Assembly: GCF_016213215.1 (NCBI RefSeq) | Contig: NZ_JACRAW010000088.1 | Coordinates: 1 to 64,000 of the forward strand | DNA length: 64,000 nucleotides | Direction: 5' to 3' | Source: Bradyrhizobium sp. | GTDB taxonomy: Bacteria > Pseudomonadota > Alphaproteobacteria > Rhizobiales > Xanthobacteraceae | In this document: piece by piece, positions 1 to 64,000 of the stretch | Numbering within the stretch: position 1 is the first letter of the stretch | How the letters are laid out: the number at the start of each line of letters is the position of its first letter | Position numbers and translations under genes: made by a program | Notes under the pieces: generated by a model | What the model saw: only the letters and a program-made list of their open reading frames with translations | Database searches by the model: none | Told to the model about the DNA's origin: nothing

Positions 1-2
1 GC

Positions 3-698
<696 letters not shown>

Positions 699-902
699 AC
701 TCCGATCTGCAGAGCTACGAAGCTTACGTAAGTTGCACGCCGACTGGATGACGTCCGCATCGCGCACGCTTGCGGCGTGTTCTGCCACGTTGAGCACTTC
801 CTGGCCCGCTCGGCGAAGCGATCGGACCAGGGATTCGGCATCTCTGCCCTAAATAGACGCAACCAATCCTCCTTATCGGCTCAATCCGACTGCCAGCAAT
901 TT

Positions 903-935
903 GATGGGTATCGCTGCGCTCCACTCATCCTGGGC
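903..935. repeat. Short Bradyrhizobium-type intergenic repeat fragment; rest of 699-972 has no gene
   Basis: The stretch GGGTATCGCTGCGCTCCACTC resembles the arm of a short palindromic repeat scattered between genes in Bradyrhizobium (assignment from memory). The remaining intergenic DNA between uvrA and the TetR gene holds only spurious short ORFs. No clear terminator was found. Confidence 0.4.
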
Positions 936-972
936 GCGCCAAGCTCGAACAGGAATCCCTTGAGTACAGACG

Positions 973-1602
973 CTAGTCCAGCCGCCCGCACAAGCCGACC
1001 ATCGCAAAGTCGAGGAGCGTTTCGAGATCTGCGGCTCTTTTCGCCCTCCTCTGATCTGCGCCGCCGGCCAGGATGACCAGCGAGGCGAAACCGTGCACGA
1101 CGGTCCAGGCCTTCAACTCTGCGCCCGCCCTGCGATCCGCGGGGAGCACCTCCTCGCGCACGAGAGCATCGAGCGCGTTGCTGAGCAGCACGAAGGGAGC
1201 CGGTTGGAGAGAACTGTCCTTCTCGAGGGTGGCGAGCCCGCTCGATCCAAACATCACCCGAAGCAGTTCCGGGTGCTCCACCGCGAAATCGACGTACGCC
1301 CGCCCCGCGGCCCTTATCCGCTCAATGGCAGCAGCGGCCGCGGTGGGCTGATCTGACACCGCAGAGATGGCGGCGAGGAGACGCCGCTCCAAAAGGCCAA
1401 AACCGAATTCGGCGACAGCCGCGAGCAATTCCGACTTGTCAGCAAAATGACGGTAGGCGGCGTTTGCGGAAACGCCCACCAGGCGCGCCGCCTCGCGTAG
1501 GCTAAAGTTCTCCACGCCCGCTTGCTCCACCAGCTTCACCGCCTCTTCGAACAAGGCATTTCGGAGATTTCCGTGATGATAGCTCGGCTTCGGGCGCGTC
1601 AT
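973..1602 (-). CDS. TetR/AcrR family transcriptional regulator
   Basis: A 209-residue DNA-binding repressor-type protein. The N-terminal helix-turn-helix is plain at about residues 33-65 (SLREAARLVGVSANAAYRHFADKSELLAAVAEFG), followed by an all-helical ligand-binding domain of the TetR_C type. I choose the ATG at 1602 (MTRPKPSYHHGNLR) rather than the ORF-track start at 1662, because the longer form would run through the palindromic repeats at 1611-1660, which look like the operator. The gene is divergent from the membrane protein at 1684, so it probably represses that gene and itself. The ligand is unknown. Confidence 0.9.
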   Translation of the reverse strand: MTRPKPSYHHGNLRNALFEEAVKLVEQAGVENFSLREAARLVGVSANAAYRHFADKSELLAAVAEFGFGLLERRLLAAISAVSDQPTAAAAAIERIRAAGRAYVDFAVEHPELLRVMFGSSGLATLEKDSSLQPAPFVLLSNALDALVREEVLPADRRAGAELKAWTVVHGFASLVILAGGADQRRAKRAADLETLLDFAMVGLCGRLD

Positions 1603-1610
1603 GGGAGCAT

Positions 1611-1660
1611 GTTGACACTGTGAACGATGCCGAGTAAAGGCTAAAGTTGACACTGTACAC
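1611..1660. promoter_or_regulatory. Two copies of a TetR-type operator in the divergent promoter region
   Basis: GTTGACACTGTGAAC (1611-1625) and GTTGACACTGTACAC (1646-1660) are near-identical 15-mers starting 35 bp apart. The first is an imperfect palindrome (GTTgACA-C-TGTgAAC); the second keeps the left arm and part of the right. Each also contains TTGACA, which could act as a -35 box for the rightward gene. The position between a TetR gene and a divergent gene supports an operator role. Confidence 0.65.
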
Positions 1661-1683
1661 ATCTATGCCGTTGCACAGGAACG

Positions 1684-2193
1684 ATGCGCATGAGCTGCCG
1701 CACAGGACAATTCAGCTTGCTGGAACAAGTGTGGATGCAGGCCAGCTTCCACGGCTTCACCATCCTGGGAGCGATCGCGATCTGGCGAACCAGCCCGCTC
1801 CTGTCGGTCAGCTATTATGGTTTCGTGATAATCGGTGTCGTCTACGGCATCATGCACCTTTGGGTGTGCCCGAGATGCCCGCACATCAAGTTTCACAACG
1901 CCTGCGTCCAGGCGCCGCCGTTCCTGACCAAGTGGATCATCCGCAAGAATGTCACCTCTCCGCTCACCCGCGCAGAGAGGATTGGCACGAACGTGGTGCT
2001 GTATGCAGTGGTGCTGATGCCGATCTTTTGGGTTCTCAAGAGCGAGTACCTGGCGATCCCGTACTTCACTTTCGCCCTGATGCACTATCCAGCGTACTAC
2101 CTCCACTTCTGCCAGAAATGTCTCAATATCCAATGCCCGCACCGAACGCTCGCGGTTCGCGGAAACTCAGGTCCGCCGCGGCAGAAAACCTGA
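1684..2193 (+). CDS. Cys-rich four-helix membrane protein of unknown function
   Basis: I do not recognise the family. The 169 residues contain about four hydrophobic helices (roughly 23-34, 40-61, 101-118, 122-142). Helices 2 and 4 each run straight into a cysteine/histidine cluster: CPRCPHIKFHNAC (C62, C65, H67, H71, C74) and CQKCLNIQCPH (C143, C146, C151, H153). This suggests an internal duplication with two metal-binding or redox sites on the same membrane face. The start is supported by AGGAACG just upstream; residue 18 (position 1735) is an alternative Met. It is divergent from the TetR gene and probably controlled by it. Confidence 0.7.
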   Translation: MRMSCRTGQFSLLEQVWMQASFHGFTILGAIAIWRTSPLLSVSYYGFVIIGVVYGIMHLWVCPRCPHIKFHNACVQAPPFLTKWIIRKNVTSPLTRAERIGTNVVLYAVVLMPIFWVLKSEYLAIPYFTFALMHYPAYYLHFCQKCLNIQCPHRTLAVRGNSGPPRQKT

Positions 2194-2489
2194 CAAGAAG
2201 GATGTAGCGAGCGAAGTCAGGATGAGCCTTGCGACATTCGGGACCGAATGAGGCCCGCGGTGTCCTGCATGCCGCTGCGCTCATGTCGGCTACTATGCTC
2301 GCTGCTCCACGAACCTGCGTCAGTAACATCAATCTCGACATCCACTTTCCGCAGCTCAAGACGAAGCGGTCACGCTGCATCGGCTGGCCTCACGCGCCGA
2401 GCAATTTCCGCGCCCTTCTCGCGTTCGACCACGCCAATGTCGTACTGGCCTTGCAGGTCCAGCCAGCGCGTAGGGCCGATTAGCGAATC

Positions 2490-2571
2490 GTAATCCGCCG
2501 TTTCGCAATCGATCAATAAGAGGCGGGTTACGCTTCGCTAACCCGCCCTACATGCGCTCATGCGGGCTACA
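2490..2571. repeat. Palindromic intergenic repeat; rest of 2194-2582 holds no gene
   Basis: GGCGGGTTA/TAACCCGCC forms a 9-bp stem (2522-2530 with 2539-2547). It is followed by CATGCGCTCATGCGGGCTAC, a motif I associate with Bradyrhizobium REP-like elements. Related remnants are GTAGCGAGCGAAG at 2203 and GCTGCGCTCATGTCGGCTAC near 2273. The 389-bp gap appears to be repeat mosaic with no credible ORF. Confidence 0.55.
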
Positions 2572-2582
2572 CCACTAGACCA

Positions 2583-2915
2583 TTAGATCGTCCAGTAGTG
2601 CGGGTGCGGGTAGGACCGCGATCGGTCGCCCCAGTCGAAGGCTTCGCCTTCGAACTCGGACGGCCCCGCGCGCAGGTCCTCCAGCGTCAGCGCGGTTTCG
2701 TAGGCCTCGCGCCTCGGGTCATATCTGAGTGCACCCCACTGGACTGGATAATGGTGGTGGCTGGAAAGCAGCCCGCCGGTCTTGATCACCGCGTAGGCAA
2801 CCGTTCCGGTCAACTTGTCGAGCATCAGTCGCTCGATCGTGCCGAGCTTTGCGCCGTCGCGCCCGTAGACGGCGGCGTGCTCCACGCGATCACTGGGAAC
2901 CAGGGTATGGGTCAT
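2583..2915 (-). CDS. PRC-barrel domain protein
   Basis: A 110-residue protein whose first half (AVYGRDGAKLGTIERLMLDKLTGTVAYAVIKTGG) is a PRC-barrel, a small beta-barrel found in RimM and in stress-associated proteins of soil alphaproteobacteria. The His/Pro-rich C-terminus (SYPHPHYWTI) is common in the rhizobial members. The track ORF starts far upstream at 3308, but ATG 2915 has a strong ribosome site (GGGAGGACG) and begins the recognisable domain. The exact role is not known; the family is often found with general-stress genes. Confidence 0.85.
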   Translation of the reverse strand: MTHTLVPSDRVEHAAVYGRDGAKLGTIERLMLDKLTGTVAYAVIKTGGLLSSHHHYPVQWGALRYDPRREAYETALTLEDLRAGPSEFEGEAFDWGDRSRSYPHPHYWTI

Positions 2916-2959
2916 GGCGTCCTCCCGGTCTTTTGCTCCCCTGACAGTATAGTAGGTGT

Positions 2960-3020
2960 AGCGCCGCCAGGCGAAGCGCAACCCGCCGTTTCGCCGCGGA
3001 CAGCGGCGGGTTAGGCCGGA
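2960..3020. repeat. Palindromic intergenic repeat, second small copy
   Basis: AACCCGCCG (2980-2988) pairs with CGGCGGGTT (3004-3012). The stem sequence matches that of the repeat at 2522-2547, so the PRC-barrel gene is bracketed by two related palindromes. A further fragment, ATCGCTGCGCTCATGGCTAC, lies at about 3078. Confidence 0.5.
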
Positions 3021-3108
3021 TCCCATCATCGGGCCGAGCTTTGCGCAGACCCGGTGAGCCGATCTCTGGCCCCGGAATATCGCTGCGCTCATGGCTACAA
3101 AGCTGCAG

Positions 3109-3474
3109 TCACTGGCCATCCAATTTGACGGCCTGCCGGATGTAGTGGGTGAGAGCCTTTTCGTGAAAATCATCCATGCTCCGCACGAGCACATTCCGGG
3201 ATGTCTTTCCCGTTCCGCCGAGCAGCTTGAAGGGATCGTCGAACGCCGCTCCCTTTGTGAATGAAAAGGTGACGCCGCCTTTGTTGGGGCTGATCGCCAC
3301 GATGTCACGTTTCACGCGATAGACAGGCACAGAATAATAGGCTTCGGTTCCGCCGCGCATCCGCTCCTCCGCTTCGGGCGCCATGCGGCGCATCAGGGTT
3401 CGAAAAGCGTCGATGATCGGCCGATGCTTTTCCTGAACCCGCTTTTCCATGAACTGAAGAAAATCGTCCGCCAA
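3109..3474 (-). CDS. DUF1801 (YdhG-like) protein
   Basis: This 121-residue protein has the usual length and layout of DUF1801: an N-terminal helical half (FRTLMRRMAPEAEERMRGGTEAYYSVPVYRV) leading into a beta-strand core with VAISPNKGGVTFSFTKGA, and a C-terminal helix after NVLVRSMDD. The fold is shared with bacterial frataxin-like/YdhG proteins. No catalytic function is established. Single-gene unit; the start ATG at 3474 follows GGAGGG. Confidence 0.82.
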   Translation of the reverse strand: MADDFLQFMEKRVQEKHRPIIDAFRTLMRRMAPEAEERMRGGTEAYYSVPVYRVKRDIVAISPNKGGVTFSFTKGAAFDDPFKLLGGTGKTSRNVLVRSMDDFHEKALTHYIRQAVKLDGQ

Positions 3475-3683
3475 ACGCCAGCCCTCCTTTCAATGCGATT
3501 GAACCGGCAATGTGACCATTGCTGGGTCCTCATAGTCCCTGCATTCATAGCGCTCCTGAGCGGGCCGTCTCAACCCTGGATGAGCGCGGGAGTCGATCTA
3601 GAAAGCGACTGTGAAGTGCATATTGCTTCTTTGCTCATGCAACCTGCGAGCAACCACGAGCTACCAGCCCTTGCGCTCCTCGA

Positions 3684-4330
3684 CAGGCAAATCACACCAC
3701 ACCTGCGTCCAGATCCGGCCGCAGAAATAATTCTCTTTTCCCGAATTCGGAATTGCCCTATATCACTCCCGTCCCACCCGACACGAGGGGCGTACGCGTC
3801 GTCACGAAACGTGGGTTGGGATGCGGTGGACGCGACAGCGTCGGCGCGCAAGGTGATCGCAGGGCGGATGGAGGATTGAGCCGAAATCCGTGAGCGAGAA
3901 GCCGGCGCGCAGGACGAACGACGTTGTTCTCCGGCTTTCTTGACGGCATGGCGGGCGCAAGTCCGGCGAAGCCGTCAGGCGAAGACGGATCGCGTACGGC
4001 AAAACCGTGTGGTCCTGGCACCCGTTGCTGGTGTCAAGCCTTGCGGAGGCGATGTCGCCCCAACCGGGTCGATTTCGCCGTCAATTCGCGAGGCGACGGA
4101 GGCAAGACGAATTCGTCTCCGGGGAGAGCACGCCATAAGCCGTAAACCCACTGCGCAGGGAAGGCCGGGTGTCGTCGGCTGTACCTGTATGCTCGTGTGC
4201 AGCTTCCTTGCGCAATTCGCACACGAGACCGCGGGTGCAGCGGGCACCCGGTCTTCCCTGCGCCCTCGTCTTTGAAGAGGGTGTGGAAGTCACGCAAAAC
4301 TCGGGCAGAAAATGCCGCGAGAATGCGCTC
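3684..4330 (+). repeat. ~650-bp structured non-coding repeat, copy 1 (near full-length)
   Basis: The gene-free stretch upstream of the IS matches a second locus at 46785-46973 in inverse orientation. Shared blocks read from the plus strand are GGCAAATCAC (3686), AAATAATTC followed by GAATTCGG (3725-3751), CCGTCCC, the nearly exact CACGAAACGTGGGTTGGGAT run with ~35 bp of flank (3782-3825), and GCAAAACTCGGGC (4294-4306). The middle part, absent from the other locus, contains GACGGAGGCAAGACGAATTC and a nested hairpin at 4153-4263. All ORFs here are short, overlap on both strands and lack supporting features. I recall similar sequence from many Bradyrhizobium intergenic regions. Confidence 0.7.
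4153..4281. other. Nested hairpin inside the repeat (candidate structured RNA or cruciform)
   Basis: An outer 19-bp stem with one mismatch joins 4153-4171 (GCGCAGGGAAGGCCGGGTG) and 4245-4263. An inner perfect 9-bp stem pairs CTCGTGTGC (4192-4200) with GCACACGAG (4219-4227). A short hairpin GGGTGC/GCACCC sits at 4233-4249, and CCCTC/GAGGG follows at 4263-4281. This much organised pairing is unlikely by chance in 130 bp. Whether it is transcribed is unknown. Confidence 0.6.
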
Positions 4331-4387
4331 CCATGTCCCCTTCGGCTGTTTGAAATTCGAATCCAACTGGCGAGAGAGGATCCTCGT

Positions 4388-4476
4388 CCTGAGGAGCGCG
4401 CCATCGGCGCGCGTCTCGAAGGGCGAGGCCACCAGCGGGGCCTTCATCCTTCGAGACGCGCTTTCGCGCTCCTCAG
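4388..4476. repeat. ~90-bp palindromic repeat, split by the IS element
   Basis: CTGAGGAGCGC at the left and GCGCTCCTCAG at the right are exact inverse complements. Inner segments GTCTCGAAGGGCGA and CATCCTTCGAGAC also pair. A related copy lies at 58303-58411 with intact flanks (GTCACCCTGAGG...CCTCAGGATGAC). In this copy the right flank is separated: the GATGAGG that should follow CTCAG is found after the IS, at 5993. Confidence 0.7.
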
Positions 4477-5988
4477 AGCGTGTGAATTTTTGTTGGCTTG
4501 GGCGAAAAATGTAGCCGGTGCGGTGCAGGTGTGATTCCCTGCAAGCATTGATTTGCAGAGGGTGGAGAATGGCTGAAGACAAGCTGTTCGGAGAACTGCC
4601 TGAACAGGCGAAACGACAAACCGATGCGGGGTCGGCGGGCGCGCCGCGTCTGCGCGAGCCGCGGCGGGATCAGATTGAATTGCGAGCGGTTGATATCGAG
4701 AGCCTGATCGGGGAAGACCATCCGGCGCGAGTGATCTGGTCCTATGTCGAAGGTCTTGACCTGCGCGAGCTTGAGGATCGGATCAAGGCCCGGGGCGACA
4801 GGCCTGGTCATCCGGCAACATCGCCGCGGCTTTTGCTGGCGCTGTGGCTCTATGCGACCAGCGACAGGGTGGGAAGCGCTCGGGCTCTGGAGCGCCTGTG
4901 CGAGAGCCACGATGTCTATCGCTGGCTGTGTGGCGGCGTCTCGGTGAACTACCACACATTGGCGGACTTCCGGGTCGGATATGCCGATCTGCTCGACCGG
5001 CTGCTTGCCGAGCATCTGGCGGTGTTGGCGGAAGTGGGCCTGGTCGATCTCAACAAGCTGGCGCAGGATGGTGTGCGGATCCGGGCGAGCGCCGGGGCCG
5101 CGTCGTTCCGGCGCGAAGCAACCCTCGATCGGCATCTGGCGACCGCGCAGTCGGTCGTGGCGGAGCTCAAGCGCGAGGTCGAGGCGCGCTCCGATTCCAG
5201 CAACCAGCGCATCAAGGCGGCCAAGGAGCGAGCGGCGCGTGAGCGCACCGAGCGCTTGAAAGCAGCGCAGGCCGCGCTCGCCGAGATCAAGCGACAGCGC
5301 CAGGCGCGCGAAGAAAAGCGCAACAATGGCAAGAAGCCGAAGGAGCCGCGTGCCTCCACCACGGACCCGCAGGCTCGCGTCATGAAGATGGCCGACGGAG
5401 GCTTCCGCCCCGGATACAATGTGCAGGTGGTGAGCGCGGCCGGCCAGCAGATCGTCGTCGGGTTCGATGTGACCAATGCCGGCTCCGATCGTGGCCTCAT
5501 GCGGCCAATGCTGGATCGCTTGCGCGCGCAGACCGGCCGCCTTCCAGGCTGCCATCTCGTCGATGGCGGCTTTGGCAGCGCCGAGGACATCGAGTGGGCG
5601 CACAATCAAGGGATTGAGGTCTACTGTCCGCCCACACAATCCAAACACCGTACCGATCCCTCCCTGCCGCGGCGCGGCGACGGCCCGGGCGTGTTGGCCT
5701 GGCGGGTTCGGATGGCAAGCGAGGCTGGCAAGGCCCAGTACAGACTCCGATCGGTCTGTGAGTGCATCCACGCCCGCTGGCGCAACTGGGACCTGCGGCA
5801 ACTCACCGTGCGGCCTCGAAAAAGTCCGTGCCGTCGTGCTCTGGTACGCTCTCACCAACAACATCCTACAGGGCCACCGACTCAAAACCGCCTGAGCACC
5901 ACACCAAGCACTCGGCCGCAGCTTCGCAACAATCCGCCCCTCCCACCTGCGGACCGCAAAATGCGAAATCCGAAAGCTTCACAAGCTG
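4477..5988 (+). mobile_element. IS1182-family insertion sequence
   Basis: About 1.51 kb. The left terminus AGCGTGTGAATTTTTG and the reverse complement of the right terminus AGCTTGTGAAGCTTTCG form imperfect inverted repeats. TCAG occurs immediately outside both ends (4473-4476 and 5989-5992) and looks like a 4-bp target duplication. Removing the element and one TCAG restores the palindromic repeat (CTCCTCAGGATGAGG). The single gene is a transposase with a frameshift near its 3' end, so this copy is probably no longer autonomous. End positions are uncertain by one or two bases. Confidence 0.72.
4569..5895 (+). pseudogene. IS1182-type transposase with 3' frameshift
   Basis: From MAEDKLFGELPEQ the frame encodes the DUF772-type N-terminal domain (HPARVIWSYVEGLDL ... 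LLLALWLYA), a charged coiled-coil insertion, and the DDE-type core (ADGGFRPGYNVQVV, LVDGGFGSAEDIEWA, YCPP). After RQLTVR the zero frame turns into unrelated sequence, while the +1 frame continues the expected family end, GLEKVRAVVLWYALTNNILQGH, to a TGA at 5893. The break lies at about 5811. Loss of one CG from GTGCGCGGCCTCG would explain it. A programmed shift is possible but there is no typical slippery heptamer. Confidence 0.8.
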
Positions 5989-6042
5989 TCAGGATGAGGA
6001 ATTGGCAGCATTGTCATTGGAAGCGCAGCGCCACGTGCTCAG

Positions 6043-6084
6043 TGTCATCGTCCGCGAAAGCGGACGATCCAGTTTTCCAGAGCA
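6043..6084. repeat. Short palindromic repeat (TCGTCCGC/GCGGACGA)
   Basis: GTCATCGTCCGCGAAAGCGGACGATCCAGT forms an 8-bp stem with a four-base loop. The motif, with trailing CCAGAG, is one I associate with dispersed Bradyrhizobium intergenic repeats. It lies between the IS and the AAA ATPase gene and could also act as a terminator-like hairpin for transcripts from the left. Confidence 0.5.
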
Positions 6085-6152
6085 GCAGTGAATGAGCCGA
6101 TGCGCCGCATCTTGCTTGATACCCCTTGGGTTCAGTGTTTGAGCTCGACCTA

Positions 6153-6956
6153 TCACTCCATCAGCGTCGCTTCGACAAATCCCCGTGGATCATCGCAGAA
6201 CTCGCGCATGACTCTGAAGTGATCGGTCTGCTCGATCGCGATCGGCTCCAGCCCGTACTTGCTCAGATGCAGCAGTCGCGCATTGGGATAGGCCATCAGC
6301 ATCGGCGCGTGAGTGGCCATGATGACCTGGCAGTTGCCGGCGCGGTCCATGCGCTGCAACAGCTTGAGGAACTGCATCTGGCGCGATGGCGACAGCGCCG
6401 ATTCCGGCTCGTCGAAGATGAAGAGACCCTGCTGCTGGCACCGCTCCTCGAACAACAGCAGGAAGCCTTCGCCATGTGAGAAAGAGAGAAAGTCCGGGCG
6501 CAATTGCGGTGTCGCCTCGCCTCCCGCCTCTTCGAGCAGGACCTGGGCTTCCACCGCCGCCCGATCCAGATAGCGCGCAATCGAGAAAAACGTCTCGGCG
6601 CGGAAGAACCAGCCGTTGCTGATCTTCGGCACCCAGCTGCCGCGCAGCGCGCGCGCCAGCTCCTCGCCCGTCACTTCATAGCCCTCGGCGTGCTCGAGCA
6701 GCCTGTAGCCCTTGCCACCGCCGGCATTGGCAAAGCCGGCCAGCGCGGCGACACCCTCCAGGATGGTCGATTTGCCGGTCCCATTCTCGCCGACGATAAT
6801 GGTGATGGCGGTATCGAAGCTGAGTTCGAACTCATCCCGGAAAAACGGCAGGCAGAACGGATAAGCCTCCCAGTCCTCGACCCGCGAGCGATCGAGCCAC
6901 ACCCGCCGGAGATACGGCGCGGGCAATCTGATGTTGCGACTTCGACCCCGAGCCAT
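6153..6956 (-). CDS. AAA family ATPase (COG3910-type, RecF/ABC-like)
   Basis: 267 residues. Walker A is GENGTGKST (56-64), an SHGEG motif stands where the ABC signature would be, Walker B is GLFIFDEPESALS, and ATHAP supplies the H-loop. This is the SMC/ABC-type ATPase head without a long coiled coil, as in the predicted ATPases sometimes annotated as DNA-repair or toxin-related. The ATG at 6956 is chosen over the TTG at 6971 because of the better initiator and the GGGGA ahead of it. It stands alone, so no partner is suggested by context. Biological role unknown. Confidence 0.85.
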   Translation of the reverse strand: MARGRSRNIRLPAPYLRRVWLDRSRVEDWEAYPFCLPFFRDEFELSFDTAITIIVGENGTGKSTILEGVAALAGFANAGGGKGYRLLEHAEGYEVTGEELARALRGSWVPKISNGWFFRAETFFSIARYLDRAAVEAQVLLEEAGGEATPQLRPDFLSFSHGEGFLLLFEERCQQQGLFIFDEPESALSPSRQMQFLKLLQRMDRAGNCQVIMATHAPMLMAYPNARLLHLSKYGLEPIAIEQTDHFRVMREFCDDPRGFVEATLME

Positions 6957-7069
6957 ATTCCCCGTCCCCAACTTCCGTACCTGACCTCAAACGGCGGTTT
7001 GGAACATATCAGGAACGATTGCGCCGACAAAGTGCATCTTTGGACTTCACTAGCGAAGGTGGTGCCCAC

Positions 7070-7930
7070 CTACTCCAAGACCTCCAGCACCAGCTCCATG
7101 GTCATCAGCACCGGATTGTCGCCGCGGATCAGGCTGCCGTCGGCGATGCGGCCGGTGTAGTCGACCAGGGCGACATCGAGCTGAGCCTCGAGCTCTCCGG
7201 CGGCGCCGGGCGCAATGGTGCCCTCGGTGACGGCGAGCTCGGTGGCAAAGGGCGCGACCGTGCGGCCGTCGGTGAAGCGCGCGCCGATGGTCGAGCCGAC
7301 GCCGCCATGAAGCGTGGCGCGGGCAATGCCCCGCTCACGGCAGAACCCTTCGAGGCTGCCGGCAAAATCCTGGTTCGGTCGCAGCCGCAGGGCAAAGGCC
7401 CGCGCAGTGGTGCGGGCGCCGGTCGTGGCGGAGGCAACGGGGCTGAACACCTTGAAGTTGGTCTCGGGGTCCGGCTCCGCGACGAACGTCGCCCCCTCGA
7501 TGCCGAACGCCTCCACCTCGAACGGCTCGGTGACAACCGTCCCCTCGGGCAGGACATGGCCGCCGCGGAGCCGGACGCCATCTTCCATCCACAGCGCATG
7601 GCAGTGGAAGAACGGCGCGCCGTCGCGCTGCCCCAGCGTCATCCGGCCCAGCATCAGCTTGGTGAGGCCTGCCGGCCGATACGTCTCGCTGTAGAACGCC
7701 GCGTGCTCGCGGGTCTTCGACAGCGCCGGCATCACGTAGGCAAACGGACCGAGAGTCCCGCTCGTGATGTTCAGCGTGCCGCTTGCAAAACCCTCGGCGG
7801 CAAAGCCCCGCCGCACGGCTTCGAGCAGCGGCAGGCCGGCCTGCACGGTAAAGGAGAACGCGCGTCCCCTCGCCTCCACCCACTGGATGCGCTCTGGCGT
7901 CGGCGATCCGGGCTGCTTGATGTTGCGCAT
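7070..7930 (-). CDS. Tandem PPC/DUF296-domain protein
   Basis: 286 residues with two PPC (plants and prokaryotes conserved) domains. The first ends in the typical FHCHALWMEDGVRLRGGHVLPEGTVVTEPFEVE, where the family usually keeps metal-coordinating histidines. The second (from about residue 170) has the same strand pattern but reads ADGSLIRGDNPVLMTMEL, with the GGH motif lost. It begins 9 bp after the acyl-CoA synthetase gene stops, so the two are almost certainly one transcript. A role linked to the product of that synthetase is likely but unproven. Confidence 0.8.
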   Translation of the reverse strand: MRNIKQPGSPTPERIQWVEARGRAFSFTVQAGLPLLEAVRRGFAAEGFASGTLNITSGTLGPFAYVMPALSKTREHAAFYSETYRPAGLTKLMLGRMTLGQRDGAPFFHCHALWMEDGVRLRGGHVLPEGTVVTEPFEVEAFGIEGATFVAEPDPETNFKVFSPVASATTGARTTARAFALRLRPNQDFAGSLEGFCRERGIARATLHGGVGSTIGARFTDGRTVAPFATELAVTEGTIAPGAAGELEAQLDVALVDYTGRIADGSLIRGDNPVLMTMELVLEVLE

Positions 7931-7939
7931 CGTCCGCCA

Positions 7940-9535
7940 TCACCCCTTGTTGTTGAGATCGAGCAGCCCGCGCGCCTCGAGTTCGTCGCGGACCATGCGC
8001 TTGGGGATCTTGCCGTAGCCCGACTTCGGCAGCGCCTCCCAGAAGAAGAAGCGCTTGGGCATCTTGTAGCGCGGCACCTTGGGCGCGAGGAACGCAGCCA
8101 TCTCGGCTTCGCTCACCGGCTTTTCACCCTCGCGCGGAACGCACACGGCAACGCCGACCTCGCCCCAGGTCGGATCGGGCACGCCGAGCACGGCGACCTC
8201 GCCTACGGCCGGATGCGTCAAAATCTTCTCCTCGATCTCGCGCGGATAGATGTTGGAGCCGCCGGAGATGTACATGTCGGAGGCGCGGCCGGTAATGTAG
8301 ACGAAGCCCTCCTCGTCGACATGGCCGAGATCGCCGGTGCGGAACCAGCCGTTGCGGAACGCCTTCGCATTGGCCTCGGGGTTATTGAAATAGCCTGCGA
8401 AAACCGCCGGGCCGATCACGCAGATCTCGCCGGCCTGGTGCGGCTTGAGCTCGTTGCCGTCGTCGTCCTGGATCGAGACCTGCATGCCGGTGCGCTCGAA
8501 GCCGCAGGTGCCGATCCGCGCCTGCGGGCCGTCGTCGATGTCATGCAGCGCCGCCGGAAACACGGTGATGTTGCCGGTGACCTCGCCGAGGCCGAAATAC
8601 TGCACCAGCACCTTGCCGAGCTTCCTCAAGGCGGTCTTCTGGTCCTCGCGATACATCGGCGCGCCGGCGTAGATGACGTAGCGCAGCGAGGAATGATCGT
8701 ATTTCTCGACCGCGGGATGCTCGACCATCATCTTCAGGATCGTCGGCACGGTGAAGAGATTGCTGACGCGATGGGTCTCGATGAGGCGGAAGGCTTCGTT
8801 GATGTCGAACTTCTCGGTCGGCAGCAGCACCGTGCGCGCGCCGCGCGCCGTCTGCATCAATTGATGCACGCCGGCGCCATGCGACAGCGGCGCCACGACC
8901 AGCGAATCGTCCTGCTCGGTCGTGCCCGGCGTGAGGTCGGCAAGATGGTTGGTGACCACGAAGGTCATCTGGCCGTGAGTCAGCACGGCGGCCTTGGAAC
9001 GGCCCGTCGTGCCCGAGGTGAAGAAGAACCAGCACGGATCGTCGTACTCGACCGCGGCGTTCTCGACCGTGGCGCCGGCCTGCGAAGCGATCGCTTCCGC
9101 CACCGACTTCTCGCCGAACGAACCGGCCTCGCCGATGCTCCAGATGAATTCAGGTCCTGTAACGCCCGCGGCGTGGTCGGGAAAATCGCCGTGACAGAGG
9201 AAGGCCTTGGCGCCCGACGCCTGCGCAAGATAGGCGACCTCGTCGGGCATCAGGCGGAAATTGGTCGGCACCCACACCGCCCCGAGGCGGAAGGTCGCGA
9301 ACATCGAGAAGAACATCTCGTCGCCATTCTTGGAATGGACGAGAATGCGGTCGCCCCTGGTGATCCCGCGTTTGGACAGCGCCGCCGCCAGCGCCGAGAC
9401 CGACGCGTCGATCTCGCGCCAGGTCCAGGATCGCTCGCCCCACACGAAGCCGATCCGGTCGCCGTGGCGGCGGGCGTTCTGGGTCAGCATGTAGGCGAGG
9501 TTGGCGACGCGGCGCGACATCCGCAATGGCTGCAT
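7940..9535 (-). CDS. Acyl-CoA synthetase (AMP-forming, ANL superfamily)
   Basis: 531 residues that activate a carboxylic acid through an acyl-adenylate to its CoA thioester. All core motifs are present: the P-loop FFTSGTTGRSKAAVLTH (A3), YFGLGEVTGN (A5), GWFRTGDLG (A7), GRASDMYISGGSNIYPREIE (A8) and the C-terminal catalytic lysine region PKSGYGKIPKR (A10). The start ATG 9535 (MQPLRMSRRVANL) has GAGGAAG upstream; MSRR at 9520 is an alternative. The acid substrate cannot be read from sequence; the overall form resembles medium- or long-chain fatty-acid CoA ligases. First gene of a two-gene unit with the PPC protein. Confidence 0.92.
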   Translation of the reverse strand: MQPLRMSRRVANLAYMLTQNARRHGDRIGFVWGERSWTWREIDASVSALAAALSKRGITRGDRILVHSKNGDEMFFSMFATFRLGAVWVPTNFRLMPDEVAYLAQASGAKAFLCHGDFPDHAAGVTGPEFIWSIGEAGSFGEKSVAEAIASQAGATVENAAVEYDDPCWFFFTSGTTGRSKAAVLTHGQMTFVVTNHLADLTPGTTEQDDSLVVAPLSHGAGVHQLMQTARGARTVLLPTEKFDINEAFRLIETHRVSNLFTVPTILKMMVEHPAVEKYDHSSLRYVIYAGAPMYREDQKTALRKLGKVLVQYFGLGEVTGNITVFPAALHDIDDGPQARIGTCGFERTGMQVSIQDDDGNELKPHQAGEICVIGPAVFAGYFNNPEANAKAFRNGWFRTGDLGHVDEEGFVYITGRASDMYISGGSNIYPREIEEKILTHPAVGEVAVLGVPDPTWGEVGVAVCVPREGEKPVSEAEMAAFLAPKVPRYKMPKRFFFWEALPKSGYGKIPKRMVRDELEARGLLDLNNKG

Positions 9536-9757
9536 GGGGCTTCCTCTTCGATGGCGGACTTCGCGCAGGCAGGCCGCTTGTGCCGCCCTGTTTATCGCCA
9601 TCGACCGAGGCCCCGCAAGGCCGGCTTCCACATGGCGCCGGACGAGGTTTGTCGATCAGTCGAAGTTGACAGACCGCTGATCGCGGTGGCGGCAAACCGG
9701 CCCGACCGAGTTCGTCGAACCGCACACCGCGACGCCCGCCTTCGCCGTACGCAGCGG

Positions 9758-10702
9758 CTACAGCGCGCCCAGCTTGCGGAGGGATTCGCGCGTTGTCGGG
9801 AGATCAGGGCGAAGCTCGAGCGCCTTCCTGAAATCGGCAATGGCGCCCTGCTTGTCGCCCAGCCGCACCTTGGCCTGGCCGCGGTTGTTCCACGAATAAG
9901 CATCCGCGGGATCGTATTGCAGGGCCTTGTCGTAGTCCTGCAGGCCTCCTCTGCTGTCGCCCTTGAACAGGCGGATCATGCCACGGTTGCGCCAGCCGCG
10001 CGCATCGGTCGGAGCGATCGTGATTGCCTTGCCATAATCGGCTGCGGCGCGGTCGAGCTGCTCGCTGTCACGATAGACGTTGCCGCGGCTGATGTAGGCC
10101 AGCATGTTGTCGGGCGTAAGCTCGATCTGCCTGGTGTAGTCGGCGATCGCGCGCGCCGTCTCGTGCTGGCGATAATAGACGTAGCCACGGTTGTTGTAGG
10201 CGATTGCGAGATTGGGGTCGAGCTTGATCGCGCTGCTGAAGTCGGCCAGGGCTTCATTGACGTCGCCCTTTTTGCGGCGAGCATCGCCGCGGTTGTTGTA
10301 GGCGAGCGCGAACGAGGGATCGAGCTTGATCGCATGGTCATAGTCGGCGATGGCGCGGTTTAAATCGCCCTTGAAGGTGTAGACGCGCCCGCGATTGCTG
10401 AAGGCGCAGGGATATTTGGGGTGGATCCTGATCGCCTCGTCGAGATCGGCAAGCGCGGCATCGAGCTCGTGCTTTTCGGTGAGGCCATGGCCGCGGTTGC
10501 AATAGGCGGCAGCGAGCTTGTCGCCGGTCTCGCTCTTGGCATCGATCACGGCCGAACAGGCCTTCACCCGTTGATCCGGCATGCTGGTTGCGCCGATGCA
10601 GGTTTCCCAGCTCTGGTTAGTCTGGGTGGACGCCGGCGACGGCGTCAGAAAGGCCACCGCCAAAGCGGCCAGAGAGCCCAGAAGATAGACCGAGATGCGC
10701 AT
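9758..10702 (-). CDS. Exported tetratricopeptide-repeat protein
   Basis: 314 residues with a signal peptide (VYLLGSLAALAVAFL, cleavage near PASTQ) followed by about seven consecutive TPR units with the W/Y-G-A-F-P pattern, for example AYNNRGDARRKKGDVNEALADFSSAIKLDP. TPRs are helical scaffolds for protein partners; a periplasmic location is inferred. Two Cys pairs in the N-terminal part (C35/C49 and C68/C94 by my count) could form disulfides. No neighbour gives the partner. Similar proteins are numerous in Bradyrhizobium. Confidence 0.88.
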   Translation of the reverse strand: MRISVYLLGSLAALAVAFLTPSPASTQTNQSWETCIGATSMPDQRVKACSAVIDAKSETGDKLAAAYCNRGHGLTEKHELDAALADLDEAIRIHPKYPCAFSNRGRVYTFKGDLNRAIADYDHAIKLDPSFALAYNNRGDARRKKGDVNEALADFSSAIKLDPNLAIAYNNRGYVYYRQHETARAIADYTRQIELTPDNMLAYISRGNVYRDSEQLDRAAADYGKAITIAPTDARGWRNRGMIRLFKGDSRGGLQDYDKALQYDPADAYSWNNRGQAKVRLGDKQGAIADFRKALELRPDLPTTRESLRKLGAL

Positions 10703-10813
10703 TCGCGAGATATCCCTGCAATGGACGCTCCCCTTGGTCGTCTCTTTGCAATTTCGCGTTCATGCGCCTACATGACGAGCTTCAATTCCGCCTTAACGAA
10801 AAGCTTCGAGATC

Positions 10814-11086
10814 ATGGCAAGTGTTCGGGACAACAAGGAAAAAAGCCGCTTCGAACTCGACGTCGGCGACGAACTGGCGTTTGCAAACTACCGCCTGACG
10901 CCGTCGGCGGTCGTCATCACCCACACCGAGACGCCGCGGAATCTGCGCGGCCGCGGCATTGCGTCCGACCTGGTCAAGGGCGCGCTGGATCTGATCCGGA
11001 GCGACGGCCGCAATGTCGTGGCCGGCTGCAGCTTTGTGGCGGTCTATCTGCGCAGGCACCCGGAATATGCCGACCTGGTGGCGTGA
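10814..11086 (+). CDS. Small GNAT-type N-acetyltransferase (YjdJ/Acetyltransf_CG family)
   Basis: 90 residues, the normal size for this minimal GNAT family. The acetyl-CoA-binding loop is TPRNLRGRGIASDLVKGALD, equivalent to the Q/RxxGxG/A motif, followed by GCSFVAVYLRRHPEYADLV, the hallmark C/S-x-x-V-x-x-Y-x-x-x-H-P end. The start at 10814 is chosen by domain length; the track ORF begins 390 bases upstream inside the TPR gene region on the other strand. Substrate unknown. Confidence 0.88.
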   Translation: MASVRDNKEKSRFELDVGDELAFANYRLTPSAVVITHTETPRNLRGRGIASDLVKGALDLIRSDGRNVVAGCSFVAVYLRRHPEYADLVA

Positions 11087-11126
11087 GCCGCCGACGTACT
11101 TGCGGTCTTGCCGCCGCGCCATGCAA

Positions 11127-11155
11127 AAGAGGCCCGTGGATGCCACGGGCCTCTT
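11127..11155. terminator. Bidirectional stem-loop terminator
   Basis: A perfect 13-bp stem (AAGAGGCCCGTGG/CCACGGGCCTCTT) with a three-base loop lies between the convergent GNAT and DUF3597 genes. A-rich sequence precedes it (CAAAAGAGG), giving a U run for the minus-strand transcript. Confidence 0.85.
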
Positions 11156-11175
11156 CAACCAATGCAGGTGTTGGC

Positions 11176-11580
11176 TCAGTGCTTGATTTCCGGCGGCAAC
11201 CTGCCGCCATTGGCGGCGAGCTTGGACATGACCTGCTTGTGCAGCCAGACATTCATGCTGGCGGAGTCGTTGGTATCGCCGGTGTAACCGAGTTCCTTGG
11301 CCAGTTGCTTGCGCGCGGCAAGGCTGGAATCGAGATCCAGCGCCTTCATCAGATCGACGATCGAGGTACGCCACTCGAGCTTTTCGCCCTTCTTGGCGGC
11401 GACCGCCTTGTCCAGGATCGGCGCGACGTCCACGGTCTTCGCGGGAGCGCCGGGTGCAGCCGTGGCCGAGGACGACGGCGCAGCCGATCCGCTGCCGGTT
11501 CCGGCAGTCGTTCCGCCCGCAGGGGCGGCACCGGCGTCACTGCCGAAAATAGCGCTCATGATCTTTCCGAAAATGCTCAT
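11176..11580 (-). CDS. DUF3597 domain protein
   Basis: 134 residues. The N-terminus (MSIFGKIMSAIFG) and the Ala/Ser/Gly/Pro-rich linker to about residue 48 are typical, followed by the conserved helical C-terminal domain VDVAPILDKAVAAKKGEKLEWRTSIVDLMKALDLDSSLAARKQLAKELGY. Homologues are widespread in proteobacteria and have no established role. The ribosome site is GGGAGCAG, 7 bases ahead of the ATG. Confidence 0.88.
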   Translation of the reverse strand: MSIFGKIMSAIFGSDAGAAPAGGTTAGTGSGSAAPSSSATAAPGAPAKTVDVAPILDKAVAAKKGEKLEWRTSIVDLMKALDLDSSLAARKQLAKELGYTGDTNDSASMNVWLHKQVMSKLAANGGRLPPEIKH

Positions 11581-11914
11581 GTCTGCTCCCGGATGGTATG
11601 GATGAAAGTCCCAACATACATTGCGCGCCGATTAAAGGCACTCAGCTTTGTTCGCGCAAGCGAAGCATGACGCGCAGCATCAGCTGATCTGCGGCGAAAT
11701 GACGACCGGATGACATGTTCCGCCTTCATTGCGGCATCATTCTTTCACCCAAGATTGAGCGCCGGAATCCCGGCTTCAAGAGTAGGCTGGTGCCCGGCTC
11801 GCGATCCCGCACGCAGGATCTCGCGTCTGGTCAGGATTGCGAACCCTTCTCAAAGCGGCCGCCTGCGCCGCGCCCGGCGCGAAATCCGGCCGCGCAGCAA
11901 GGGAGCTAGCGTCC
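11581..11914. other. Intergenic region, no gene seen
   Basis: A divergent promoter region between DUF3597 and the DUF2189 gene. It contains short overlapping spurious ORFs only. No recognisable repeat or operator was found. Confidence 0.5.
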
Positions 11915-12823
11915 ATGGCCACACCGTACCAGGGCAATGTCCCCTCCATGGCCCAGCCCGGCGAAGCGGCTGGATTAACGATCCGAACCATCCGGCTTGC
12001 CGATCTGCATGATGTGCTGCGGCGCGGCTGGGAGGACTTCGAGGCGGTGCCCAGTCACGCCATCGTCCTGTGCCTGATCTATCCCGTGCTCGGGCTGGTG
12101 CTCGCGCGAATTGTGCTCGGCTACTCGGTGCTGCCACTCCTGTTTCCGCTTGCGGCAGGGTTCGCGCTGGTCGGACCGTTTGCCGCGATCGGACTCTATG
12201 AGCTCAGCAGCCGGCGCGAGCGTGGCGAAGAGGCCGCTGCCTGGGACGCACTCGAAGTCCTGCGCTCGCCATCCTTCGGCGCGATGCTCGGGCTTGGTAC
12301 CCTCCTGCTCGCGCTGTTCGTTACCTGGATTGCGACTGCCCAGGCCATCTACGTCGCCGCTTTCGGCAACGAAGCCGCCGCGGAAATTCCCGACTTCCTC
12401 CGCCGCGTGCTGACAACATCGCAAGGCTGGTGGCTGATCGTGGTCGGCTGCGGCGTCGGATTCCTGTTTGCGCTGGTTGCGCTGTGCATCAGCGTCGTGT
12501 CGTTCCCGCTGATGCTCGACCGGCATGCCGGCGCGGGCGAAGCGATGGTCACCTCGCTTCGCGTCGTCGCCAGGAATCCGATGGCAATGGCGGTGTGGGG
12601 CCTTATCGTAGCGGTGTTGCTTGTGCTGGGATCGCTGCCCTTCTTCCTCGGGCTTGCGATCGTGATGCCCCTGCTCGGCCATGCCACCTGGCACCTCTAT
12701 CGCAAGCTGGTCGTCGCTGATCCCAATGCGCGGCCTATTCCTCCGCCACCCCGTCGCCCGCGCAAGCCCGCCGCGGATTTTCCCGCCAATCTATTTCCAT
12801 GGCGCGATCGCAGCCGCCGCTGA
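11915..12823 (+). CDS. DUF2189 integral membrane protein
   Basis: 302 residues with six hydrophobic segments: AIVLCLIYPVLGLVLARIVL, VLPLLFPLAAGFALVGPFAAIGLYELS, FGAMLGLGTLLLALFVTWIA, WLIVVGCGVGFLFALVALCISVVSFPLML, MAVWGLIVAVLLVLGSLPFFLGLAIVMPLL. The SSRRERGE turn after helix 2 and the RHAGAGEAMVTSLRVVARNPMAM stretch are characteristic of DUF2189. The cytosolic tail is Pro/Arg-rich. ATG 11915 has GGGAG nine bases upstream; the track start (TTG 11837) gives a poor N-terminus. Function unknown; inner membrane by prediction. Confidence 0.85.
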   Translation: MATPYQGNVPSMAQPGEAAGLTIRTIRLADLHDVLRRGWEDFEAVPSHAIVLCLIYPVLGLVLARIVLGYSVLPLLFPLAAGFALVGPFAAIGLYELSSRRERGEEAAAWDALEVLRSPSFGAMLGLGTLLLALFVTWIATAQAIYVAAFGNEAAAEIPDFLRRVLTTSQGWWLIVVGCGVGFLFALVALCISVVSFPLMLDRHAGAGEAMVTSLRVVARNPMAMAVWGLIVAVLLVLGSLPFFLGLAIVMPLLGHATWHLYRKLVVADPNARPIPPPPRRPRKPAADFPANLFPWRDRSRR

Positions 12824-13018
12824 GTCAACGGCTTGAACGTCACTCGCTGCCGCCTTGTCGATGACCGGCGGCAGCATCAATTGCATGAGACACTTCGAAC
12901 CGCAGCAACTGAGCCACCCGGCGGTAATCGGCCCGCTTCGCCGGGCCTTGTTTTGGCCGCTGTTGCAGCCGACATTCACGATGCCGGTCACCAGCGCATG
13001 CATTCGAATACCTCGATC

Positions 13019-13843
13019 ATGAACCAGAGGATCTGCCGTCGCTTTCTCCCAGCACTTGTGCTCAGCGCAGCGCTGATTTCGTCTGGCCACTCCGCGTTTG
13101 CAGCCAATTGCGGCTCAGGCAATTTCGATGCCTGGCTCGCCGAATTCAGGGCCGAGGCGGCCACCAAGGGAATTTCGCAACAGGCGATTGCCGCAGGTCT
13201 GGCCGGCGTCACCCTGGATCAATCCGTCCTGACGCGCGACCGATCGCAAAAGGTCTTCAGCCAGAGCTTTGAAGAGTTTTCCGGGCGCATGGTCCCTCCC
13301 CGGTTGGCGCGCGGCTCCAACCTGATGAAGCAATACGGGTCGGTCCTCTCCCGCATCGAACAAGCCTATGGCGTGCCCGGCGAGGTGCTGGTTGCGATCT
13401 GGGGATTGGAGACGGACTTCGGCGCCAACACGGGCAAGTTTTCCACCCTGCGCGCGCTCGCGACCCTCGCCTATGATTGCAGGCGCGCGGAGCTGTTTCG
13501 CAGCGAGTTGATGGACGCCTTACGCATTGTCGAGCGCGGCGACCTTGCGCCCAATGAAATGCGCGGTGCCTGGGCCGGCGAGATCGGCCAGACCCAGTTC
13601 ATGCCGTCCTCCTGGATCAAATACGCGGTCGATTTCGACGGCAACGGCCGCCGCAACCTGCTGCACAGTCCGGCGGATGTACTGGCGTCCACTGCCAACT
13701 ACCTGGCGGGCTATGGCTGGCAACGCGGCAAGGACTGGGAGCCGGAAAGTCCCAACTTCGTGGTGTTGCAGCAGTGGAACAAGAGCAAGGTCTATGCGCG
13801 GACCGTCGCCTATTTTGCCAGCCAGCTGGCGCGCGCCCCCTGA
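13019..13843 (+). CDS. Lytic murein transglycosylase, MltB/SLT_2 type
   Basis: A 274-residue enzyme that cleaves the MurNAc-GlcNAc bond of peptidoglycan with formation of 1,6-anhydro-MurNAc. A signal peptide (LPALVLSAALISSGHSAFAA) is followed by the SLT_2 domain. The catalytic glutamate is E131 in AIWGLETDFGANTG; GEIGQTQFMPSSWIKYAVDFDGNGRRNL and SPADVLASTANYLAGYGW are the usual downstream motifs. The family's C-terminal peptidoglycan-binding domain is absent, as in short rhizobial members. ATG 12998 (MHSNTSIMNQ) is an alternative start. Confidence 0.92.
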   Translation: MNQRICRRFLPALVLSAALISSGHSAFAANCGSGNFDAWLAEFRAEAATKGISQQAIAAGLAGVTLDQSVLTRDRSQKVFSQSFEEFSGRMVPPRLARGSNLMKQYGSVLSRIEQAYGVPGEVLVAIWGLETDFGANTGKFSTLRALATLAYDCRRAELFRSELMDALRIVERGDLAPNEMRGAWAGEIGQTQFMPSSWIKYAVDFDGNGRRNLLHSPADVLASTANYLAGYGWQRGKDWEPESPNFVVLQQWNKSKVYARTVAYFASQLARAP

Positions 13844-14316
13844 AATAGACCCTGAAGCTGACAAACTCATTCCACCTCCGCCCTACCCGGCTCAGCAAGG
13901 TCGAGGAGCGGAGCTGATGGCCGGGGAACCGGCCCGAACCACACCAAAAGAAATGAATTCCGATTCGTTTTCGAGGCGGTAACTGCATGCGATTCGCGCA
14001 TGCTAAACCACTGTGGTGAAGCCGGCTCGAGCGGCCTTGCCAAGGCCCTGATGGGGTCGGTTCAACTGGCAAGGAAATCCATCACGCGATCGAATCCCGC
14101 GATTATACGGGGTTTCTCTTGCAATCTGGAGGCATCTGAGGTCATCCGTGAGAGTTCGCCCTACACTCCCCGAAGGTTAAGCAGTCCTTACCTTTGCCAT
14201 GCGTTTTGCGCTTAGCTGCATCGCAACATAGGAAGTTCCGCACTGCAAAAAGGTGGCTATATTCACTTCAACGATCCGGCCCGGAAGGGCTGAATCGCGA
14301 TACAGGAGACTATACC
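13844..14316. other. Intergenic region upstream of DUF1127, no gene seen
   Basis: 473 bases. ORFs here (for example 14000-14215) have no family features. A possible -10 element, TATATT, lies at 14258-14263, about 55 bases ahead of the DUF1127 start, without a convincing -35. No repeat resembling the others in this window was identified. Confidence 0.4.
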
Positions 14317-14469
14317 ATGTTGCTCTCGCTTATTCGGATGATCCAGAAGCTCCGGGAGTATCATCGCAACTTCAATGAGCTGTCTCAGCTCAGCGACCGT
14401 GAACTGGCTGACATCGGCCTTGATCGCTCGGATATTCCGCGCGTAGCCTCCGGCCAGTACAAGGCCTGA
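14317..14469 (+). CDS. DUF1127 (YjiS-like) small protein
   Basis: 50 residues: an N-terminal Arg/Lys-containing helix followed by the conserved core ELSQLSDRELADIGLDRSDIPRVA. This motif defines DUF1127. Small members in alphaproteobacteria influence RNA turnover and phosphate or metabolic adaptation, but this copy has no assigned role. A good ribosome site (CAGGAGA) lies 8 bases before the ATG. Single-gene unit followed by a hairpin. Confidence 0.93.
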   Translation: MLLSLIRMIQKLREYHRNFNELSQLSDRELADIGLDRSDIPRVASGQYKA

Positions 14470-14502
14470 TCACCCGGATCAGCCGATCGTCCTAACGGAT
14501 AG

Positions 14503-14521
14503 CGCCCGCCTCGTGCGGGCG
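14503..14521 (+). terminator. Stem-loop terminator after DUF1127
   Basis: CGCCCGC/GCGGGCG, a 7-bp stem with loop CTCGT and a short downstream TTGT, begins 33 bases after the stop codon. Confidence 0.6.
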
Positions 14522-14669
14522 TTGTCGTATCCGGCCCCAGCAGGGGCAGACGCAAAAGCCAGCTGCAAACCTGGTTCCGGTTTGCACTCTCTCCTGCAAG
14601 CGAGATCAGGTTCGGAAAAGCACGATCCGTGATTCCACTCCGGGCCGAAAAGCGCTACCTGTCGCGCCC

Positions 14670-16103
14670 ATGACAGGTAACCAATCCCCTTCGGAAGCAG
14701 TCCACGTCATCGGTGCTGGCTTGGCCGGTTCCGAAGCCGCCTGGCAGGTCGCGAGAGCAGGCGTGCCCGTGATCCTGCATGAAATGCGGCCGCGGCGGAT
14801 GACCGAGGCGCACCGGACGGATGGGCTCGCGGAACTCGTGTGCTCCAATTCCTTCCGCTCCGACGATGCCGCCAACAACGCCGTCGGGCTGCTCCATGCC
14901 GAGATGCGCCGGCTGGGCTCGCTGATCATGCGCGCGGCGGATGCCAATCAGGTGCCCGCGGGCGGCGCCCTGGCGGTCGATCGCGAAGGCTTCTCCGCCG
15001 CCGTCACCCGGGCACTCAATGACCACCCCCTCATCGAGATGCAGCGGGAAGAAGTCGCCACCCTGCCGCCGGCGGACTGGCGTAACGTGATCATCGCCAC
15101 CGGCCCCCTCACCTCGGCGTCGCTGGCGCATGCCATCCGCCAGTTGACGGCCGAGGACGCCCTCGCCTTCTTCGACGCGATCGCCCCGATAGTGCATCGG
15201 GACTCGATCGACATGTCGGTCGCCTGGTTTCAGTCCCGCTACGACAAGATCGGTCCCGGCGGCACCGGCGCCGATTACATCAATTGCCCGCTGACCCAAG
15301 AGCAGTACGACGCCTTCGTGGCTTCGCTCATCGCGGGCGAGAAGACCGAATTCAAGGAGTGGGAAGCGAGCACCCCATATTTCGACGGTTGCCTGCCGAT
15401 CGAGGTGATGGCCGCCCGTGGTCATGAAACGCTGCGCCACGGCCCGATGAAACCCGTCGGGCTGACCAATCCGCATGATCCTGCTACCAAGCCCTACGCC
15501 ATCGTGCAGCTGCGCCAGGACAATAAGCTCGGCACGCTCTACAACATGGTCGGCTTCCAGACCAAGCTGAAGTACGGCGAGCAGCAACGCATTTTCCGAA
15601 CCATCCCCGGGCTCGAGAACGCCGAGTTCGCGCGGCTCGGCGGGCTGCATCGCAACACCTTCCTCGATTCGCCAAAGCTGCTCGATGCCCAGTTGCGGCT
15701 GCGCGCAGAGCCGCGGTTGCGCTTTGCCGGCCAGATGACCGGCTGCGAGGGCTATGTCGAATCCGCCAGCGTCGGGCTGATTGCCGGCCTCTACGCCGCA
15801 GCCGATGCTCGTGGCGAGACGCTGGCCAGCCCGCCGCCGACAACCGCGCTCGGTTCGCTGCTCGGCCATATCACCGGCGGCCATATCGAGACCATCGAGC
15901 CCGGCACGCGTTCCTTTCAGCCCATGAACATCAATTTCGGGCTGTTCCCGCCGCTGGAGCGCGCCCCGACCAAGAAACCCGACGGCACGCGCCTGCGCGG
16001 CAACGAGAAGACGATCGCGAAGCGGCAGGCGATCAGCGCCCGCGCCCTGGCTGATCTCGACCGATGGATCGCCGACAATCTGCGCATCGCGGCGGCGGCG
16101 TGA
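14670..16103 (+). CDS. trmFO: Folate/FAD-dependent tRNA (uracil-54-C5)-methyltransferase TrmFO
   Basis: 477 residues. TrmFO makes ribothymidine at position 54 of the tRNA T-loop using methylenetetrahydrofolate and FADH2. The N-terminal dinucleotide-binding motif is [18 protein letters not shown], followed by the strongly conserved [32 protein letters not shown] and VDREGFS. The C-terminal half has [26 protein letters not shown] and [10 protein letters not shown], both diagnostic. Length is normal for the family. The next gene starts 7 bases after its stop, so the two are cotranscribed. Confidence 0.97.
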
Positions 16104-16110
16104 GCATCTG

Positions 16111-17214
16111 ATGAGCCTGCCCAGGAAAGACACCGAAGTGCTTTCGGCACGCTGGACCGAGGGCGTGCTGCTCAAGCGCGACGTTTTCTCGACTGTCGAA
16201 CGCGGCCGCTTCCGCGCCGACGCCGGAGAGGTCGATGCGGTGCTGCGCCGGCTCGACCAGGTGCCGTGGTGGTCGTTCGGACTTGCGCTTCACCTGTTCG
16301 GCCGCGAGCGGCGTGCGCTGACTCTCGCCAAGGGCTTGAGGGTTGGACCGGAATTGTTGTGGGCCGGGCGCCGCGCGCTGGTCCGCGGGTTCATCGACGG
16401 AGTGGCGCTGCACCTGGCAAAGCCGCATGGCAACGTTGCCTATTTCCGCTCAGCCAAAACGGCCCTGCACAAGCTGCACCGGGCCGGCATCTGCCACAAC
16501 GACCTCGCCAAGGAGCAGAACTGGCTGGTGGGCCGTGACGGCCGCGCCTACGTGACCGATTTCCAGCTGGCGGCCTGCTTCAAGCGTCGCGGCCGCCTGT
16601 TCCGCATCGCCGCCTACGAGGACCTTCGGCACCTGTTGAAGCACAAGCGCACCTATGCGCCGCAGACGCTGACGCCGAAGGAGCGCAAGATTCTCGCGCG
16701 CAAGTCGCTGGCCGCAAGCCTCTGGCTCATGACGGGCAAGAAGGTCTACCGCGCCGTTACCCGAGGCATCTTCAATTTCACCGATCGCGAAGGCGGCGGC
16801 CGCAGGCTGGTCAATGATGCGCCGGTCCTGATCGAGTTGATCCGCAAGAACCCCGCCGTGCGCGATACGGCCATTGTCGCTTTCGCCGACCGGCGCAGCG
16901 GGGTTGGACTCTATGCCTTCGTCGAGGCCGACCAGGCGGCGCTCGAAGGCCAGCTCCGCAATGAATTGGCAGCCGCCAAGGGACCCAGACCGCCGGAACA
17001 CATCCAGGTCGTGCACGCGCTGCCGCGCGATTCCGGCGGCAAGCCACGTACCGAGATCCTGCAATTGGTGGCGATGAACCAGGTCGACCTGATCGAGCCG
17101 ATGATGACGAGCGAGACCGACCGCGCGTTCCTGAAGGACATTCTCGAGCAGCGCAAGAACCTGCGCGACCGCTTCAATTTCGAAGCCGCCGACCTGAAAC
17201 TGCCATCGAGCTGA
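16111..17214 (+). CDS. Kinase-like protein fused to an acyl-CoA-synthetase C-terminal-like domain
   Basis: 367 residues. The first ~215 form a lipopolysaccharide-kinase/RIO-like fold: the catalytic-loop motif is HNDLAKEQNWLV (H129, D131, N136) and the metal-binding motif is TDFQLA (D150, in place of DFG). The glycine-rich loop is not obvious. Residues ~260-335 (TAIVAFADRRSGVGLYAFVEAD ... PEHIQVVHALPRDSGGKPRTEILQLV) match the C-terminal lid of AMP-forming synthetases, including the position of the A10 lysine (K311). No adenylation core is present. It directly follows trmFO. Members are usually annotated as serine/threonine protein kinase; the substrate is unknown. Confidence 0.75.
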   Translation: MSLPRKDTEVLSARWTEGVLLKRDVFSTVERGRFRADAGEVDAVLRRLDQVPWWSFGLALHLFGRERRALTLAKGLRVGPELLWAGRRALVRGFIDGVALHLAKPHGNVAYFRSAKTALHKLHRAGICHNDLAKEQNWLVGRDGRAYVTDFQLAACFKRRGRLFRIAAYEDLRHLLKHKRTYAPQTLTPKERKILARKSLAASLWLMTGKKVYRAVTRGIFNFTDREGGGRRLVNDAPVLIELIRKNPAVRDTAIVAFADRRSGVGLYAFVEADQAALEGQLRNELAAAKGPRPPEHIQVVHALPRDSGGKPRTEILQLVAMNQVDLIEPMMTSETDRAFLKDILEQRKNLRDRFNFEAADLKLPSS

Positions 17215-17257
17215 TCTGGCGTCGCAACTCGATGCGCCGACATGTTGCACGCTTGCT

Positions 17258-18526
17258 CTACGTGCAGCGCGCACTCAGGCCCGACGCGGCAAGTCTAGCC
17301 ATGACGGCGGCCAGGTGAGCGCTATCGCGCGTTTCGATCACGAGCTGCAGCAGGGTCGCCTTGGCTGGCAGGTCGGAAAATGTCCGCTGATGAGAGACCT
17401 CGATGATGTTGGCTCCGGCCTCGGCGAGCAGCGCCGCGACCACCGCCAACTGACCCGGCCTGTCGACGATATCGATCGCAAGCTGCGTCAGGCGCCCCTC
17501 GCGCGCCAGCTCGCGGGTGAGGACGGAGGCGATCAGTCGCGTGTCGATGTTTCCTCCGGTCAGCACCAGTCCGACCTTTCGGCCGGAAAAACTTCCCGAA
17601 TTCGCCAGGAACGCCGCAAGGCCGGCGGCGCCTGCGCCTTCAACCACCGTCTTTTCGATCGAGATCAGCGTCGCGACCGCCCGTTCAAGCTCGGCTTCCG
17701 TCACGAGAACGATGTCGTCAATCAACCTGCGGACGAGGCCTGTGGCAATTTTCCCCGGCGACTTGACCGCGATACCCTCCGCGAGCGTGTCGCCACGCAT
17801 GGGCAGATCGGTACCTTTGATGGCGTTGTACATCGACGGGTAAAGCCTGGCCTGCACTCCGATGATACGCAGTTCAGACTGCAGAGACCGGCCTGCTATG
17901 GCCATGCCGGAAATCAGCCCACCGCCCCCGATCGGCACGACGAGCGTATCCAGTTCGGGGACGGCCTCGAGCATTTCCAGCGCAACCGTGCCCTGTCCCG
18001 CGATGATCAGCGGATCGTCATAGGGGTGGACGAAGATCTGCCCGTGCGCCCGGCCATGGTTCTGCGCAAATTCCCCGGCCTCCTCGAGGGTCGCGCCCGT
18101 TACGATCACCTCCGCGCCGTGGCGCCTGGTGTTTTCGATCTTCACCATCGGCGTGCCGATGGGCATGACAATGGTCGCGGGTATGCCGAGCCGCCTGGCG
18201 TGATAGGCGACGCCCTGAGCGTGATTTCCCGCCGACATCGCAATGACGCCGCGGCGCCGTTCGTCGGGTGACAACGCATTGAGTCGATTCAAGGCGCCCC
18301 GCTCCTTGAAGGAGGAGGTGAATTGAAGGTTCTCAAACTTGAGCCAAACGTCGCAACCGCAGATCTCGCTGAGCGTCCTGCTATGATGACAAGGCGTCGC
18401 GACGATCGAGCCCCGGATGGTCTCAGCCGCGGCGCGCAGGTCAGTCATCGCGACCGGCAAACCGGTTGGATCGAATTCCAGCCGGCGCTGGCTTGCCCGC
18501 GAGTTGTTTTCAATTGGATCCGGCAT
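17258..18526 (-). CDS. Threonine ammonia-lyase with ACT domain
   Basis: A PLP enzyme of fold type II that converts threonine to 2-oxobutyrate and ammonia, feeding isoleucine synthesis or threonine breakdown. The Schiff-base lysine is K74 in FTSSFKERGALN; SAGNHAQGVAYHA binds the substrate carboxylate and VVPIGGGGLISG the PLP phosphate. From about residue 335 a C-terminal ACT-type regulatory domain is visible (AIDIVDRPGQLAVVAALLAEAGANIIEVSHQR). The start MPDPIENN at 18526 has AGGTGAAG upstream; MTDLRAAAE at 18448 would fit the shortest homologues. ilvA/tdcB family; I do not assign a symbol. Confidence 0.9.
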   Translation of the reverse strand: MPDPIENNSRASQRRLEFDPTGLPVAMTDLRAAAETIRGSIVATPCHHSRTLSEICGCDVWLKFENLQFTSSFKERGALNRLNALSPDERRRGVIAMSAGNHAQGVAYHARRLGIPATIVMPIGTPMVKIENTRRHGAEVIVTGATLEEAGEFAQNHGRAHGQIFVHPYDDPLIIAGQGTVALEMLEAVPELDTLVVPIGGGGLISGMAIAGRSLQSELRIIGVQARLYPSMYNAIKGTDLPMRGDTLAEGIAVKSPGKIATGLVRRLIDDIVLVTEAELERAVATLISIEKTVVEGAGAAGLAAFLANSGSFSGRKVGLVLTGGNIDTRLIASVLTRELAREGRLTQLAIDIVDRPGQLAVVAALLAEAGANIIEVSHQRTFSDLPAKATLLQLVIETRDSAHLAAVMARLAASGLSARCT

Positions 18527-18637
18527 ATCTGCTTCACCTATCCGAGCGATCCGGCCGTCTCGCGCTCGCAAATCAGCCGGTCAGGTTCAGACCGGTCCAT
18601 TGCTGCTTCCATTCTCGCATGGCGGGCGGCAATGCCG

Positions 18638-19504
18638 CTAGCGGGAAGAAAACTCACGCGATCGCGACGCCCGCCACAGCGTCCACAACGTGCGCAGCCG
18701 AGAGGTGGGCTGCGGCACAAAGGGATCATTGTCCGCGCGCCACAGCCGCCTTAGGTCGCGGTGCACCATTGCAAGCGGCAGGAACACCTTGCGCGTCTCG
18801 GGCGGCACGCCGGCAAGAAGCGAAAATGCGGTTTTCAGATGCTGCTGCGCCTCACCGAGCAGTTGATCCAGTGCCGCGCGCAGCCTCGGCGTCTGCCTGC
18901 CGGCGAAGACCTCTTCCATGCCGCTGCCATGGAGTTCGAGCAGTTGCTGCGGCACGAGCAGCTGACGGCGCGAAGCATCGCGCGGCAGATTCGCGATGAC
19001 CTGCACCATCCCCTGCGCCAGTCCTGCATGCCGGGCGAGATGATCGCCGGCTTCCGATGGCGGACCGGCAATCCCCGCCGCCAGTCCGAACAGAGCCGAG
19101 AAGGTCTCGGTGATATACCCCTCTAACGCCGCCATGGTCGGCATCGGATCGTTGTAGAGGTCGAACTGGTGTTCCTCGATCAGGCGCGACAGCGGCGCGA
19201 GCGGCAAGCCGAAGTCGCGGATCGCACGCAACAGTTCCGCCGCGACCGGATTGCCCTCGACACCGCCATGGCCATGGCCGGCGAGCATGTCCGTCCACCA
19301 TTGCAGCCGGATTTCGCCGGGCAATGGCTGCGTGACCTGGTCGCGGACGCGCAGGATCTCGACGTTGAAAGCATAGAGCGCCAGCAGCGCGCGGCGTTCG
19401 GGAGCCGGAACAAACAGCGTGGCGGTGTAGCGCACAAAATCGTGGCTGCGCACGAGCTCGGCGCAGAACGCGGCCGCATCGGCGGGCACCTCGCCTGCGC
19501 TCAT
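18638..19504 (-). CDS. Squalene/phytoene-synthase-like protein (NDUFAF6-like)
   Basis: 288 residues of the trans-prenyltransferase head-to-head fold. The first Asp-rich motif of true synthases (DxxxD) is not preserved: the region reads LRVRDQV and IEEHQFDLYND. This matches the non-carotenoid branch that includes the mitochondrial complex I assembly factor NDUFAF6. Its ATG overlaps the stop of the Mth938-like gene by 4 bp (ATGA), so it is translationally coupled at the end of the yajC-secD-secF run. An enzymatic role in terpenoid synthesis is therefore doubtful, and an assembly or membrane role is more likely. Confidence 0.82.
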   Translation of the reverse strand: MSAGEVPADAAAFCAELVRSHDFVRYTATLFVPAPERRALLALYAFNVEILRVRDQVTQPLPGEIRLQWWTDMLAGHGHGGVEGNPVAAELLRAIRDFGLPLAPLSRLIEEHQFDLYNDPMPTMAALEGYITETFSALFGLAAGIAGPPSEAGDHLARHAGLAQGMVQVIANLPRDASRRQLLVPQQLLELHGSGMEEVFAGRQTPRLRAALDQLLGEAQQHLKTAFSLLAGVPPETRKVFLPLAMVHRDLRRLWRADNDPFVPQPTSRLRTLWTLWRASRSREFSSR

Positions 19505-19881
19505 GGCACGGCGATCAGCGCCGCCGCCACGCGACGCCGCTCACCGATCATGATGTTGTAGGTACGGACCGCCGCACCGGTCTGCATGGTATCCAGCGTC
19601 ACTTGGAGCGTCCGGAACGTCTGACGCAACTCCGCCGGAGCCAGCCAGACGCCGGTGCCGGTACCGACCAGCAGCGTGTCGATGCTGTTGGCCGCCGCGA
19701 TCACTTTTTCCAGGGAATATTTGTCGATCTGCTCAGGGCTAGTGATGTCCCAGGCCCAGATCGAGTCCGGCAGGCAGAGCAGCGAGCCGCGATGCGACAT
19801 GCCGGCAAATGCGAAACCGCCCTTTCCGTAGGCGTCGATCGGCGCCGACCTTGGAAAATGCGGAGCGTTGCTCGATGGCAT
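19501..19881 (-). CDS. Mth938-like (DUF498) protein, NDUFAF3-like
   Basis: 126 residues. The core APIDAYGKGGFAFAGMSHRGSLLCLPDSIWAWD followed by VIAAANSIDTLLVGTGTGVWLAPAELRQTF is the Mth938 domain. The human homologue NDUFAF3 helps assemble respiratory complex I. It lies 63 bases downstream of secF and overlaps the NDUFAF6-like gene, a gene order I know from other alphaproteobacteria. A role in inner-membrane complex assembly is an inference from that context. Confidence 0.88.
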   Translation of the reverse strand: MPSSNAPHFPRSAPIDAYGKGGFAFAGMSHRGSLLCLPDSIWAWDITSPEQIDKYSLEKVIAAANSIDTLLVGTGTGVWLAPAELRQTFRTLQVTLDTMQTGAAVRTYNIMIGERRRVAAALIAVP

Positions 19882-19944
19882 GGCTTTGGTCCGAATCTGG
19901 CTCCCTAGCCCCGGCGGGTCGCGGGACCGCTGTTCGAATCCCGC

Positions 19945-20949
19945 CTATTTCTTCACTGGCGTATCCGGAGCCTCGGCGCGGGTGGTACCGACGCCGAGAT
20001 AGATCAGGATCGGTGCTGCGATGAAGATAGAGGTGTAGGTGCCGACCAGCACCACGCCGAACATCATGACCGCCGTGAAGCTATGGATCGCGTGGCCGCC
20101 GAACAATAGCAACGCCAGCAAGGCCAGCGTCACGGTGACGTGGGTGATGATCGAGCGCGACAATGTCGAATTGATGGATTCGTTCAACAATTGCGGCATC
20201 GGCATCTTCTTGTAACGCCGCAGCATTTCGCGGATACGGTCGTAGATCACGACCGTATCATTGAGCGAGTAGCCAAGGATCGTCAGCAGCGCCGCGATGC
20301 TGGTGAGGTCGAAATCGACCTGGCTGATCGACATGAAACCGACCGTGAGCACGATGTCGTGCACGTTGGCGATCATGGCACCCAGCGCGAACTGCCACTC
20401 GAAGCGGAACCAGAGATAGATCAGGATCCCGAGGATCGCTAGCATCAGGCCCAGCATGCCGTAGGCCAGAAGCTCGCCGGACACGCGCGGACCGACGACC
20501 TCGACGCGGCGATAATCCACCGAATCCCCGAGCGCGCTCCGGACCTTCTGTACCGCTTCCTGCTGGGCCGCATCGCCCCCCGGCTGCTCCGCGACGCGGA
20601 TCAGTACGTCGGCAGGTCCGCCGAACTGCTGCAACTGGACCTCGCCGAGGTTGAGACTGCTCAGGGCCGCCCGCATCCCGGCAATGTCGGCAGTGCCGGA
20701 CTTGGACTTGACCTCCAGCAGCGTGCCCCCCCTGAAGTCGATGCCGAAATTCAGGCCATGGGTGAAAAACAGCGTGATGGCGAAGAGCGACAGGACCGCC
20801 GAGATCGGGAAACTGATGCGGCGGAAGCGCGTGAAGTCGAAATGGGTGTTGTCGGGAACGATGCGCAGGGCCGGCAGCACGCCAAGCGCACTGATGACCG
20901 TCAGGACGGCGATGAGGATACCAAGTCCGATGAGAATGTATTGGGTCAC
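19945..20949 (-). CDS. secF: Protein translocase subunit SecF
   Basis: 334 residues of the RND-type SecDF motor that uses the proton gradient to complete protein export through SecYEG. Six membrane segments are visible. The periplasmic domain begins GLNFGIDFRGGTLLEV, and the conserved helix-4 motif VGFMSISQVDFDLTSIAALLTILGYSLNDTVVIYDRIRE is intact. It initiates at GTG. A hairpin-forming repeat sits in the 109-bp gap after secD. Confidence 0.96.
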   Translation of the reverse strand: MTQYILIGLGILIAVLTVISALGVLPALRIVPDNTHFDFTRFRRISFPISAVLSLFAITLFFTHGLNFGIDFRGGTLLEVKSKSGTADIAGMRAALSSLNLGEVQLQQFGGPADVLIRVAEQPGGDAAQQEAVQKVRSALGDSVDYRRVEVVGPRVSGELLAYGMLGLMLAILGILIYLWFRFEWQFALGAMIANVHDIVLTVGFMSISQVDFDLTSIAALLTILGYSLNDTVVIYDRIREMLRRYKKMPMPQLLNESINSTLSRSIITHVTVTLALLALLLFGGHAIHSFTAVMMFGVVLVGTYTSIFIAAPILIYLGVGTTRAEAPDTPVKK

Positions 20950-21020
20950 GCCGGGACGCTCCGCATTCTCAGCAGTTCAAGTTTGGCATGCTCGGTCATA
21001 TGCGTCGCTTCGTCGTTTGG

Positions 21021-21059
21021 GGGCATGATCGTGTCCGAAACCGGTATCCGATCATGCCC
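21021..21059. repeat. Perfect 11-bp inverted repeat between secD and secF
   Basis: GGGCATGATCG (21021-21031) and CGATCATGCCC (21049-21059) enclose TGTCCGAAACCGGTATC. The form recalls the RIME-like intergenic repeats of rhizobia, and a related sequence is at 53342. The secD stop codon falls at its edge. On the secD transcript it would form a stable hairpin and could affect secF expression. Confidence 0.65.
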
Positions 21060-22657
21060 TAGATCGGCACGCTGCGCGGCCGTTTCCACCGAACCCACCC
21101 GGCCACGATCAGACGAGTCAGCGTGAAGGCGGTGAAAACAGTGGTGATGATGCCGATGCCGAGCGTCACGGCAAAGCCGCGCACCGGACCGGTACCGATG
21201 TAGAACAGCACGGCAGCGGCGATGAACGTCGTGATGTTGGAGTCGAGGATGGTGGCAAGCGCGCGCTTGAAGCCGGCGTCGATCGCCGAAATCGCGTTGC
21301 GCCCGCCGCGCAGCTCCTCGCGGATGCGCTCGTAGATCAGCACGTTGGAGTCCACCGCGATGCCGACCGTGAGCACGATGCCGGCGATGCCGGGCAGCGT
21401 CAGTGTGGCATTGAGCAGCGAAAGCAAGCCGAAGATCATCGCGACGTTGATGGCAACCGCGATGTTGGCGAACACGCCGAACAGCCGGTAGGTCACAAGC
21501 ATGAACACGATGACCATGATCGAGCCGACATAGGCGGCGAGTTCACCCTTTTCGATGGAGTCCTGGCCGAGGCCGGGGCCTACCGTGCGCTCCTCGATGA
21601 CCGTCAGTGGCGCCGGCAGCGCGCCGGCGCGGAGCAGGATCGCGAGGTCGTTGGCCGACTGCACGGTGAAATTGCCGGAGATCTGGCCCTGTCCGCCGGT
21701 GATCGGCTCACGGATGACGGGAGCCGAGATCACCTCGTTGTCGAGCACGATCGCGAAGGGCAGTCCGACATTCTCGGTCGTGGCGGTAGCGAATTTGCGC
21801 GAGCCGGACGAGTTGAATTTGAAGCTAACGATGGGCTCGCTGGTGCGCTGGTCGAATCCTGGCTGCGCATCGGTGAGGTCGCCGCCGGAGACCAGCACCT
21901 GCTTCTTGACCACGTAAGGCACCTTGGGCGCGCTCGCGCTCATCAGCAGTTCGGAATCGGGCGGCACCCTGCCCTGCTGCGCCTGGTCGGGCGGCACCGA
22001 GCTGTCGACCATCCGGAATTCCATCTTCGCGGTCTTGCCAAGCAGCTCTTTCAGCCGCGTTGGGTCCTGTAGACCGGGCACCTGGACCAGGATGCGGTCG
22101 GTCCCCTGGCGCTGGATCACCGGCTCGACCGTGCCGAGCTGGTTGACACGGCGTTCGACGATCTGGATGGACTGTTCGATAGTCTGCCGGACCCGCTCGG
22201 TGATGGCGGCCTGCGGCACCCCCAACCGGATCAGGCCGCCGCCGGCATCGGTGATTTCCAGGCTACGCTGACCGCTGGAGCCGAGCAGCCCGCCCAGCGG
22301 CTGCGACAGGTCGCGAAGTTTGGTGAGCGCGGTGGCCAGATCGGTCTCCTTGACCCGGACTTCGACCGCATCGCCTTTGGCCGACAGGCCGGTGTAGCCG
22401 ATCTTGGCCTCACGCAGGACGCGCCTTGCGTCGTCGCGGACCTGGTCGAGCTTCTCTTTCTTCACATAGTTGGCGTCGACTTCCAGCAGCAGGTAGGAGC
22501 CGCCCTGCAGATCGAGGCCGAGCACGAGGTGGCGCTGCGCCCAAAGCGGCCATTTCTTGACCGTGGCCTCCGGGAAGAAATTCGGGACCGCACACAGGCA
22601 CACGATCAGCGCCGTTAGGATGATACCCAGCGCTTTCCACCGCGTGAAATATAACAT
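21059..22657 (-). CDS. secD: Protein translocase subunit SecD
   Basis: 532 residues, the larger SecDF partner. An N-terminal helix (ALGIILTALIVCLCAVPN) is followed by GLDLQGGSYLLLEV, the family signature, the large periplasmic P1 domain, and the C-terminal five-helix block with GIAGIVLTVGIAVDSNVLIYERIREELRGG. It ends AGWVRWKRPRSVPI. It lies 44 bases downstream of yajC in the usual order yajC-secD-secF. Confidence 0.97.
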   Translation of the reverse strand: MLYFTRWKALGIILTALIVCLCAVPNFFPEATVKKWPLWAQRHLVLGLDLQGGSYLLLEVDANYVKKEKLDQVRDDARRVLREAKIGYTGLSAKGDAVEVRVKETDLATALTKLRDLSQPLGGLLGSSGQRSLEITDAGGGLIRLGVPQAAITERVRQTIEQSIQIVERRVNQLGTVEPVIQRQGTDRILVQVPGLQDPTRLKELLGKTAKMEFRMVDSSVPPDQAQQGRVPPDSELLMSASAPKVPYVVKKQVLVSGGDLTDAQPGFDQRTSEPIVSFKFNSSGSRKFATATTENVGLPFAIVLDNEVISAPVIREPITGGQGQISGNFTVQSANDLAILLRAGALPAPLTVIEERTVGPGLGQDSIEKGELAAYVGSIMVIVFMLVTYRLFGVFANIAVAINVAMIFGLLSLLNATLTLPGIAGIVLTVGIAVDSNVLIYERIREELRGGRNAISAIDAGFKRALATILDSNITTFIAAAVLFYIGTGPVRGFAVTLGIGIITTVFTAFTLTRLIVAGWVRWKRPRSVPI

Positions 22658-22701
22658 CGACTGGACCTGTCAGATCAGGAGAACGCGAGGCGCAGGCGGC
22701 C

Positions 22702-23058
22702 TCAGCTCGCGGAGGCCTCGTCCTTGGCACTGTCCTTGGCGGGCTCGCCCTTGGCGCGCACCCCGGAGATCATCTGCCGCATCTGCCGCACCCGCACGCC
22801 ATCGGCAATCTCGAACTCGACCTGGTCATCATCGACGACCTTGGTGACCTTGCCGACGAGGCCGCCAGAGGTGACGATGGTGTCGCCGCGGCGGATGTTC
22901 TTCACCATTTCGGCGTGTTCGCGCACCTTCTTCTGCTGCGGCCTCAGGATGAGGAAGTACATGATCACGAAGATGAGCGCGAAGGGCAAAAGCGACATCA
23001 ACATGCTGTTGGTATCGCCGCCGGCCGCGGCCTGGGCATAGGCAGGGGTAATGAACAT
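22702..23058 (-). CDS. yajC: Preprotein translocase subunit YajC
   Basis: 118 residues with one membrane helix (MLMSLLPFALIFVIMYFLILRPQQKK) and the conserved cytosolic RGDTIVTSGGLVGKVTKVVDDDQVEFEIADGVRVRQMR. YajC associates with SecDF. The ORF track starts much farther upstream at 23409; the ATG at 23058 (MFITPAYAQAAAGG) is the family start. The C-terminal tail is Lys/Asp/Ser-rich and probably disordered. Confidence 0.95.
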   Translation of the reverse strand: MFITPAYAQAAAGGDTNSMLMSLLPFALIFVIMYFLILRPQQKKVREHAEMVKNIRRGDTIVTSGGLVGKVTKVVDDDQVEFEIADGVRVRQMRQMISGVRAKGEPAKDSAKDEASAS

Positions 23059-23237
23059 TCGGAAAGTCCTCGTGAACGGGGGAAGGCCGGTACCGCCTCT
23101 TGGGGCGACCGGTTCGGCCAAATTCGCGCGGACTATAGCGGCCGCGGTCCCAATTGCAACGCTGCCAAGTCCCTCATTTGCGCACCTTGCGGCAGGACTT
23201 AAGGCCCGATAAGGCTGCGCATTCAGGAACTTCCGAC

Positions 23238-24206
23238 ATGTCGAAAAAGCCCAGCAAGACCGTGCGCCGCCCCCCCGCGAAAACCCCCTCCAGGCGGCCT
23301 GCCAGAACAGCGGCAAAACGCCCCACCACACCCCTCCCCGGTTCTTCCGAGGAACGGATGGTGCGTGCGCTCGAGACCATTGCGGCGCACCTCTCCGCCA
23401 ATGCGTCAACCCTCGCCGCGCCCGCGTCGCTTGACCATGCCGACGCCTTCGTCTGGCACCCTGACGGGCGCCTCTCTGCCGTGCCGCGGGTCAGCCGGGT
23501 CGAGCTGTTCCTGCTCAAGGGCATCGACCGGATGCGCGACATCCTGATCGAGAATACCGAGCGGTTCGCCGATAGCCTGCCCGCCAACAACGCCTTGCTA
23601 TGGGGCGCGCGCGGCATGGGCAAATCGTCGCTGGTCAAGGCGACCCATGCCCGCATCAATTCCGAACGCAAAGCGGCGGATCGCCTCAAGCTGATCGAGA
23701 TCCATCGCGAGGACATCGAGAGCCTGCCATCCCTCATGGAGCTCCTGCGAAGCTCGCCGTTTCGCTTCATCGTGTTCTGTGACGATCTTTCCTTCGACGG
23801 CAATGATGCCTCCTACAAGTCGCTGAAAGCCGTGCTGGAAGGCGGCATCGAAGGACGCCCCGACAACGTGATCCTCTACGCCACATCCAACCGCCGCCAC
23901 CTGCTCTCGCGCGACATGATCGAGAACGAGCGCTCGACGGCGATCAACCCCGGCGAAGCGGTCGAGGAGAAGGTCTCGCTTTCGGACCGTTTCGGACTGT
24001 GGCTCGGCTTCCACCGCTGCAGCCAGGACGAGTACCTCGCCATGGTCAAAGGCTATTGCGGCCATTTCGGCATCAAGGTGACCGACGAGGACCTGGAGCG
24101 TGAAGCCCTGGAATGGTCGACGACGCGCGGCTCGCGATCCGGCCGCGTCGCCTGGCAGTTCACCCAGGAGTTGGCGGGACGGCTTGGCGTGAGGCTGACC
24201 GGGTAA
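23238..24206 (+). CDS. DUF815 ATP-binding protein
   Basis: 322 residues. A basic N-terminal tail (KPSKTVRRPPAKTPSRRPARTAAKRP) is followed by a P-loop ATPase: Walker A GARGMGKSSLVK, Walker B FRFIVFCDDLSF, and the sensor-like stretch NVILYATSNRRHLL. DUF815 is the AAA+-like family with the typical FGLWLGFHRCSQDEYLAMV segment. The start at 23238 follows AGGAACTTCCGAC. It is divergent from yajC with 179 bp between them. Molecular role not established. Confidence 0.88.
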   Translation: MSKKPSKTVRRPPAKTPSRRPARTAAKRPTTPLPGSSEERMVRALETIAAHLSANASTLAAPASLDHADAFVWHPDGRLSAVPRVSRVELFLLKGIDRMRDILIENTERFADSLPANNALLWGARGMGKSSLVKATHARINSERKAADRLKLIEIHREDIESLPSLMELLRSSPFRFIVFCDDLSFDGNDASYKSLKAVLEGGIEGRPDNVILYATSNRRHLLSRDMIENERSTAINPGEAVEEKVSLSDRFGLWLGFHRCSQDEYLAMVKGYCGHFGIKVTDEDLEREALEWSTTRGSRSGRVAWQFTQELAGRLGVRLTG

Positions 24207-24236
24207 TAGCCTTTCCGGTTCGACAAGGAGGCCGGC

Positions 24237-24719
24237 ATGGAGCGTCCGCTACCCGCAAATCTCCCTGCCTTTCTGGTTGAAGCCAAGCGACGGACCTATG
24301 CGGGTCTGGATGATGATGCCACGGTCTCAACGCCTCTGCTCCCGGCATCGAAGCAGCTCGAATACAGCGCCGGAAACCTCCGCTATCGCGATATCTATTT
24401 CGGCATGAGCTTCTTCGTCGGGCAGGAAGTTGTCTGCGAGGATGACCAAGCCATCTGGTCCATGAGCTATGCTGGCGGACTGAGGCCTGGTATTTCCGAC
24501 AGGAAAACAGCCCTGGCGGCCTACGCCTTCCTGCGGAAGGCGCTTCTTGCGATCAGCGAGGAGCGCCCCTTTCGAGGCCCGGCTCATTTCGAAGATGCAG
24601 ATCATGGTTACCTCAATGCTACTGAAGGAAGCATCGAGGACTTCCACGGCGCCGAGCAGATCACTCTGCGCGGGCAGTTGATCTACCGCTTACGCTATTG
24701 CGGGGGAAGACTCCGGTAG
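24237..24719 (+). CDS. DUF5680 domain protein
   Basis: 160 residues. The central YRDIYFGMSFFVGQEVVCEDDQAIWSMSYAGGL motif is typical of DUF5680, a small soluble domain often found with XRE regulators; here it is stand-alone. AAGGAGG lies 7 bases ahead of the ATG. It starts 30 bases after the DUF815 gene and may share its transcript. A terminator hairpin follows. Confidence 0.8.
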   Translation: MERPLPANLPAFLVEAKRRTYAGLDDDATVSTPLLPASKQLEYSAGNLRYRDIYFGMSFFVGQEVVCEDDQAIWSMSYAGGLRPGISDRKTALAAYAFLRKALLAISEERPFRGPAHFEDADHGYLNATEGSIEDFHGAEQITLRGQLIYRLRYCGGRLR

Positions 24720-24758
24720 ATTGCTGCCCCGCCTCCGCGTTCAGCAGGCCCCAAAACG

Positions 24759-24784
24759 CCATCGCCCGCTTTCGCGGGCGATGG
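24759..24784. terminator. Stem-loop terminator
   Basis: CCATCGCCCGC/GCGGGCGATGG forms an 11-bp perfect stem with loop TTTC, 40 bases after DUF5680 and 40 before the convergent LysM/M23 gene. Confidence 0.8.
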
Positions 24785-24823
24785 GAGTGCTACAACCTCA
24801 AACAATCGCGGTTCGACGCGGCG

Positions 24824-26161
24824 CTACGCCCCATTGAGGAATTGTAGCGGGTCGACGGGCGTAGATCCCTTGCGGATCTCGAAGTGGAGCTGCGGAGACG
24901 CCACTTCGCCCGACTGACCCGATTTGGCAATCACCTGGCCGCGCTTGATCGTATCGCCGCGCTTCACCAACAGCTCACTCGCATGGGCATATGCGGTGAC
25001 GTAGCCGTTTGAGTGCCGCACCAGGATCAGATTGCCATAACCTTTCAGTTCGTTGCCCGAATAGGCGACCACGCCGTCTTCGGCCGCCTTGATCGGGGTT
25101 CCCTCCGGCACGGCGAGGTTGATGCCGTCGTTGGACTTGCCATTGGTCTTGGCACCGTAGCTCGCGATCACCTTGCCGCGGGCCGGCCAGCGGAACGTCG
25201 GCAGTGCTCCGGTGGCTTCGCTCGCCTTGGCCGGCGCTTCCGTGGACTTTTCTTCGATATTGCCGGTCGCCTGAGCCAGGCGCGCGCTCTGCTGCGGGGC
25301 TGCCGCGGTCGCAACCCGTGTGGCGGGCAACGCCGCAGCGGCGGTCGGCTGAGCCGCCGGCGCCGGGGCTGCCGGAATGGCCGCGGCCGCCGTCCTGGCT
25401 GCGGGCACGGTCAGCCTGGTGCCGAGCTTGAGCTTGGTCGACGCGTCGAGATTGTTGGCCTTGGCCAACTCGGCGATCGAGATGTGATTTTGGCGCGCGA
25501 TGCTGGCGAGGGTCTCGCCCTTATTGACGAAGTGGACACCAGGAGCCGCGCCCGCAACCGGCTTGCCAGCCGCCGCGATGGGCGCCGCGGCTGCAGGAGC
25601 GGTCGCGGTTGCGGTCGGGTGCGGAATGATCAGCTGCTGGCCGGGGGACAGTGTCCGCGGCCCCTTATAGCCGTTGGCGGCGAGGATCGCGGCAGGGGTG
25701 ACGTGATAACGGCGCGCCAGCACGTCCAGCGTGTCGCTGGTACCGACGATGATGGTTGTGCCGGCCGGCCGGTTTGCCGCAACGGAGCGCGGCGGCACCG
25801 TCCCGGTGACCTCAAGCTGCGGCTTGTCCGGCGGCGCGTACGAGGCGAGCCCGCGCCCGCCGCCCGAGACACCGCCGCCCCCACTGACCGGGTAGGACTG
25901 CGGCGCGGATACGGCCGGCGGCGGCAGCGAGGGGGAATGGTACGGCGGACGGGAATACTGCGGAAGTTCGCGGCGCTCGACCGGTGCCGCGGGCACCGAG
26001 GCGGTGGCCTCGGGCTGGGAAGCAAAGGGGTTGGAGAACGAGTTTTGCGAAAGCCGCGTCGACATGTCGGCGCTGCACCCCGCAAAACCGAACGAGATCA
26101 GCGCCAGCGCCACGACCTGCGGGACGCGGCGCGAGTAAAGCAACTCGGCAATACCGGACAT
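24824..26161 (-). CDS. LysM/M23 lipoprotein, NlpD-like with degenerate metallopeptidase site
   Basis: 445 residues. A signal with a lipobox-like FAGC (C29) suggests an outer-membrane lipoprotein. Two LysM modules follow (TIIVGTSDTLDVLARRYHVTPAAILAANG and HFVNKGETLASIARQNHISIAELAKANN), then Ala/Pro-rich linkers and a C-terminal M23/LytM domain. The zinc ligands are mostly lost: the usual HxGxD position reads NDGIN and the HxH motif reads QLHFE. This is the pattern of amidase activators such as NlpD/EnvC rather than of active peptidases. It lies downstream of pcm and surE, the same order as nlpD in many proteobacteria. Confidence 0.88.
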   Translation of the reverse strand: MSGIAELLYSRRVPQVVALALISFGFAGCSADMSTRLSQNSFSNPFASQPEATASVPAAPVERRELPQYSRPPYHSPSLPPPAVSAPQSYPVSGGGGVSGGGRGLASYAPPDKPQLEVTGTVPPRSVAANRPAGTTIIVGTSDTLDVLARRYHVTPAAILAANGYKGPRTLSPGQQLIIPHPTATATAPAAAAPIAAAGKPVAGAAPGVHFVNKGETLASIARQNHISIAELAKANNLDASTKLKLGTRLTVPAARTAAAAIPAAPAPAAQPTAAAALPATRVATAAAPQQSARLAQATGNIEEKSTEAPAKASEATGALPTFRWPARGKVIASYGAKTNGKSNDGINLAVPEGTPIKAAEDGVVAYSGNELKGYGNLILVRHSNGYVTAYAHASELLVKRGDTIKRGQVIAKSGQSGEVASPQLHFEIRKGSTPVDPLQFLNGA

Positions 26162-26270
26162 GGTTACTCACTCGTACGCAACAAACTAACGATTTGAGTA
26201 AACACAGGCCCAGTAAACAACGCCTTAAGCCTCGGATAAGGCGTTGGCAGTGCTGCCGATACGGAACTTC

Positions 26271-26921
26271 TCAGAGCTCCCGGGCCACACCGGGCAGCGC
26301 CGGCACGAAACGCACTTCCACAAGCTCCTTGCGCTCGATTCCGGCCCCGGTCTTGGTGAGGCGCACCAGCATTTGCAGCCCCTGATGCGGTCCGACCGGT
26401 GCGATCAAGATACCGCCCATATCGAGCCGCTCGATCAGGTGCTCGGGGACCTTGTCCAGCGCAGCCGTCACGATAATGCGGTCGAACGGCCCGATGTTGG
26501 CAGGAAGGTTCAATCCGTCGCCGAGCATCACCTCGACGTTGTGGCAGCCAAGCTTTTCCAGGCGGGCGCGCGCGATATCGGCAAGCTTGCGGTAGCGCTC
26601 GACAGTGAGGACGTGCCCGGCCAGGCGCGACAGGACGGCAGCCTGATAGCCCGAGCCGGTTCCTATTTCGAGCACGCGGTGGTGCTTCTGCAGCTTGAGC
26701 TGCTCCGTCATGTAGGCAACGACAAAGGGCTGGCTGATGGTCTGACCGCAGGAGATAGCCAACGCGCTATCGTGGTAGGCGCCCTCCCGATCGCCCTCTT
26801 CGACGAACATCTCGCGCGGCACCTCCTCCATGGTGCGCAGCACCGCCTGATCGCTGATCCCCCGCCGTCTCAGCGTAAGCTGAAACATCATCTTCTCCGG
26901 CGGCTGCGGATTGGCGGTCAT
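26271..26921 (-). CDS. pcm: Protein-L-isoaspartate O-methyltransferase
   Basis: 216 residues; repairs isoaspartyl damage in proteins using S-adenosylmethionine. Motif I is [20 protein letters not shown], the substrate-contacting stretch is [20 protein letters not shown], and post-I is [18 protein letters not shown]. The C-terminal [23 protein letters not shown] is standard. It is one of the surE-pcm-nlpD cluster but is separated from surE by the plus-strand response-regulator gene. Confidence 0.95.
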
Positions 26922-27019
26922 TGCTTCGCTCGTGCTTTTTCCTGTCTTCCGGCCGACGTCCCTTGGATCAAGGGAGGCGTCTCCCGCCCGTCCTAGCTAC
27001 GAATCCCGGTTCCGTCCTT

Positions 27020-27046
27020 GGAACAGGCAGATGATAGCTTGCCGTT
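27020..27046 (+). promoter_or_regulatory. Weak candidate general-stress (EcfG-type) promoter
   Basis: GGAAC and CGTT occur upstream of the response-regulator gene but 18 bases apart, whereas the usual EcfG spacing is 16-17. The match is suggestive only. Confidence 0.2.
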
Positions 27047-27176
27047 CACACAACTAAACACAAATCTGAAGAGACTCGTTCTCCTATAGCCATCGCACGC
27101 TGCTGTTCGTCTACGCGGACGTTGCGACGAGTCGCTTTATCTGCGAAATGTTCCGAAGACGGGCAAGGACTGTTTT

Positions 27177-27554
27177 ATGACAACGACACGACCGCCGGGC
27201 GGTTCTGTGTTCCTCGTCGAAGACGAGGTGATGATCAGGATGATGGTCGCCGACATGCTGGAGGAACTCGGTTACCGAGTCGCAGCAGAAGCCGGCGACA
27301 TTGGCGACGCCATCCGGCTGGTCCAAACGACCGATTTCGACTTCGCCATTCTCGACGTCAACGTCAATGGCAAGGTGATTTCGCCGGTTGCCGACCTGAT
27401 CAAGGCAAAGGGACGGCCCTTTATTTTCGCAACCGGGTACGGCTCCTCAGGCCTTCCGGAGGAATATCGCGATCGCCCCGCACTGCAGAAGCCGTTTCAA
27501 CTGGAAACGCTGGCCAAGGCCATCGATTCCGCGCTGCGTAACGGCAGCGGCTAG
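27177..27554 (+). CDS. Single-domain response regulator
   Basis: 125 residues containing a receiver domain only: acidic pocket E15/D16, phosphoacceptor D60 in FAILDVNVNG, T87 and K105 (LQKPF). There is no output domain, so it probably acts as a phosphate relay or by protein contact. It lies convergent to surE, 3 bases between stops. The cognate kinase is not adjacent. Confidence 0.9.
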   Translation: MTTTRPPGGSVFLVEDEVMIRMMVADMLEELGYRVAAEAGDIGDAIRLVQTTDFDFAILDVNVNGKVISPVADLIKAKGRPFIFATGYGSSGLPEEYRDRPALQKPFQLETLAKAIDSALRNGSG

Positions 27555-27557
27555 GCT

Positions 27558-28325
27558 TCACCTCAACATGTCAACGAGCGCTTCCGAAAATGCCTCGTCG
27601 GTGCGGTCGAGACGCAGCGGCGTCACCGAGACATAGCGCGCCGCAAGCGCGGCCAGGTCCGAGCCTTCTGCCGGCGTATCCATCATGGCGGTCCGCTCGA
27701 AACCGATCCAGAAATAGGGATTGCCTCGCCCGTCGCGGCGCTCGTCGACCCTCAGGAAACCGAGATTGCGCTTGCCCTGTCTTGTCACGCGGATGCCCGC
27801 AACCTGCTCCGGCGGGCAGGACGGAAAATTGACGTTGATCACCGTGTTCTTGGGCACGCCGGCAGCCAAAACCTTGCGCAGGATGTCCGGTCCGAACTTC
27901 AGCGCGGTGTCCCACAGCGGACGGTCGCGCGTCTCCAGGCTGAATTCCTGCGACAGGGCAAAGGATGGCAGGCCGAGAATGGTGCCTTCCAGCGCGCCGG
28001 CGATTGTGCCGGAATAGACGACGTCCTCGGCAACGTTGCGGCCCTTGTTGACGCCCGAGAGCACGACGTCCGGCAGTTTCGGCCCGAGAATATGTCGCGC
28101 CCCCATGATGATGCAGTCGGTCGGCGTACCGCGCACCGCAAAGTGACGCGGGCCGACCTCGCGCAGGCGCAGCGGATCGTTCAGCGACAGCGAATGCGAC
28201 ACGCCGGACTGGTCGAGTTCGGGCGCCACGATCCAGACGTCGTCCGACAGCGCACGCGCGATCTCTTCCACGACCTTCAGACCGTGGGCGTGGATGCCGT
28301 CGTCATTGGTGCAGAGAATTCGCAT
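27558..28325 (-). CDS. surE: 5'/3'-nucleotidase SurE
   Basis: 255 residues; a divalent-metal nucleotidase for survival in stationary phase. The N-terminal metal site is MRILCTNDDGIHAHGL, with SGVSHSLSL and the VLSGVNKGRNVAEDVVYSGTIAGALEG core. The track ORF begins at 28415, but the family begins exactly at MRIL (28325). Upstream lies a short gene conserved between serS and surE. Confidence 0.96.
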   Translation of the reverse strand: MRILCTNDDGIHAHGLKVVEEIARALSDDVWIVAPELDQSGVSHSLSLNDPLRLREVGPRHFAVRGTPTDCIIMGARHILGPKLPDVVLSGVNKGRNVAEDVVYSGTIAGALEGTILGLPSFALSQEFSLETRDRPLWDTALKFGPDILRKVLAAGVPKNTVINVNFPSCPPEQVAGIRVTRQGKRNLGFLRVDERRDGRGNPYFWIGFERTAMMDTPAEGSDLAALAARYVSVTPLRLDRTDEAFSEALVDMLR

Positions 28326-28448
28326 GCGTTGTCGGGGTCCCGTTCGAATGTCCAGTGCGTGCAGGGCCGTCTTATCCGGGTATTGCCGATCAGGCAAACG
28401 GCCAAGACCGCGCAAAACACTGGTTCCCTGCAGAGCGGCCCGCGGAGG

Positions 28449-28811
28449 CTACCGGCGAATGCGCCAGCGCGGCGCTAACCGCGCAAGCCTTCCTTCCGTG
28501 CGCAGCGTCGGCGTCGGTTGCGACGTTGTGGCGACGGTCGCTTCCGAGACAGCCATCGGGGCCGGGTCCGGTGTTACAGCGATGCTGCCCGGAGATTGCG
28601 GAAACCGTTCGCGCCCGATCGCAAGGGCCTTCTCGAAATCCTGGACATTGAGGCCGGGCATCGCACGCCTGCGCGCGATGAGTTCGTCGTCCCACAGTTC
28701 GGCGATCTTGATGTCGATCACGCCCTTCAGCCGCTGATCGATGGCCTGGAGCCCGAAACCGGTCACCGCCCATTGTCGGCCGACCCGGAAGATGTCGCGG
28801 TGCAGGGCCAT
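28449..28811 (-). CDS. Hypothetical protein between serS and surE
   Basis: 120 residues (from MALHRDIFRVGRQWAVTGFGLQAIDQRLKG). I do not recognise the family. The first 70 residues look folded and mostly helical, with KIAELWDDELIARRRAMPGLNVQDFEKALAIGRERFP. The C-terminal 50 are Pro/Thr/Ala-rich and end very basic (RLARLAPRWRIRR). Placement between serS and surE on the same strand supports a real gene. ATG 28835 is an alternative start. Confidence 0.65.
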   Translation of the reverse strand: MALHRDIFRVGRQWAVTGFGLQAIDQRLKGVIDIKIAELWDDELIARRRAMPGLNVQDFEKALAIGRERFPQSPGSIAVTPDPAPMAVSEATVATTSQPTPTLRTEGRLARLAPRWRIRR

Positions 28812-28900
28812 GTGCGTCGCTCGTGCTGAGGGCACATCAGGATAGCCGGCCCTCCGGACTTCGCAACTGCCATCCGGCGACAGCGATGGACAGGGAAGAC

Positions 28901-30253
<1,353 letters not shown>

Positions 30254-30457
30254 TCATCCGGTCACTTAAGTCGCGCGCCTTTGAACAACTCGAAATCCCA
30301 CGGTCAAGTCCCCGGCTCGACCCTGCCGATCAGGGACCTGCTTGCCGGCGAATCTGCCCAGGATCGAACCTGCCTTAGCATTCATGCGACTGCCGATGTA
30401 GCGATACGTCCGTCGGTTCGAATGCCGCTCCTCTCAATCCATCACCGGCCCGCCAGC

Positions 30458-30976
30458 ATGGACACACACAAGGATATCGAACTTACCTTCCGCTATCTAC
30501 CGGGAGAGTATCTACAAGCGCTTCGCGCACATCAGTTTGCCCGGACCTTCCTGGCCGTGGACACAGGCTTCTCCTTGCTGATGCTGGTGTGCGGCCTTGC
30601 GACCTTTTGGTGGGGAGGCGCTTTTTACCGCTGGCTTGGCCTCGCCTTTATCGGACTGGGGCTCCTGCTACCCGTACTCTATGCGCTCGCCCGCCTGGCG
30701 GCACGACAAAAGGTCGCCAATGAGGCGAAGTTCAAGCAGGAATACCGGCTCACCTTCTCCGAGCGAGGCATCCATTTCCGTACCCACGGCATCGATTCCC
30801 ACATCGACTGGAGCTATTATCAAAGCGCGTTGCGCATCGGAAATTTCTATCTGATGTACTACAGCCGTGACGACTTCACCGTCATTCCCAAGCGCGTTCT
30901 GCAGGAAACTGGCACAACGGAAGCGTTCGAGGAGATGCTGCACAGGCACGTGCCGAAAGTTGAACTGCGATCGTAG
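30458..30976 (+). CDS. YcxB-like membrane protein
   Basis: 172 residues. Two membrane helices (FLAVDTGFSLLMLVCGLATFWWGG and WLGLAFIGLGLLLPVLYALARL) are followed by a YcxB-type domain: EYRLTFSERGIHFRTHGIDSHIDWSYYQSALRIGNFYLMYYSRDDFTVIPKRVLQ. The ATG at 30458 begins the homologous part; the track start at 30281 adds a non-conserved leader. It interrupts the minus-strand serS-tat gene run on the opposite strand. Function unknown. Confidence 0.8.
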   Translation: MDTHKDIELTFRYLPGEYLQALRAHQFARTFLAVDTGFSLLMLVCGLATFWWGGAFYRWLGLAFIGLGLLLPVLYALARLAARQKVANEAKFKQEYRLTFSERGIHFRTHGIDSHIDWSYYQSALRIGNFYLMYYSRDDFTVIPKRVLQETGTTEAFEEMLHRHVPKVELRS

Positions 30977-31000
30977 AGAAACGCGGGTTGACCGAAGGCC

Positions 31001-31804
31001 CTACTCCGCCGGCTTGGCGGCGGACGGCGTGGTGCTGGAAGCTGATGCAGCCGCCTTCTTTTCCACCATGCGCACGGCGATGATCGAACCCTCATAGAGC
31101 ACAAGCAAAGGTATCGCGAGCGAGGCCTGGCTCAGGACGTCGGGCGGCGTCAGGACCGCTGCGATGATGAAGGCGACGACAATGAAATAGCGGCGCTTCT
31201 CGCGCAGCATTGTCGAGGTGACGATCCCGATGCGGCCGAGCAGCGTCAGGATAACCGGAAGCTGGAAGGCGACGCCGAAGGCGAAGATGAGGGACATCGT
31301 CAGCGAGAGGTACTCGCCGACCTTGGGCAGGAGCGCGATCTGCGCGGTCTCGTCGCTGGCCACCTGTTGCATGCCGAGCGAGAAGCGGACCAACATCGGC
31401 AGCACCACGAAATAGACCAGCAGCGATCCCAGGACGAAGAAGAACGGCGTGGCGACCAGGTAAGGCAGAAAGGCCTGCTTTTCATGCCGGTACAGGCCGG
31501 GCGCGACGAACTTGTAGATCTGGGTCGCGACCAGCGGGAAGGAGATGAAGGCTGCGCCAAACAGGGCGAGCTTGAGCTGCGTAATGAAGTATTCCAGCAG
31601 CGCCGTGTAGATGAACTTGGAGTTCTCCGGCCCCGCAACCCACACGAACGGCCAGACCAGCACGTTGTAGATCTGCTTGGCGAAGAAGAAGCAGAAGATG
31701 AAGGCCACGCCGAAACCGATGAGCGCCTTGATCAGCCGCGAACGCAGCTCGATCAGGTGATCCATCAATGGCGCCTTGCTAGCCTCAATGTCGGCATCAG
31801 TCAT
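31001..31804 (-). CDS. tatC: Sec-independent translocase subunit TatC
   Basis: 267 residues with six membrane helices and the conserved N-terminal [25 protein letters not shown]. TatC with TatB forms the twin-arginine signal receptor for folded proteins. Its start overlaps the tatB stop by 4 bp. The tail after the last helix is Ala/Ser/Pro-rich. Confidence 0.97.
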
Positions 31805-32307
31805 GACGCTTTGGCGTCCTTAAGGGTCTCGGGGTGCGGCCCAACGTCCTGCGCCACGGCCGCTGGTTCAATCTCCCGGGTGACCGCCAGCGGCTCACTC
31901 GCCGCCGAATGGACTTCGGCTTCGACAAACGTTGCTGGTGTGGGGGATTCGGGCGTGGGCGGCGTCGCCGGTGGCTCTATCGCTGGCCTTGCCGCGGCTT
32001 CCGACGGCTTATCGATATCGTCGATGCGGAGTGCGCTGTCGACATCCTTCTGCAGCGAGGTCAGTACGTTGTTGCTGCCAAATTCGCTGGCGGCTTCCTT
32101 GACCTCATCAAAGCTTTTCTTGAGGTCGGCCATCTCGGCCTCGCGCATCGCCTCCTGGAACTGGCCCTGGAATTCGCTGGCCATCTTGCGGGCCTTGCCC
32201 ATCCATTGACCAACCATGCGAAGCACGCCCGGAAGCTCCTTCGGGCCGATGGCAATCAGCGCGACGACAGCGATGACGACCAGTTCACTCCACCCGATGT
32301 CGAACAT
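31801..32307 (-). CDS. tatB: Sec-independent translocase subunit TatB
   Basis: 168 residues: a single N-terminal helix ([33 protein letters not shown], with the GPKELP hinge), an amphipathic and charged helix, then a long Pro/Thr/Glu-rich disordered tail. Operon tatA-tatB-tatC, with 87 bases after tatA. Confidence 0.95.
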
Positions 32308-32394
32308 GACGTCTTCCGTTAACGCAGGGCGATCCGGCCCAATCCATGACCGTCAGGATCGGGACCGCCCCGCGTCTGCCTCCGGCCTGCGAGC

Positions 32395-32628
32395 TCAGGC
32401 CTTGCTGCCGACGTCCGAGCGTGTCGCGGTGGACGACGCGGAACTGTGATCGATGGTCTTGACGGGCTCTGACTTCTCCGCAGTCTTTTCGTCGTCCTGC
32501 ATGCCCTTCTTGAAGGCCTTGATGCCGTTGGCGACGTCGCCCATCAGATCGGAAATCTTGCCGCGGCCGAACAGCAGCAGGACGACTGCGATCACCACGA
32601 TCCAGTGCCAAATGCTAAGCGAACCCAT
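32395..32628 (-). CDS. tatA: Sec-independent translocase subunit TatA
   Basis: 77 residues. [43 protein letters not shown] is the canonical TatA membrane helix, FGRGK hinge and amphipathic helix; it is the pore-forming subunit. The ATG at 32628 has GGAGG nine bases upstream. The track ORF is longer by a non-coding leader. Confidence 0.96.
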
Positions 32629-32804
32629 CCTGCAACCTCCAAACGCGTAATTGTGTACACGGCCGGTGATCCGGCCTGATCTACCCCGAAACCTAGGCTT
32701 GGCAGGTGTCAAAAACAAGGACTTAAGCGGCGCCAATTCGCTGTCGGCGCTGCGTAATATCGCCAGGATTAACCAGGGCCGGACGCCCGGCTGGGGCCGG
32801 GGCG

Positions 32805-33548
32805 TCAGCTCTCGTTGCCGCCCTCGGGTTCGACCCGCGGCGCCAAAGCGAGTTCCAGATCGCCCGGATCGAGCGGCTCCTCGTCCTCCCGCAGGGTCGG
32901 ATCGTCCGAAGGCGTCGGCACGGTGAACCCGGTCGGCAGGCGGGTGTCCAACAGCCCCGTGCCTTTCAGCTCTTCAAGGCCCGGCAGGTCGTTCAGCGAC
33001 TCCAGGCTGAACTGAGACAGGAATGCCTCGGTGGTGCCGAAGGTCAACGGGCGCCCGGGCGTCTTGCGCCGGCCGCGCGGCTTGATCCAGCCGGTCTCGA
33101 GCAGCACGTCGAGCGTGCCCTTCGACGTGACGACGCCACGGATCTCCTCGATCTCCGCTCTGGTCACCGGCTGGTGATAGGCGATGATCGAGAGTACCTC
33201 GATGGCGGCGCGTGACAGGCGACGTGTTTCCGTGCTTTCCCGGGTCATCAGCCAGGCAAGATCGCCGGCCGTGCGGAAGGCCCACTTGTTGGCGATGCGC
33301 ACCAGATTGACCCCGCGCGGCGCATATTCCGCCTGCAACTGGGCGAGCGCCGCCTTGACGTCCACGCCATCAGGCATGCGCTTGGCGAGCGTCGCCGTAT
33401 CGAGCGGCTCGCTCGAGGCAAACAGCAGCGCTTCGAGAAGCCTTAGTTCCTCGGGGCGAGCCTGGGGACTGTCTTCCGCCTGCACCTGCTCGACCTCTTC
33501 GATTTCGACCTGTGCGATTTCGATGCGCTTCTCCGCCAGGCTTGCCAT
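32805..33548 (-). CDS. scpB: Segregation and condensation protein B
   Basis: 247 residues with two winged-helix domains ([25 protein letters not shown] and [29 protein letters not shown]). ScpB binds ScpA and the SMC ATPase in chromosome condensation. The acidic C-terminal tail ([16 protein letters not shown]) is variable. It follows scpA by 21 bases. Confidence 0.94.
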
Positions 33549-33569
33549 GGCAGCTTCTCCTTCTGGTAC

Positions 33570-34400
33570 TTACTGGACGTCCGGCGCGGAGACCGCGTCG
33601 GGCGCCGGCTGCGGCAACCGCTTGCGGAAATAGATCGGCGCAAACGCCTCTTTCTGGTTCAGCTCCATCTCGCCTTCCCGCACCAGCTCCAGCGCGGCCG
33701 CGAAGCTCGAGGCGAATACGGTTGCCCGTTGCGTGGGATCGACGACGTAGCGAAGCAGGTAATCGTCAAGGCAGCTCCACTGTTCGGTGTCCACCATGCC
33801 GACGATGCGCTCCAGCGATGCGCGCGCCTCTACAAGCGACCACACCGTGCGCCGGGCAAGATGGACGCTGGCCAGCACATTTTGCTGGCGCTGGACAGCA
33901 TAGGCCGTCAGCAGGTCGTACAGGGTGGCCGTGTACTTGGGATGCCTGATCTCGGCGATGACCTCGGGATTGCCGCGTGGAAAGATGTCACGCCGGAACT
34001 GCGGCCTGTTCATGAGCCGGTTGGCGGCCTCGCGAATGGCTTCCAGCCGGCGCAGCCGGTTGGCGAGCGCGGTCGCCATCTCCTCCGCGCTGGGCCCTTC
34101 CGCCGTCGGCGGTTCGGGCAGGAGCAGCCGCGACTTGAGGAAAGCGAGCCAGGCGGCCATGACGAGATAGTCCGCGGCCAGCTCCAGCCGGATCTTGCGC
34201 GCCGCCTCGATAAACTGGAGGTACTGGTCCGCGAGCGCCAGGATCGAGATCTTGGCGAGATCGACCTTCTGCTGCCGCGCGAGCGCAAGCAACAGGTCGA
34301 GCGGGCCCTCATAGCCCTCAACATCGACAACCAGCGCCGGCTCGCCCTCGGCAAGCTCGGCCGGCCGCCCGGTCTCAAAGGATAGGATTTCCGCGCTCAT
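33570..34400 (-). CDS. scpA: Segregation and condensation protein A (kleisin)
   Basis: 276 residues. The SMC-binding N-terminus includes VDVEGYEGPLDLLLALARQQKVDLAKISILALADQYLQF and the helical segment YLVMAAWLAFLKSRLLLPEP. The C-terminal winged helix is VTASSFAAALELVREGEMELNQKEAFAPIYFRKR-like (read as TVFASSFAAALELVREGEME). Its start overlaps the nagZ stop by 4 bp. Confidence 0.94.
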   Translation of the reverse strand: MSAEILSFETGRPAELAEGEPALVVDVEGYEGPLDLLLALARQQKVDLAKISILALADQYLQFIEAARKIRLELAADYLVMAAWLAFLKSRLLLPEPPTAEGPSAEEMATALANRLRRLEAIREAANRLMNRPQFRRDIFPRGNPEVIAEIRHPKYTATLYDLLTAYAVQRQQNVLASVHLARRTVWSLVEARASLERIVGMVDTEQWSCLDDYLLRYVVDPTQRATVFASSFAAALELVREGEMELNQKEAFAPIYFRKRLPQPAPDAVSAPDVQ

Positions 34401-35425
34401 ACGCTCGCCGTGTTTGCCCGTTCGATCAATGCGTCCAATTCGACCCGGGCCGCCGTCCGGTCGAAGTCCTGCGGGGCCTTCCGCAACGAAAGCGCCCTGC
34501 GGGCGCGTTCCAGCGCCCTACCCGACAATTCGGGCGTCTGGCTGGCCACCTCGCGCATTTCCTCGATGTTGCCGTTGCAGTGCAGAACCATGTCGCAGCC
34601 AGCTGCGGTGATGGCCCGTGTGCGCTCGGCGATCGATCCAGCCAGAGCGTTCATGGAAACGTCATCACTCATCAACAAACCCTGGAACCCGATTACGCCG
34701 CGAATCACCTGCTCCACCATTGTCGCAGAAGTCGTGGCCGGATGTACGGGGTCAAAAGCGCTAAACACAACATGTGCGGTCATGGCCATCGGCAGGTCCG
34801 CCAATGGCTTGAACGCAGCGAAATCGGTCCGTTCCAGCTCATCTCGGGGGGCATCGACCACGGGAAGCCGGAAATGGGTATCTGCCGTCGCCCGGCCATG
34901 GCCGGGAATGTGCTTGAGCACGGGCAGGACGCCTCCACGCTCCAGGCCTTCGGCTACCACTCGCGCGATCGCCGCAACTTTCGCCGGCTCGTTGCCATAG
35001 GCGCGGTTGCCGATGACAGCGTCCGCTCCAGCCACCGGGACATCGGCGAGCGGGAGACAATCGACCGTGATGCCAAGCTCGGCGAGATCGGCCGCGATCA
35101 GGCGGGCGCTCAAGCTGGCTGCCTTCAGCCCCAGCGCCGGATCGATGTCGTAGAGCGACCCGAATACGGCGCCCGGCGGGTAGATCGGCCAGTGCGGTGG
35201 GCCAAGCCGTTGCACCCGGCCGCCTTCCTGATCAATCAGGACCGGCGTATCTGGTTCGCCAACAGCCTCACGCAATTCCCCAACCAGCAAAGCCACTTGA
35301 GCCGAGTTCTCGACGTTCCGTTTGAACAGGATGAAGCCCCATGGCCGCTCGGCGCGAATGAATTCGCGCTCGGCGTCGGTCAGCTTCGTTCCGGATACGC
35401 CGGTAATAAAAGCCCGTGTGCTCAT
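34397..35425 (-). CDS. nagZ: Beta-N-acetylhexosaminidase (peptidoglycan recycling)
   Basis: 342 residues of glycoside hydrolase family 3. It removes GlcNAc from anhydro-muropeptides in the cytoplasm. Diagnostic motifs are VLPVLKHIPGHGRATADTHFRLPVVD, which carries the catalytic His loop, and GLLMSDDVSMNALAGS, which carries the nucleophile Asp. No signal peptide. It lies 52 bases after the SPOR-domain gene. Confidence 0.95.
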   Translation of the reverse strand: MSTRAFITGVSGTKLTDAEREFIRAERPWGFILFKRNVENSAQVALLVGELREAVGEPDTPVLIDQEGGRVQRLGPPHWPIYPPGAVFGSLYDIDPALGLKAASLSARLIAADLAELGITVDCLPLADVPVAGADAVIGNRAYGNEPAKVAAIARVVAEGLERGGVLPVLKHIPGHGRATADTHFRLPVVDAPRDELERTDFAAFKPLADLPMAMTAHVVFSAFDPVHPATTSATMVEQVIRGVIGFQGLLMSDDVSMNALAGSIAERTRAITAAGCDMVLHCNGNIEEMREVASQTPELSGRALERARRALSLRKAPQDFDRTAARVELDALIERANTASV

Positions 35426-35477
35426 CTGGGCCGATTAGCCTCACCCCGTCAGGGGGTCAAGGAAACGGCTGCGAATT

Positions 35478-36959
35478 CTATGGGATGAAACACTGACCGC
35501 CGGCCGCCTTCAGCTCAGTGCAGAACTGCGCAGCCTCTTGCCGCGTCCGGTATGGACCCACCATCGCGCGATACACAACCCTGTCGTTCAAATCGACCCG
35601 CCGGATCACTGGCGAACGAGATCCAAGCACGGACTGGAACTTGCCTTGCAGCACACGATAGGAATCCCTCGCCCCTGCCTCCGTCGGTTGCGAGGAAATC
35701 GATACCATGTACCCACCGGTACCTTCGCTGGCCGGGTTGGCACTCGTCGCAACTTGCGTCGGGTTGGCCGTCGCCACCCTGGTCGGGGCAGGCTCGGGCG
35801 GGGAAGCCTGCGGCGCCAGTGACATAGGAGCATTCGCGCTCGCATTGGCCTGACTCGGCGGATTGCGCGCTGGCGCGGCAGTCGTCGTCTTGGGGGTAGC
35901 GGCGGGCCTTGTCCCGGCCGAAGTTGGCGCGGGGGCTGCAGCGGCATCCATCTGATCGCCTTTGACCGAAAGCGTCCTGATCCGGCGGGGCTCGTTGTTC
36001 GATAGCGTCCCGTTGCTTGGAACCGGCCCCGCGCTCGGCGGGGGCATATTGCTGGGTGCCACGCTCGCCACTGGCGGAGGATTGGCATTCTGGTTCAGCG
36101 GCGGAAAGACTACCCTGGGTCCACCGGACCGCGCGTTGATATCGACCGGCGCCTCTTCACGCGGCACGATCTTCTCCGTGCCATCGGCTGACGCTACCCG
36201 GTCCAGCAGCTTGCCCGATCCGTCAGACGGCGCCGGCATGATCTTGGTCGGGCTGTTGTCGGCCTTGATGATCGGCGGCTCACCGCTGCGGGGCGATCCG
36301 ATGTAGGTACGGTAGGCAAATGCGGCACCGGTGCCGACGACGGCAAGCGCCAGAACCGCAGCAACGGCCAGCATGCCGCCGCGACGCTTCGGAGCTTCTT
36401 CTTCGTCGACGTCTTCCGGATAATCGCTCTGATAGGCGTAAGGATCATCCTCATACGCAGGCTCGCTCTGGTATTGCTGCTCGCCCGTTTCAAGCTGGCC
36501 ATACAGCGCGTCGTCATAGCGCGACGGATCGTGCTGTTGCTCGGTGTCCTCGCCTTCCGGGTAGGACGCATGTTGCTGGTAGTCCTGCTCCGGCGTTGCG
36601 GGCTGAGCGTGGCGATGCAGCGGGTGCACAGGGTGCCCGGCGGAGAACTCGACTTGCTGCGGCGGTGCGCTCGGCTGCGGCTGCGCCTGCACGTTGGCGC
36701 GCCGCATCCACGCTGGCGGGCTGGGCAGCTGCGCCTCCGGTTCTTCGTAGCTTTCAACAGGCGGCTGGTACGGTTCGGGCGCACTGTGCGGCGGCACCTT
36801 CACACTGGCCCGACTCGGGGTGCCAAACGGATCCGTCTGTCCGATCAGCCGCGCGAGCTCCGCCAAAGGGTCGCTTTCCGCCCTTGCCGACCCATGCTGA
36901 TCATCGCCATGACTATAGTCATCGGCGGGAAAGGGTCTGTCTTGATATCGATCGGCCAT
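35478..36959 (-). CDS. SPOR-domain membrane protein
   Basis: 493 residues. A long acidic/Gln-rich cytosolic part is followed by one membrane helix (GGMLAVAAVLALAVVGTGAAFAYRTYIG) and a Pro/Ala-rich periplasmic region. The C-terminal SPOR domain is GGYMVSISSQPTEAGARDSYRVLQGKFQSVLGSRSPVIRRVDLNDRVVYRAMVGPYRTRQEAAQFCTELKAAGGQCFIP. SPOR domains bind denuded glycan at the division septum. The start MADRYQDRPF at 36959 is preferred over 36989. It sits between argS and nagZ, the usual alphaproteobacterial position. Confidence 0.92.
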   Translation of the reverse strand: MADRYQDRPFPADDYSHGDDQHGSARAESDPLAELARLIGQTDPFGTPSRASVKVPPHSAPEPYQPPVESYEEPEAQLPSPPAWMRRANVQAQPQPSAPPQQVEFSAGHPVHPLHRHAQPATPEQDYQQHASYPEGEDTEQQHDPSRYDDALYGQLETGEQQYQSEPAYEDDPYAYQSDYPEDVDEEEAPKRRGGMLAVAAVLALAVVGTGAAFAYRTYIGSPRSGEPPIIKADNSPTKIMPAPSDGSGKLLDRVASADGTEKIVPREEAPVDINARSGGPRVVFPPLNQNANPPPVASVAPSNMPPPSAGPVPSNGTLSNNEPRRIRTLSVKGDQMDAAAAPAPTSAGTRPAATPKTTTAAPARNPPSQANASANAPMSLAPQASPPEPAPTRVATANPTQVATSANPASEGTGGYMVSISSQPTEAGARDSYRVLQGKFQSVLGSRSPVIRRVDLNDRVVYRAMVGPYRTRQEAAQFCTELKAAGGQCFIP

Positions 36960-37107
36960 CGTGATGATGCGTCCCTTCGGGAAAGCCACTAAGTCCTTCG
37001 ACCCACACAGCTTTCATCCCATAAAGGCTTTCAAACAAGTCGCATTCGAAAGCGAGCCGGCTGGTCCCGGATTCTCCCCCCAATCCCCAAAAGCCGTTTG
37101 CCCCGAA

Positions 37108-38898
37108 CTACCGCATCTCGTCTGGAGCATGGACCCCAAGTATGGCCAATCCTGATGCCAGAACCGAGACGACGCCCTGAACCATAGCCAGTCGCGCCTT
37201 TGTAAGCTCTCCATCATTATTCATAATGAAGCGTAAATTAGGCAAATCATTTCCCTTGTTCCAAAGGGAATGAAATTCGCTGGCAACATCATACAGGTAA
37301 AATGCGATCCGGTGCGGCTCATGAGCCGCCGCCGCCCCCTCGACAATCCGGGGGTACAGGGCGAGCCGCTTCAAGAGATCGAGTTCCGCCGAATCGGTGA
37401 GTCGCTCGATCGGCGCTTGCAGAAGAAAGGCGGCGCGAGCCTCCCCTTGCTCCGGAAGATCCGAAATCACGGCCCTCGCGTTGCGGAACACCGAGTGGCT
37501 GCGGGCGTGTCCATATTGGACGTAGAAAACGGGATTGTCCTTTGACTGCTTGATCACCTCGGAAAGGTCAAATTCCAGCACCGCATCGTTCTTGCGGTAA
37601 AGCATCATGAAGCGGACGGCATCGCGGCCGACCTCATCGACGACCTCGCGCAAGGTAACGAAGTCGCCTGCGCGCTTCGACATCTTCACCGGCTCGCCAT
37701 TGCGCAACAGCTTGACCAGCTGGACGATCTTGACGTCGAGCGCCGCCTTGCCGGCGGTGACGGCCTTGATCGCCGCCTGCATGCGCTTGATGTAGCCGCC
37801 ATGATCGGCGCCCCATACATCAATCATCTCATGAAAGGCGCGGTCGAACTTGTTCTTGTGATAGGCGATGTCCGACGCGAAATAGGTGTAGGAACCATCA
37901 GACTTGATTAGCGGCCTGTCGACGTCGTCGCCGTAAGCGGTGGCCCGGAACAACAGCTGCTCGCGGTCTTCCCAATCCTCGACCGGTGCGCCCTTCGGCG
38001 GTGGCAGGCGGCCTTCATAGACATCGCCCTTGGCGCGCAGGAAGTCGATGGTGTCGGCGACCCTGTTGTTTCCGCCTGCGATCAGCGACCGCTCGGAAAA
38101 GAACACGTCGTGATGGATGTTGAGCGCAGCGAGATCGCCCTTGATCTCGTCCATCATCATAGAAATCGCCTTGTTGCGTGCGATCGGCAGCCACTCAGCC
38201 TCCGCCATCGACCGCAGCCGATCGCCGTAATCTCTCGCGAGCGCCTGCCCTACCGGCTTCAAATAGTCGCCGGGATAGAGCCCTTCGGGAATCGCGCCAA
38301 TATGCTCTCCCAAGGCCTCGCGATACCTGAGGAAAGCCGAGCGCGCGAGCACGTCGACCTGCGCGCCGGCATCGTTGATGTAGTACTCGCGGGTGACGTC
38401 GTGTCCGGCGAACTGCAGCAGGTTACACAGGGCATCACCGAACACGGCGCCGCGGCAATGGCCGACATGCATCGGGCCGGTCGGATTGGCGGAGACGTAT
38501 TCGACATTCACCTTGCCGCCAGTGCTCGCGATGCGACCGTATCCGGCTCCCTCGCGCAGGATGGTGCGCAGAGCCTCCACCCAGGCAAAGGGCTTCAGGG
38601 TGATGTTGATGAACCCGGGTCCTGCGACGTCGACAGAAGCGATCAGATCGTCCGCTCGCAGGCGGGAGGCGATCTGCTCGGCGAGATCGCGCGGTTTCGC
38701 CTTCGCCTCCTTGGCCAGCACCATCGCCGCGTTCGTCGCCATGTCGCCATGGGTCGGATCTCGCGGCGGCTCGACCACGACGCGCGAAAAATCGACGCCC
38801 TGAGGCCAATTGGCCTCGGTCGCGAGCGCACCGCATGCGGCGCGCACACGCGCCAGCACGTCGGCAAAGAGATGCAGCGATGGGGATGTTTCGGCCAT
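37108..38898 (-). CDS. argS: Arginyl-tRNA synthetase
   Basis: 596 residues, class I. The HIGH motif is [19 protein letters not shown] and the KMSKS equivalent is [13 protein letters not shown]. The N-terminal additional domain and the C-terminal DALR anticodon-binding domain ([22 protein letters not shown]) are both present. The start [11 protein letters not shown] at 38898 lies 10 bases downstream of the dgt stop, so the two genes are cotranscribed. Confidence 0.97.
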
Positions 38899-38908
38899 GG
38901 GCCGCCGC

Positions 38909-40117
38909 CTAACGCAAATCCGGGGTCGAGTCAAAAAGCCGCTGGTGTTCGGTCATCGCGAAGCGATCAGTCATTCCGGCAATGAAATTGCCGATCCGCC
39001 GCGCGCGCTCCGCCGCGCTGTCCCGCTCCGCGCCGTCCAGCCATTCCGGCGGGAGATCGCCCGGCATCGTCTGGTAGCGGGAGAACAGGTCGAACAGGAC
39101 CCGTTCCGCGTCTCCCATCACCCGCATCACCCGCGGATGGCGGTACATGTGCTGGTACAGGAAGGTCTTGATCGATGCCTCCTCCTCGGCGACGCCGGAG
39201 GGAAACGCGATGAGCGCGTGGTTCTGGTTGCGCACGTCCTCGGCGGATTGCGGCTGAAGCGCCGCGATGTTCTTCTGCGCCTGGGTGAACACAGCGTTGA
39301 TCAGATAGGAGATCAATTCGCGGACCAGTTCGGCGCCCCTTCGGGCGTCCTCAAGTCCGGGATAATGCCGGTCGATTTCGGCGATCATCTCGGCCGCAAG
39401 CGGCATCACCTTCAGATCGTCGATACGGAACAGGCCGGCACGCAATCCGTCGTCGATATCATGCGCGTCATAGGCGATGTCGTCGGCAATGGCCGCGACC
39501 TGCGCTTCGAGGGAAGCGAAGCTCCACAGCTCGAGATCGTACTTGCTGGTGTAGTCGGCGATACCGACGGGGACACCGCGATCGCTGTAGCCCCCAATAG
39601 GCTGGCCGCTCCGGTCGATGAGCGGCCCGTTATGCTTCACAATGCCCTCCAGCGACTCCCATGTCAGATTGAGGCCGTCAAACTCCGGATAGCGGTGCTC
39701 CAGCGCGGTGATGACGCGCAGGGTCTGCGCATTGTGGTCGAAGCCGCCATGCGCATCGAGGCAGGCGTCCAGCGCCCGCTCGCCGGCATGACCGAACGGC
39801 GGATGGCCGAGATCGTGGGCCAGCGCGAGCGTTTCGGTGAGGTCTTCGTCGAGGCCGAGTTGGCGGGCAAGGGCACGGGCGATCTGCGCGACTTCCAGCG
39901 AATGCGTCAGCCGGGTTCGGTAATGGTCGCCCTCGTGGAAGACGAAAACCTGGGTTTTGTGCTTCAGCCTGCGGAAGGCGGTGGAGTGGATGACCCGGTC
40001 ACAGTCGCGGCGGAACGGGCTTCGGGTCCTGCTCGGCGGCTCCGGGAACAGCCGTCCGCGGCTGCGATCGGGGTCGCAGGCATAGGGCGCGCGAGGGGCA
40101 GCCATTCCGACCGACAC
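38909..40117 (-). CDS. dgt: dGTP triphosphohydrolase-like HD-domain protein
   Basis: 402 residues. The HD metal site is [18 protein letters not shown], preceded by [20 protein letters not shown] and followed by [13 protein letters not shown]. The family hydrolyses dNTPs to nucleoside and triphosphate. A GTG start at 40117 ([17 protein letters not shown]) fits family members; ATG 40105 is possible. Divergent from erpA with 108 bp between. Confidence 0.94.
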
Positions 40118-40225
40118 GGTATAATTGGACCCTATCCATTTGATTCCGTGGATATGCGCACTTAACTATGTCGGCGGCGGGATACCAAATGAATTGGCTA
40201 TGACGCCGGGACCGGAGAGAGGAAC

Positions 40226-40558
40226 ATGAGCACTGCCGCCGTGACCATCAGCGAGCGGGCCGCACGCCGGATTGGGGAAATCCTCAAGGGCGAAGGCAGC
40301 GGGGCCATGCTGCGCATCTCCGTCGAAGGCGGCGGCTGCTCGGGATTTCAGTACAAGTTCGACATCGAGCATGCCCGGACGGAAGACGACATGCTGATAA
40401 CGCGCGACGATGCCGTGGTCCTGGTCGACTCCGCCTCGGCGCCGTTCCTGGCCGGATCGGAGCTCGATTTCGTCGATGACCTGATCGGCGCCTCGTTTCG
40501 GGTGAATAATCCCAACGCCACCGCGTCTTGCGGCTGTGGCACCAGCTTCTCGATCTGA
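40226..40558 (+). CDS. erpA: Iron-sulfur cluster insertion protein (A-type carrier)
   Basis: 110 residues. The three conserved cysteines occur in the usual spacing: GGGCSGFQYKF and SCGCGTSFSI. A-type carriers pass Fe-S clusters to apoproteins. The position beside dgt and xth is standard in the group. It ends 10 bases from the convergent histidine-kinase gene. Confidence 0.95.
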   Translation: MSTAAVTISERAARRIGEILKGEGSGAMLRISVEGGGCSGFQYKFDIEHARTEDDMLITRDDAVVLVDSASAPFLAGSELDFVDDLIGASFRVNNPNATASCGCGTSFSI

Positions 40559-40568
40559 CGACCGGCTG

Positions 40569-42872
40569 TCAGGCGTCGACGACCTGCTTGTCTTTGGTGG
40601 CTCCCTCGCCAGCAGCGAGCGTCTGCGCAGGCTGGTGGGTGACGGCGCGAAGGATCGCCGTGACCAGTGCGGGCTTGCGCAACGGCTTGGCGAGGAAATC
40701 CGACATGCCCGCCTCGCGGCATACCTTGACGTCGTCGGGAAACGCGTTGGCCGTTAGCGCAATGATGGGCAGTGCGGCGAAACGCCCGCCCAGGGCACGA
40801 ATTGCTTTCGTGGCGGCGATGCCGTCCATCTCCGGCATCCGCACGTCCATCAGCATGAAGTCGTAATCGCCTTCGCCGGCGGCCTCCACCGCCTGTCGTC
40901 CGTCGGTCACGACCGTACTCTCCATCGCGAATTCCGCCAGCATCTTGCCGACCACCATCCGGTTCACCGTATCGTCTTCCGCGATCAGGATCCGCAGGGG
41001 ACGTCCGAGTTCGGCGATGCGCGCCTTGAGGTCGTCGGCGTCAGCGCGATCGGTTTGTGGGGCCGAAACCGCGACCTCGCTCCACGGCAGCACCAGAGTG
41101 AAGCTGAATGTCGAGCCTTCGCCCGGGCTTGAGCTGACCGCGATCGTGCCGCCCATCTGCTCGATGATGCGGTGGGAGATGGCAAGGCCAAGGCCAGTGC
41201 CGCCGAACCGCCGGCTGATCGAGGCATCCGCCTGCGTGTAACTGGAGAACAAGCCGTCGACGCGGTCGGGCTGGATCCCGATCCCGGTGTCGGACACTGT
41301 CCATTCCACGGTCGCGAACAGATCCCGCCGGGCACGGCAGGCCACCGTAATTGTCACCCCGCCCTGATCAGTGAACTTCACGGCATTGGACGCAAGATTC
41401 AAAAGCACCTGGCGTATTCTTGCGGCGTCGCCCCGCAGCGTCGGCGGCAGTTTCGGATCGATTTCGAGATTGACGGCCAGATCCTTGTTTCTGGCAGTGG
41501 TTCGGATCACCGCCCCCACAGCCTCGACAAGCGACTTGGGCGAGAATTCGATCACTTCGAATTCCATCCGGCCGGCCTCCAGCTTCGAAAGGTCCAGGAC
41601 GTCGTTGAGAATGCGCTGCAGATTGTCGCCGGACTCGCGAATCGTGATCACGGCGTCGCGCTGCTCGGGATCAAGCTTGGTCTCCAACAGCATGTTGACG
41701 AGGCCCAGCACCCCGTTCATGGGGGTACGGATTTCGTGACTCATGACTGCGAGGAAATCCGACTTGGCGCGGTTTTCGGCCTCGGCCTTTTCCGCGCGCC
41801 AGCGTTCGGTCACGTCGCGGCCGAAGCCGCGATAACCGATGAACTGGCCGTCGCGGTCCTGGGCGGGTCTAGCGGTCAGCGACCACAGCCGGTCCTGTCC
41901 GCCAACAGCTACATGAAGATTTACTTCGTGCAACGGCTCGCGACGGTCCATCAGCGTGATGATGTTCGAAGCCGACGCGACATCGTTGGGGCACAGCATC
42001 TCGATCACCTCGGCAAACCGCATACCTCGCAGGAGCTGAAGCGACATTTGCGCTACTTCGGCGAAGCGCTCCGGAACCTGGACCAGGCGGCCGTCGGCAT
42101 CGGTCTGCCACAGCCAGTCGCTGGCATTCTCCTGGAATTCCTTCAGCAGGAGCGAGATGATTTCGGTTTGCCGCTCGAGCTGCAGCGTCGCCTTCAGATT
42201 GTCGAGAAAGAGATTGCCCTGAGAGACGATGTTGCGCGCCATGAAAAACGCGAACAGCAGCAGGAACACCGCGGTGATGAGATATGACCCGCTGCCGCCC
42301 AGGAACAAGGCGCCCGCGGTCGCAACAGTCATGGTCCACAGATAGACCAGGCCCGCCCTCGGATAGGGTGACAACGCGAATGCCCCGCCCGAAATCATTC
42401 CGACCATCAGGCAGCCGAGAATGAGCTGGCTGGTCGGCGGAATCCGGCTGAACAACGCCAGAGGCAACGTTCCCCAGATGGCCGCCACCAGGAAAGCCTG
42501 CCACACCACCTGCCGCGTGGCGTGCGAGGATGCCTCCTCCGGCCGCCTGCCGCGTCGACGCAGGAACGAGCGCAAGGCCAGCGAAGCCGTCATGGCCAGC
42601 GATATCGCCCAGACGGACAGGAAGGCGTCCCAGCCCACGCCCCAGAACAGGATCAGGACGATACCCACATTGAGCAGATTGACGGCCATCGTAACGGGGA
42701 TGAGCCGCGCCACCGCGTCGATCCGCCTGGCGCGGATGCGCCGTATTTCCCGCGTGCTGAGGTCCTCCGCTGGCGCCTTGACACCACTGCCGCCGAACCG
42801 GTGCACGAGCGTGCCGGGCCAAGTCGCGCGGGGCGTTCGCTCCAGTGTTGCGAAACTTCCAGGCCGTTGCAT
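40569..42872 (-). CDS. Membrane hybrid sensor histidine kinase
   Basis: 767 residues. About five to six membrane helices fill residues 55-225 ([23 protein letters not shown] and following). A PAS/PAC segment follows ([22 protein letters not shown] ... [17 protein letters not shown]), then HisKA with H-box [19 protein letters not shown], the HATPase domain (N-box [28 protein letters not shown]) and a C-terminal receiver with phosphoacceptor Asp in [13 protein letters not shown]. No HPt domain is present, so phosphate must leave through another protein. Ligand unknown. Confidence 0.93.
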
Positions 42873-43076
42873 GCGCCAGCACCTTCTCCGAGCTGCTCTA
42901 GATGGCCCGGCACCCGCTTAGGTGGCGTTAATTTCGGCGGGGAAATGCCGAAAAACTTCAACCCATTTCTCCTTTGGATGGCGTAACTGCCTCAGGTACC
43001 TGTGTCCTTGACGGCACTGTTTGCAGTTTGTTCTAACCCCAGGTAGCGCGATGACGCGCTTCACCCCGAGGCACCG

Positions 43077-43868
43077 ATGCGCATTGCGACTTGGAACGTC
43101 AATTCGATCCGCCAACGCCTGGAGCACCTGTTGACGTGGCTGAAGGAGTGCTCGCCTGACATCGTCTGCCTCCAGGAAACCAAATGCGTCGATGAGGCCT
43201 TCCCGCGCCTGGAGCTCGAATCGCTCGGCTACAACGTGGTCACCCACGGCCAGAAGACGTTCAACGGCGTCGCCCTGCTTTCCAAGCACCGATTCGACGA
43301 GACCAGGTCGGGGCTCGCCGGCGACCAGGAGGACGTCCATGCCCGCTTCCTTGAGGGCGTGGTAACCTTGAAGCGCGGCGTGCTGCGGATCGCTTGCCTT
43401 TACCTGCCCAACGGCAATCCGGTCGGCAGCGACAAATATCCCTACAAACTCAAATGGATGTCTCGCCTTTTTGACTACTCGAAGGAGCGCCTTAAGGCGG
43501 AGGAGCCGCTGATCCTGGCGGGGGACTTCAACGTCATTCCGGCCGCGCAGGACGTCCACAATCCGGCGGCCTGGGCCGACGACGCCCTGTTCCGGGCCGA
43601 GACCCGCGAAAGCTTCCAGTCCCTCCTCGGCCTCGGCTTGACCGACGCCTTGCGGGCAGTGACCGACGAGCCGAACCTCTACACCTTCTGGGACTATCAG
43701 GCGGGCGCCTGGCAGAAGAACCACGGCCTGCGCATCGATCACCTGCTGCTGTCGCCGCAGGCCAGCGACCGCCTCGTCAATGTCGGCATCGACAGCTATT
43801 TGCGGGCTTGGGAGAAGCCGTCCGACCACGTTCCGGTCTGGGCGGATCTTGATCTCGAGGCGACCTGA
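43077..43868 (+). CDS. xthA: Exodeoxyribonuclease III
   Basis: 263 residues of the exonuclease/endonuclease/phosphatase fold. Motifs: RIATWNVNSIRQRLEHL, VCLQETKCVDE (catalytic Glu), LAGDFNVIP, and LRIDHLLLSP...SDHVPVWADL (catalytic Asp/His). It repairs abasic sites. Convergent with the Sel1 gene with 15 bases between stops. Confidence 0.95.
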   Translation: MRIATWNVNSIRQRLEHLLTWLKECSPDIVCLQETKCVDEAFPRLELESLGYNVVTHGQKTFNGVALLSKHRFDETRSGLAGDQEDVHARFLEGVVTLKRGVLRIACLYLPNGNPVGSDKYPYKLKWMSRLFDYSKERLKAEEPLILAGDFNVIPAAQDVHNPAAWADDALFRAETRESFQSLLGLGLTDALRAVTDEPNLYTFWDYQAGAWQKNHGLRIDHLLLSPQASDRLVNVGIDSYLRAWEKPSDHVPVWADLDLEAT

Positions 43869-43883
43869 CAACCGCCCCGCCGC

Positions 43884-44711
43884 TCAGTCGCGGCGGCCCT
43901 GCACCCAGTTCGCGAGCATCTGCAAGGCCATGGCGCGATCGTCATCGGAAGCCTTGGCAAAGGCGCGGTTGTAGCTCTCCTTGATCCAGGTCTCGTCGGA
44001 ACCGGCGCTGTCACGCGCCAGCGTCAGCCACATCAGGCCGCGCGCGGCCTGGCGCGGCACGCGATCGCCGTTGAACAGCATCTGCCCGAGCAGCGCCTGG
44101 GCCTGGTGCTGGCCCTTCTGAGCGGCAAGCCCGAGCCAGCGGGCACCGTAGCGGAAATCCTCCCGCGAGGCGTCCGCCGTCTTCAGGTACATCCGCGCGA
44201 GATCGTACTGCGCGTCCGCATTGCCGAAGTAGGAGGCCGCATAGGAGAACATCTCCCGCGCCCGGTCTGGATCCGCCTTGACCTTGGAGTTCGGTATGCC
44301 GCTCAGGTAGTAGCGGCCGAGCGCCACGAAAGCGTTGGCCACGATCTGGGCCTGCGGCGCCGACGGACTGTCCTCGGCATGCGCATTGGCGATCCGGCTG
44401 AAATATTCGAAGGCACGCACGTCATCCTGGACCACGCCGTCGCCTGCGGCATACATCCGCCCCAGCTTCCACTGGGCGATGGGGTGGCCGCCTTCCGCGG
44501 CATATTGCAGTGCAGTCAAAGACGTCTGCTGCGTGCTCGCAGCAGACGGAACCGCCTTGCGAAGCGCGGCCGCTGCGCCCGGCTGAGCCGAAACCACCGG
44601 AATGGTCGCGTCCTGCTGATTGACCGGCGCGCCGTCAAACGCGAACGCCGGCGCGGCCAGCAACGAGGCCCCGAACACCAACGCAACAATGGTACGCTCA
44701 AATGTCTGCAT
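43884..44711 (-). CDS. Periplasmic Sel1-like repeat protein, ExoR-like
   Basis: 275 residues. A signal peptide ([19 protein letters not shown]) is followed by four to five Sel1-like repeats ([57 protein letters not shown]). The arrangement matches rhizobial ExoR, the periplasmic inhibitor of the ExoS/ChvI two-component system that controls exopolysaccharide and motility. No exoS/chvI gene is in this window, so the identity is tentative. The ATG at 44711 lies within the end of ilvD (14-bp overlap), implying translational coupling. Confidence 0.75.
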
Positions 44712-46422
44712 AGCACTGTTTCTCGGCTGAACCACCGGGATGGGTCACTGCCCCGCTCACCGCCGGCCCGACCTGCTGGGCATATTTCCAGAGCACGCCC
44801 GATGTGTGGTTAGTCTCACGGGGTAGCCACTTGGTCTTGCGTTGAACGAGTTCTTCGTCACTCAATTTTACGTTAAGAGTACCGGCGACCGCGTCGATCT
44901 CTATGATGTCGCCTTCCTGCAACAGCGCGATCGGCCCGCCGACCGCCGCCTCCGGCCCGACATGGCCGATGCAGAAGCCGCGGGTCGCGCCGGAGAACCG
45001 GCCGTCGGTGATCAGGGCGATCTTGCCCCCCATCCCCTGCCCGGTCAGCGCCGCCGTGGTCTGGAGCATTTCCCGCATGCCGGGACCGCCGCGCGGCCCC
45101 TCGTAGCGGATGACGATGACTTCGCCCTCGTTGTAGGTGCGCTTCTGGACCGCCTCGAAGGCGTCCTCCTCGCGGTCGAAGCAACGGGCCGGCCCGGTAA
45201 ACCTCAAGTTCGACATGCCCGCGACTTTCACGATCGCACCTTCCGGGGCGAGATTCCCCTTCAAGCCGACGACGCCGCCGGTAGTGGTGATCGGCTTATC
45301 GGCTGGCCGCACCACGTCCTGATGCGGATTCCATTTCACGCTTTTGAGATTTTCGGAGATCGTGCGGCCCGTAACAGTGAGGCAATCACCGTGCAGATAG
45401 CCGTTATCGAGCAGCGTCTTCATCAGAAGCGGTATTCCACCAGCTTCATACATGTCTTTGGCGACATAACGGCCGCCCGGCTTCAAATCCGCGACATACG
45501 GTGTTTTTTTGAAGATTTCCCCAACATCGAACAGGTCGAACTTGATGCCGGCTTCGTGCGCGATGGCCGGCAGGTGCAGCGCCGCATTGGTCGACCCCCC
45601 GGAGGCGGCGACCACAGCAGCCGCGTTTTCCAATGACTTGAGGGTGACGATATCGCGCGGCCGGATGTTGGAGGTAATCAGCTCCATGATCTGCTCGCCG
45701 GCGGTCATGCAGAAGGAATCTCGGATTTCGTAAGGCGCCGGCGCTCCTGCCGAATAGGGCAGCGCAAGCCCGATGGCCTCCGATACCGTCGCCATGGTGT
45801 TGGCGGTAAACTGGGCGCCGCATGCACCGGCAGATGGGCAGGCAACCCGCTCGATTTCGTCAAGATCGGCATCCGACATCGCGCCGACGGAGTGCTTTCC
45901 GACAGCTTCGAACATGTCCTGCACCGTTACCTGCTGGCCGCGGAAATTCCCGGGCAGGATCGAGCCGCCATAGATGAAGATCGACGGTACGTTGAGGCGC
46001 ACCATCGCCATCATCATGCCGGGCAGCGACTTGTCGCAGCCGGCGAGCCCGACCAGCGCGTCATAGGAGTGGCCGCGCATGGTCAGTTCGACCGAATCGG
46101 CGATGCATTCGCGCGACGGCAGCGAGGAGCGCATGCCGTCATGGCCCATGGCGATACCGTCGGTCACCGTAATGGTGCAGAACTCGCGGGGGGTGCCGCC
46201 GGCGGAAGCAACGCCCTTCTTCACCGCCTGGGCCTGGCGCATCAGCGCTATATTGCAGGGCGCGGCTTCATTCCAGCAGCTTGCCACGCCGACCAGGGGC
46301 TGGTGGATCTGAACGGTGGTTAGACCCATGGCATAAAGATACGAGCGATGGGGCGCACGCTCAGGCCCTTCCGTCACGTGACGGCTCGGGAGCCTGCTCT
46401 TGATGTTGGTCCTGGCGTCCAT
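44698..46422 (-). CDS. ilvD: Dihydroxy-acid dehydratase
   Basis: 574 residues; the third step of branched-chain amino acid synthesis, using an Fe-S cluster. The cluster cysteines occur in [24 protein letters not shown] and [39 protein letters not shown] near the C-terminus is diagnostic. The start [19 protein letters not shown] at 46422 is the family start. Confidence 0.97.
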
Positions 46423-46784
46423 CGCGAACCTGTTTCCTCGGCCCAACCCAGATCCGGGAAATTCGATCCCAAGATTGATTGGACTTGGGATCGTCCTTCG
46501 CCTTCGCGAGCGCCGCGGCCGTAGCCTTACGTACATTTTATTTCATGAGAGGGTGTGGCCAAAAAGCGGCGGTTGCGGGAACTGGCTGGGACGAAGGTTA
46601 AATCTTCCCTCACTGTTGCAAGCACGCAACAATCGTGTCGCGAAGGCCACGCATGGACTGCTTGTCTCGCTGCCCAGGGGCGTTTGTCCCGCCGGCCACG
46701 AGCGGAAGTGCAACCTGAGATGTTTCCGCTATGCGTGACCCGCGGTTTTCGGAATTTCCTTAACCGACACGGGCGCGATATCGC

Positions 46785-46973
46785 CTTCTCACGTTGCGCC
46801 CGAGTTTTGCTGTCCTCTTCACCCTCTTACCACCGCATCCCAACCCACGTTTCGTGACGACGCGTACGCCCCTCGTATGGGGCGGGACGGATCAACTATA
46901 CGCTAAATCCGAATTCTGAAAAAGCGAATTATTTTGGCGCCAGGCGGTGGACCGAGCCTTGGGGTGATTTGCC
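46785..46973 (-). repeat. Second copy of the 3.7-kb structured repeat, inverted and internally deleted
   Basis: Read on the minus strand this locus gives GGCAAATCAC, AAAATAATTCGC, AATTCGGAT, CCGTCCC, ACGAGGGGCGTACGCG and TCACGAAACGTGGGTTGGGATGCGG in the same order as 3686-3825. It then jumps directly to AGAGGGTG...GCAAAACTCGGGCG, which matches 4275-4307. About 450 bp of the interior, including the nested hairpin, is missing. The rest of the 46423-47145 gap holds short spurious ORFs and another REP-like fragment near 46993 (TAGCCCCGATGAGCGCGGCGA). Confidence 0.75.
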
Positions 46974-47145
46974 GTCAGTCGGCCCAAGCAGTTGTAGCCC
47001 CGATGAGCGCGGCGACGTCCGCAACTTCGCAATCCCGCCTATCGCTTTGCTCACCCGGGCCACAGCAACTCGTCAAATTTCAATCCACGCGCGCATCCGG
47101 AAATTCGACGTTCGCATGACTGCAATCGCGCAACCGCCGCACCTC

Positions 47146-49773
47146 TCACCACGCGTAGCGGACGACACCCTTCCCAGCGTACGATCGCGTCACGTTCGAG
47201 AACTCGCCTTCGAAGGTGGCCGCCGCCATCCAGCCGTTGAGCCACTTCATTTCGGCAGATGCCGTGGTGAGCGCGGAGTCGGCGGCCTGCGCCGCACCAT
47301 TGACGACGAAGCTGGCACCGGGCAGCGCCTGGAAAGTCGCCGCGATCGAGCGGTCGGGATTGAAGTCGTGGGCCCAGGCCAGGCGGCTGCGCAGCGTCAG
47401 CACGCCATCCCGCACGGCAAAGGATTTGTCGGTACGCAGGCCAAGTTCGCTCCGGGTGTCCGTGACGCTCTTGGCGCCGTAACTAAGCGCAAAGGCACCG
47501 GTGCCGGCGAGGACCTGCTCGGCATAGGCGGGCAGATCGAAGGTGGCGAACTGGGCGGCGGCATAGGGCGAGATGCCGATGCCGTTCATCGCCGGAGCAA
47601 TGAAGCGATAGCCGCCTTCGACACGGCCTGAGTAGGCATTGGCGTTGAAACGGGCGCGGAGCTGATCGGTGCCGGCGATGGTCACGGTGCGATCGGTGGT
47701 GATGTCCTGCCAGCCATAAGCGAGCGCTGCGGAGATATAGGCCGGACCATTGTTGTGGCGAACATAAGCCCCGGCCTGGAACAGCTCGGAGCGACCGGAG
47801 CCCAGGCCATTGACGCTGAAATTGGTGCCGCCGCCGGCGAGCGCGAAACCGGCGAGCGTGTTCGGCGAGAAACGGTAGTCGGCGCCGACCGCCGTGCCGA
47901 AGATGCGACTGGTGACGTTGTTCGACCCGACCGCCGCGTTGCCGTCGGTTGACTGCGAGCCGCCAAAGCCGGCCGCCCATACGCTCCAGCGCCGCTCGAA
48001 TGACGTGCGAGGCGCCTTGGTGAACAGCGCATAGGCCTCGCGCTCGGCCGCGCGACCTTTCGTGCCGGCGTAGGCGAGCGCGGGTTCATGCTCGTCCGCG
48101 AACGCAGGTGCGCTGCCATTCGGATTGGATGTGCCAGAGCGATCGGCGAACGGATCGGTCAGCAGACCCATGAACTGACCCATGGCGTTGAACGTCGTCT
48201 GCTGTGAGCCAGAGCCGGATTCGCCGGAGGCTTGCGTAAGTCCGCCGGGCGCAAGGCCCCCGTAGACAAACGGAATGCTTCCGTTGGAATTGAAGTAGTT
48301 GGTCAGGGCATTGCCAACCGCCTGCTGGTTGCGGTTCAGCCCACCAGGAATGCTGAAGTTCAGGTCCAGGTTCAGATAAGCGTTGTTGGCGTCATAGCTC
48401 AGGGTGGTGTGGAAGTTCGCGGGCAGGTTGGCATTGACGACCGTCGGATCGAACGTGCCGGAGACGCCGCCGGTCGCCGTAAGGATCGTGTACTGCTTGG
48501 AGACGTAACTGCCCGGCGCAAACGTCGCATTTACCGTGCCGGCCAGCGTCGCGGTGCCCGAAACGCTTGTGCTCGAGGCTGCCGAAGGCGTCACCTGCAG
48601 CAGGTAAAGCGCGCCCGACTGGAAGGCAAGTTCGCCGGTGATGGTCAGCATGCCCGTCGGGTTCCCCGCATTGCCTGGAGCAAGCGAGCCGTAGACCGCT
48701 GTCGTGGCCCCCGGCCCACCGATCGTTCCGATGCCGGACAAGGTGGCGAACGAATCCACCGTCACACTGGCCGTATTCGTAATCGAACCATCGACCTCGA
48801 AGGTGCCGACGCTCAGGATCGTGGCACCGGAATAGGTGTTGTTGCCTGTCAGGATAGTCGTGCCGCTGCCCTCTTGGACAAGCGTGCCGCTTCCTGAGAT
48901 GTTGCCGCCGAAGGTGTAGCTGTCGGATCTTACAAAGGAGAGAAGGCTGTTATTGATGATGTCGCCGCTAATAGATCCGCTTGTCCCATTGTTGCCGACC
49001 TCCAGCTTGCCGTCATTGATAGTCGTGCCGCCACTATACGTGTTGGTGCCTGTCAGGATGAGAGTGCCGGTGCCATTTTGCTGAAGCGCGCCGCTTCCCG
49101 AGATGTTGCCGCTGAAGGTGTAGTTGGCCGATCGGTCGATGGCCAGGGTGCCGTTGTTGACGACATTGCCGACGATCGATCCCGAGAATGGACCGAGGTG
49201 AAGGAGCTGCAAGGTCGAGCCGGAATTGATCGTGGTCCCGCCCGTGTAGCTGGCGGCATCGTAGAAACTGACCGTTCCGGGACCTGCGATCGTCAAGGAT
49301 CCCGTGCCGGTGACAAAACTTTGCGCCCCCATCGTGAAGGTTGCGCTTGCCGAAGCCGTCGTGATCACCGTGTTCGAATTGAGCTGAAGCGTTGAGAAAT
49401 TTAAGAAGTCAGTTTGACCGCCGGTAGACTGCACGTTGATCGCTGCCGAGCCCGCGCTGGTCTGCATGATCAGCGTCCCGGTCTGGAACAGATAATTGCT
49501 GTTGGCCGCCGAAGCGTTCAGATTGAGGGTGCCGACCGTGAATGGTCCGCCGGTGAGGAATACCCCTTGGCTACTGCCCGGCACGGTAGAGTTGAAGGTA
49601 GCCGTTGTGTCGACTGCGTTGGGAACGGTGGCCGGGGCCCAGTTAGTGGCTGTTCCCCAATCGTTAGTGATACCCACCCAAGTCTGCGCGTGACCCTCGG
49701 CAGACAAAAACAGGGCCACGATCAACGCTGGCAAGAGCACCAGCTCAACCCGGCGAAGCCGACGCTTCCTCAT
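47146..49773 (-). CDS. Autotransporter outer-membrane protein
   Basis: 875 residues. A signal peptide (VELVLLPALIVALFLSAEGHAQ) precedes a beta-helical passenger with PATR-type repeats: GTGTLILTGTNTYSGGTTINDGKLEVG and GSGTTILTGNNTYSGATILSVGTFEVDG. The C-terminal ~270 residues are the autotransporter beta-barrel, beginning near RRWSVWAAGFGGSQSTDG and ending in an aromatic (VVRYAW). The track ORF starts at 49917; MRKRRLRRVE at 49773 begins the signal peptide. Its passenger function (adhesion or other) cannot be read. Confidence 0.93.
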   Translation of the reverse strand: MRKRRLRRVELVLLPALIVALFLSAEGHAQTWVGITNDWGTATNWAPATVPNAVDTTATFNSTVPGSSQGVFLTGGPFTVGTLNLNASAANSNYLFQTGTLIMQTSAGSAAINVQSTGGQTDFLNFSTLQLNSNTVITTASASATFTMGAQSFVTGTGSLTIAGPGTVSFYDAASYTGGTTINSGSTLQLLHLGPFSGSIVGNVVNNGTLAIDRSANYTFSGNISGSGALQQNGTGTLILTGTNTYSGGTTINDGKLEVGNNGTSGSISGDIINNSLLSFVRSDSYTFGGNISGSGTLVQEGSGTTILTGNNTYSGATILSVGTFEVDGSITNTASVTVDSFATLSGIGTIGGPGATTAVYGSLAPGNAGNPTGMLTITGELAFQSGALYLLQVTPSAASSTSVSGTATLAGTVNATFAPGSYVSKQYTILTATGGVSGTFDPTVVNANLPANFHTTLSYDANNAYLNLDLNFSIPGGLNRNQQAVGNALTNYFNSNGSIPFVYGGLAPGGLTQASGESGSGSQQTTFNAMGQFMGLLTDPFADRSGTSNPNGSAPAFADEHEPALAYAGTKGRAAEREAYALFTKAPRTSFERRWSVWAAGFGGSQSTDGNAAVGSNNVTSRIFGTAVGADYRFSPNTLAGFALAGGGTNFSVNGLGSGRSELFQAGAYVRHNNGPAYISAALAYGWQDITTDRTVTIAGTDQLRARFNANAYSGRVEGGYRFIAPAMNGIGISPYAAAQFATFDLPAYAEQVLAGTGAFALSYGAKSVTDTRSELGLRTDKSFAVRDGVLTLRSRLAWAHDFNPDRSIAATFQALPGASFVVNGAAQAADSALTTASAEMKWLNGWMAAATFEGEFSNVTRSYAGKGVVRYAW

Positions 49774-50394
49774 TGCGGCTTCAGTAGTATTCCCGGCTGG
49801 CTTCAAGGCGACTCTCCTGCAGTTCCCTAATTGAAACCGGAAATCGTTTGCGTCAACGCGACGCGGGAAGGGCGGGAAAGTACACTTAAGGGTGTGTGCT
49901 TTTTGCATCACTCTCAAAGCTCGCAGGGGGCAAATTTTGGCCCGAACAGGTCACCTTTGCCGATGGTGCCCTCCGTGATTGGGAGCCGTCCGCGCTTGGA
50001 CGGGTCTGATCCCGGCCGCAACGGTGGCGAAGGCCAAGAGGCCGGCTCCAACTGCCGCAGTTCCGTCACGGTCCAGGCAAGTTCACCAACCCCGACTTAC
50101 CTGTGCAGTTCGGGCCACAACGGTCTCGACCGCGAGCGGATTCGGATTAACGAAATCGTCGCGAACTGCTGACGCTCAACCCGCTCCACCAGCACCTGCC
50201 ATGCCAGGGTCGCGACCAAGGCTTTCGCCTGTTCATTCGGCGAGGAGGCGTCGCGCTCACGATGCCGGCACGGAGTCGATCAGAGCTCGCAAACCGTTAT
50301 TCCTCTCTCAAGCTCGTTGCCGGATTCCGCTATCCAAGTTTATCGAATTTCCATGTTGCTCGGTCAGACTTGTGGCTTTGATGGAGCCCCTTGC
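49774..50394. other. Intergenic region, no gene seen
   Basis: A 621-base divergent region between the autotransporter and a small hypothetical gene. ORFs here overlap on several frames and show no family features. No clear promoter, repeat or RNA signal was recognised. Confidence 0.4.
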
Positions 50395-50640
50395 ATGTCG
50401 AACATCATTTCTTTTCCGGATCGGTCTCAATCGCCACACCCGGCGGCCGTTCCGCTCGACCAGCAAGTTCAGGCGATATTCAAGCTGCTCGACGTTGCCA
50501 TGAACGATACGGAGCAAATGATCGGTCGGTGCCGCAAGGAGGAAGTCAGAGCGCGCCTGTACTCACATCTTGAGCTGCTGCGCCAGCTGTCGGGATACGC
50601 GCAGGACCGAGCGTCATCCGTCTTTTCGCAAATGCGCTGA
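50395..50640 (+). CDS. Small hypothetical protein
   Basis: 81 residues starting MSNIISFPDRSQSPHPAAVPLDQQVQ. The N-terminal ISFPDR motif is shared by several small alphaproteobacterial proteins of unknown function. The rest is predicted helical (FKLLDVAMNDTEQMIGRCRKEEVRARLYSHLELLRQLSG). The track ORF starts 78 bases earlier; ATG 50395 gives the compact form but lacks a strong ribosome site. No function proposed. Confidence 0.6.
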   Translation: MSNIISFPDRSQSPHPAAVPLDQQVQAIFKLLDVAMNDTEQMIGRCRKEEVRARLYSHLELLRQLSGYAQDRASSVFSQMR

Positions 50641-51142
50641 CGGTTAGGTCTTCGCCTCGCGCGGATTGAAAGCCTGGACGCACCGCGCCATCGCTGGCCA
50701 TTTTGCGCCAGACTCCGCGTGATATACACAGAGAAGTGCGGAAAGGATGTCTCTCATCATTTCATTTGCATCGTGGTCGTCTAGAATTGTCGTGCTGGGA
50801 TTTCAGCACCCAGCTCTTGGACGGAGCAGCGCCGCCCTGCGAATATACTGCGCGAGGGGGCGTTGTGCCGCCAATTGGATGGCGATAACTGACTTCCGGT
50901 GCAGCATTGGCTCAGCGCGCAGCGATGGGCCGCGTGCCTCAGTCGCAAATTTCCTGGGCTGTCGTCCGCATCGCGAGTAGCCCTGCGCGGGCCTCCGGGC
51001 GCCTGACGGGTTCCATTCGCCTTGTGGTTCCATTCGACAGTGCATTTTTCCGGCACTGTTGCCCGAGTGTGACAACCACCAATCATGGCCGTGGTACCGT
51101 TCCCAAGCTGGGCGCTGATGGTTTTGCAGGGGGACCGTTCCA
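50641..51142. other. Intergenic region, no gene seen
   Basis: 502 bases upstream of the soluble transglycosylase. It contains GCATTTTTCCGGCACTG/GTG-type short inverse matches but no convincing terminator or ORF. The minus-strand ORF 50781-51380 overlaps the signal peptide of the next gene and looks spurious. Confidence 0.4.
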
Positions 51143-53326
51143 ATGAACCAGTGCCTACGTTCGCTAACGTGTTTCGTGGCCGCGCTCGCGCTTCTCTCGA
51201 GCGAAGCGACCGCAAAAGCAGGCCACAAGCAATCTCAGGCCAAGAAAACACATGAGGCGAAGGAGGCGCGCCACCATCGCAGCGCTGCCTTGGGGAAAGG
51301 TCGGCATCCGAAACACGCCGACGTTCACCGCAAGTCGAAGCGACCGGACAAAGCTCGTCCCGACAAGCCAGCTCCGCCACCTCTTACCGGCGATCTCGCC
51401 GCGCTGAAGGACGCGATGGATCTCGCCCGCAAGGCGAAAACGGACGACGCGACTGCGGCTCGGAACAGAATCGCCGACCCGGCTGGGCAGAAGCTCGCCG
51501 AATGGTTCATCCTGCGCCACTCCGAGACAACGGCGAATTTCAACCGTTACGCGGCCTTCATTGCCGCCCACCCGGACTGGCCCAGCATGGCGCTCTTGCG
51601 CCGGCGGGCGGAGGCACGGCTGTGGCAGGAGCGCAGCGAGGCGGCCTTGGTTCGCGGCTTTACCTCCGACCAGCCGATGAGCGCGAAGGGCAAGTTCGCA
51701 CTCGCGCGGGTGCTCCTGGCCGAAGGCGAGCGCGATCATGCCACGCGCCTCGTTCGTGACGCCTGGAGGTCCGAGGAATTGTCGGAGCGCGCGGAAAGCG
51801 ACGCGTTCGAGGCGTTCCGCGACCTGCTCACCTCCGAAGATCACCGCGCGCGCATGGACAAGCGTCTGGGTGCCAGGGATCTTTCAGGTGCCAAACGCGC
51901 TGCGCAACATGTTGGCGGCGACGCGCCTGCGATTGTGAAGGCTTGTGCCGCGGTCAAGGCGAAGACAACGAAAGCCAAGGACCTGCTCGACGATGTGGCG
52001 ACCGAGGCGCGCCAAGACCTCGGCTACACGCTCTGCCGCATCCAATGGTTGCTGCAGAAGGACCAGATCGACGATGCGGCGCGCGCGATACTGACCGCGT
52101 CTCCCGACACCATGGCACTACAGGACACTGACGCATGGTGGCGCGAGCGGCGCATGCTGGCGCGCAAGCTGCTCGATCAGGGTAAATTCCAAACCGCGTA
52201 CGATGTGGTTCGCGGCGCCGCGCTGCCCGCGATGGGAACCTACCGGGCCGACTTCCATTTCATGTGCGGCTGGATCGCCCTGCGTTACCTCAACGATCCC
52301 GCAACGGCGCTGACGCATTTCGCCTTCATCGACCAAGGCTCGGCCAACCCGATAGTGCTGGCGCGTGCAAACTACTGGCGAGGCCGCGCCGCTGAAGCGC
52401 TCGGCGCGCGAGACGACATGCATGCCAGCTATGAAGCCGCCGCGCGTTATCCGACCGCCTATTATGGCTTGTTGGCGCGAGCGAAGCTCGGCCGTCATGC
52501 AGCGGAGCTGCGCTCCCCCTCGCCTGTCGCGACGGTCGATGCGGCACGTGAGGACGAACGCGTGCGCGCTGCCGACATGCTCTACCGGGTCGGCGAACGC
52601 GACGTCGCGCTGTATTATGGCGCCGACCTCGCGGGACAGAGTTCCGACGTCGCCGTGCTCGAAGCGCTTGGCGAACTCGCGGGTCACCACAATGACGCCC
52701 ACACGATGCTCGAGATCGGCAAGACGGCGCTCGCCCGGGGCTTGGCGCTCGATCACTATGCGTTCCCGACGATCGGGATTCCACCGCATAGCCCGATCGG
52801 TCCCGAGATCGAGCGCAGCATCGTCTTTTCCGTGGCTCGGACCGAAAGCGCGTTCGACCAGCGCGACAAGTCTCCGGCCAATGCGGTCGGGCTGATGCAG
52901 GTCACGCCGGAAGCCGGCCGCGATACCGCCAAACGGTTCGGCGTCACCTTTGACTGGGACCGGATGGTCTCCGATCCCGTCTACAACACGCAGATGGGAG
53001 CTGCCGAGCTGAGCGCTTTGCTGAAGGAATATAGTGGTTCCCAGATCATGACCTTCGCCGGCTATAACGCCGGCCGGGGCCGCGTCCGCGACTGGGTGAA
53101 GCAGCGCGGCGATCCCCGCGATCCCACCGTTGATCCAGTCGATTGGGTGGAGCGCATTCCGTTCTCCGAGACGCGTAATTATGTCCAGCGCGTGATGGAG
53201 AATGTGCAGGTCTACCGCGTCCGCTTCAACAGCATCACCACGGCGGCCGCGGAATCCGAGCAGCGCACGGCGACGCAGGAGGTCAGCGCGGTTCCGCCAG
53301 CCTGGCCCGCAGCGTTTGTTCCTTAA
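51143..53326 (+). CDS. Soluble lytic transglycosylase (Slt70-like)
   Basis: 727 residues. A signal peptide (LTCFVAALALLSSEATAKA) is followed by a long His/Lys-rich linker (about 25-78), the helical superhelix (U/L domains) and a C-terminal SLT domain. The catalytic glutamate is about E568 in FSVARTESAFDQRDKSPANAVGLMQVTPEAG; AGYNAGRGRVRDWV and VDWVERIPFSETRNYVQRVMENVQVYR are the usual closing motifs. The basic linker is longer than in enteric Slt. It cleaves peptidoglycan in the periplasm. Confidence 0.94.
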   Translation: MNQCLRSLTCFVAALALLSSEATAKAGHKQSQAKKTHEAKEARHHRSAALGKGRHPKHADVHRKSKRPDKARPDKPAPPPLTGDLAALKDAMDLARKAKTDDATAARNRIADPAGQKLAEWFILRHSETTANFNRYAAFIAAHPDWPSMALLRRRAEARLWQERSEAALVRGFTSDQPMSAKGKFALARVLLAEGERDHATRLVRDAWRSEELSERAESDAFEAFRDLLTSEDHRARMDKRLGARDLSGAKRAAQHVGGDAPAIVKACAAVKAKTTKAKDLLDDVATEARQDLGYTLCRIQWLLQKDQIDDAARAILTASPDTMALQDTDAWWRERRMLARKLLDQGKFQTAYDVVRGAALPAMGTYRADFHFMCGWIALRYLNDPATALTHFAFIDQGSANPIVLARANYWRGRAAEALGARDDMHASYEAAARYPTAYYGLLARAKLGRHAAELRSPSPVATVDAAREDERVRAADMLYRVGERDVALYYGADLAGQSSDVAVLEALGELAGHHNDAHTMLEIGKTALARGLALDHYAFPTIGIPPHSPIGPEIERSIVFSVARTESAFDQRDKSPANAVGLMQVTPEAGRDTAKRFGVTFDWDRMVSDPVYNTQMGAAELSALLKEYSGSQIMTFAGYNAGRGRVRDWVKQRGDPRDPTVDPVDWVERIPFSETRNYVQRVMENVQVYRVRFNSITTAAAESEQRTATQEVSAVPPAWPAAFVP

Positions 53327-53341
53327 GCGCGTGACACGCGT

Positions 53342-53376
53342 CGGAAAGCCGGTACCCATTTTCCGGATCATGCTCC
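53342..53376. repeat. RIME-like short intergenic repeat
   Basis: CGGAAAGCCGGTACCCATTTTCCGGATCATGCTCC resembles the secD-secF repeat (CCGAAACCGGTATCCGATCATGCCC). The CGGAAA/TTTCCG arms can pair. It lies 16 bases after the transglycosylase stop and may also act as a weak terminator hairpin. Confidence 0.5.
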
Positions 53377-53511
53377 AGGCGTGGCTCGCGGTAAGTAGCG
53401 GCTGAAGCGGGCCCTCATGGGCGAATTTCGCCGGATTCCTGCGCGAAGAAGCGAAGGGAGAAGGAGCGCTTTCACCGAACAGCCGCGGTGCAGCTGCAGT
53501 GGAGGAGACCG

Positions 53512-53967
53512 ATGCAAGAGACCCTCGTCGTTCAACGCGAGACGCACGTCGCGGCGCCGCCCGCCGCGGTGTTCGCTCTCCTGACCGATCCGGAGAAGAT
53601 CCTTCGCTGGATGGGAACGGAAGCCCAGATCGAGCCGCAGCCCGGCGGGCTCTATCTCGTCAATGTCACCGGCGCTCGCTTCGCCCGCGGCACGTTCCGC
53701 GAAGTGGTGCCGGTGCATCGCCTGGCCTACAGCTTCGGCTGGGACGACAGCGAGGTGGTGCCGCCGGGTTCGAGCCTGGTCGAGATCGACCTGATCGAGC
53801 AGCCGCCCGGAACACTGGTGCGCCTGACCCACACCGGCTTGCCCAATGCCGAGCAACGCACCGGCCACGCGGAAGGCTGGGCCCATTATCTCGACCGCCT
53901 CGCCGAGGTTGCAGCAGGTCGCGATCCAGGCCCGGACCCTTGGCACGGCCGCGATGGCCAAAACTGA
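53512..53967 (+). CDS. SRPBCC (AHSA1/CalC-type) protein
   Basis: 151 residues. The START-like helix-grip fold is shown by VQRETHVAAPPAAVFALLTDPEKILRWMGTEAQIEPQPGGLYLVNV and by the C-terminal HAEGWAHYLDRLAEVAAG helix. These proteins bind hydrophobic ligands or act as activator-like domains; no ligand can be inferred. GGAGGAG precedes the ATG. The cyclase gene follows after 86 bases. Confidence 0.9.
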   Translation: MQETLVVQRETHVAAPPAAVFALLTDPEKILRWMGTEAQIEPQPGGLYLVNVTGARFARGTFREVVPVHRLAYSFGWDDSEVVPPGSSLVEIDLIEQPPGTLVRLTHTGLPNAEQRTGHAEGWAHYLDRLAEVAAGRDPGPDPWHGRDGQN

Positions 53968-54053
53968 CTGTTTTTCGCTCCCGTCGTCCCAAGGATAGAC
54001 CAACTCGCTGACGCGGCGTGACAGGCCGGGTGGCGTGGCGGCATGATCGGGGC

Positions 54054-55112
54054 ATGGATCTGCCCGCGCACCTTGCCTGGCTGGTGGACGAGGCCAGCGC
54101 CTCGACCGGCCCTGACCGGTTCCTGGCTGAGCTAGGTGCCCGGCTGCTGGCCGACGGCATCCCGCTCGCCGGCGCCGCCCTGACGCTCGCGGTGCCACAT
54201 CCGATCATCGCCCGACGCACCTGGCTGTGGCGAGCGGAGACCGGGGCGGTGATCGAGGCACTGGGCTTCACTGGCGGTCCGCTCAACCAGGCCGAGCGCG
54301 ACTGGCTGGCCGGGCTTGGCGTTGTGCAGGAGGACGCGGTCGGAACAGCTGCGGATACTCCGGTGCTGGGCTGGGCCGGCACACGACCGTTCGGTCCCGG
54401 CGAGGCCGCCCGGCTGCGCCAAGCCGCGCGCTTCGCCGCAGCGCCATTAGCCAGCCTCGCCGCACAGGCCGCGTTGGCCGCGCTACTCGAAGCTTATCTC
54501 GGGCGGCGCAGTGCCGCCCAGGTGCAGGCCGGCGCGCTACGCCGCGGCGCTGGGGAGATCATCCGCGCCGCGCTTCTGTTTGCCGATTTGCGCGACTTCA
54601 CCGCCCTGTCGGAGGTGACCGAGCCTGCGGCGGTGATCGCTGTGCTCGACGCCTGGTTCGACCGCATCGCCGGGGCGGTGCACGCATTCGGAGGCGAGGT
54701 ACTGAAGTTCATCGGTGACGGCGTGCTGGCGATCTTCCCGGTCACCGGGGCGCCGGCGGAAGCCTGCGAGGCAGCGCTGCGCGCGGTCGCCGCCGCCCGC
54801 GCCGGCATGGCCCATCTCGATACTATCAGGCAGGCGCAGGGGCTGCCGCCGCTGCCGTTCGGCGCGGCGCTGCATCTGGGCGAGATATTGTGGGGCAATA
54901 TCGGCGCGGCCGACCGGCTTGACTTCACCGCCATCGGTCCCGCCGTCAATCTGGTCAGCCGGCTGGAGGGGCTGTGCCGGCCACTGGGGCGCTCGGTGCT
55001 GATCTCGGGCGCGGTCGCCGCCGAGACGAGCGCGCCACTGGTGCCGCTGGGCGAACACGCGCTGCGCGGCATCGCTGCGCCCTGCGCCGTCTTCACCCTG
55101 CCGGATGCGTGA
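54054..55112 (+). CDS. Class III adenylate cyclase
   Basis: 352 residues. The catalytic domain starts about residue 172: metal-binding D178 in LLFADLRDFTALSE and D222 in GGEVLKFIGDGVLAIF. The adenine-selecting pair is K218 and D289 (LDFTAIGPAVN), and the transition-state residues are N298 and R302. All six catalytic positions are therefore present and favour ATP. The N-terminal ~170 residues are Ala/Leu-rich and mostly helical, with no membrane segment, and do not match a sensor domain I know. The start at 54054 is chosen over 54018. Confidence 0.9.
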   Translation: MDLPAHLAWLVDEASASTGPDRFLAELGARLLADGIPLAGAALTLAVPHPIIARRTWLWRAETGAVIEALGFTGGPLNQAERDWLAGLGVVQEDAVGTAADTPVLGWAGTRPFGPGEAARLRQAARFAAAPLASLAAQAALAALLEAYLGRRSAAQVQAGALRRGAGEIIRAALLFADLRDFTALSEVTEPAAVIAVLDAWFDRIAGAVHAFGGEVLKFIGDGVLAIFPVTGAPAEACEAALRAVAAARAGMAHLDTIRQAQGLPPLPFGAALHLGEILWGNIGAADRLDFTAIGPAVNLVSRLEGLCRPLGRSVLISGAVAAETSAPLVPLGEHALRGIAAPCAVFTLPDA

Positions 55113-55171
55113 GCGGCCGGCGCCGGTCAATCGACAACGGATTCAATCTTCAACACCGACCGGTGTTGGCC

Positions 55172-56143
55172 CTAATCCACCTTGATATCGGCGGCCTTGA
55201 TCATCGGCCACCACTTGGCGATCTCCGCTTTCTGCTTGGACCCGAGCGCTTCAGGCGTGAGCAGGTCCTTGGGCGGCATCTCCAGCCCGAGATTTTCGAA
55301 CTGCTTCCTCACGCCCGGATCGTTCAGCGCCTCCACGGCGGCGGCGTTCAGCTTGCCGATGATCTCCTTCGGCGTACCTTTCGGCACCCACATGCCCGAC
55401 CACAGCGTCATGTGGAATCCCGCCAGGCCTGCCTCATCGGTGGTCAGAATCTCAGGCGCCGACTGAACGCGCTTGCTGTCGGTGATGGCGTAGGCCCGTA
55501 TGGTGCCCGCGCGCACCTGATTGATGGAGTTCGAGGTCTGGTCGACGATGAGATCGATCTGTCCCGCGACCAGATCGTTGAGCGCAGGCCCGGTGCCGCG
55601 ATAAGGCACGTACTGCAGCTTGATTCCGGTGACGTTCTCGAAATACACGGCGGCGATGTGGCTGCCGGATCCTGCGCCGGCCGTGCCCGCCGTGGCGGAT
55701 GTCGGCCTCGCCCTCAGCCACCCCAGCAGCTCTTTCAGCGACGTCGCAGGCACCGCCTTCTTGCTGACGATGATCATGGGATTGGATGGCAACAGCACCA
55801 CCGGCTCGAGGTCGGCGACGAGATCGTAGTTGAGGTTGTAGACCGCCCCGTTCGCGACGTGGGTACCCAGGTGCCCGAAGCTGATGGTGTAGCCGTCCGC
55901 CGGTGAATGGACCGCGCGCCCTACGCCGATCGAACCGCCGGCACCGGTCACGTTCTCGACCAGCACGGACTGGCCGAGCGAGGTCTTCATGCGCTCGGCA
56001 AGAATGCGCGCCATCGCATCCGACGGGCCGCCGGCGGAAAACGGCACGATAATGGTAATGCTGCGTGAGGGAAAATCGTCTGCGAGCGCGCCCGTCAGGA
56101 AGCCAAAGGTCGCGATCAGCGCCGCCCCAACCAATCTTCGCAT
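55172..56143 (-). CDS. Bug-family (TctC-like) periplasmic solute-binding protein
   Basis: 323 residues with a signal peptide (RRLVGAALIATFGFLTGALA) and the Bug fold. FPSRSITIIVPFSAGGPSDAMARILAERM and the GAGGSIGVGRAVHSPADGYTISFG loop bind carboxylated ligands. No tctA/tctB membrane genes are adjacent, which is common for this expanded family. GGGAGAGG lies 3-10 bases before the ATG at 56143. Ligand unknown. Confidence 0.93.
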   Translation of the reverse strand: MRRLVGAALIATFGFLTGALADDFPSRSITIIVPFSAGGPSDAMARILAERMKTSLGQSVLVENVTGAGGSIGVGRAVHSPADGYTISFGHLGTHVANGAVYNLNYDLVADLEPVVLLPSNPMIIVSKKAVPATSLKELLGWLRARPTSATAGTAGAGSGSHIAAVYFENVTGIKLQYVPYRGTGPALNDLVAGQIDLIVDQTSNSINQVRAGTIRAYAITDSKRVQSAPEILTTDEAGLAGFHMTLWSGMWVPKGTPKEIIGKLNAAAVEALNDPGVRKQFENLGLEMPPKDLLTPEALGSKQKAEIAKWWPMIKAADIKVD

Positions 56144-56362
56144 GTTCCTCTCCCTTCCGGTCTTATCTGGACAACTGAATGGTGTTGCTACCGAGTCGCG
56201 CGTCCGCTCGCCAAGCTCACCGCATTCGACATACCGCGCGGGACCGAATACTCTCGGCACATCCCCGGCTCGAAACAGCGAAGCGGCGATGCAAACGACG
56301 CGCGGCAATGCTGTCGGCGCCGGCCGCTCCCGTTGACGCCGAAACGACACGACTGACCGAAC

Positions 56363-56956
56363 ATGACGACGGCCAATACTGCGACCAAGACTGCGACTTC
56401 GTATCATCCGTTGTTGCGCTGGATTCATTGGGCCACGGCCATCCTGTTCATTGCGGCAACCCTCATCGGATTCTATTGCGGCCTGCAGCAGCCGGGAACA
56501 TCGCCTCGCCGTGAACTGCTCGAAGTGCACAAGTCGCTCGGCCTGACGTTGTTCTTTCTGGCGATCCTGAGACTATGGGTGCGGGCGGCTACGAAGGTGC
56601 CGCCAGAGCCGGGCTCGTCCAGCCCACTCGTGCTGGCGGCAGCAAGGCTAAACCATTGGACCCTCTATTTCATTCTCTTCCTGATGCCCATCACAGGATA
56701 TTTGGCCTCCGCAGCCGGTGGTTATTCGCTAAGATATTTCTGGACGTTCAGCTGGCCGCGCCTGGTCGACAAGAATCAAGCGCTTGCGCATTTCGCCATC
56801 ACGGCGCACGACGTTGTCGCCTATCTCGTGTATGCCGCCGTAGGCCTGCATGTCGCAGCGACGTTCTGGCACATCCTCGTAAAGAAGGACGAGACGCTGT
56901 CGCGAATGTGGCCTTCAGCGCCCGCGGCGGGATCGATCGGCGATCGACAGGGTTAG
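56363..56956 (+). CDS. Cytochrome b561 family protein
   Basis: 197 residues with four membrane helices. Candidate haem ligands are His in YHPLLRWIHWATAILF, LEVHKSLGLTLFF, ALAHFAITAHDVVAYLVYAAVGLHVAATFWHIL. This is the prokaryotic b561 family (quinol or superoxide oxidoreductases). Its neighbours (Bug protein, threonine-synthase-like) are divergent and convergent respectively, so it is probably monocistronic. Confidence 0.92.
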   Translation: MTTANTATKTATSYHPLLRWIHWATAILFIAATLIGFYCGLQQPGTSPRRELLEVHKSLGLTLFFLAILRLWVRAATKVPPEPGSSSPLVLAAARLNHWTLYFILFLMPITGYLASAAGGYSLRYFWTFSWPRLVDKNQALAHFAITAHDVVAYLVYAAVGLHVAATFWHILVKKDETLSRMWPSAPAAGSIGDRQG

Positions 56957-57014
56957 GCCCGTTCCCGCCGGCTGGCCGAGAGTACCTTGGGGCGCAGCGC
57001 TACGACCTGGTCGC

Positions 57015-58262
57015 CTAAGCCTGGAACTGCGCGTAATCGATCGGCTTGTGACGATCGAGCGTGCGGGTGACCGGCGGCAGCGGATATTTAAGGCCAGTCG
57101 CGCAATTGAACAGCATCACGCGATCATTTCTCGTGACCCGTCCGTCGGAGAGACTCTGCTTGTAGGCGGCGTAGGTCGCCGCTCCCTCTGGGCACAGAAG
57201 AAGCCCCTCTTCGCGCGCGACTTCGCTCAGCGCAGACGAAATCTGCTCGTCATCGACCGCAATGGCAAAGCCTTTGCTCTCGCGCACGGCGCGCAGGATA
57301 AGGAAATCTCCGATCGCCTGCGGCACGCGGATGCCTGAGGCGATGGTGTGGGCGTCCTCCCAGCGGGTGGCGTGCTCGGTGCCTGCTGCGAAAGCGCGCA
57401 CCATCGGCGCGCAGCCGGACGCCTGCACCGCCACCATGCGCGGGCGCTTCTTGCCGATGAAGCCGATCGCCTCGAGTTCGGCGAATGCCTTCCACATGCC
57501 GATCAGGCCGGTGCCGCCGCCGGTCGGATAGAAGATCACGTCCGGCAGGTCCCAGCCGAGTTGCTCGGCCAGTTCCAGCCCCATCGTCTTCTTGCCCTCG
57601 ATGCGATACGGCTCCTTCAGCGTGGAGGTATCGAACCAGCCGACCTTGGCCTTGCCTTCGCCGACGATCTTGCCGCAATCGTCGATCAGGCCGTTGACGC
57701 GATAAACGGTCGCACCCTGCAACTCGATTTCGCTGACATTCACTTCGGGTGTATCGGCGGGACAGAAGATCGTGGTCTTGATGCCGCAGTGGCTGGCATA
57801 GGCCGCCAGCGCAGCTCCGGCATTGCCGTTGGTCGGCATCGCCATGTGGCTGATGCCGAGCGCCTTGCCCATCGACACCGCCATCACCAGGCCGCGCGCC
57901 TTGAACGAGCCGGTCGGCAGGCGGCCCTCGTCCTTGACGATGATCTCTCCGCCGCCGAGCTTTTGCGAAAGCTTCGGCAGCCGGATCAGCGGGGTTGCGA
58001 TTTCGCCGAGGCTGACGATGTCGGCACATTTGCGCACGGGCAGCAATTCGCGGTAGCGCCACAGGTCGGCCGGACGCTCCGCGAGCGCATCCTTGGTCAG
58101 CGCCTTCTTCACGCCGGCAAGGTCATAACGCACCAAGAGCGGCTTGCCCGCCTTTGAGAGGTTATGGAGCTGGTCGGCCGGATAGTGATCGCCCTCCATC
58201 GCGCATTCGAGATGGGTGACGAAGGTCGGGCGTTCGGTCGTGAGGTTGTCGTCGTCGCGCAC
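57015..58262 (-). CDS. Threonine-synthase-like PLP enzyme
   Basis: 415 residues from a GTG start (VRDDDNLTTERPTFVTHLECAMEGDHYP). Fold type II: the PLP lysine is K121 in LPTGSFKARGLVMAVSM, NGNAGAALAAYASHCG binds substrate, and VIFYPTGGGTGLIGMWKAF holds the phosphate. Families annotated threonine synthase in Bradyrhizobium have this length. No homoserine-pathway genes are adjacent, so another beta-replacing activity is possible. The long track ORF upstream of 58262 runs into a palindromic repeat and is not coding. Confidence 0.85.
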   Translation of the reverse strand: MRDDDNLTTERPTFVTHLECAMEGDHYPADQLHNLSKAGKPLLVRYDLAGVKKALTKDALAERPADLWRYRELLPVRKCADIVSLGEIATPLIRLPKLSQKLGGGEIIVKDEGRLPTGSFKARGLVMAVSMGKALGISHMAMPTNGNAGAALAAYASHCGIKTTIFCPADTPEVNVSEIELQGATVYRVNGLIDDCGKIVGEGKAKVGWFDTSTLKEPYRIEGKKTMGLELAEQLGWDLPDVIFYPTGGGTGLIGMWKAFAELEAIGFIGKKRPRMVAVQASGCAPMVRAFAAGTEHATRWEDAHTIASGIRVPQAIGDFLILRAVRESKGFAIAVDDEQISSALSEVAREEGLLLCPEGAATYAAYKQSLSDGRVTRNDRVMLFNCATGLKYPLPPVTRTLDRHKPIDYAQFQA

Positions 58263-58302
58263 GGCTTGTGCCTTTCTTGTTGAGCTCAGCGCTATTAAAC
58301 CA

Positions 58303-58411
58303 GTCACCCTGAGGAGCTTGCGAAGCAAGCGTCTCGAAGGGCGACGAGCCCCGCTGTTCGATCCGGGCCGTACATCCTTCGAGGCTCGCTCCGCGAGCAC
58401 CTCAGGATGAC
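58303..58411. repeat. ~110-bp palindromic repeat, intact copy
   Basis: GTCACCCTGAGGAGC at the left pairs with GCACCTCAGGATGAC at the right (a few mismatches), with inner GTCTCGAAGGGCGA and CATCCTTCGAGGC. It is related to the IS-interrupted copy at 4388-4476. It lies between lpdA and the threonine-synthase-like gene, both on the minus strand. Confidence 0.75.
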
Positions 58412-58452
58412 GGGACCGCCGTCTCGTTCGGATTTTCGTCGCTCTCCAGCTG

Positions 58453-59874
58453 CTATATGTTCAACACCCGCCCATAGGCGTCGAGCACCGCTTCCTTCAT
58501 CATCTCCGACAGCGTCGGATGCGGGAAGACCGTGTGCATCAGTTCCTCTTCCGTTGTCTCGAGATTCATCGCGACGACGTAGCCCTGGATCAGCTCGGTC
58601 ACCTCTGCGCCGATCATGTGCGCGCCGAGGAGCTGGCCGGTCTTCTTGTCAAACACCACCTTGACCAACCCCTGCTCTTCGCCGAGCGCAATCGCCTTGC
58701 CGTTGCCGACGAAGGGGAAACGGCCGACGCGGATCTCGCGCCCTCCTTCCTTCGCCCTCGCCTCGGTCAAGCCGACGGACGCGATCTGGGGATGGCAATA
58801 GGTGCAGCCGGGAATGAGGTTCTTGTCCATGGGATGCGGGTGCAGGCCCTTGATCGCCTCGACGCAGACCACCCCCTCATGCTCGGCCTTGTGCGCCAGC
58901 ATCGGGGGACCGGCGACGTCCCCGATGGCATAGATGCCGGGTACGTTGGTCTTGCCATAGCCGTCGATCACGATGGTGCCGCGATCGGTCTTCACCCCGA
59001 GCCTTTCCAGCCCGAGATTCTCGATGTTGCCGACCACACCGACCGCGGAGATCACCCGCTCGAACTCGGCCGCTTGCGGCTTGCCCTTGCCGTCGTCGAT
59101 CGTGGCAATGACGCTGTCGCTCTTCCTCTCGAGCTTGGTCACCTTGGTCGAGGTGTGTATCTTCATGCCCTGCTTCTCGAAGCGCTTGCGGGCAAGGCCC
59201 GCGATCTCGGAGTCCTCGACGGGCAGGATTTGCGGCAGCACCTCGACCACGGTCACGTCGGAGCCGAGGGTGTGGAAGAAGGACGCGAATTCGATCCCGA
59301 TGGCGCCCGACCCGACGACCAGCAGCGATTTTGGGATGCGATCCGGCACCATGGCCTCGAAATAGGTCCAGACCAGCTTCTTGTCCGGCTCGAGCCCCGG
59401 CAAGACGCGCGGGCGCGCGCCGGTCGCGATGATGATGTGCCTGGCCTGATAGGTGCCCTCGCCGAGCGCCCCCTTTGGCCCTTCGACCTCGGATTTGGCA
59501 ACGGTGATCTTGCCGGGAGCATCGATGATCGCCCTGCCCCAGATCACCGAGACCTTGTTCTTCTTCATCAGGAAGCCGACGCCGTCGTTGAGGCGTTTCG
59601 CGACGCCACGCGAGCGCTGCACAACTGCCTTGGGATCGAACGAGACCTTCTCCGCCGACAGGCCGTAATCCTTGGCGTGCTGCATGTAGTGGAAGATCTC
59701 GGCCGAGCGCAGCAGCGCCTTGGTCGGGATACAGCCCCAGTTCAGGCACACGCCGCCAAGATACGATTTCTCGACAATGGCGGTTTTGAAGCCGAGCTGG
59801 GCGGCGCGGATCGCGGTGACGTAACCGCCCGGCCCGGAGCCGATGATGATGATATCGAAAGACGTGTCGGCCAT
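58453..59874 (-). CDS. lpdA: Dihydrolipoamide dehydrogenase (E3)
   Basis: 473 residues; reoxidises dihydrolipoamide of 2-oxoacid dehydrogenase complexes with NAD+. FAD-binding GSGPGGYVTAIRAAQLG, redox-active C43/C48 (GGVCLNWGCIPTKALL), the NAD-binding VVGSGAIGIEFASFF and the catalytic His-Glu pair HPHPTLSE are all present. Last enzyme gene of the pdh operon. Confidence 0.97.
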   Translation of the reverse strand: MADTSFDIIIIGSGPGGYVTAIRAAQLGFKTAIVEKSYLGGVCLNWGCIPTKALLRSAEIFHYMQHAKDYGLSAEKVSFDPKAVVQRSRGVAKRLNDGVGFLMKKNKVSVIWGRAIIDAPGKITVAKSEVEGPKGALGEGTYQARHIIIATGARPRVLPGLEPDKKLVWTYFEAMVPDRIPKSLLVVGSGAIGIEFASFFHTLGSDVTVVEVLPQILPVEDSEIAGLARKRFEKQGMKIHTSTKVTKLERKSDSVIATIDDGKGKPQAAEFERVISAVGVVGNIENLGLERLGVKTDRGTIVIDGYGKTNVPGIYAIGDVAGPPMLAHKAEHEGVVCVEAIKGLHPHPMDKNLIPGCTYCHPQIASVGLTEARAKEGGREIRVGRFPFVGNGKAIALGEEQGLVKVVFDKKTGQLLGAHMIGAEVTELIQGYVVAMNLETTEEELMHTVFPHPTLSEMMKEAVLDAYGRVLNI

Positions 59875-59891
59875 GGCGGCTCCCGTTCAAC

Positions 59892-60131
59892 TCAAGCTGT
59901 CGTGGCGCCGCGGGCGCGGCCTCTGAAGATCAACATCCTGACCAGCCATTCGACGACGCCAATCAGGATCAGGATTGCAAGCGCGGCGAGTACGATTGGC
60001 TGTGCGATGTTTCGTGCCAGTTGCTCGCCGGCAAAGAACGCGGAATGAAGCAGGTCGAGGCCAATCGGATTGAGCACGAGAATGGCCCCGAGCAGAATCG
60101 ATATCCAGGGCCAGCGTGTCCGGACACTCAA
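59892..60131 (-). CDS. Small two-helix membrane protein in the pdh operon
   Basis: 79 residues, starting at TTG with GAGGGGGCGAGG upstream. Two hydrophobic segments: ISILLGAILVLNPIGLDLLHSAFF and PIVLAALAILILIGVVEWLVRMLI. The tail is basic. It lies between pdhC and lpdA with gaps of 22 and 17 bases, so it is cotranscribed. No family recognised. Confidence 0.65.
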   Translation of the reverse strand: MSVRTRWPWISILLGAILVLNPIGLDLLHSAFFAGEQLARNIAQPIVLAALAILILIGVVEWLVRMLIFRGRARGATTA

Positions 60132-60153
60132 CCTCGCCCCCTCGAAATGCGCA

Positions 60154-61497
60154 TCACACCATCATCATGACCGGGTTCTCGATCAGCTGCCTGAACGCGC
60201 CGATCAGTTCGGCTCCGAGCGCGCCGTCAATGGCGCGGTGGTCGCACGACAGCGTCACACTCATGATGCTCGCGATCTCGATGTTGCCGTTTCGCACGAC
60301 GGGGCGCTCCTCGCTGGTGCCGACCGCGAGGATCGTGGCATGGGGCGGATTGATCACCGCGGTGAAGTCCTTGATGCCGTACATGCCGAGATTGGAGACG
60401 GCGGTGGTGCCGCCCTGGTATTCCTCGGGCTTGAGCTTGCGCGCGCGGGCGCGCGCGGCGAAATCCTTCATCTCGCCCGAGATGGCCGACAGCGTCTTGG
60501 TCTCCGCTTTCCGGATGATCGGCGTGATCAGGCCGCCCGGCATGGCGACCGCAACGCCGATGTCGGAATGCCTGTGCTTGAGCAACCCACCGTCGGTCCA
60601 GCTCACATTGCAGTCCGGGATCTTCTGCAGCGCGACCGCCATGGCCTTGATGACGAAGTCGTTCACCGAAAGCTTGTAGAGCGGCTTCTTCTCCTTGTCC
60701 TTCGGCGCGGCGGCATTGATCTCCTCGCGCGCGGCGAGCAGCTTGCCGATGTCGCAGTCGATGGTGAGGTAGAAGTGCGGAACGTTCTGCACCGAGGCGG
60801 TCAGGCGCTGGGCAATGGTGCGGCGCATGTTGTCGTGCGGCACCACCTCGTAGGAGCCCGGTTCGAACAGCGCCAGGATCTGCTTGTCCGACATCGACGG
60901 CGCGAGCGCGGGCGCGGCCGGCGCGGCCGCGGGGGCCTTCAGTCCCTTGCCCGACTTCGCCTCTTCGACGTCACGGGCAATGACGCGGCCATGCGGGCCC
61001 GTGCCTGATATCATGGAAATCTCGATGCCCGCCTCTGTCGCCAGGCGTCGGGCGAGCGGAGAGGAGAAGACGCGGCCGTGGCCATTGGTCTGCGGCGCAG
61101 CCTGCGCAGGAGCGGCGGGCGGCGCGGTCGGCTTGGCGGCAGCGGGAGCGGGTGCCGGCGCGGGTGTCGCCGCAACCGGAGCCGCGGCGGCCTTCGGCGG
61201 CGCGCTGGAGGCCGACGGCTTTGCCCCGCCGGCGCTGGCGGCCTTGACGTCCTCGCCCTCACCCGCCAGCACCGCGATCACGTCGTTGACGGCAACGTCC
61301 TGCGTCCCTTCCGGGACCAGTATCCTGGCGATCGTGCCCTCGTCGATCGCCTCGACCTCCATGGTCGCCTTGTCGGTCTCGATCTCGGCGATGACGTCGC
61401 CGGACTTGACCTTGTCGCCCTCTTTCTTCAGCCACTTGGCGAGGTTGCCCTTCTCCATCGTCGGCGACAGGGCGGGCATCAGGATGTTGATAGGCAT
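60154..61497 (-). CDS. pdhC: Pyruvate dehydrogenase complex dihydrolipoamide acetyltransferase (E2)
   Basis: 447 residues. One lipoyl domain with the lipoylated lysine in [17 protein letters not shown], an Ala/Pro-rich linker, a peripheral subunit-binding domain (SSPLARRLATEAGIEISMISGTGPHGRVIARDV), and the acetyltransferase core ending in VTLSCDHRAIDGALGAEL (HRxxDG catalytic motif). The start [17 protein letters not shown] at 61497 is certain from the domain. Confidence 0.96.
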   Translation of the reverse strand: MPINILMPALSPTMEKGNLAKWLKKEGDKVKSGDVIAEIETDKATMEVEAIDEGTIARILVPEGTQDVAVNDVIAVLAGEGEDVKAASAGGAKPSASSAPPKAAAAPVAATPAPAPAPAAAKPTAPPAAPAQAAPQTNGHGRVFSSPLARRLATEAGIEISMISGTGPHGRVIARDVEEAKSGKGLKAPAAAPAAPALAPSMSDKQILALFEPGSYEVVPHDNMRRTIAQRLTASVQNVPHFYLTIDCDIGKLLAAREEINAAAPKDKEKKPLYKLSVNDFVIKAMAVALQKIPDCNVSWTDGGLLKHRHSDIGVAVAMPGGLITPIIRKAETKTLSAISGEMKDFAARARARKLKPEEYQGGTTAVSNLGMYGIKDFTAVINPPHATILAVGTSEERPVVRNGNIEIASIMSVTLSCDHRAIDGALGAELIGAFRQLIENPVMMMV

Positions 61498-61589
61498 GCT
61501 GACCTCACGAAGATAGCTCTTTAGACAGCTTCTCTTGTTAGCTTCTCTTGGCGTCGGCCCCCATACCCGGGAAGCCGACGAGACGGATT

Positions 61590-62042
61590 TCAATTACCGA
61601 TATCGCCCTGCCACAGGCGTTCGTTGGCGGGATTGGCGCGCCATGACTTCATCATGTTGATCGATCGCTCGTCGGCAAGGTCGATGTAGGGAATGCCGAA
61701 CTTGTCCAGGATGTCCTTGCTTCCCGGGTACGTGACGGACTCGCCGATCACGACCAGCGAAAGCCTGAACAACCCGAGCGCGCCGGCGCACATCGGGCAG
61801 GGCGACAACGTCGTGTACATTACGGTGTCGTGGAACGAACTCAGCCCGGCATCGCGCAGGCAGGACATCTCGCCGTGCAGGATGACGTTTTTCTCCTGAA
61901 CCCGGCGGTTGTGACCGCGGGCGATGATCCTGCTGTTGCGCGTCAGCACGGCGCCGATCGGCAGGCCGCCCTGCGCGATGCTGTTCTCCGCCTCGCGGAT
62001 GGCCTCCAGCATGAAATCGTAATGATGAGGTTCGATCGCCAC
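61590..62042 (-). CDS. Cytosine-deaminase-like nucleoside/base deaminase
   Basis: 150 residues from a GTG start. The zinc site is H56-G-E58 (LHGEMSCLRDAG) and PCPMC (C82, C85). The order and sequence around it, including the end WQGDIGN and IDLADERSINMMKSW, resemble the small yeast-type cytosine deaminase more than tRNA adenosine deaminase (TadA). It starts 2 bases after the DUF5076 stop, so it is embedded in the pdh operon between pdhB and pdhC. Confidence 0.88.
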   Translation of the reverse strand: MAIEPHHYDFMLEAIREAENSIAQGGLPIGAVLTRNSRIIARGHNRRVQEKNVILHGEMSCLRDAGLSSFHDTVMYTTLSPCPMCAGALGLFRLSLVVIGESVTYPGSKDILDKFGIPYIDLADERSINMMKSWRANPANERLWQGDIGN

Positions 62043-62044
62043 GG

Positions 62045-62347
62045 TCAGTGCCCCTTCCGCCGCGGCTCGGTGGTGCCGAGATCGGTCGGGCGCTCAAGCT
62101 CGGCCTCGAACATGTCGACGATGCGCTCCAGCGCCTCTTCCTCGGTGTACTCGCTCTCTCGCGCATAGGCGCGCGCGGCGTGGCGGGCGAGATCGACGAG
62201 CAGCAGGCCCCACATGTCGGGCTCCTCGAAAGCGCGCTGAAACGCCATCGACAGCCCCCCATCGAGCACGAACACGCGCAGCACCTCGGTTGCGTCCTCG
62301 CGATCGATGACATCAGGCGGTAATGGCTGCTCCTTGGGACCTGCCAT
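62045..62347 (-). CDS. DUF5076 protein
   Basis: 100 residues. The core DATEVLRVFVLDGGLSMAFQRAFEEPDMWGLLLVDLARHAARAYA is typical of DUF5076. It starts 3 bases after pdhB and is followed by the deaminase gene, so it is translated from the pdh transcript. Family function unknown; the position inside pdh operons in Rhizobiales suggests a link to this complex. Confidence 0.85.
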   Translation of the reverse strand: MAGPKEQPLPPDVIDREDATEVLRVFVLDGGLSMAFQRAFEEPDMWGLLLVDLARHAARAYARESEYTEEEALERIVDMFEAELERPTDLGTTEPRRKGH

Positions 62348-62350
62348 GAA

Positions 62351-63751
62351 TCACCGGTAGCAAACGGCTTTGGCGGCCTCGACCACTTCGGCCGCCGACG
62401 GCAATGCGAGCTTTTCCAGGTTGGCGGCATAGGGCATCGGTACGTCCTTGCCGGACACGCGCACCACCGGGGCGTCGAGATAGTCGAAAGCGTGCTCCAT
62501 AATCCGCGCCGCTATCTCGGCGCCGACGCCGCTCTGCTGCCAGCCTTCCTCGACCGTGACGGCTCGCCCTGTCTTCTTCACCGAGGCAACGATGGTCTCG
62601 GTATCCAGCGGACGCAGCGTGCGCAGGTCGATGACCTCGGCCTCGATGCCTTCCTTGGCGAGTTCATCGGCCGCCTTCAGTGCATAGGTCATGCCGTTGG
62701 ACCACGAAATGATGGTCACGTGATTGCCCTTGCGCACCACGCGCGCCTTGCCGATCGGGATCACGTAGTCATCGAGCTTCGGCACCTCGCCGGTGTGGCC
62801 GTAGAGGACCTCGTTCTCGAGGAAGATCACCGGATTGCGATCGCGGATCGCGGCCTTGAGCAGCCCCTTGGCGTCGGCGGCAGAATACGGCGCGACCACC
62901 TTCAGGCCGGGAATGTGCGCATACCATGCCGAATAGTCCTGGCTGTGCTGGGCGGCGACGCGCGCGGCGGCGCCGTTGGGCCCGCGGAACACGACCGAGC
63001 AGCCCATCTGCCCGCCGGACATATAGAGCGTCTTGGCCGCGGAGTTGATGATCTGGTCGATCGCCTGCATGGCGAAGTTGAACGTCATGAATTCGATGAT
63101 CGGCTTCAAGCCCGCCATCGCCGCGCCGACACCGATGCCGGCGAAGCCATGCTCGGTGATCGGGGTATCGATGACCCGGCGTGCGCCGAACTCCTGCAAC
63201 AGGCCCTGCGTCACCTTGTAGGCGCCCTGATACTCGGCGACCTCCTCGCCCATGACGAAGACGTCGGGATCGCGGCGCATCTCCTCGGCCATGGCATCGC
63301 GCAAGGCCTCGCGGATGGTCATGGTGACCATCTCGGTCCCCTCCGGCACTTCCGGATCGGGCTCGGCAACGGCTTGCGGCGCCGCCGGCGCCTTTGCTGC
63401 GGCGGGTGAGACCGGGGCCTCGGTCTTCGCTTGCGCGGGCGCGGCGGATTCGGCGGCCTTCTTCTGTTGTCCCGGCATTGCCACCTTGGCGAGGTCGGCG
63501 GCGCTTTCGCCGTCGGCCAGGATGGTCGCGATCGGGGTGTTGACCGCGACGTCCGCGGTGCCTTCCGGAATCAGGATCTGGCCGAGCGTCCCCTCATCGG
63601 TCGCCTCGACCTCCATCGTCGCCTTGTCGGTCTCGATCTCGGCGATGACGTCGCCCGACTTGACCGGCTCCCCCTCCTTCTTCAGCCACTTGGCGAGGTT
63701 GCCCTTCTCCATCGTGGGCGACAGCGCAGGCATCAGCACTTGAATTGGCAT
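62351..63751 (-). CDS. pdhB: Pyruvate dehydrogenase E1 component, beta subunit with lipoyl domain
   Basis: 466 residues. An N-terminal lipoyl domain ([13 protein letters not shown] ... [16 protein letters not shown]) is fused through an Ala/Pro linker to the transketolase-like beta subunit ([41 protein letters not shown]). The extra lipoyl domain on E1beta is typical of Rhizobiales. The C-terminal transketolase domain is complete. The gap to pdhA is 27 bases. Confidence 0.96.
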
Positions 63752-63778
63752 ATCGGCTCCGAAAGAAAGCTTGCGCGC

Positions 63779-64000
63779 TTAGCGATAGACGTCGGTGTAG
63801 AGCTCGGCGACGTCAGGTTCCGGATCGGCTTGGGCGAAATCAGCCGCAGCATTGACGATCTCACGGACCTCGGCATCGATCGCCTTCAGCTCCTGCTCGC
63901 TCACCTTGCCCGCGAGCAGGCGGTTGCGCACCTGCTCGATCGGGTCCTGATCCTGCCGGACCTTCTCGACCTCCTCGCGGGTCCGATACTTGGCCGGATC
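63779..64000 (-). CDS. pdhA: Pyruvate dehydrogenase E1 component, alpha subunit, C-terminal part
   Basis: Not in the ORF track. The minus strand reads DPAKYRTREEVEKVRQDQDPIEQVRNRL (with ADFAQADPEPDVAELYTDVYR before TAA at 63779), the standard end of alphaproteobacterial PdhA. Only the last 73 residues lie in the window; the start is beyond 64000. First gene of the pdh operon. Confidence 0.95.
   Translation of the reverse strand, partial: DPAKYRTREEVEKVRQDQDPIEQVRNRLLAGKVSEQELKAIDAEVREIVNAAADFAQADPEPDVAELYTDVYR

Follow-up and report, generated by a model that had tools for sequence, protein, structure and literature searches.

The element at positions 3681-4327 (+ strand) of the window, by which we mean the whole 64,000-nt stretch of Bradyrhizobium DNA analyzed here, is probably the gene for a structured non-coding RNA of about 560 nt that is encoded on the + strand and belongs to a dispersed multicopy family. 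With at least 53 copies whose mutations preserve one fold, the family looks like a high-copy, scattered group of large ncRNA genes. The case is strong that this is a real and unusually well-supported structured RNA family with a mobile-like spread. Among bacterial RNAs, large structured ones are rare, and several of them proved to be machines of an unexpected kind. A family without an Rfam entry, with dozens of copies scattered in soil symbionts that are widely used, would be a conspicuous group of genes to have been overlooked.

The limits of the element were set by a profile of the copies in its own genome, of which the window copy is one member. Aligned own-genome copies share a conserved 5' end, CGAC[A/G]GGCAAATCA, and extend to CGAGAATGCG, and similarity is lost outside these ends. 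An earlier note on this DNA had described a gene-free repeat with defined ends, which is borne out by the profile alignment over 3681-4327 and by the lack of a Pfam match for any ORF in the element. We rejected protein coding because Pfam gave no match and loop lengths vary freely among copies. The same note had pointed to an inverse copy at 46785-46973; the profile places it at 46783-46973 on the - strand, where the left ~144 nt (80% identity) are joined to a separate 47-nt right end and the central ~440 nt are missing.

All parts of the window copy lie on the + strand. A conserved upstream block (3726-3763), at the position of the TTGACA-N16/17-TATA(A/T/G)T sequence of other genera, is a putative promoter, degenerate in this copy. 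It precedes the predicted structured RNA (3764-4323, about 560 nt), which opens with a 5' hairpin domain, P1 (3773-3820), containing the near-invariant GAGGGGCG and CGTCACGA and showing double changes in 7 of the 8 pairs of helix 1. A multibranched core (3823-4154) follows, closed by a helix of GCGGTGG (3823-3829) with CCACTGC (4148-4154). Next come a long hairpin (4153-4263; outer stem 4153-4171/4245-4263, inner stem 4192-4200/4223-4231) and two small hairpins, CCCTC..GAGGG at 4263-4281 (helix 22 of the consensus) and CTCGGGC..GCCGCGAG with one bulged G at 4300-4321 (helix 23). A semi-conserved 3' tail (4322-4362, ..GGCTGTTTGAAATTCGAAT) has a similar counterpart in another genus. The hairpins of the earlier note (a 19-bp outer stem, with one G-U, a 9-bp inner stem and the small hairpins at 4263-4281 and 4300-4321) are all present, although the structured region is much larger than the 130 bp assigned to it and covers about 3770-4323. 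The near-invariant GAGGGGCG (3786-3793) could also pair with the near-invariant CGCCCTC (4262-4267) after the long hairpin, forming a possible 5'-3' pseudoknot in sequences too invariant for a covariation test.

Outside Bradyrhizobium, 11 of 18 copies carry TTGACA-N16/17-TATA(A/T/G)T-like boxes at a fixed distance from the fold, above what shuffled sequence yields. In these other genera the near-consensus promoter abuts the fold, with transcription predicted to start at the 5' strand of the first helix. The corresponding position in Bradyrhizobium copies is taken by a conserved block that is unlike the sigma-70 consensus. Scored against that consensus, they do no better than shuffled sequence, the window copy included, which gives no support for a sigma-70 promoter in them. 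No intrinsic terminator stands directly after the last hairpin. Both results count against the RNA-gene reading. A terminator-like hairpin at 4465-4482 overlaps a separate palindromic repeat at 4381-4476.

Copy numbers in this study rest on the results of search tools. The 5.8-Mb draft genome from which the window comes gave 101 matches to R1, a covariance model built on the 3' hairpin; 53 are full-length sense copies, and in the other 48 the model reads the palindromic hairpin in antisense. With BLAST, the region has dozens of further or overlapping matches in the same genome, at 72-88% identity (40 of 125 candidates scored). The earlier note had mentioned related sequence in many intergenic regions of the genus, and indeed R1 matches 38 of 41 Bradyrhizobium genomes, the remaining three having none. 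Within the genus, copy number ranges from 0 to more than 40 per genome, in counts that include antisense readings, which is odd for an important host RNA and counts against the RNA-gene reading. Low-copy lineages such as G077 or G069 have 2-13 model matches.

On a wider scale, R1 has matches in 18 of 40 genera within the family and, elsewhere in the order, in two genomes of a single other family; 288 other genomes of the class gave none. Named records that match the element are almost all Bradyrhizobium. Copies in divergent genera preserve the order of the 5' block and the 3' hairpin and keep a similar distance between them, and so does the one copy examined from the other family (L216). None of the plasmid and phage records searched carries the element, and among 18 viral contigs with pattern matches 17 lack it and the remaining one holds a fragment at the contig end; a phage- or plasmid-borne ncRNA was rejected because these collections gave no sign of carriage. 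Three copies of one genome (L266, L267 and L269 of G291) match only from about model position 424-435 onward and may share a boundary beyond which the 5' half is absent or replaced.

The fold is more stable than chance would give. For the 564-nt + strand of the window copy the predicted energy is -297.8 kcal/mol (z -8.2), and none of 100 dinucleotide shuffles folds as well. Its 135-nt 3' part alone reaches -86.7 kcal/mol, again with z -8.2, as one continuous hairpin of ~110 nt and two short ones. Over 68 Bradyrhizobium copies the consensus comprises 150 pairs, with 93.0% of cells paired against 86.8% in shuffled controls, and double changes fall at 61 pairs and in 695 cells against a shuffled mean of 205. 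Sliding the partners by 1-3 columns lowers pairing to 37-46%. The earlier note had proposed covariation in the stems as a check: of 56 sequences, 55-56 retain the 14 outermost pairs of the long hairpin, where A-U has been exchanged for G-C and G-C for C-G. In an R-scape-like test with a tree-based null, few pairs are significant within Bradyrhizobium, and all five of these lie inside the structure; across all genera, 7 of the top 10 pairs do. Two independent sets, one of 19 copies (18 from other genera) and one of 23 orthologues, show a similar architecture, the sequence of the long hairpin being largely different in the former. The structures were derived from the same alignments on which they were scored, a bias that the slide controls and independent sets reduce and do not remove. 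Compensatory base-pair changes exceed shuffled expectation, as in a conserved structured RNA.

The copies are intergenic. Genes that follow them, delimited by a simple rule based on composition, run antisense to the element in 61 cases against 31. Palindromic repeats tagged with CGTC or GTAG lie just 3' of many copies. Of 121 copies, 39 have a CGTCATTGCGAG-type repeat in the 300 bp on their downstream side and 7 on the upstream side; among the copies of genome G079 (L290-L304), a REP of some kind follows shortly downstream in about 13 of 15 by eye, with the CGTC or GTAG tag facing the element. In genome G026, the unit includes two such tagged palindromes upstream. The palindromic repeat at 4381-4476 of the window (CCTCGTCCTGAGGAGC..) stands immediately 3' of the element and is found beside several other copies too. 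A transposase ORF (4518-6095, DDE_Tnp_1 with DUF772) starts less than 200 bp downstream; it was not seen as a recurrent neighbor of other copies, and no partner gene is convincingly recurrent in their flanks. Elsewhere in the window are two 225-nt direct repeats (61273-61497 and 63527-63751), 84% identical and 2254 nt apart, and three 87-nt direct repeats with a spacing of 102 nt (10184-10474), the latter probably a repeat-protein gene.

The 29 own-genome copies placed in a tree form one clade (support 0.986), which indicates lineage-specific amplification. The sites of two own-genome copies, next to phaR-like and murI-like genes, lack the element in 29 of 29 relatives, which are too diverged for reading the junction or a precise target duplication. 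At a third locus, beside an M20-peptidase-like gene, it is present in 28 of 30 fetched genomes, counting some truncated, broken or contig-end-cut copies; the intact copies there form one clade (0.948) and average 84% identity, with compensation still visible. (All three gene names come from reading translations, not from a family search.) The family both spreads in a lineage-specific manner and retains old fixed copies. The upstream block travels with the unit, and a copy made from RNA would lose it; we therefore infer copying at the DNA level. One pair of G079 copies with a nearly identical RNA core and different promoter regions suggests gene conversion as a spreading route. However, orthologues cluster by locus, so gene conversion is not dominant.

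These patterns invite the hypothesis of a selfish, non-autonomous mobile element, in which the RNA would exist for the mobility of the element, be it as guide, template or transposase cofactor, and the enzyme that moves it, a transposase or recombinase, would be encoded elsewhere. The copies are dispersed and non-orthologous, as those of a MITE or other non-autonomous transposon are, and the lineage-specific clade, the two empty sites and the range in copy number all fit, as do the units that travel with adjacent palindromic repeats and the G026 copies, which are very alike and often at contig ends. However, the aligned copies have no complementary ends that would make terminal inverted repeats, and no target duplication, partner gene or autonomous copy was found. 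Moreover, where the element is fixed at one locus over a large part of the genus, its copies go on compensating, behavior not expected of dead insertions. We consider this explanation unlikely. The earlier note had left the choice between a mobile element and a structured RNA; the RNA half stands strongly, on many copies, covarying stems and a strand-specific G-U bias, and the mobile half only as lineage-specific spread; terminal inverted repeats, a target duplication and a partner transposase were not found. Its observation was real, and it understated the case.

Evidence for the level at which the fold is selected comes from the two strands. The - strand of the window copy folds with z -4.1 against -8.2 for the + strand. 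On the + strand the consensus contains 1213 G-U pairs and 149 A-C mismatches, or 8:1, and even a structure predicted for the reverse strand shows more + strand G-U than A-C. Neither duplex DNA nor a - strand RNA would produce such an asymmetry, which, like the better forward fold, is a property of one strand. A reverse-strand RNA was rejected for its worse fold and wrong wobble bias. When changes from Watson-Crick pairs are placed on trees, those on terminal branches give G-U over A-C at 82:21 for own-genome paralogues and 71:25 for orthologues. With events on internal and terminal branches pooled, the G-U excess goes beyond a control in which these transitions were counted at unpaired sites (p=1e-11 for paralogues, 1e-3 for orthologues), and paired sites change about 2-2.5 times slower than unpaired ones. 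Individual copies are under RNA-structure selection after duplication. Singleton variants by themselves show no significant G-U excess, which suggests that selection on any single copy is modest.

A DNA-level palindromic element of the REP/BIME kind, whose hairpins would matter as DNA or as protein-binding sites and not as RNA, would account for an intergenic, repeated unit with CGTC- and GTAG-tagged REPs on its 3' side; we judge it highly improbable, because duplex DNA gives no meaning to an excess of G-U over A-C or to a fold that is better on the forward strand, and because a unit of ~650 bp with long-range helices is unlike REPs of 20-40 bp. A degenerate, strongly diverged member of a known ribozyme or intron class (an ORF-less group II intron, omega RNA or bridge RNA) is equally hard to credit, for although the copies are dispersed and ORF-less group II introns are of like size and complexity, there is no Rfam match at gathering thresholds, no domain V-like 3' end by eye and no partner ORF convincingly recurrent in the flanks.

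Returning to the RNA-gene reading, we propose a family of structured RNA genes that occupy scattered intergenic sites in Bradyrhizobium and related genera. Upstream, each unit carries a promoter-like block; its fold then runs from a 5' hairpin through a multibranched core, which a long-range helix closes, to a hairpin of ~110 nt and two small 3' hairpins. The + strand would be transcribed in Bradyrhizobium, and the unit would spread as DNA. The product may then act in trans as a structural RNA supplied by many loci, probably as an RNP or RNA-assembly scaffold; this is the weakest step, and we offer it tentatively. It is likewise conceivable, if somewhat doubtful, that the family is a new kind of bacterial element: a high-copy, dispersed, self-contained, ornate RNA gene of ~560 nt with SINE-like spread, kept functional copy by copy. 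This would imply an RNA-based mobility system or else an abundant RNA machine in Bradyrhizobium and its relatives, novel in either case. The combination of mobile-like spread and copy-by-copy selection is unusual, and makes the question of a selfish or a host RNA testable in culturable strains.

Several known systems resemble the element in part. Prokaryotic MITEs are likewise non-autonomous and dispersed, with deletion derivatives, but here no terminal inverted repeats or target duplication were found and structure is selected at the RNA level. The GTAG- and CGTC-tagged REPs (PMC3733652) adjoin the element, mainly on its 3' side and with the tag facing it, yet they are palindromes of 20-40 bp whereas the element specifies a multibranched RNA of ~560 nt. 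Br-REP1 and Br-REP2 of Bradyrhizobium japonicum (PMC5082802) are intergenic, repeated, form RNA hairpins and come from the same genus; identity with them was rejected because the published cores lie inside 0 of 121 copies, and a looser Br-REP2-like palindrome flanks only some copies. According to that paper, Br-REP2 belongs to a larger repetitive element in the family that the authors do not show; the element of the window could be related to it. The mobile/repeat sequence candidates (MRSC) of a 50-genome survey (PMC11109978) are also structured motifs in multiple copies with inconsistent gene context, and the element would first be sorted into the mobile/repeat candidate class of that study. 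However, MRSC are described as frequently lying with genes for a transposase, integrase, nuclease or helicase (PMC11109978), and no such gene recurs beside the element.

Across the whole window, Rfam 15 yields no family at gathering thresholds; over the element at E up to 5 it gives only a spurious miRNA model, and its group II intron models do not match. The open literature, subscription papers being outside the scope of the search, yielded no description of the ~560-nt RNA. The large RNA classes OLE, GOLLD and ROOL are few-copy. The element resembles OLE, GOLLD and ROOL (PMC12286853, PMC9723947) in its length of hundreds of nucleotides, its elaborate conserved fold and its lack of an ORF, but differs from them in having no Rfam match and in being present as dozens of dispersed chromosomal copies per genome.

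Follow-up and report, generated by a model that had tools for sequence, protein, structure and literature searches.

A phosphotransferase-like kinase fused to a degenerate acetyl-CoA synthetase lid, encoded beside trmFO in Bradyrhizobium

The locus and its gene family

The window analysed here is a stretch of 64,000 nucleotides from a Bradyrhizobium sp. contig (NZ_JACRAW010000088.1), in which trmFO (14670..16103, + strand) is followed, 7 bp after its stop codon, by the start codon of an open reading frame for a 367-residue fusion protein (16111..17214, +). NCBIfam model NF006620 (PRK09188.1, 'serine/threonine protein kinase') matches this protein end to end (E 7.5e-185), with a score of 614 bits that lies above the curated cutoff of 490 bits. 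Given the whole-length match, the family is already modelled; it is uncharacterised, named by automatic annotation only, and a literature search for PRK09188, PRK12274 or a trmFO-kinase linkage found no paper. The model has the same architecture as the window protein and contributes a name only, and the divergent members L172 and L177 fall under its cutoff. Pfam Pkinase (E 2.2e-4) and AMP-binding_C (E 6e-4) both score slightly under cutoff for the window protein alone, the latter cutoff being passed by other fusion members (best E 1.1e-19). The same protein recurs in over 120 genomes, and the architecture is therefore not a chance reading of the DNA. The motifs quoted in the initial annotation, HNDLAKEQN (residues 129-137), TDFQLA (residues 149-154) and PRDSGGKPRTEIL with K311 (codon 17041-17043), can all be read in the ORF.

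The linkage to trmFO, a tRNA-methylation gene, extends well beyond the window. In 40 of 48 loci that gene immediately precedes the fusion in the same orientation, with a gap of at most 60 bp in 38/48 and overlap in some, which bears out the linkage stated in the initial annotation and resembles an operon-like pair, putatively cotranscribed. In four loci, from two other families, trmFO instead follows the fusion, the two being separated by a single gene of opposite orientation, and in four more the stretch contains no trmFO, two of these (L284 and L288) being short contig stretches. At some loci (L174:7269-8114; also L172, L175, L176 and L295-L297), the opposite strand carries a gene for about 200-280 aa that separates the kinase gene from trmFO or flanks the two. 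It has no Pfam or NCBIfam match and a lipoprotein-like start (CMQQQ), and its product conserves CHGFGC, MDCIDE.TNTTSYL, YPHATAV and VDSW, which could form a Cys-His-Asp site.

Downstream of the fusion, the opposite strand carries a squalene-synthase-like gene, a DUF498 gene, secF and secD in most loci. The corresponding cluster of the window (17258-22657, opposite strand) comprises a threonine-dehydratase-like gene, SQS_PSY (NDUFAF6-like), DUF498 (NDUFAF3-like), secF and secD, all syntenic across the family except the threonine-dehydratase-like gene. In one Bradyrhizobium relative, a gene for a secreted CAP-domain protein directly follows the fusion (L045:7112-7735); it is absent from that place in the window.

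Distribution and origin of the fusion

The phylogenetic spread of the fusion, proposed at the outset as a check, proved broad within the home family and scattered beyond it. The protein is present in 35 of 36 genus-mates searched, the sole absence being a 62%-complete genome, and 33 of the 47 genera sampled from the home family encode it. An order-wide draw recovered it in 6/122 genera (three from the home family, one from a second family and two from a third), and a class-wide draw added one further fusion, in G418, while NF006620 otherwise matched one kinase-only relative, G410, and the lids of regular acetyl-CoA synthetases in that draw. Outside the home family, then, the fusion is sporadic in Alphaproteobacteria. 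A plasmid search for signs of its spread gave no match. An extra N-terminal domain considered for the relative in G737 was rejected, the extension being an Arg-rich reading 5' of the likely start and without a Pfam match.

Sampling the class of G688 turned up only the kinase part, in a few genomes. This NF008910 (PRK12274.1) protein of Gammaproteobacteria-like genomes is about 48% identical to the fusion in the kinase domain and shares K22/R46, HND and DFQ, but it lacks both the lid and the trmFO linkage, stopping at the point where the lid would begin. In a tree of the lids, resting on few columns, all but one of the 50 fusion lids cluster with good support in a single group adjoining acetyl-CoA synthetase (Acs) lids, with L177, the G418 lid, placed just outside at weak support. 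Most likely, an Acs lid was joined to the kinase C-terminus once, in Alphaproteobacteria; the placement of L177 apart from the rest, weakly supported and in so short an alignment, means that it may represent a second origin.

Genomic context also varies across this range. The G418 fusion sits between a PAP2 phosphatase and lpxB/lpxD, with no trmFO nearby, and the kinase-only gene of one genus is divergent from the gene for a DedA-PAP2-LssY protein. These settings hint at envelope lipid-phosphate metabolism.

The kinase domain

Residues 1-230 (16111..16800, +) constitute a kinase domain of the RIO/KdoK/Bud32 cluster. An AlphaFold model built on a 52-sequence alignment (mean pLDDT 90, pTM 0.79; mostly >90 in this domain) was compared by Foldseek, which returned the kinase domains of RIO1, RIO2, LanKC and PknB, those of RIO1 and RIO2 at E of about 1e-8 to 1e-7 and target TM-scores of 0.55-0.62. 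Together with the profile match, these results bear out the LPS-kinase/RIO-like core of the initial annotation as a RIO/KdoK-cluster kinase. The Kdo/LPS kinase family PF06293 does not reach its Pfam cutoff, its only match being at E 0.059 to one kinase-only relative.

Conservation was counted over 50 fusion homologues. Invariant in all of them are L21, K22, D24, F26, G32, R46, E66 and R92 in the N-terminal part, H129-N130-D131, K134, N137 and D150-F151-Q152, and E170, D171, R173, H174, K177 and K179 in the helix after DFQ. A protein-kinase-like fold is thus accompanied by an invariant catalytic Asp and metal Asn in the catalytic loop HNDLAKEQN (16495..16521, +), an invariant Asp in the metal-binding motif DFQ (residues 150-152; 16558..16566, +) and an invariant helix-C Glu, E66 (16306..16308, +). 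The activation segment and APE motif of eukaryotic-type protein kinases (EPKs) are absent: in the model, the next helix starts from residue 162, about 10 residues past DFQ, and is a basic, alpha-F-like helix containing EDLRHLLKHKR (16594..16656, +). Fold, missing activation segment and catalytic and metal motifs are common to the KdoK/WaaP/RIO/Bud32 cluster (Kannan 2007, PMC1821047), from which the window kinase is set apart by a beta-3 Arg, a Gly-loop Lys, a one-residue insert in the catalytic loop and the fused lid.

The NCBIfam name and the tight trmFO linkage (40/48 loci) would suit a true Ser/Thr protein kinase whose target, TrmFO or another operon protein, is recruited by the lid. So would the invariant K134, which aligns, with a one-residue gap, to PKA K168; the EPK catalytic-loop Lys at this position is linked to protein substrates (PMC4702295) and counts against a small-molecule substrate. 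The lack of an EPK activation segment and APE motif argues against such a kinase, and TrmFO is not a general substrate, because the kinase-only gamma relatives adjoin other genes and the G418 fusion has no trmFO nearby. On balance, protein phosphorylation of this kind is rather unlikely.

Apparent exchange of the catalytic lysine

The beta-3 position is not occupied by the usual catalytic Lys. It is R46 (16246..16248, +), an Arg in 50/50 fusions and in the kinase-only members, and an equally invariant Lys, K22 (16174..16176, +), stands where the Gly-rich loop (LKxDxFS) would have its first Gly, both in 50/50 fusions and throughout the kinase-only members of the clade. Within the PRK09188+PRK12274 clade, the combination holds without exception in the sequences read. 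In 21 distinct sequences from more distant relatives, beta-3 is Lys throughout, and none of them except L330 has a Lys aligned to position 22, an alignment-dependent comparison in that many are gapped there. L330 (G1130:C146:5204-5728), a kinase-only relative, has both lysines (ILKDDFFS ... VLKLSD) and is a plausible candidate for an evolutionary intermediate.

This pattern suggests that the catalytic lysine moved, in the manner of WNK, from beta-3 into the Gly-rich loop. The likeness to WNK kinases lies in that apparent shift; the window clade differs in using the first rather than the third Gly position and in retaining a positively charged Arg at beta-3. Choline-kinase-type enzymes combine a beta-3 K-to-R change with Gly-loop and DFG changes in a known active arrangement, and WNK (relocated Lys) shows a charge shift to the Gly-loop that has also been proposed for CAK-chloro (PMC1821047). 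The arrangement in the present clade may, as we read the alignments, be a further route. The apparent exchange is a point unremarked before, and the initial annotation missed it.

Loss of the beta-3 Lys, combined with a dead lid, might instead point to a pseudokinase-lid scaffold, with no catalysis in either half and with nucleotide and/or carrier bound in a regulatory role. The remaining catalytic residues, including the catalytic Asp and both metal ligands, are invariant in 50/50 homologues and K22 is on offer as a replacement lysine, which makes such a scaffold distinctly improbable.

The C-terminal lid

Profile, fold and alignment identify residues 231-345 (16801..17145, +) as a degenerate acetyl-CoA-synthetase lid. 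PF13193 (AMP-binding_C) matches 50/50 C-domains, and a profile search of solved structures places acetyl-CoA synthetases on top (E 2e-11). Modelled alone (pLDDT 86), the lid matches Acs lids in Foldseek with probability 1.0 and query TM-scores up to 0.69. The proposal of a detached ANL C-domain without its adenylation core is sustained by these profile matches and by the separate fold prediction suggested as its check, the fold being specifically that of Acs lids. Fold and sequence core are common to the Acs C-terminal lid (PF13193; PDB 4u5y, 1pg4). The A8 region is absent, and a kinase stands before the lid in place of the adenylation core.

Fusion lids were compared with 39 Acs lids, using numbering from S. 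enterica K609. Lost from the fusions are D517, G524, R526, R606, R612 and R613, and mostly lost are R584 and K609; of these, we take D517 to be the hinge Asp, G524/R526 the A8 Gly/Arg, R584 the CoA-binding Arg and K609 the A10 Lys, all features that distinguish the Acs lid from the fusion lid. The RSGK-RR surroundings of the A10 Lys have disappeared as well, and the positions retained (V542, G558, Y560, Q597, P603, G608, L615 and A619) are structural. Since all adenylation and CoA-handling residues are lost, the lid is expected to catalyse neither adenylation nor acylation; it is derived from acetyl-CoA synthetase and catalytically dead.

The former A10 motif, PRDSGGK (residues 305-311; 17023..17043, +), ends in K311, which the initial annotation took for the A10 lysine. 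Position 311 is K in 33, R in 4 and G in 1 of 38 close relatives, and among the 50 homologues it is K in only 8 (E 13, A 7, S 5), so that by the annotation's own standard it is not a catalytic A10 residue. An orphan adenylation core that might partner the lid was sought among the 55 PF00501 and 44 PF13193 matches of the genome: PF00501 matches checked against PF13193 and paired by eye gave none near the fusion gene, those without PF13193 being placed where a contig ends or in open frames of 446 aa or more. The ANL synthetase encoded about 7 kb off (8009-9484, - strand) is complete, with a lid of its own, and is not an orphan core. Because K311 is unconserved, other Acs residues are lost and no orphan core is nearby, the acylating C-domain raised as a question initially is unlikely.

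A lid that uses K311 to handle an acyl-adenylate, carrier or CoA, or that is acetylated there as in Acs, could draw on the lysine of the window and its close relatives and on the isolated Acs C-domain, which folds and binds acetyltransferase (PDB 4u5y). Against the 8/50 count, the loss of the D517, G524, R526 and R584 positions and of the RSGK-RR surroundings, and the lack of an adenylation core close to the gene, it is very improbable.

Purifying selection holds the lid to a rate of change no higher than that of the kinase (median pairwise dN/dS 0.11 versus 0.14, the pairs not being independent), and across about 45 genera L267, Y268, A269, F270, Q299, P305 and A321 are invariant and E272, R313 and N323 nearly so. 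A frozen gene-fusion remnant, with the lid a neutral, functionless tail, would account for the vanished catalytic residues and is scarcely credible in the face of this constraint. The dead lid is most likely kept for another job, docking or regulation.

A probable phosphotransferase with a non-catalytic lid

The fusion is probably an active ATP-dependent phosphotransferase of the KdoK/RIO/Bud32 cluster, likelier to act on a small anionic molecule, whose Acs-derived lid would be a non-catalytic docking or regulatory module. The fold match and the 50/50 conservation of D131, N137, D150, E66, K22 and R46 support an active kinase. D131 would serve as the base, N137 and D150 would hold Mg2+, with E66 on helix C, and the K22/R46 pair would grip the ATP phosphates in lieu of a beta-3 lysine. 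Because the activation segment is missing and the F helix is very basic, the substrate is predicted to be small and anionic, for example a phosphorylated or lipid-linked sugar, rather than a protein. For Kdo kinases, a sugar-binding role has been proposed for two arginines of the F helix (PMC4702295). In the LPS kinase WaaP, acyl-ACP bound to the C-lobe stabilises the enzyme (PMC6147952), and the fused lid could, by analogy, stabilise or dock in a similar way.

A lipid or sugar substrate draws support from the basic helix after DFQ, from PAP2 and lpxB/lpxD in G418 and from DedA-PAP2-LssY beside the kinase-only form; some neighbourhoods thus point to a lipid or sugar of the envelope sooner than to a protein. 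Against an envelope sugar stand the home-family neighbours (trmFO, the squalene-synthase-like gene, DUF498 and secDF), which are not envelope-sugar genes, and the phosphate-free lipid A of Bradyrhizobium (PMC6102379). A more speculative extension, possible but doubtful, is that a KdoK/RIO-cluster lineage moved its lysine via a both-Lys intermediate, independently of WNK, and that one branch then took up the dead Acs lid as an acyl/CoA or acyl-carrier sensor or docking module, coupling the kinase to acyl metabolism.

The apparent exchange between beta-3 Lys and Gly-loop Lys could be tested as a bacterial counterpart of the WNK case, a candidate intermediate being still extant. The lid is a case of an ANL domain retained under strong selection after the loss of all adenylation chemistry and of its core, in a fusion conserved with trmFO across most of the family that includes Bradyrhizobium.
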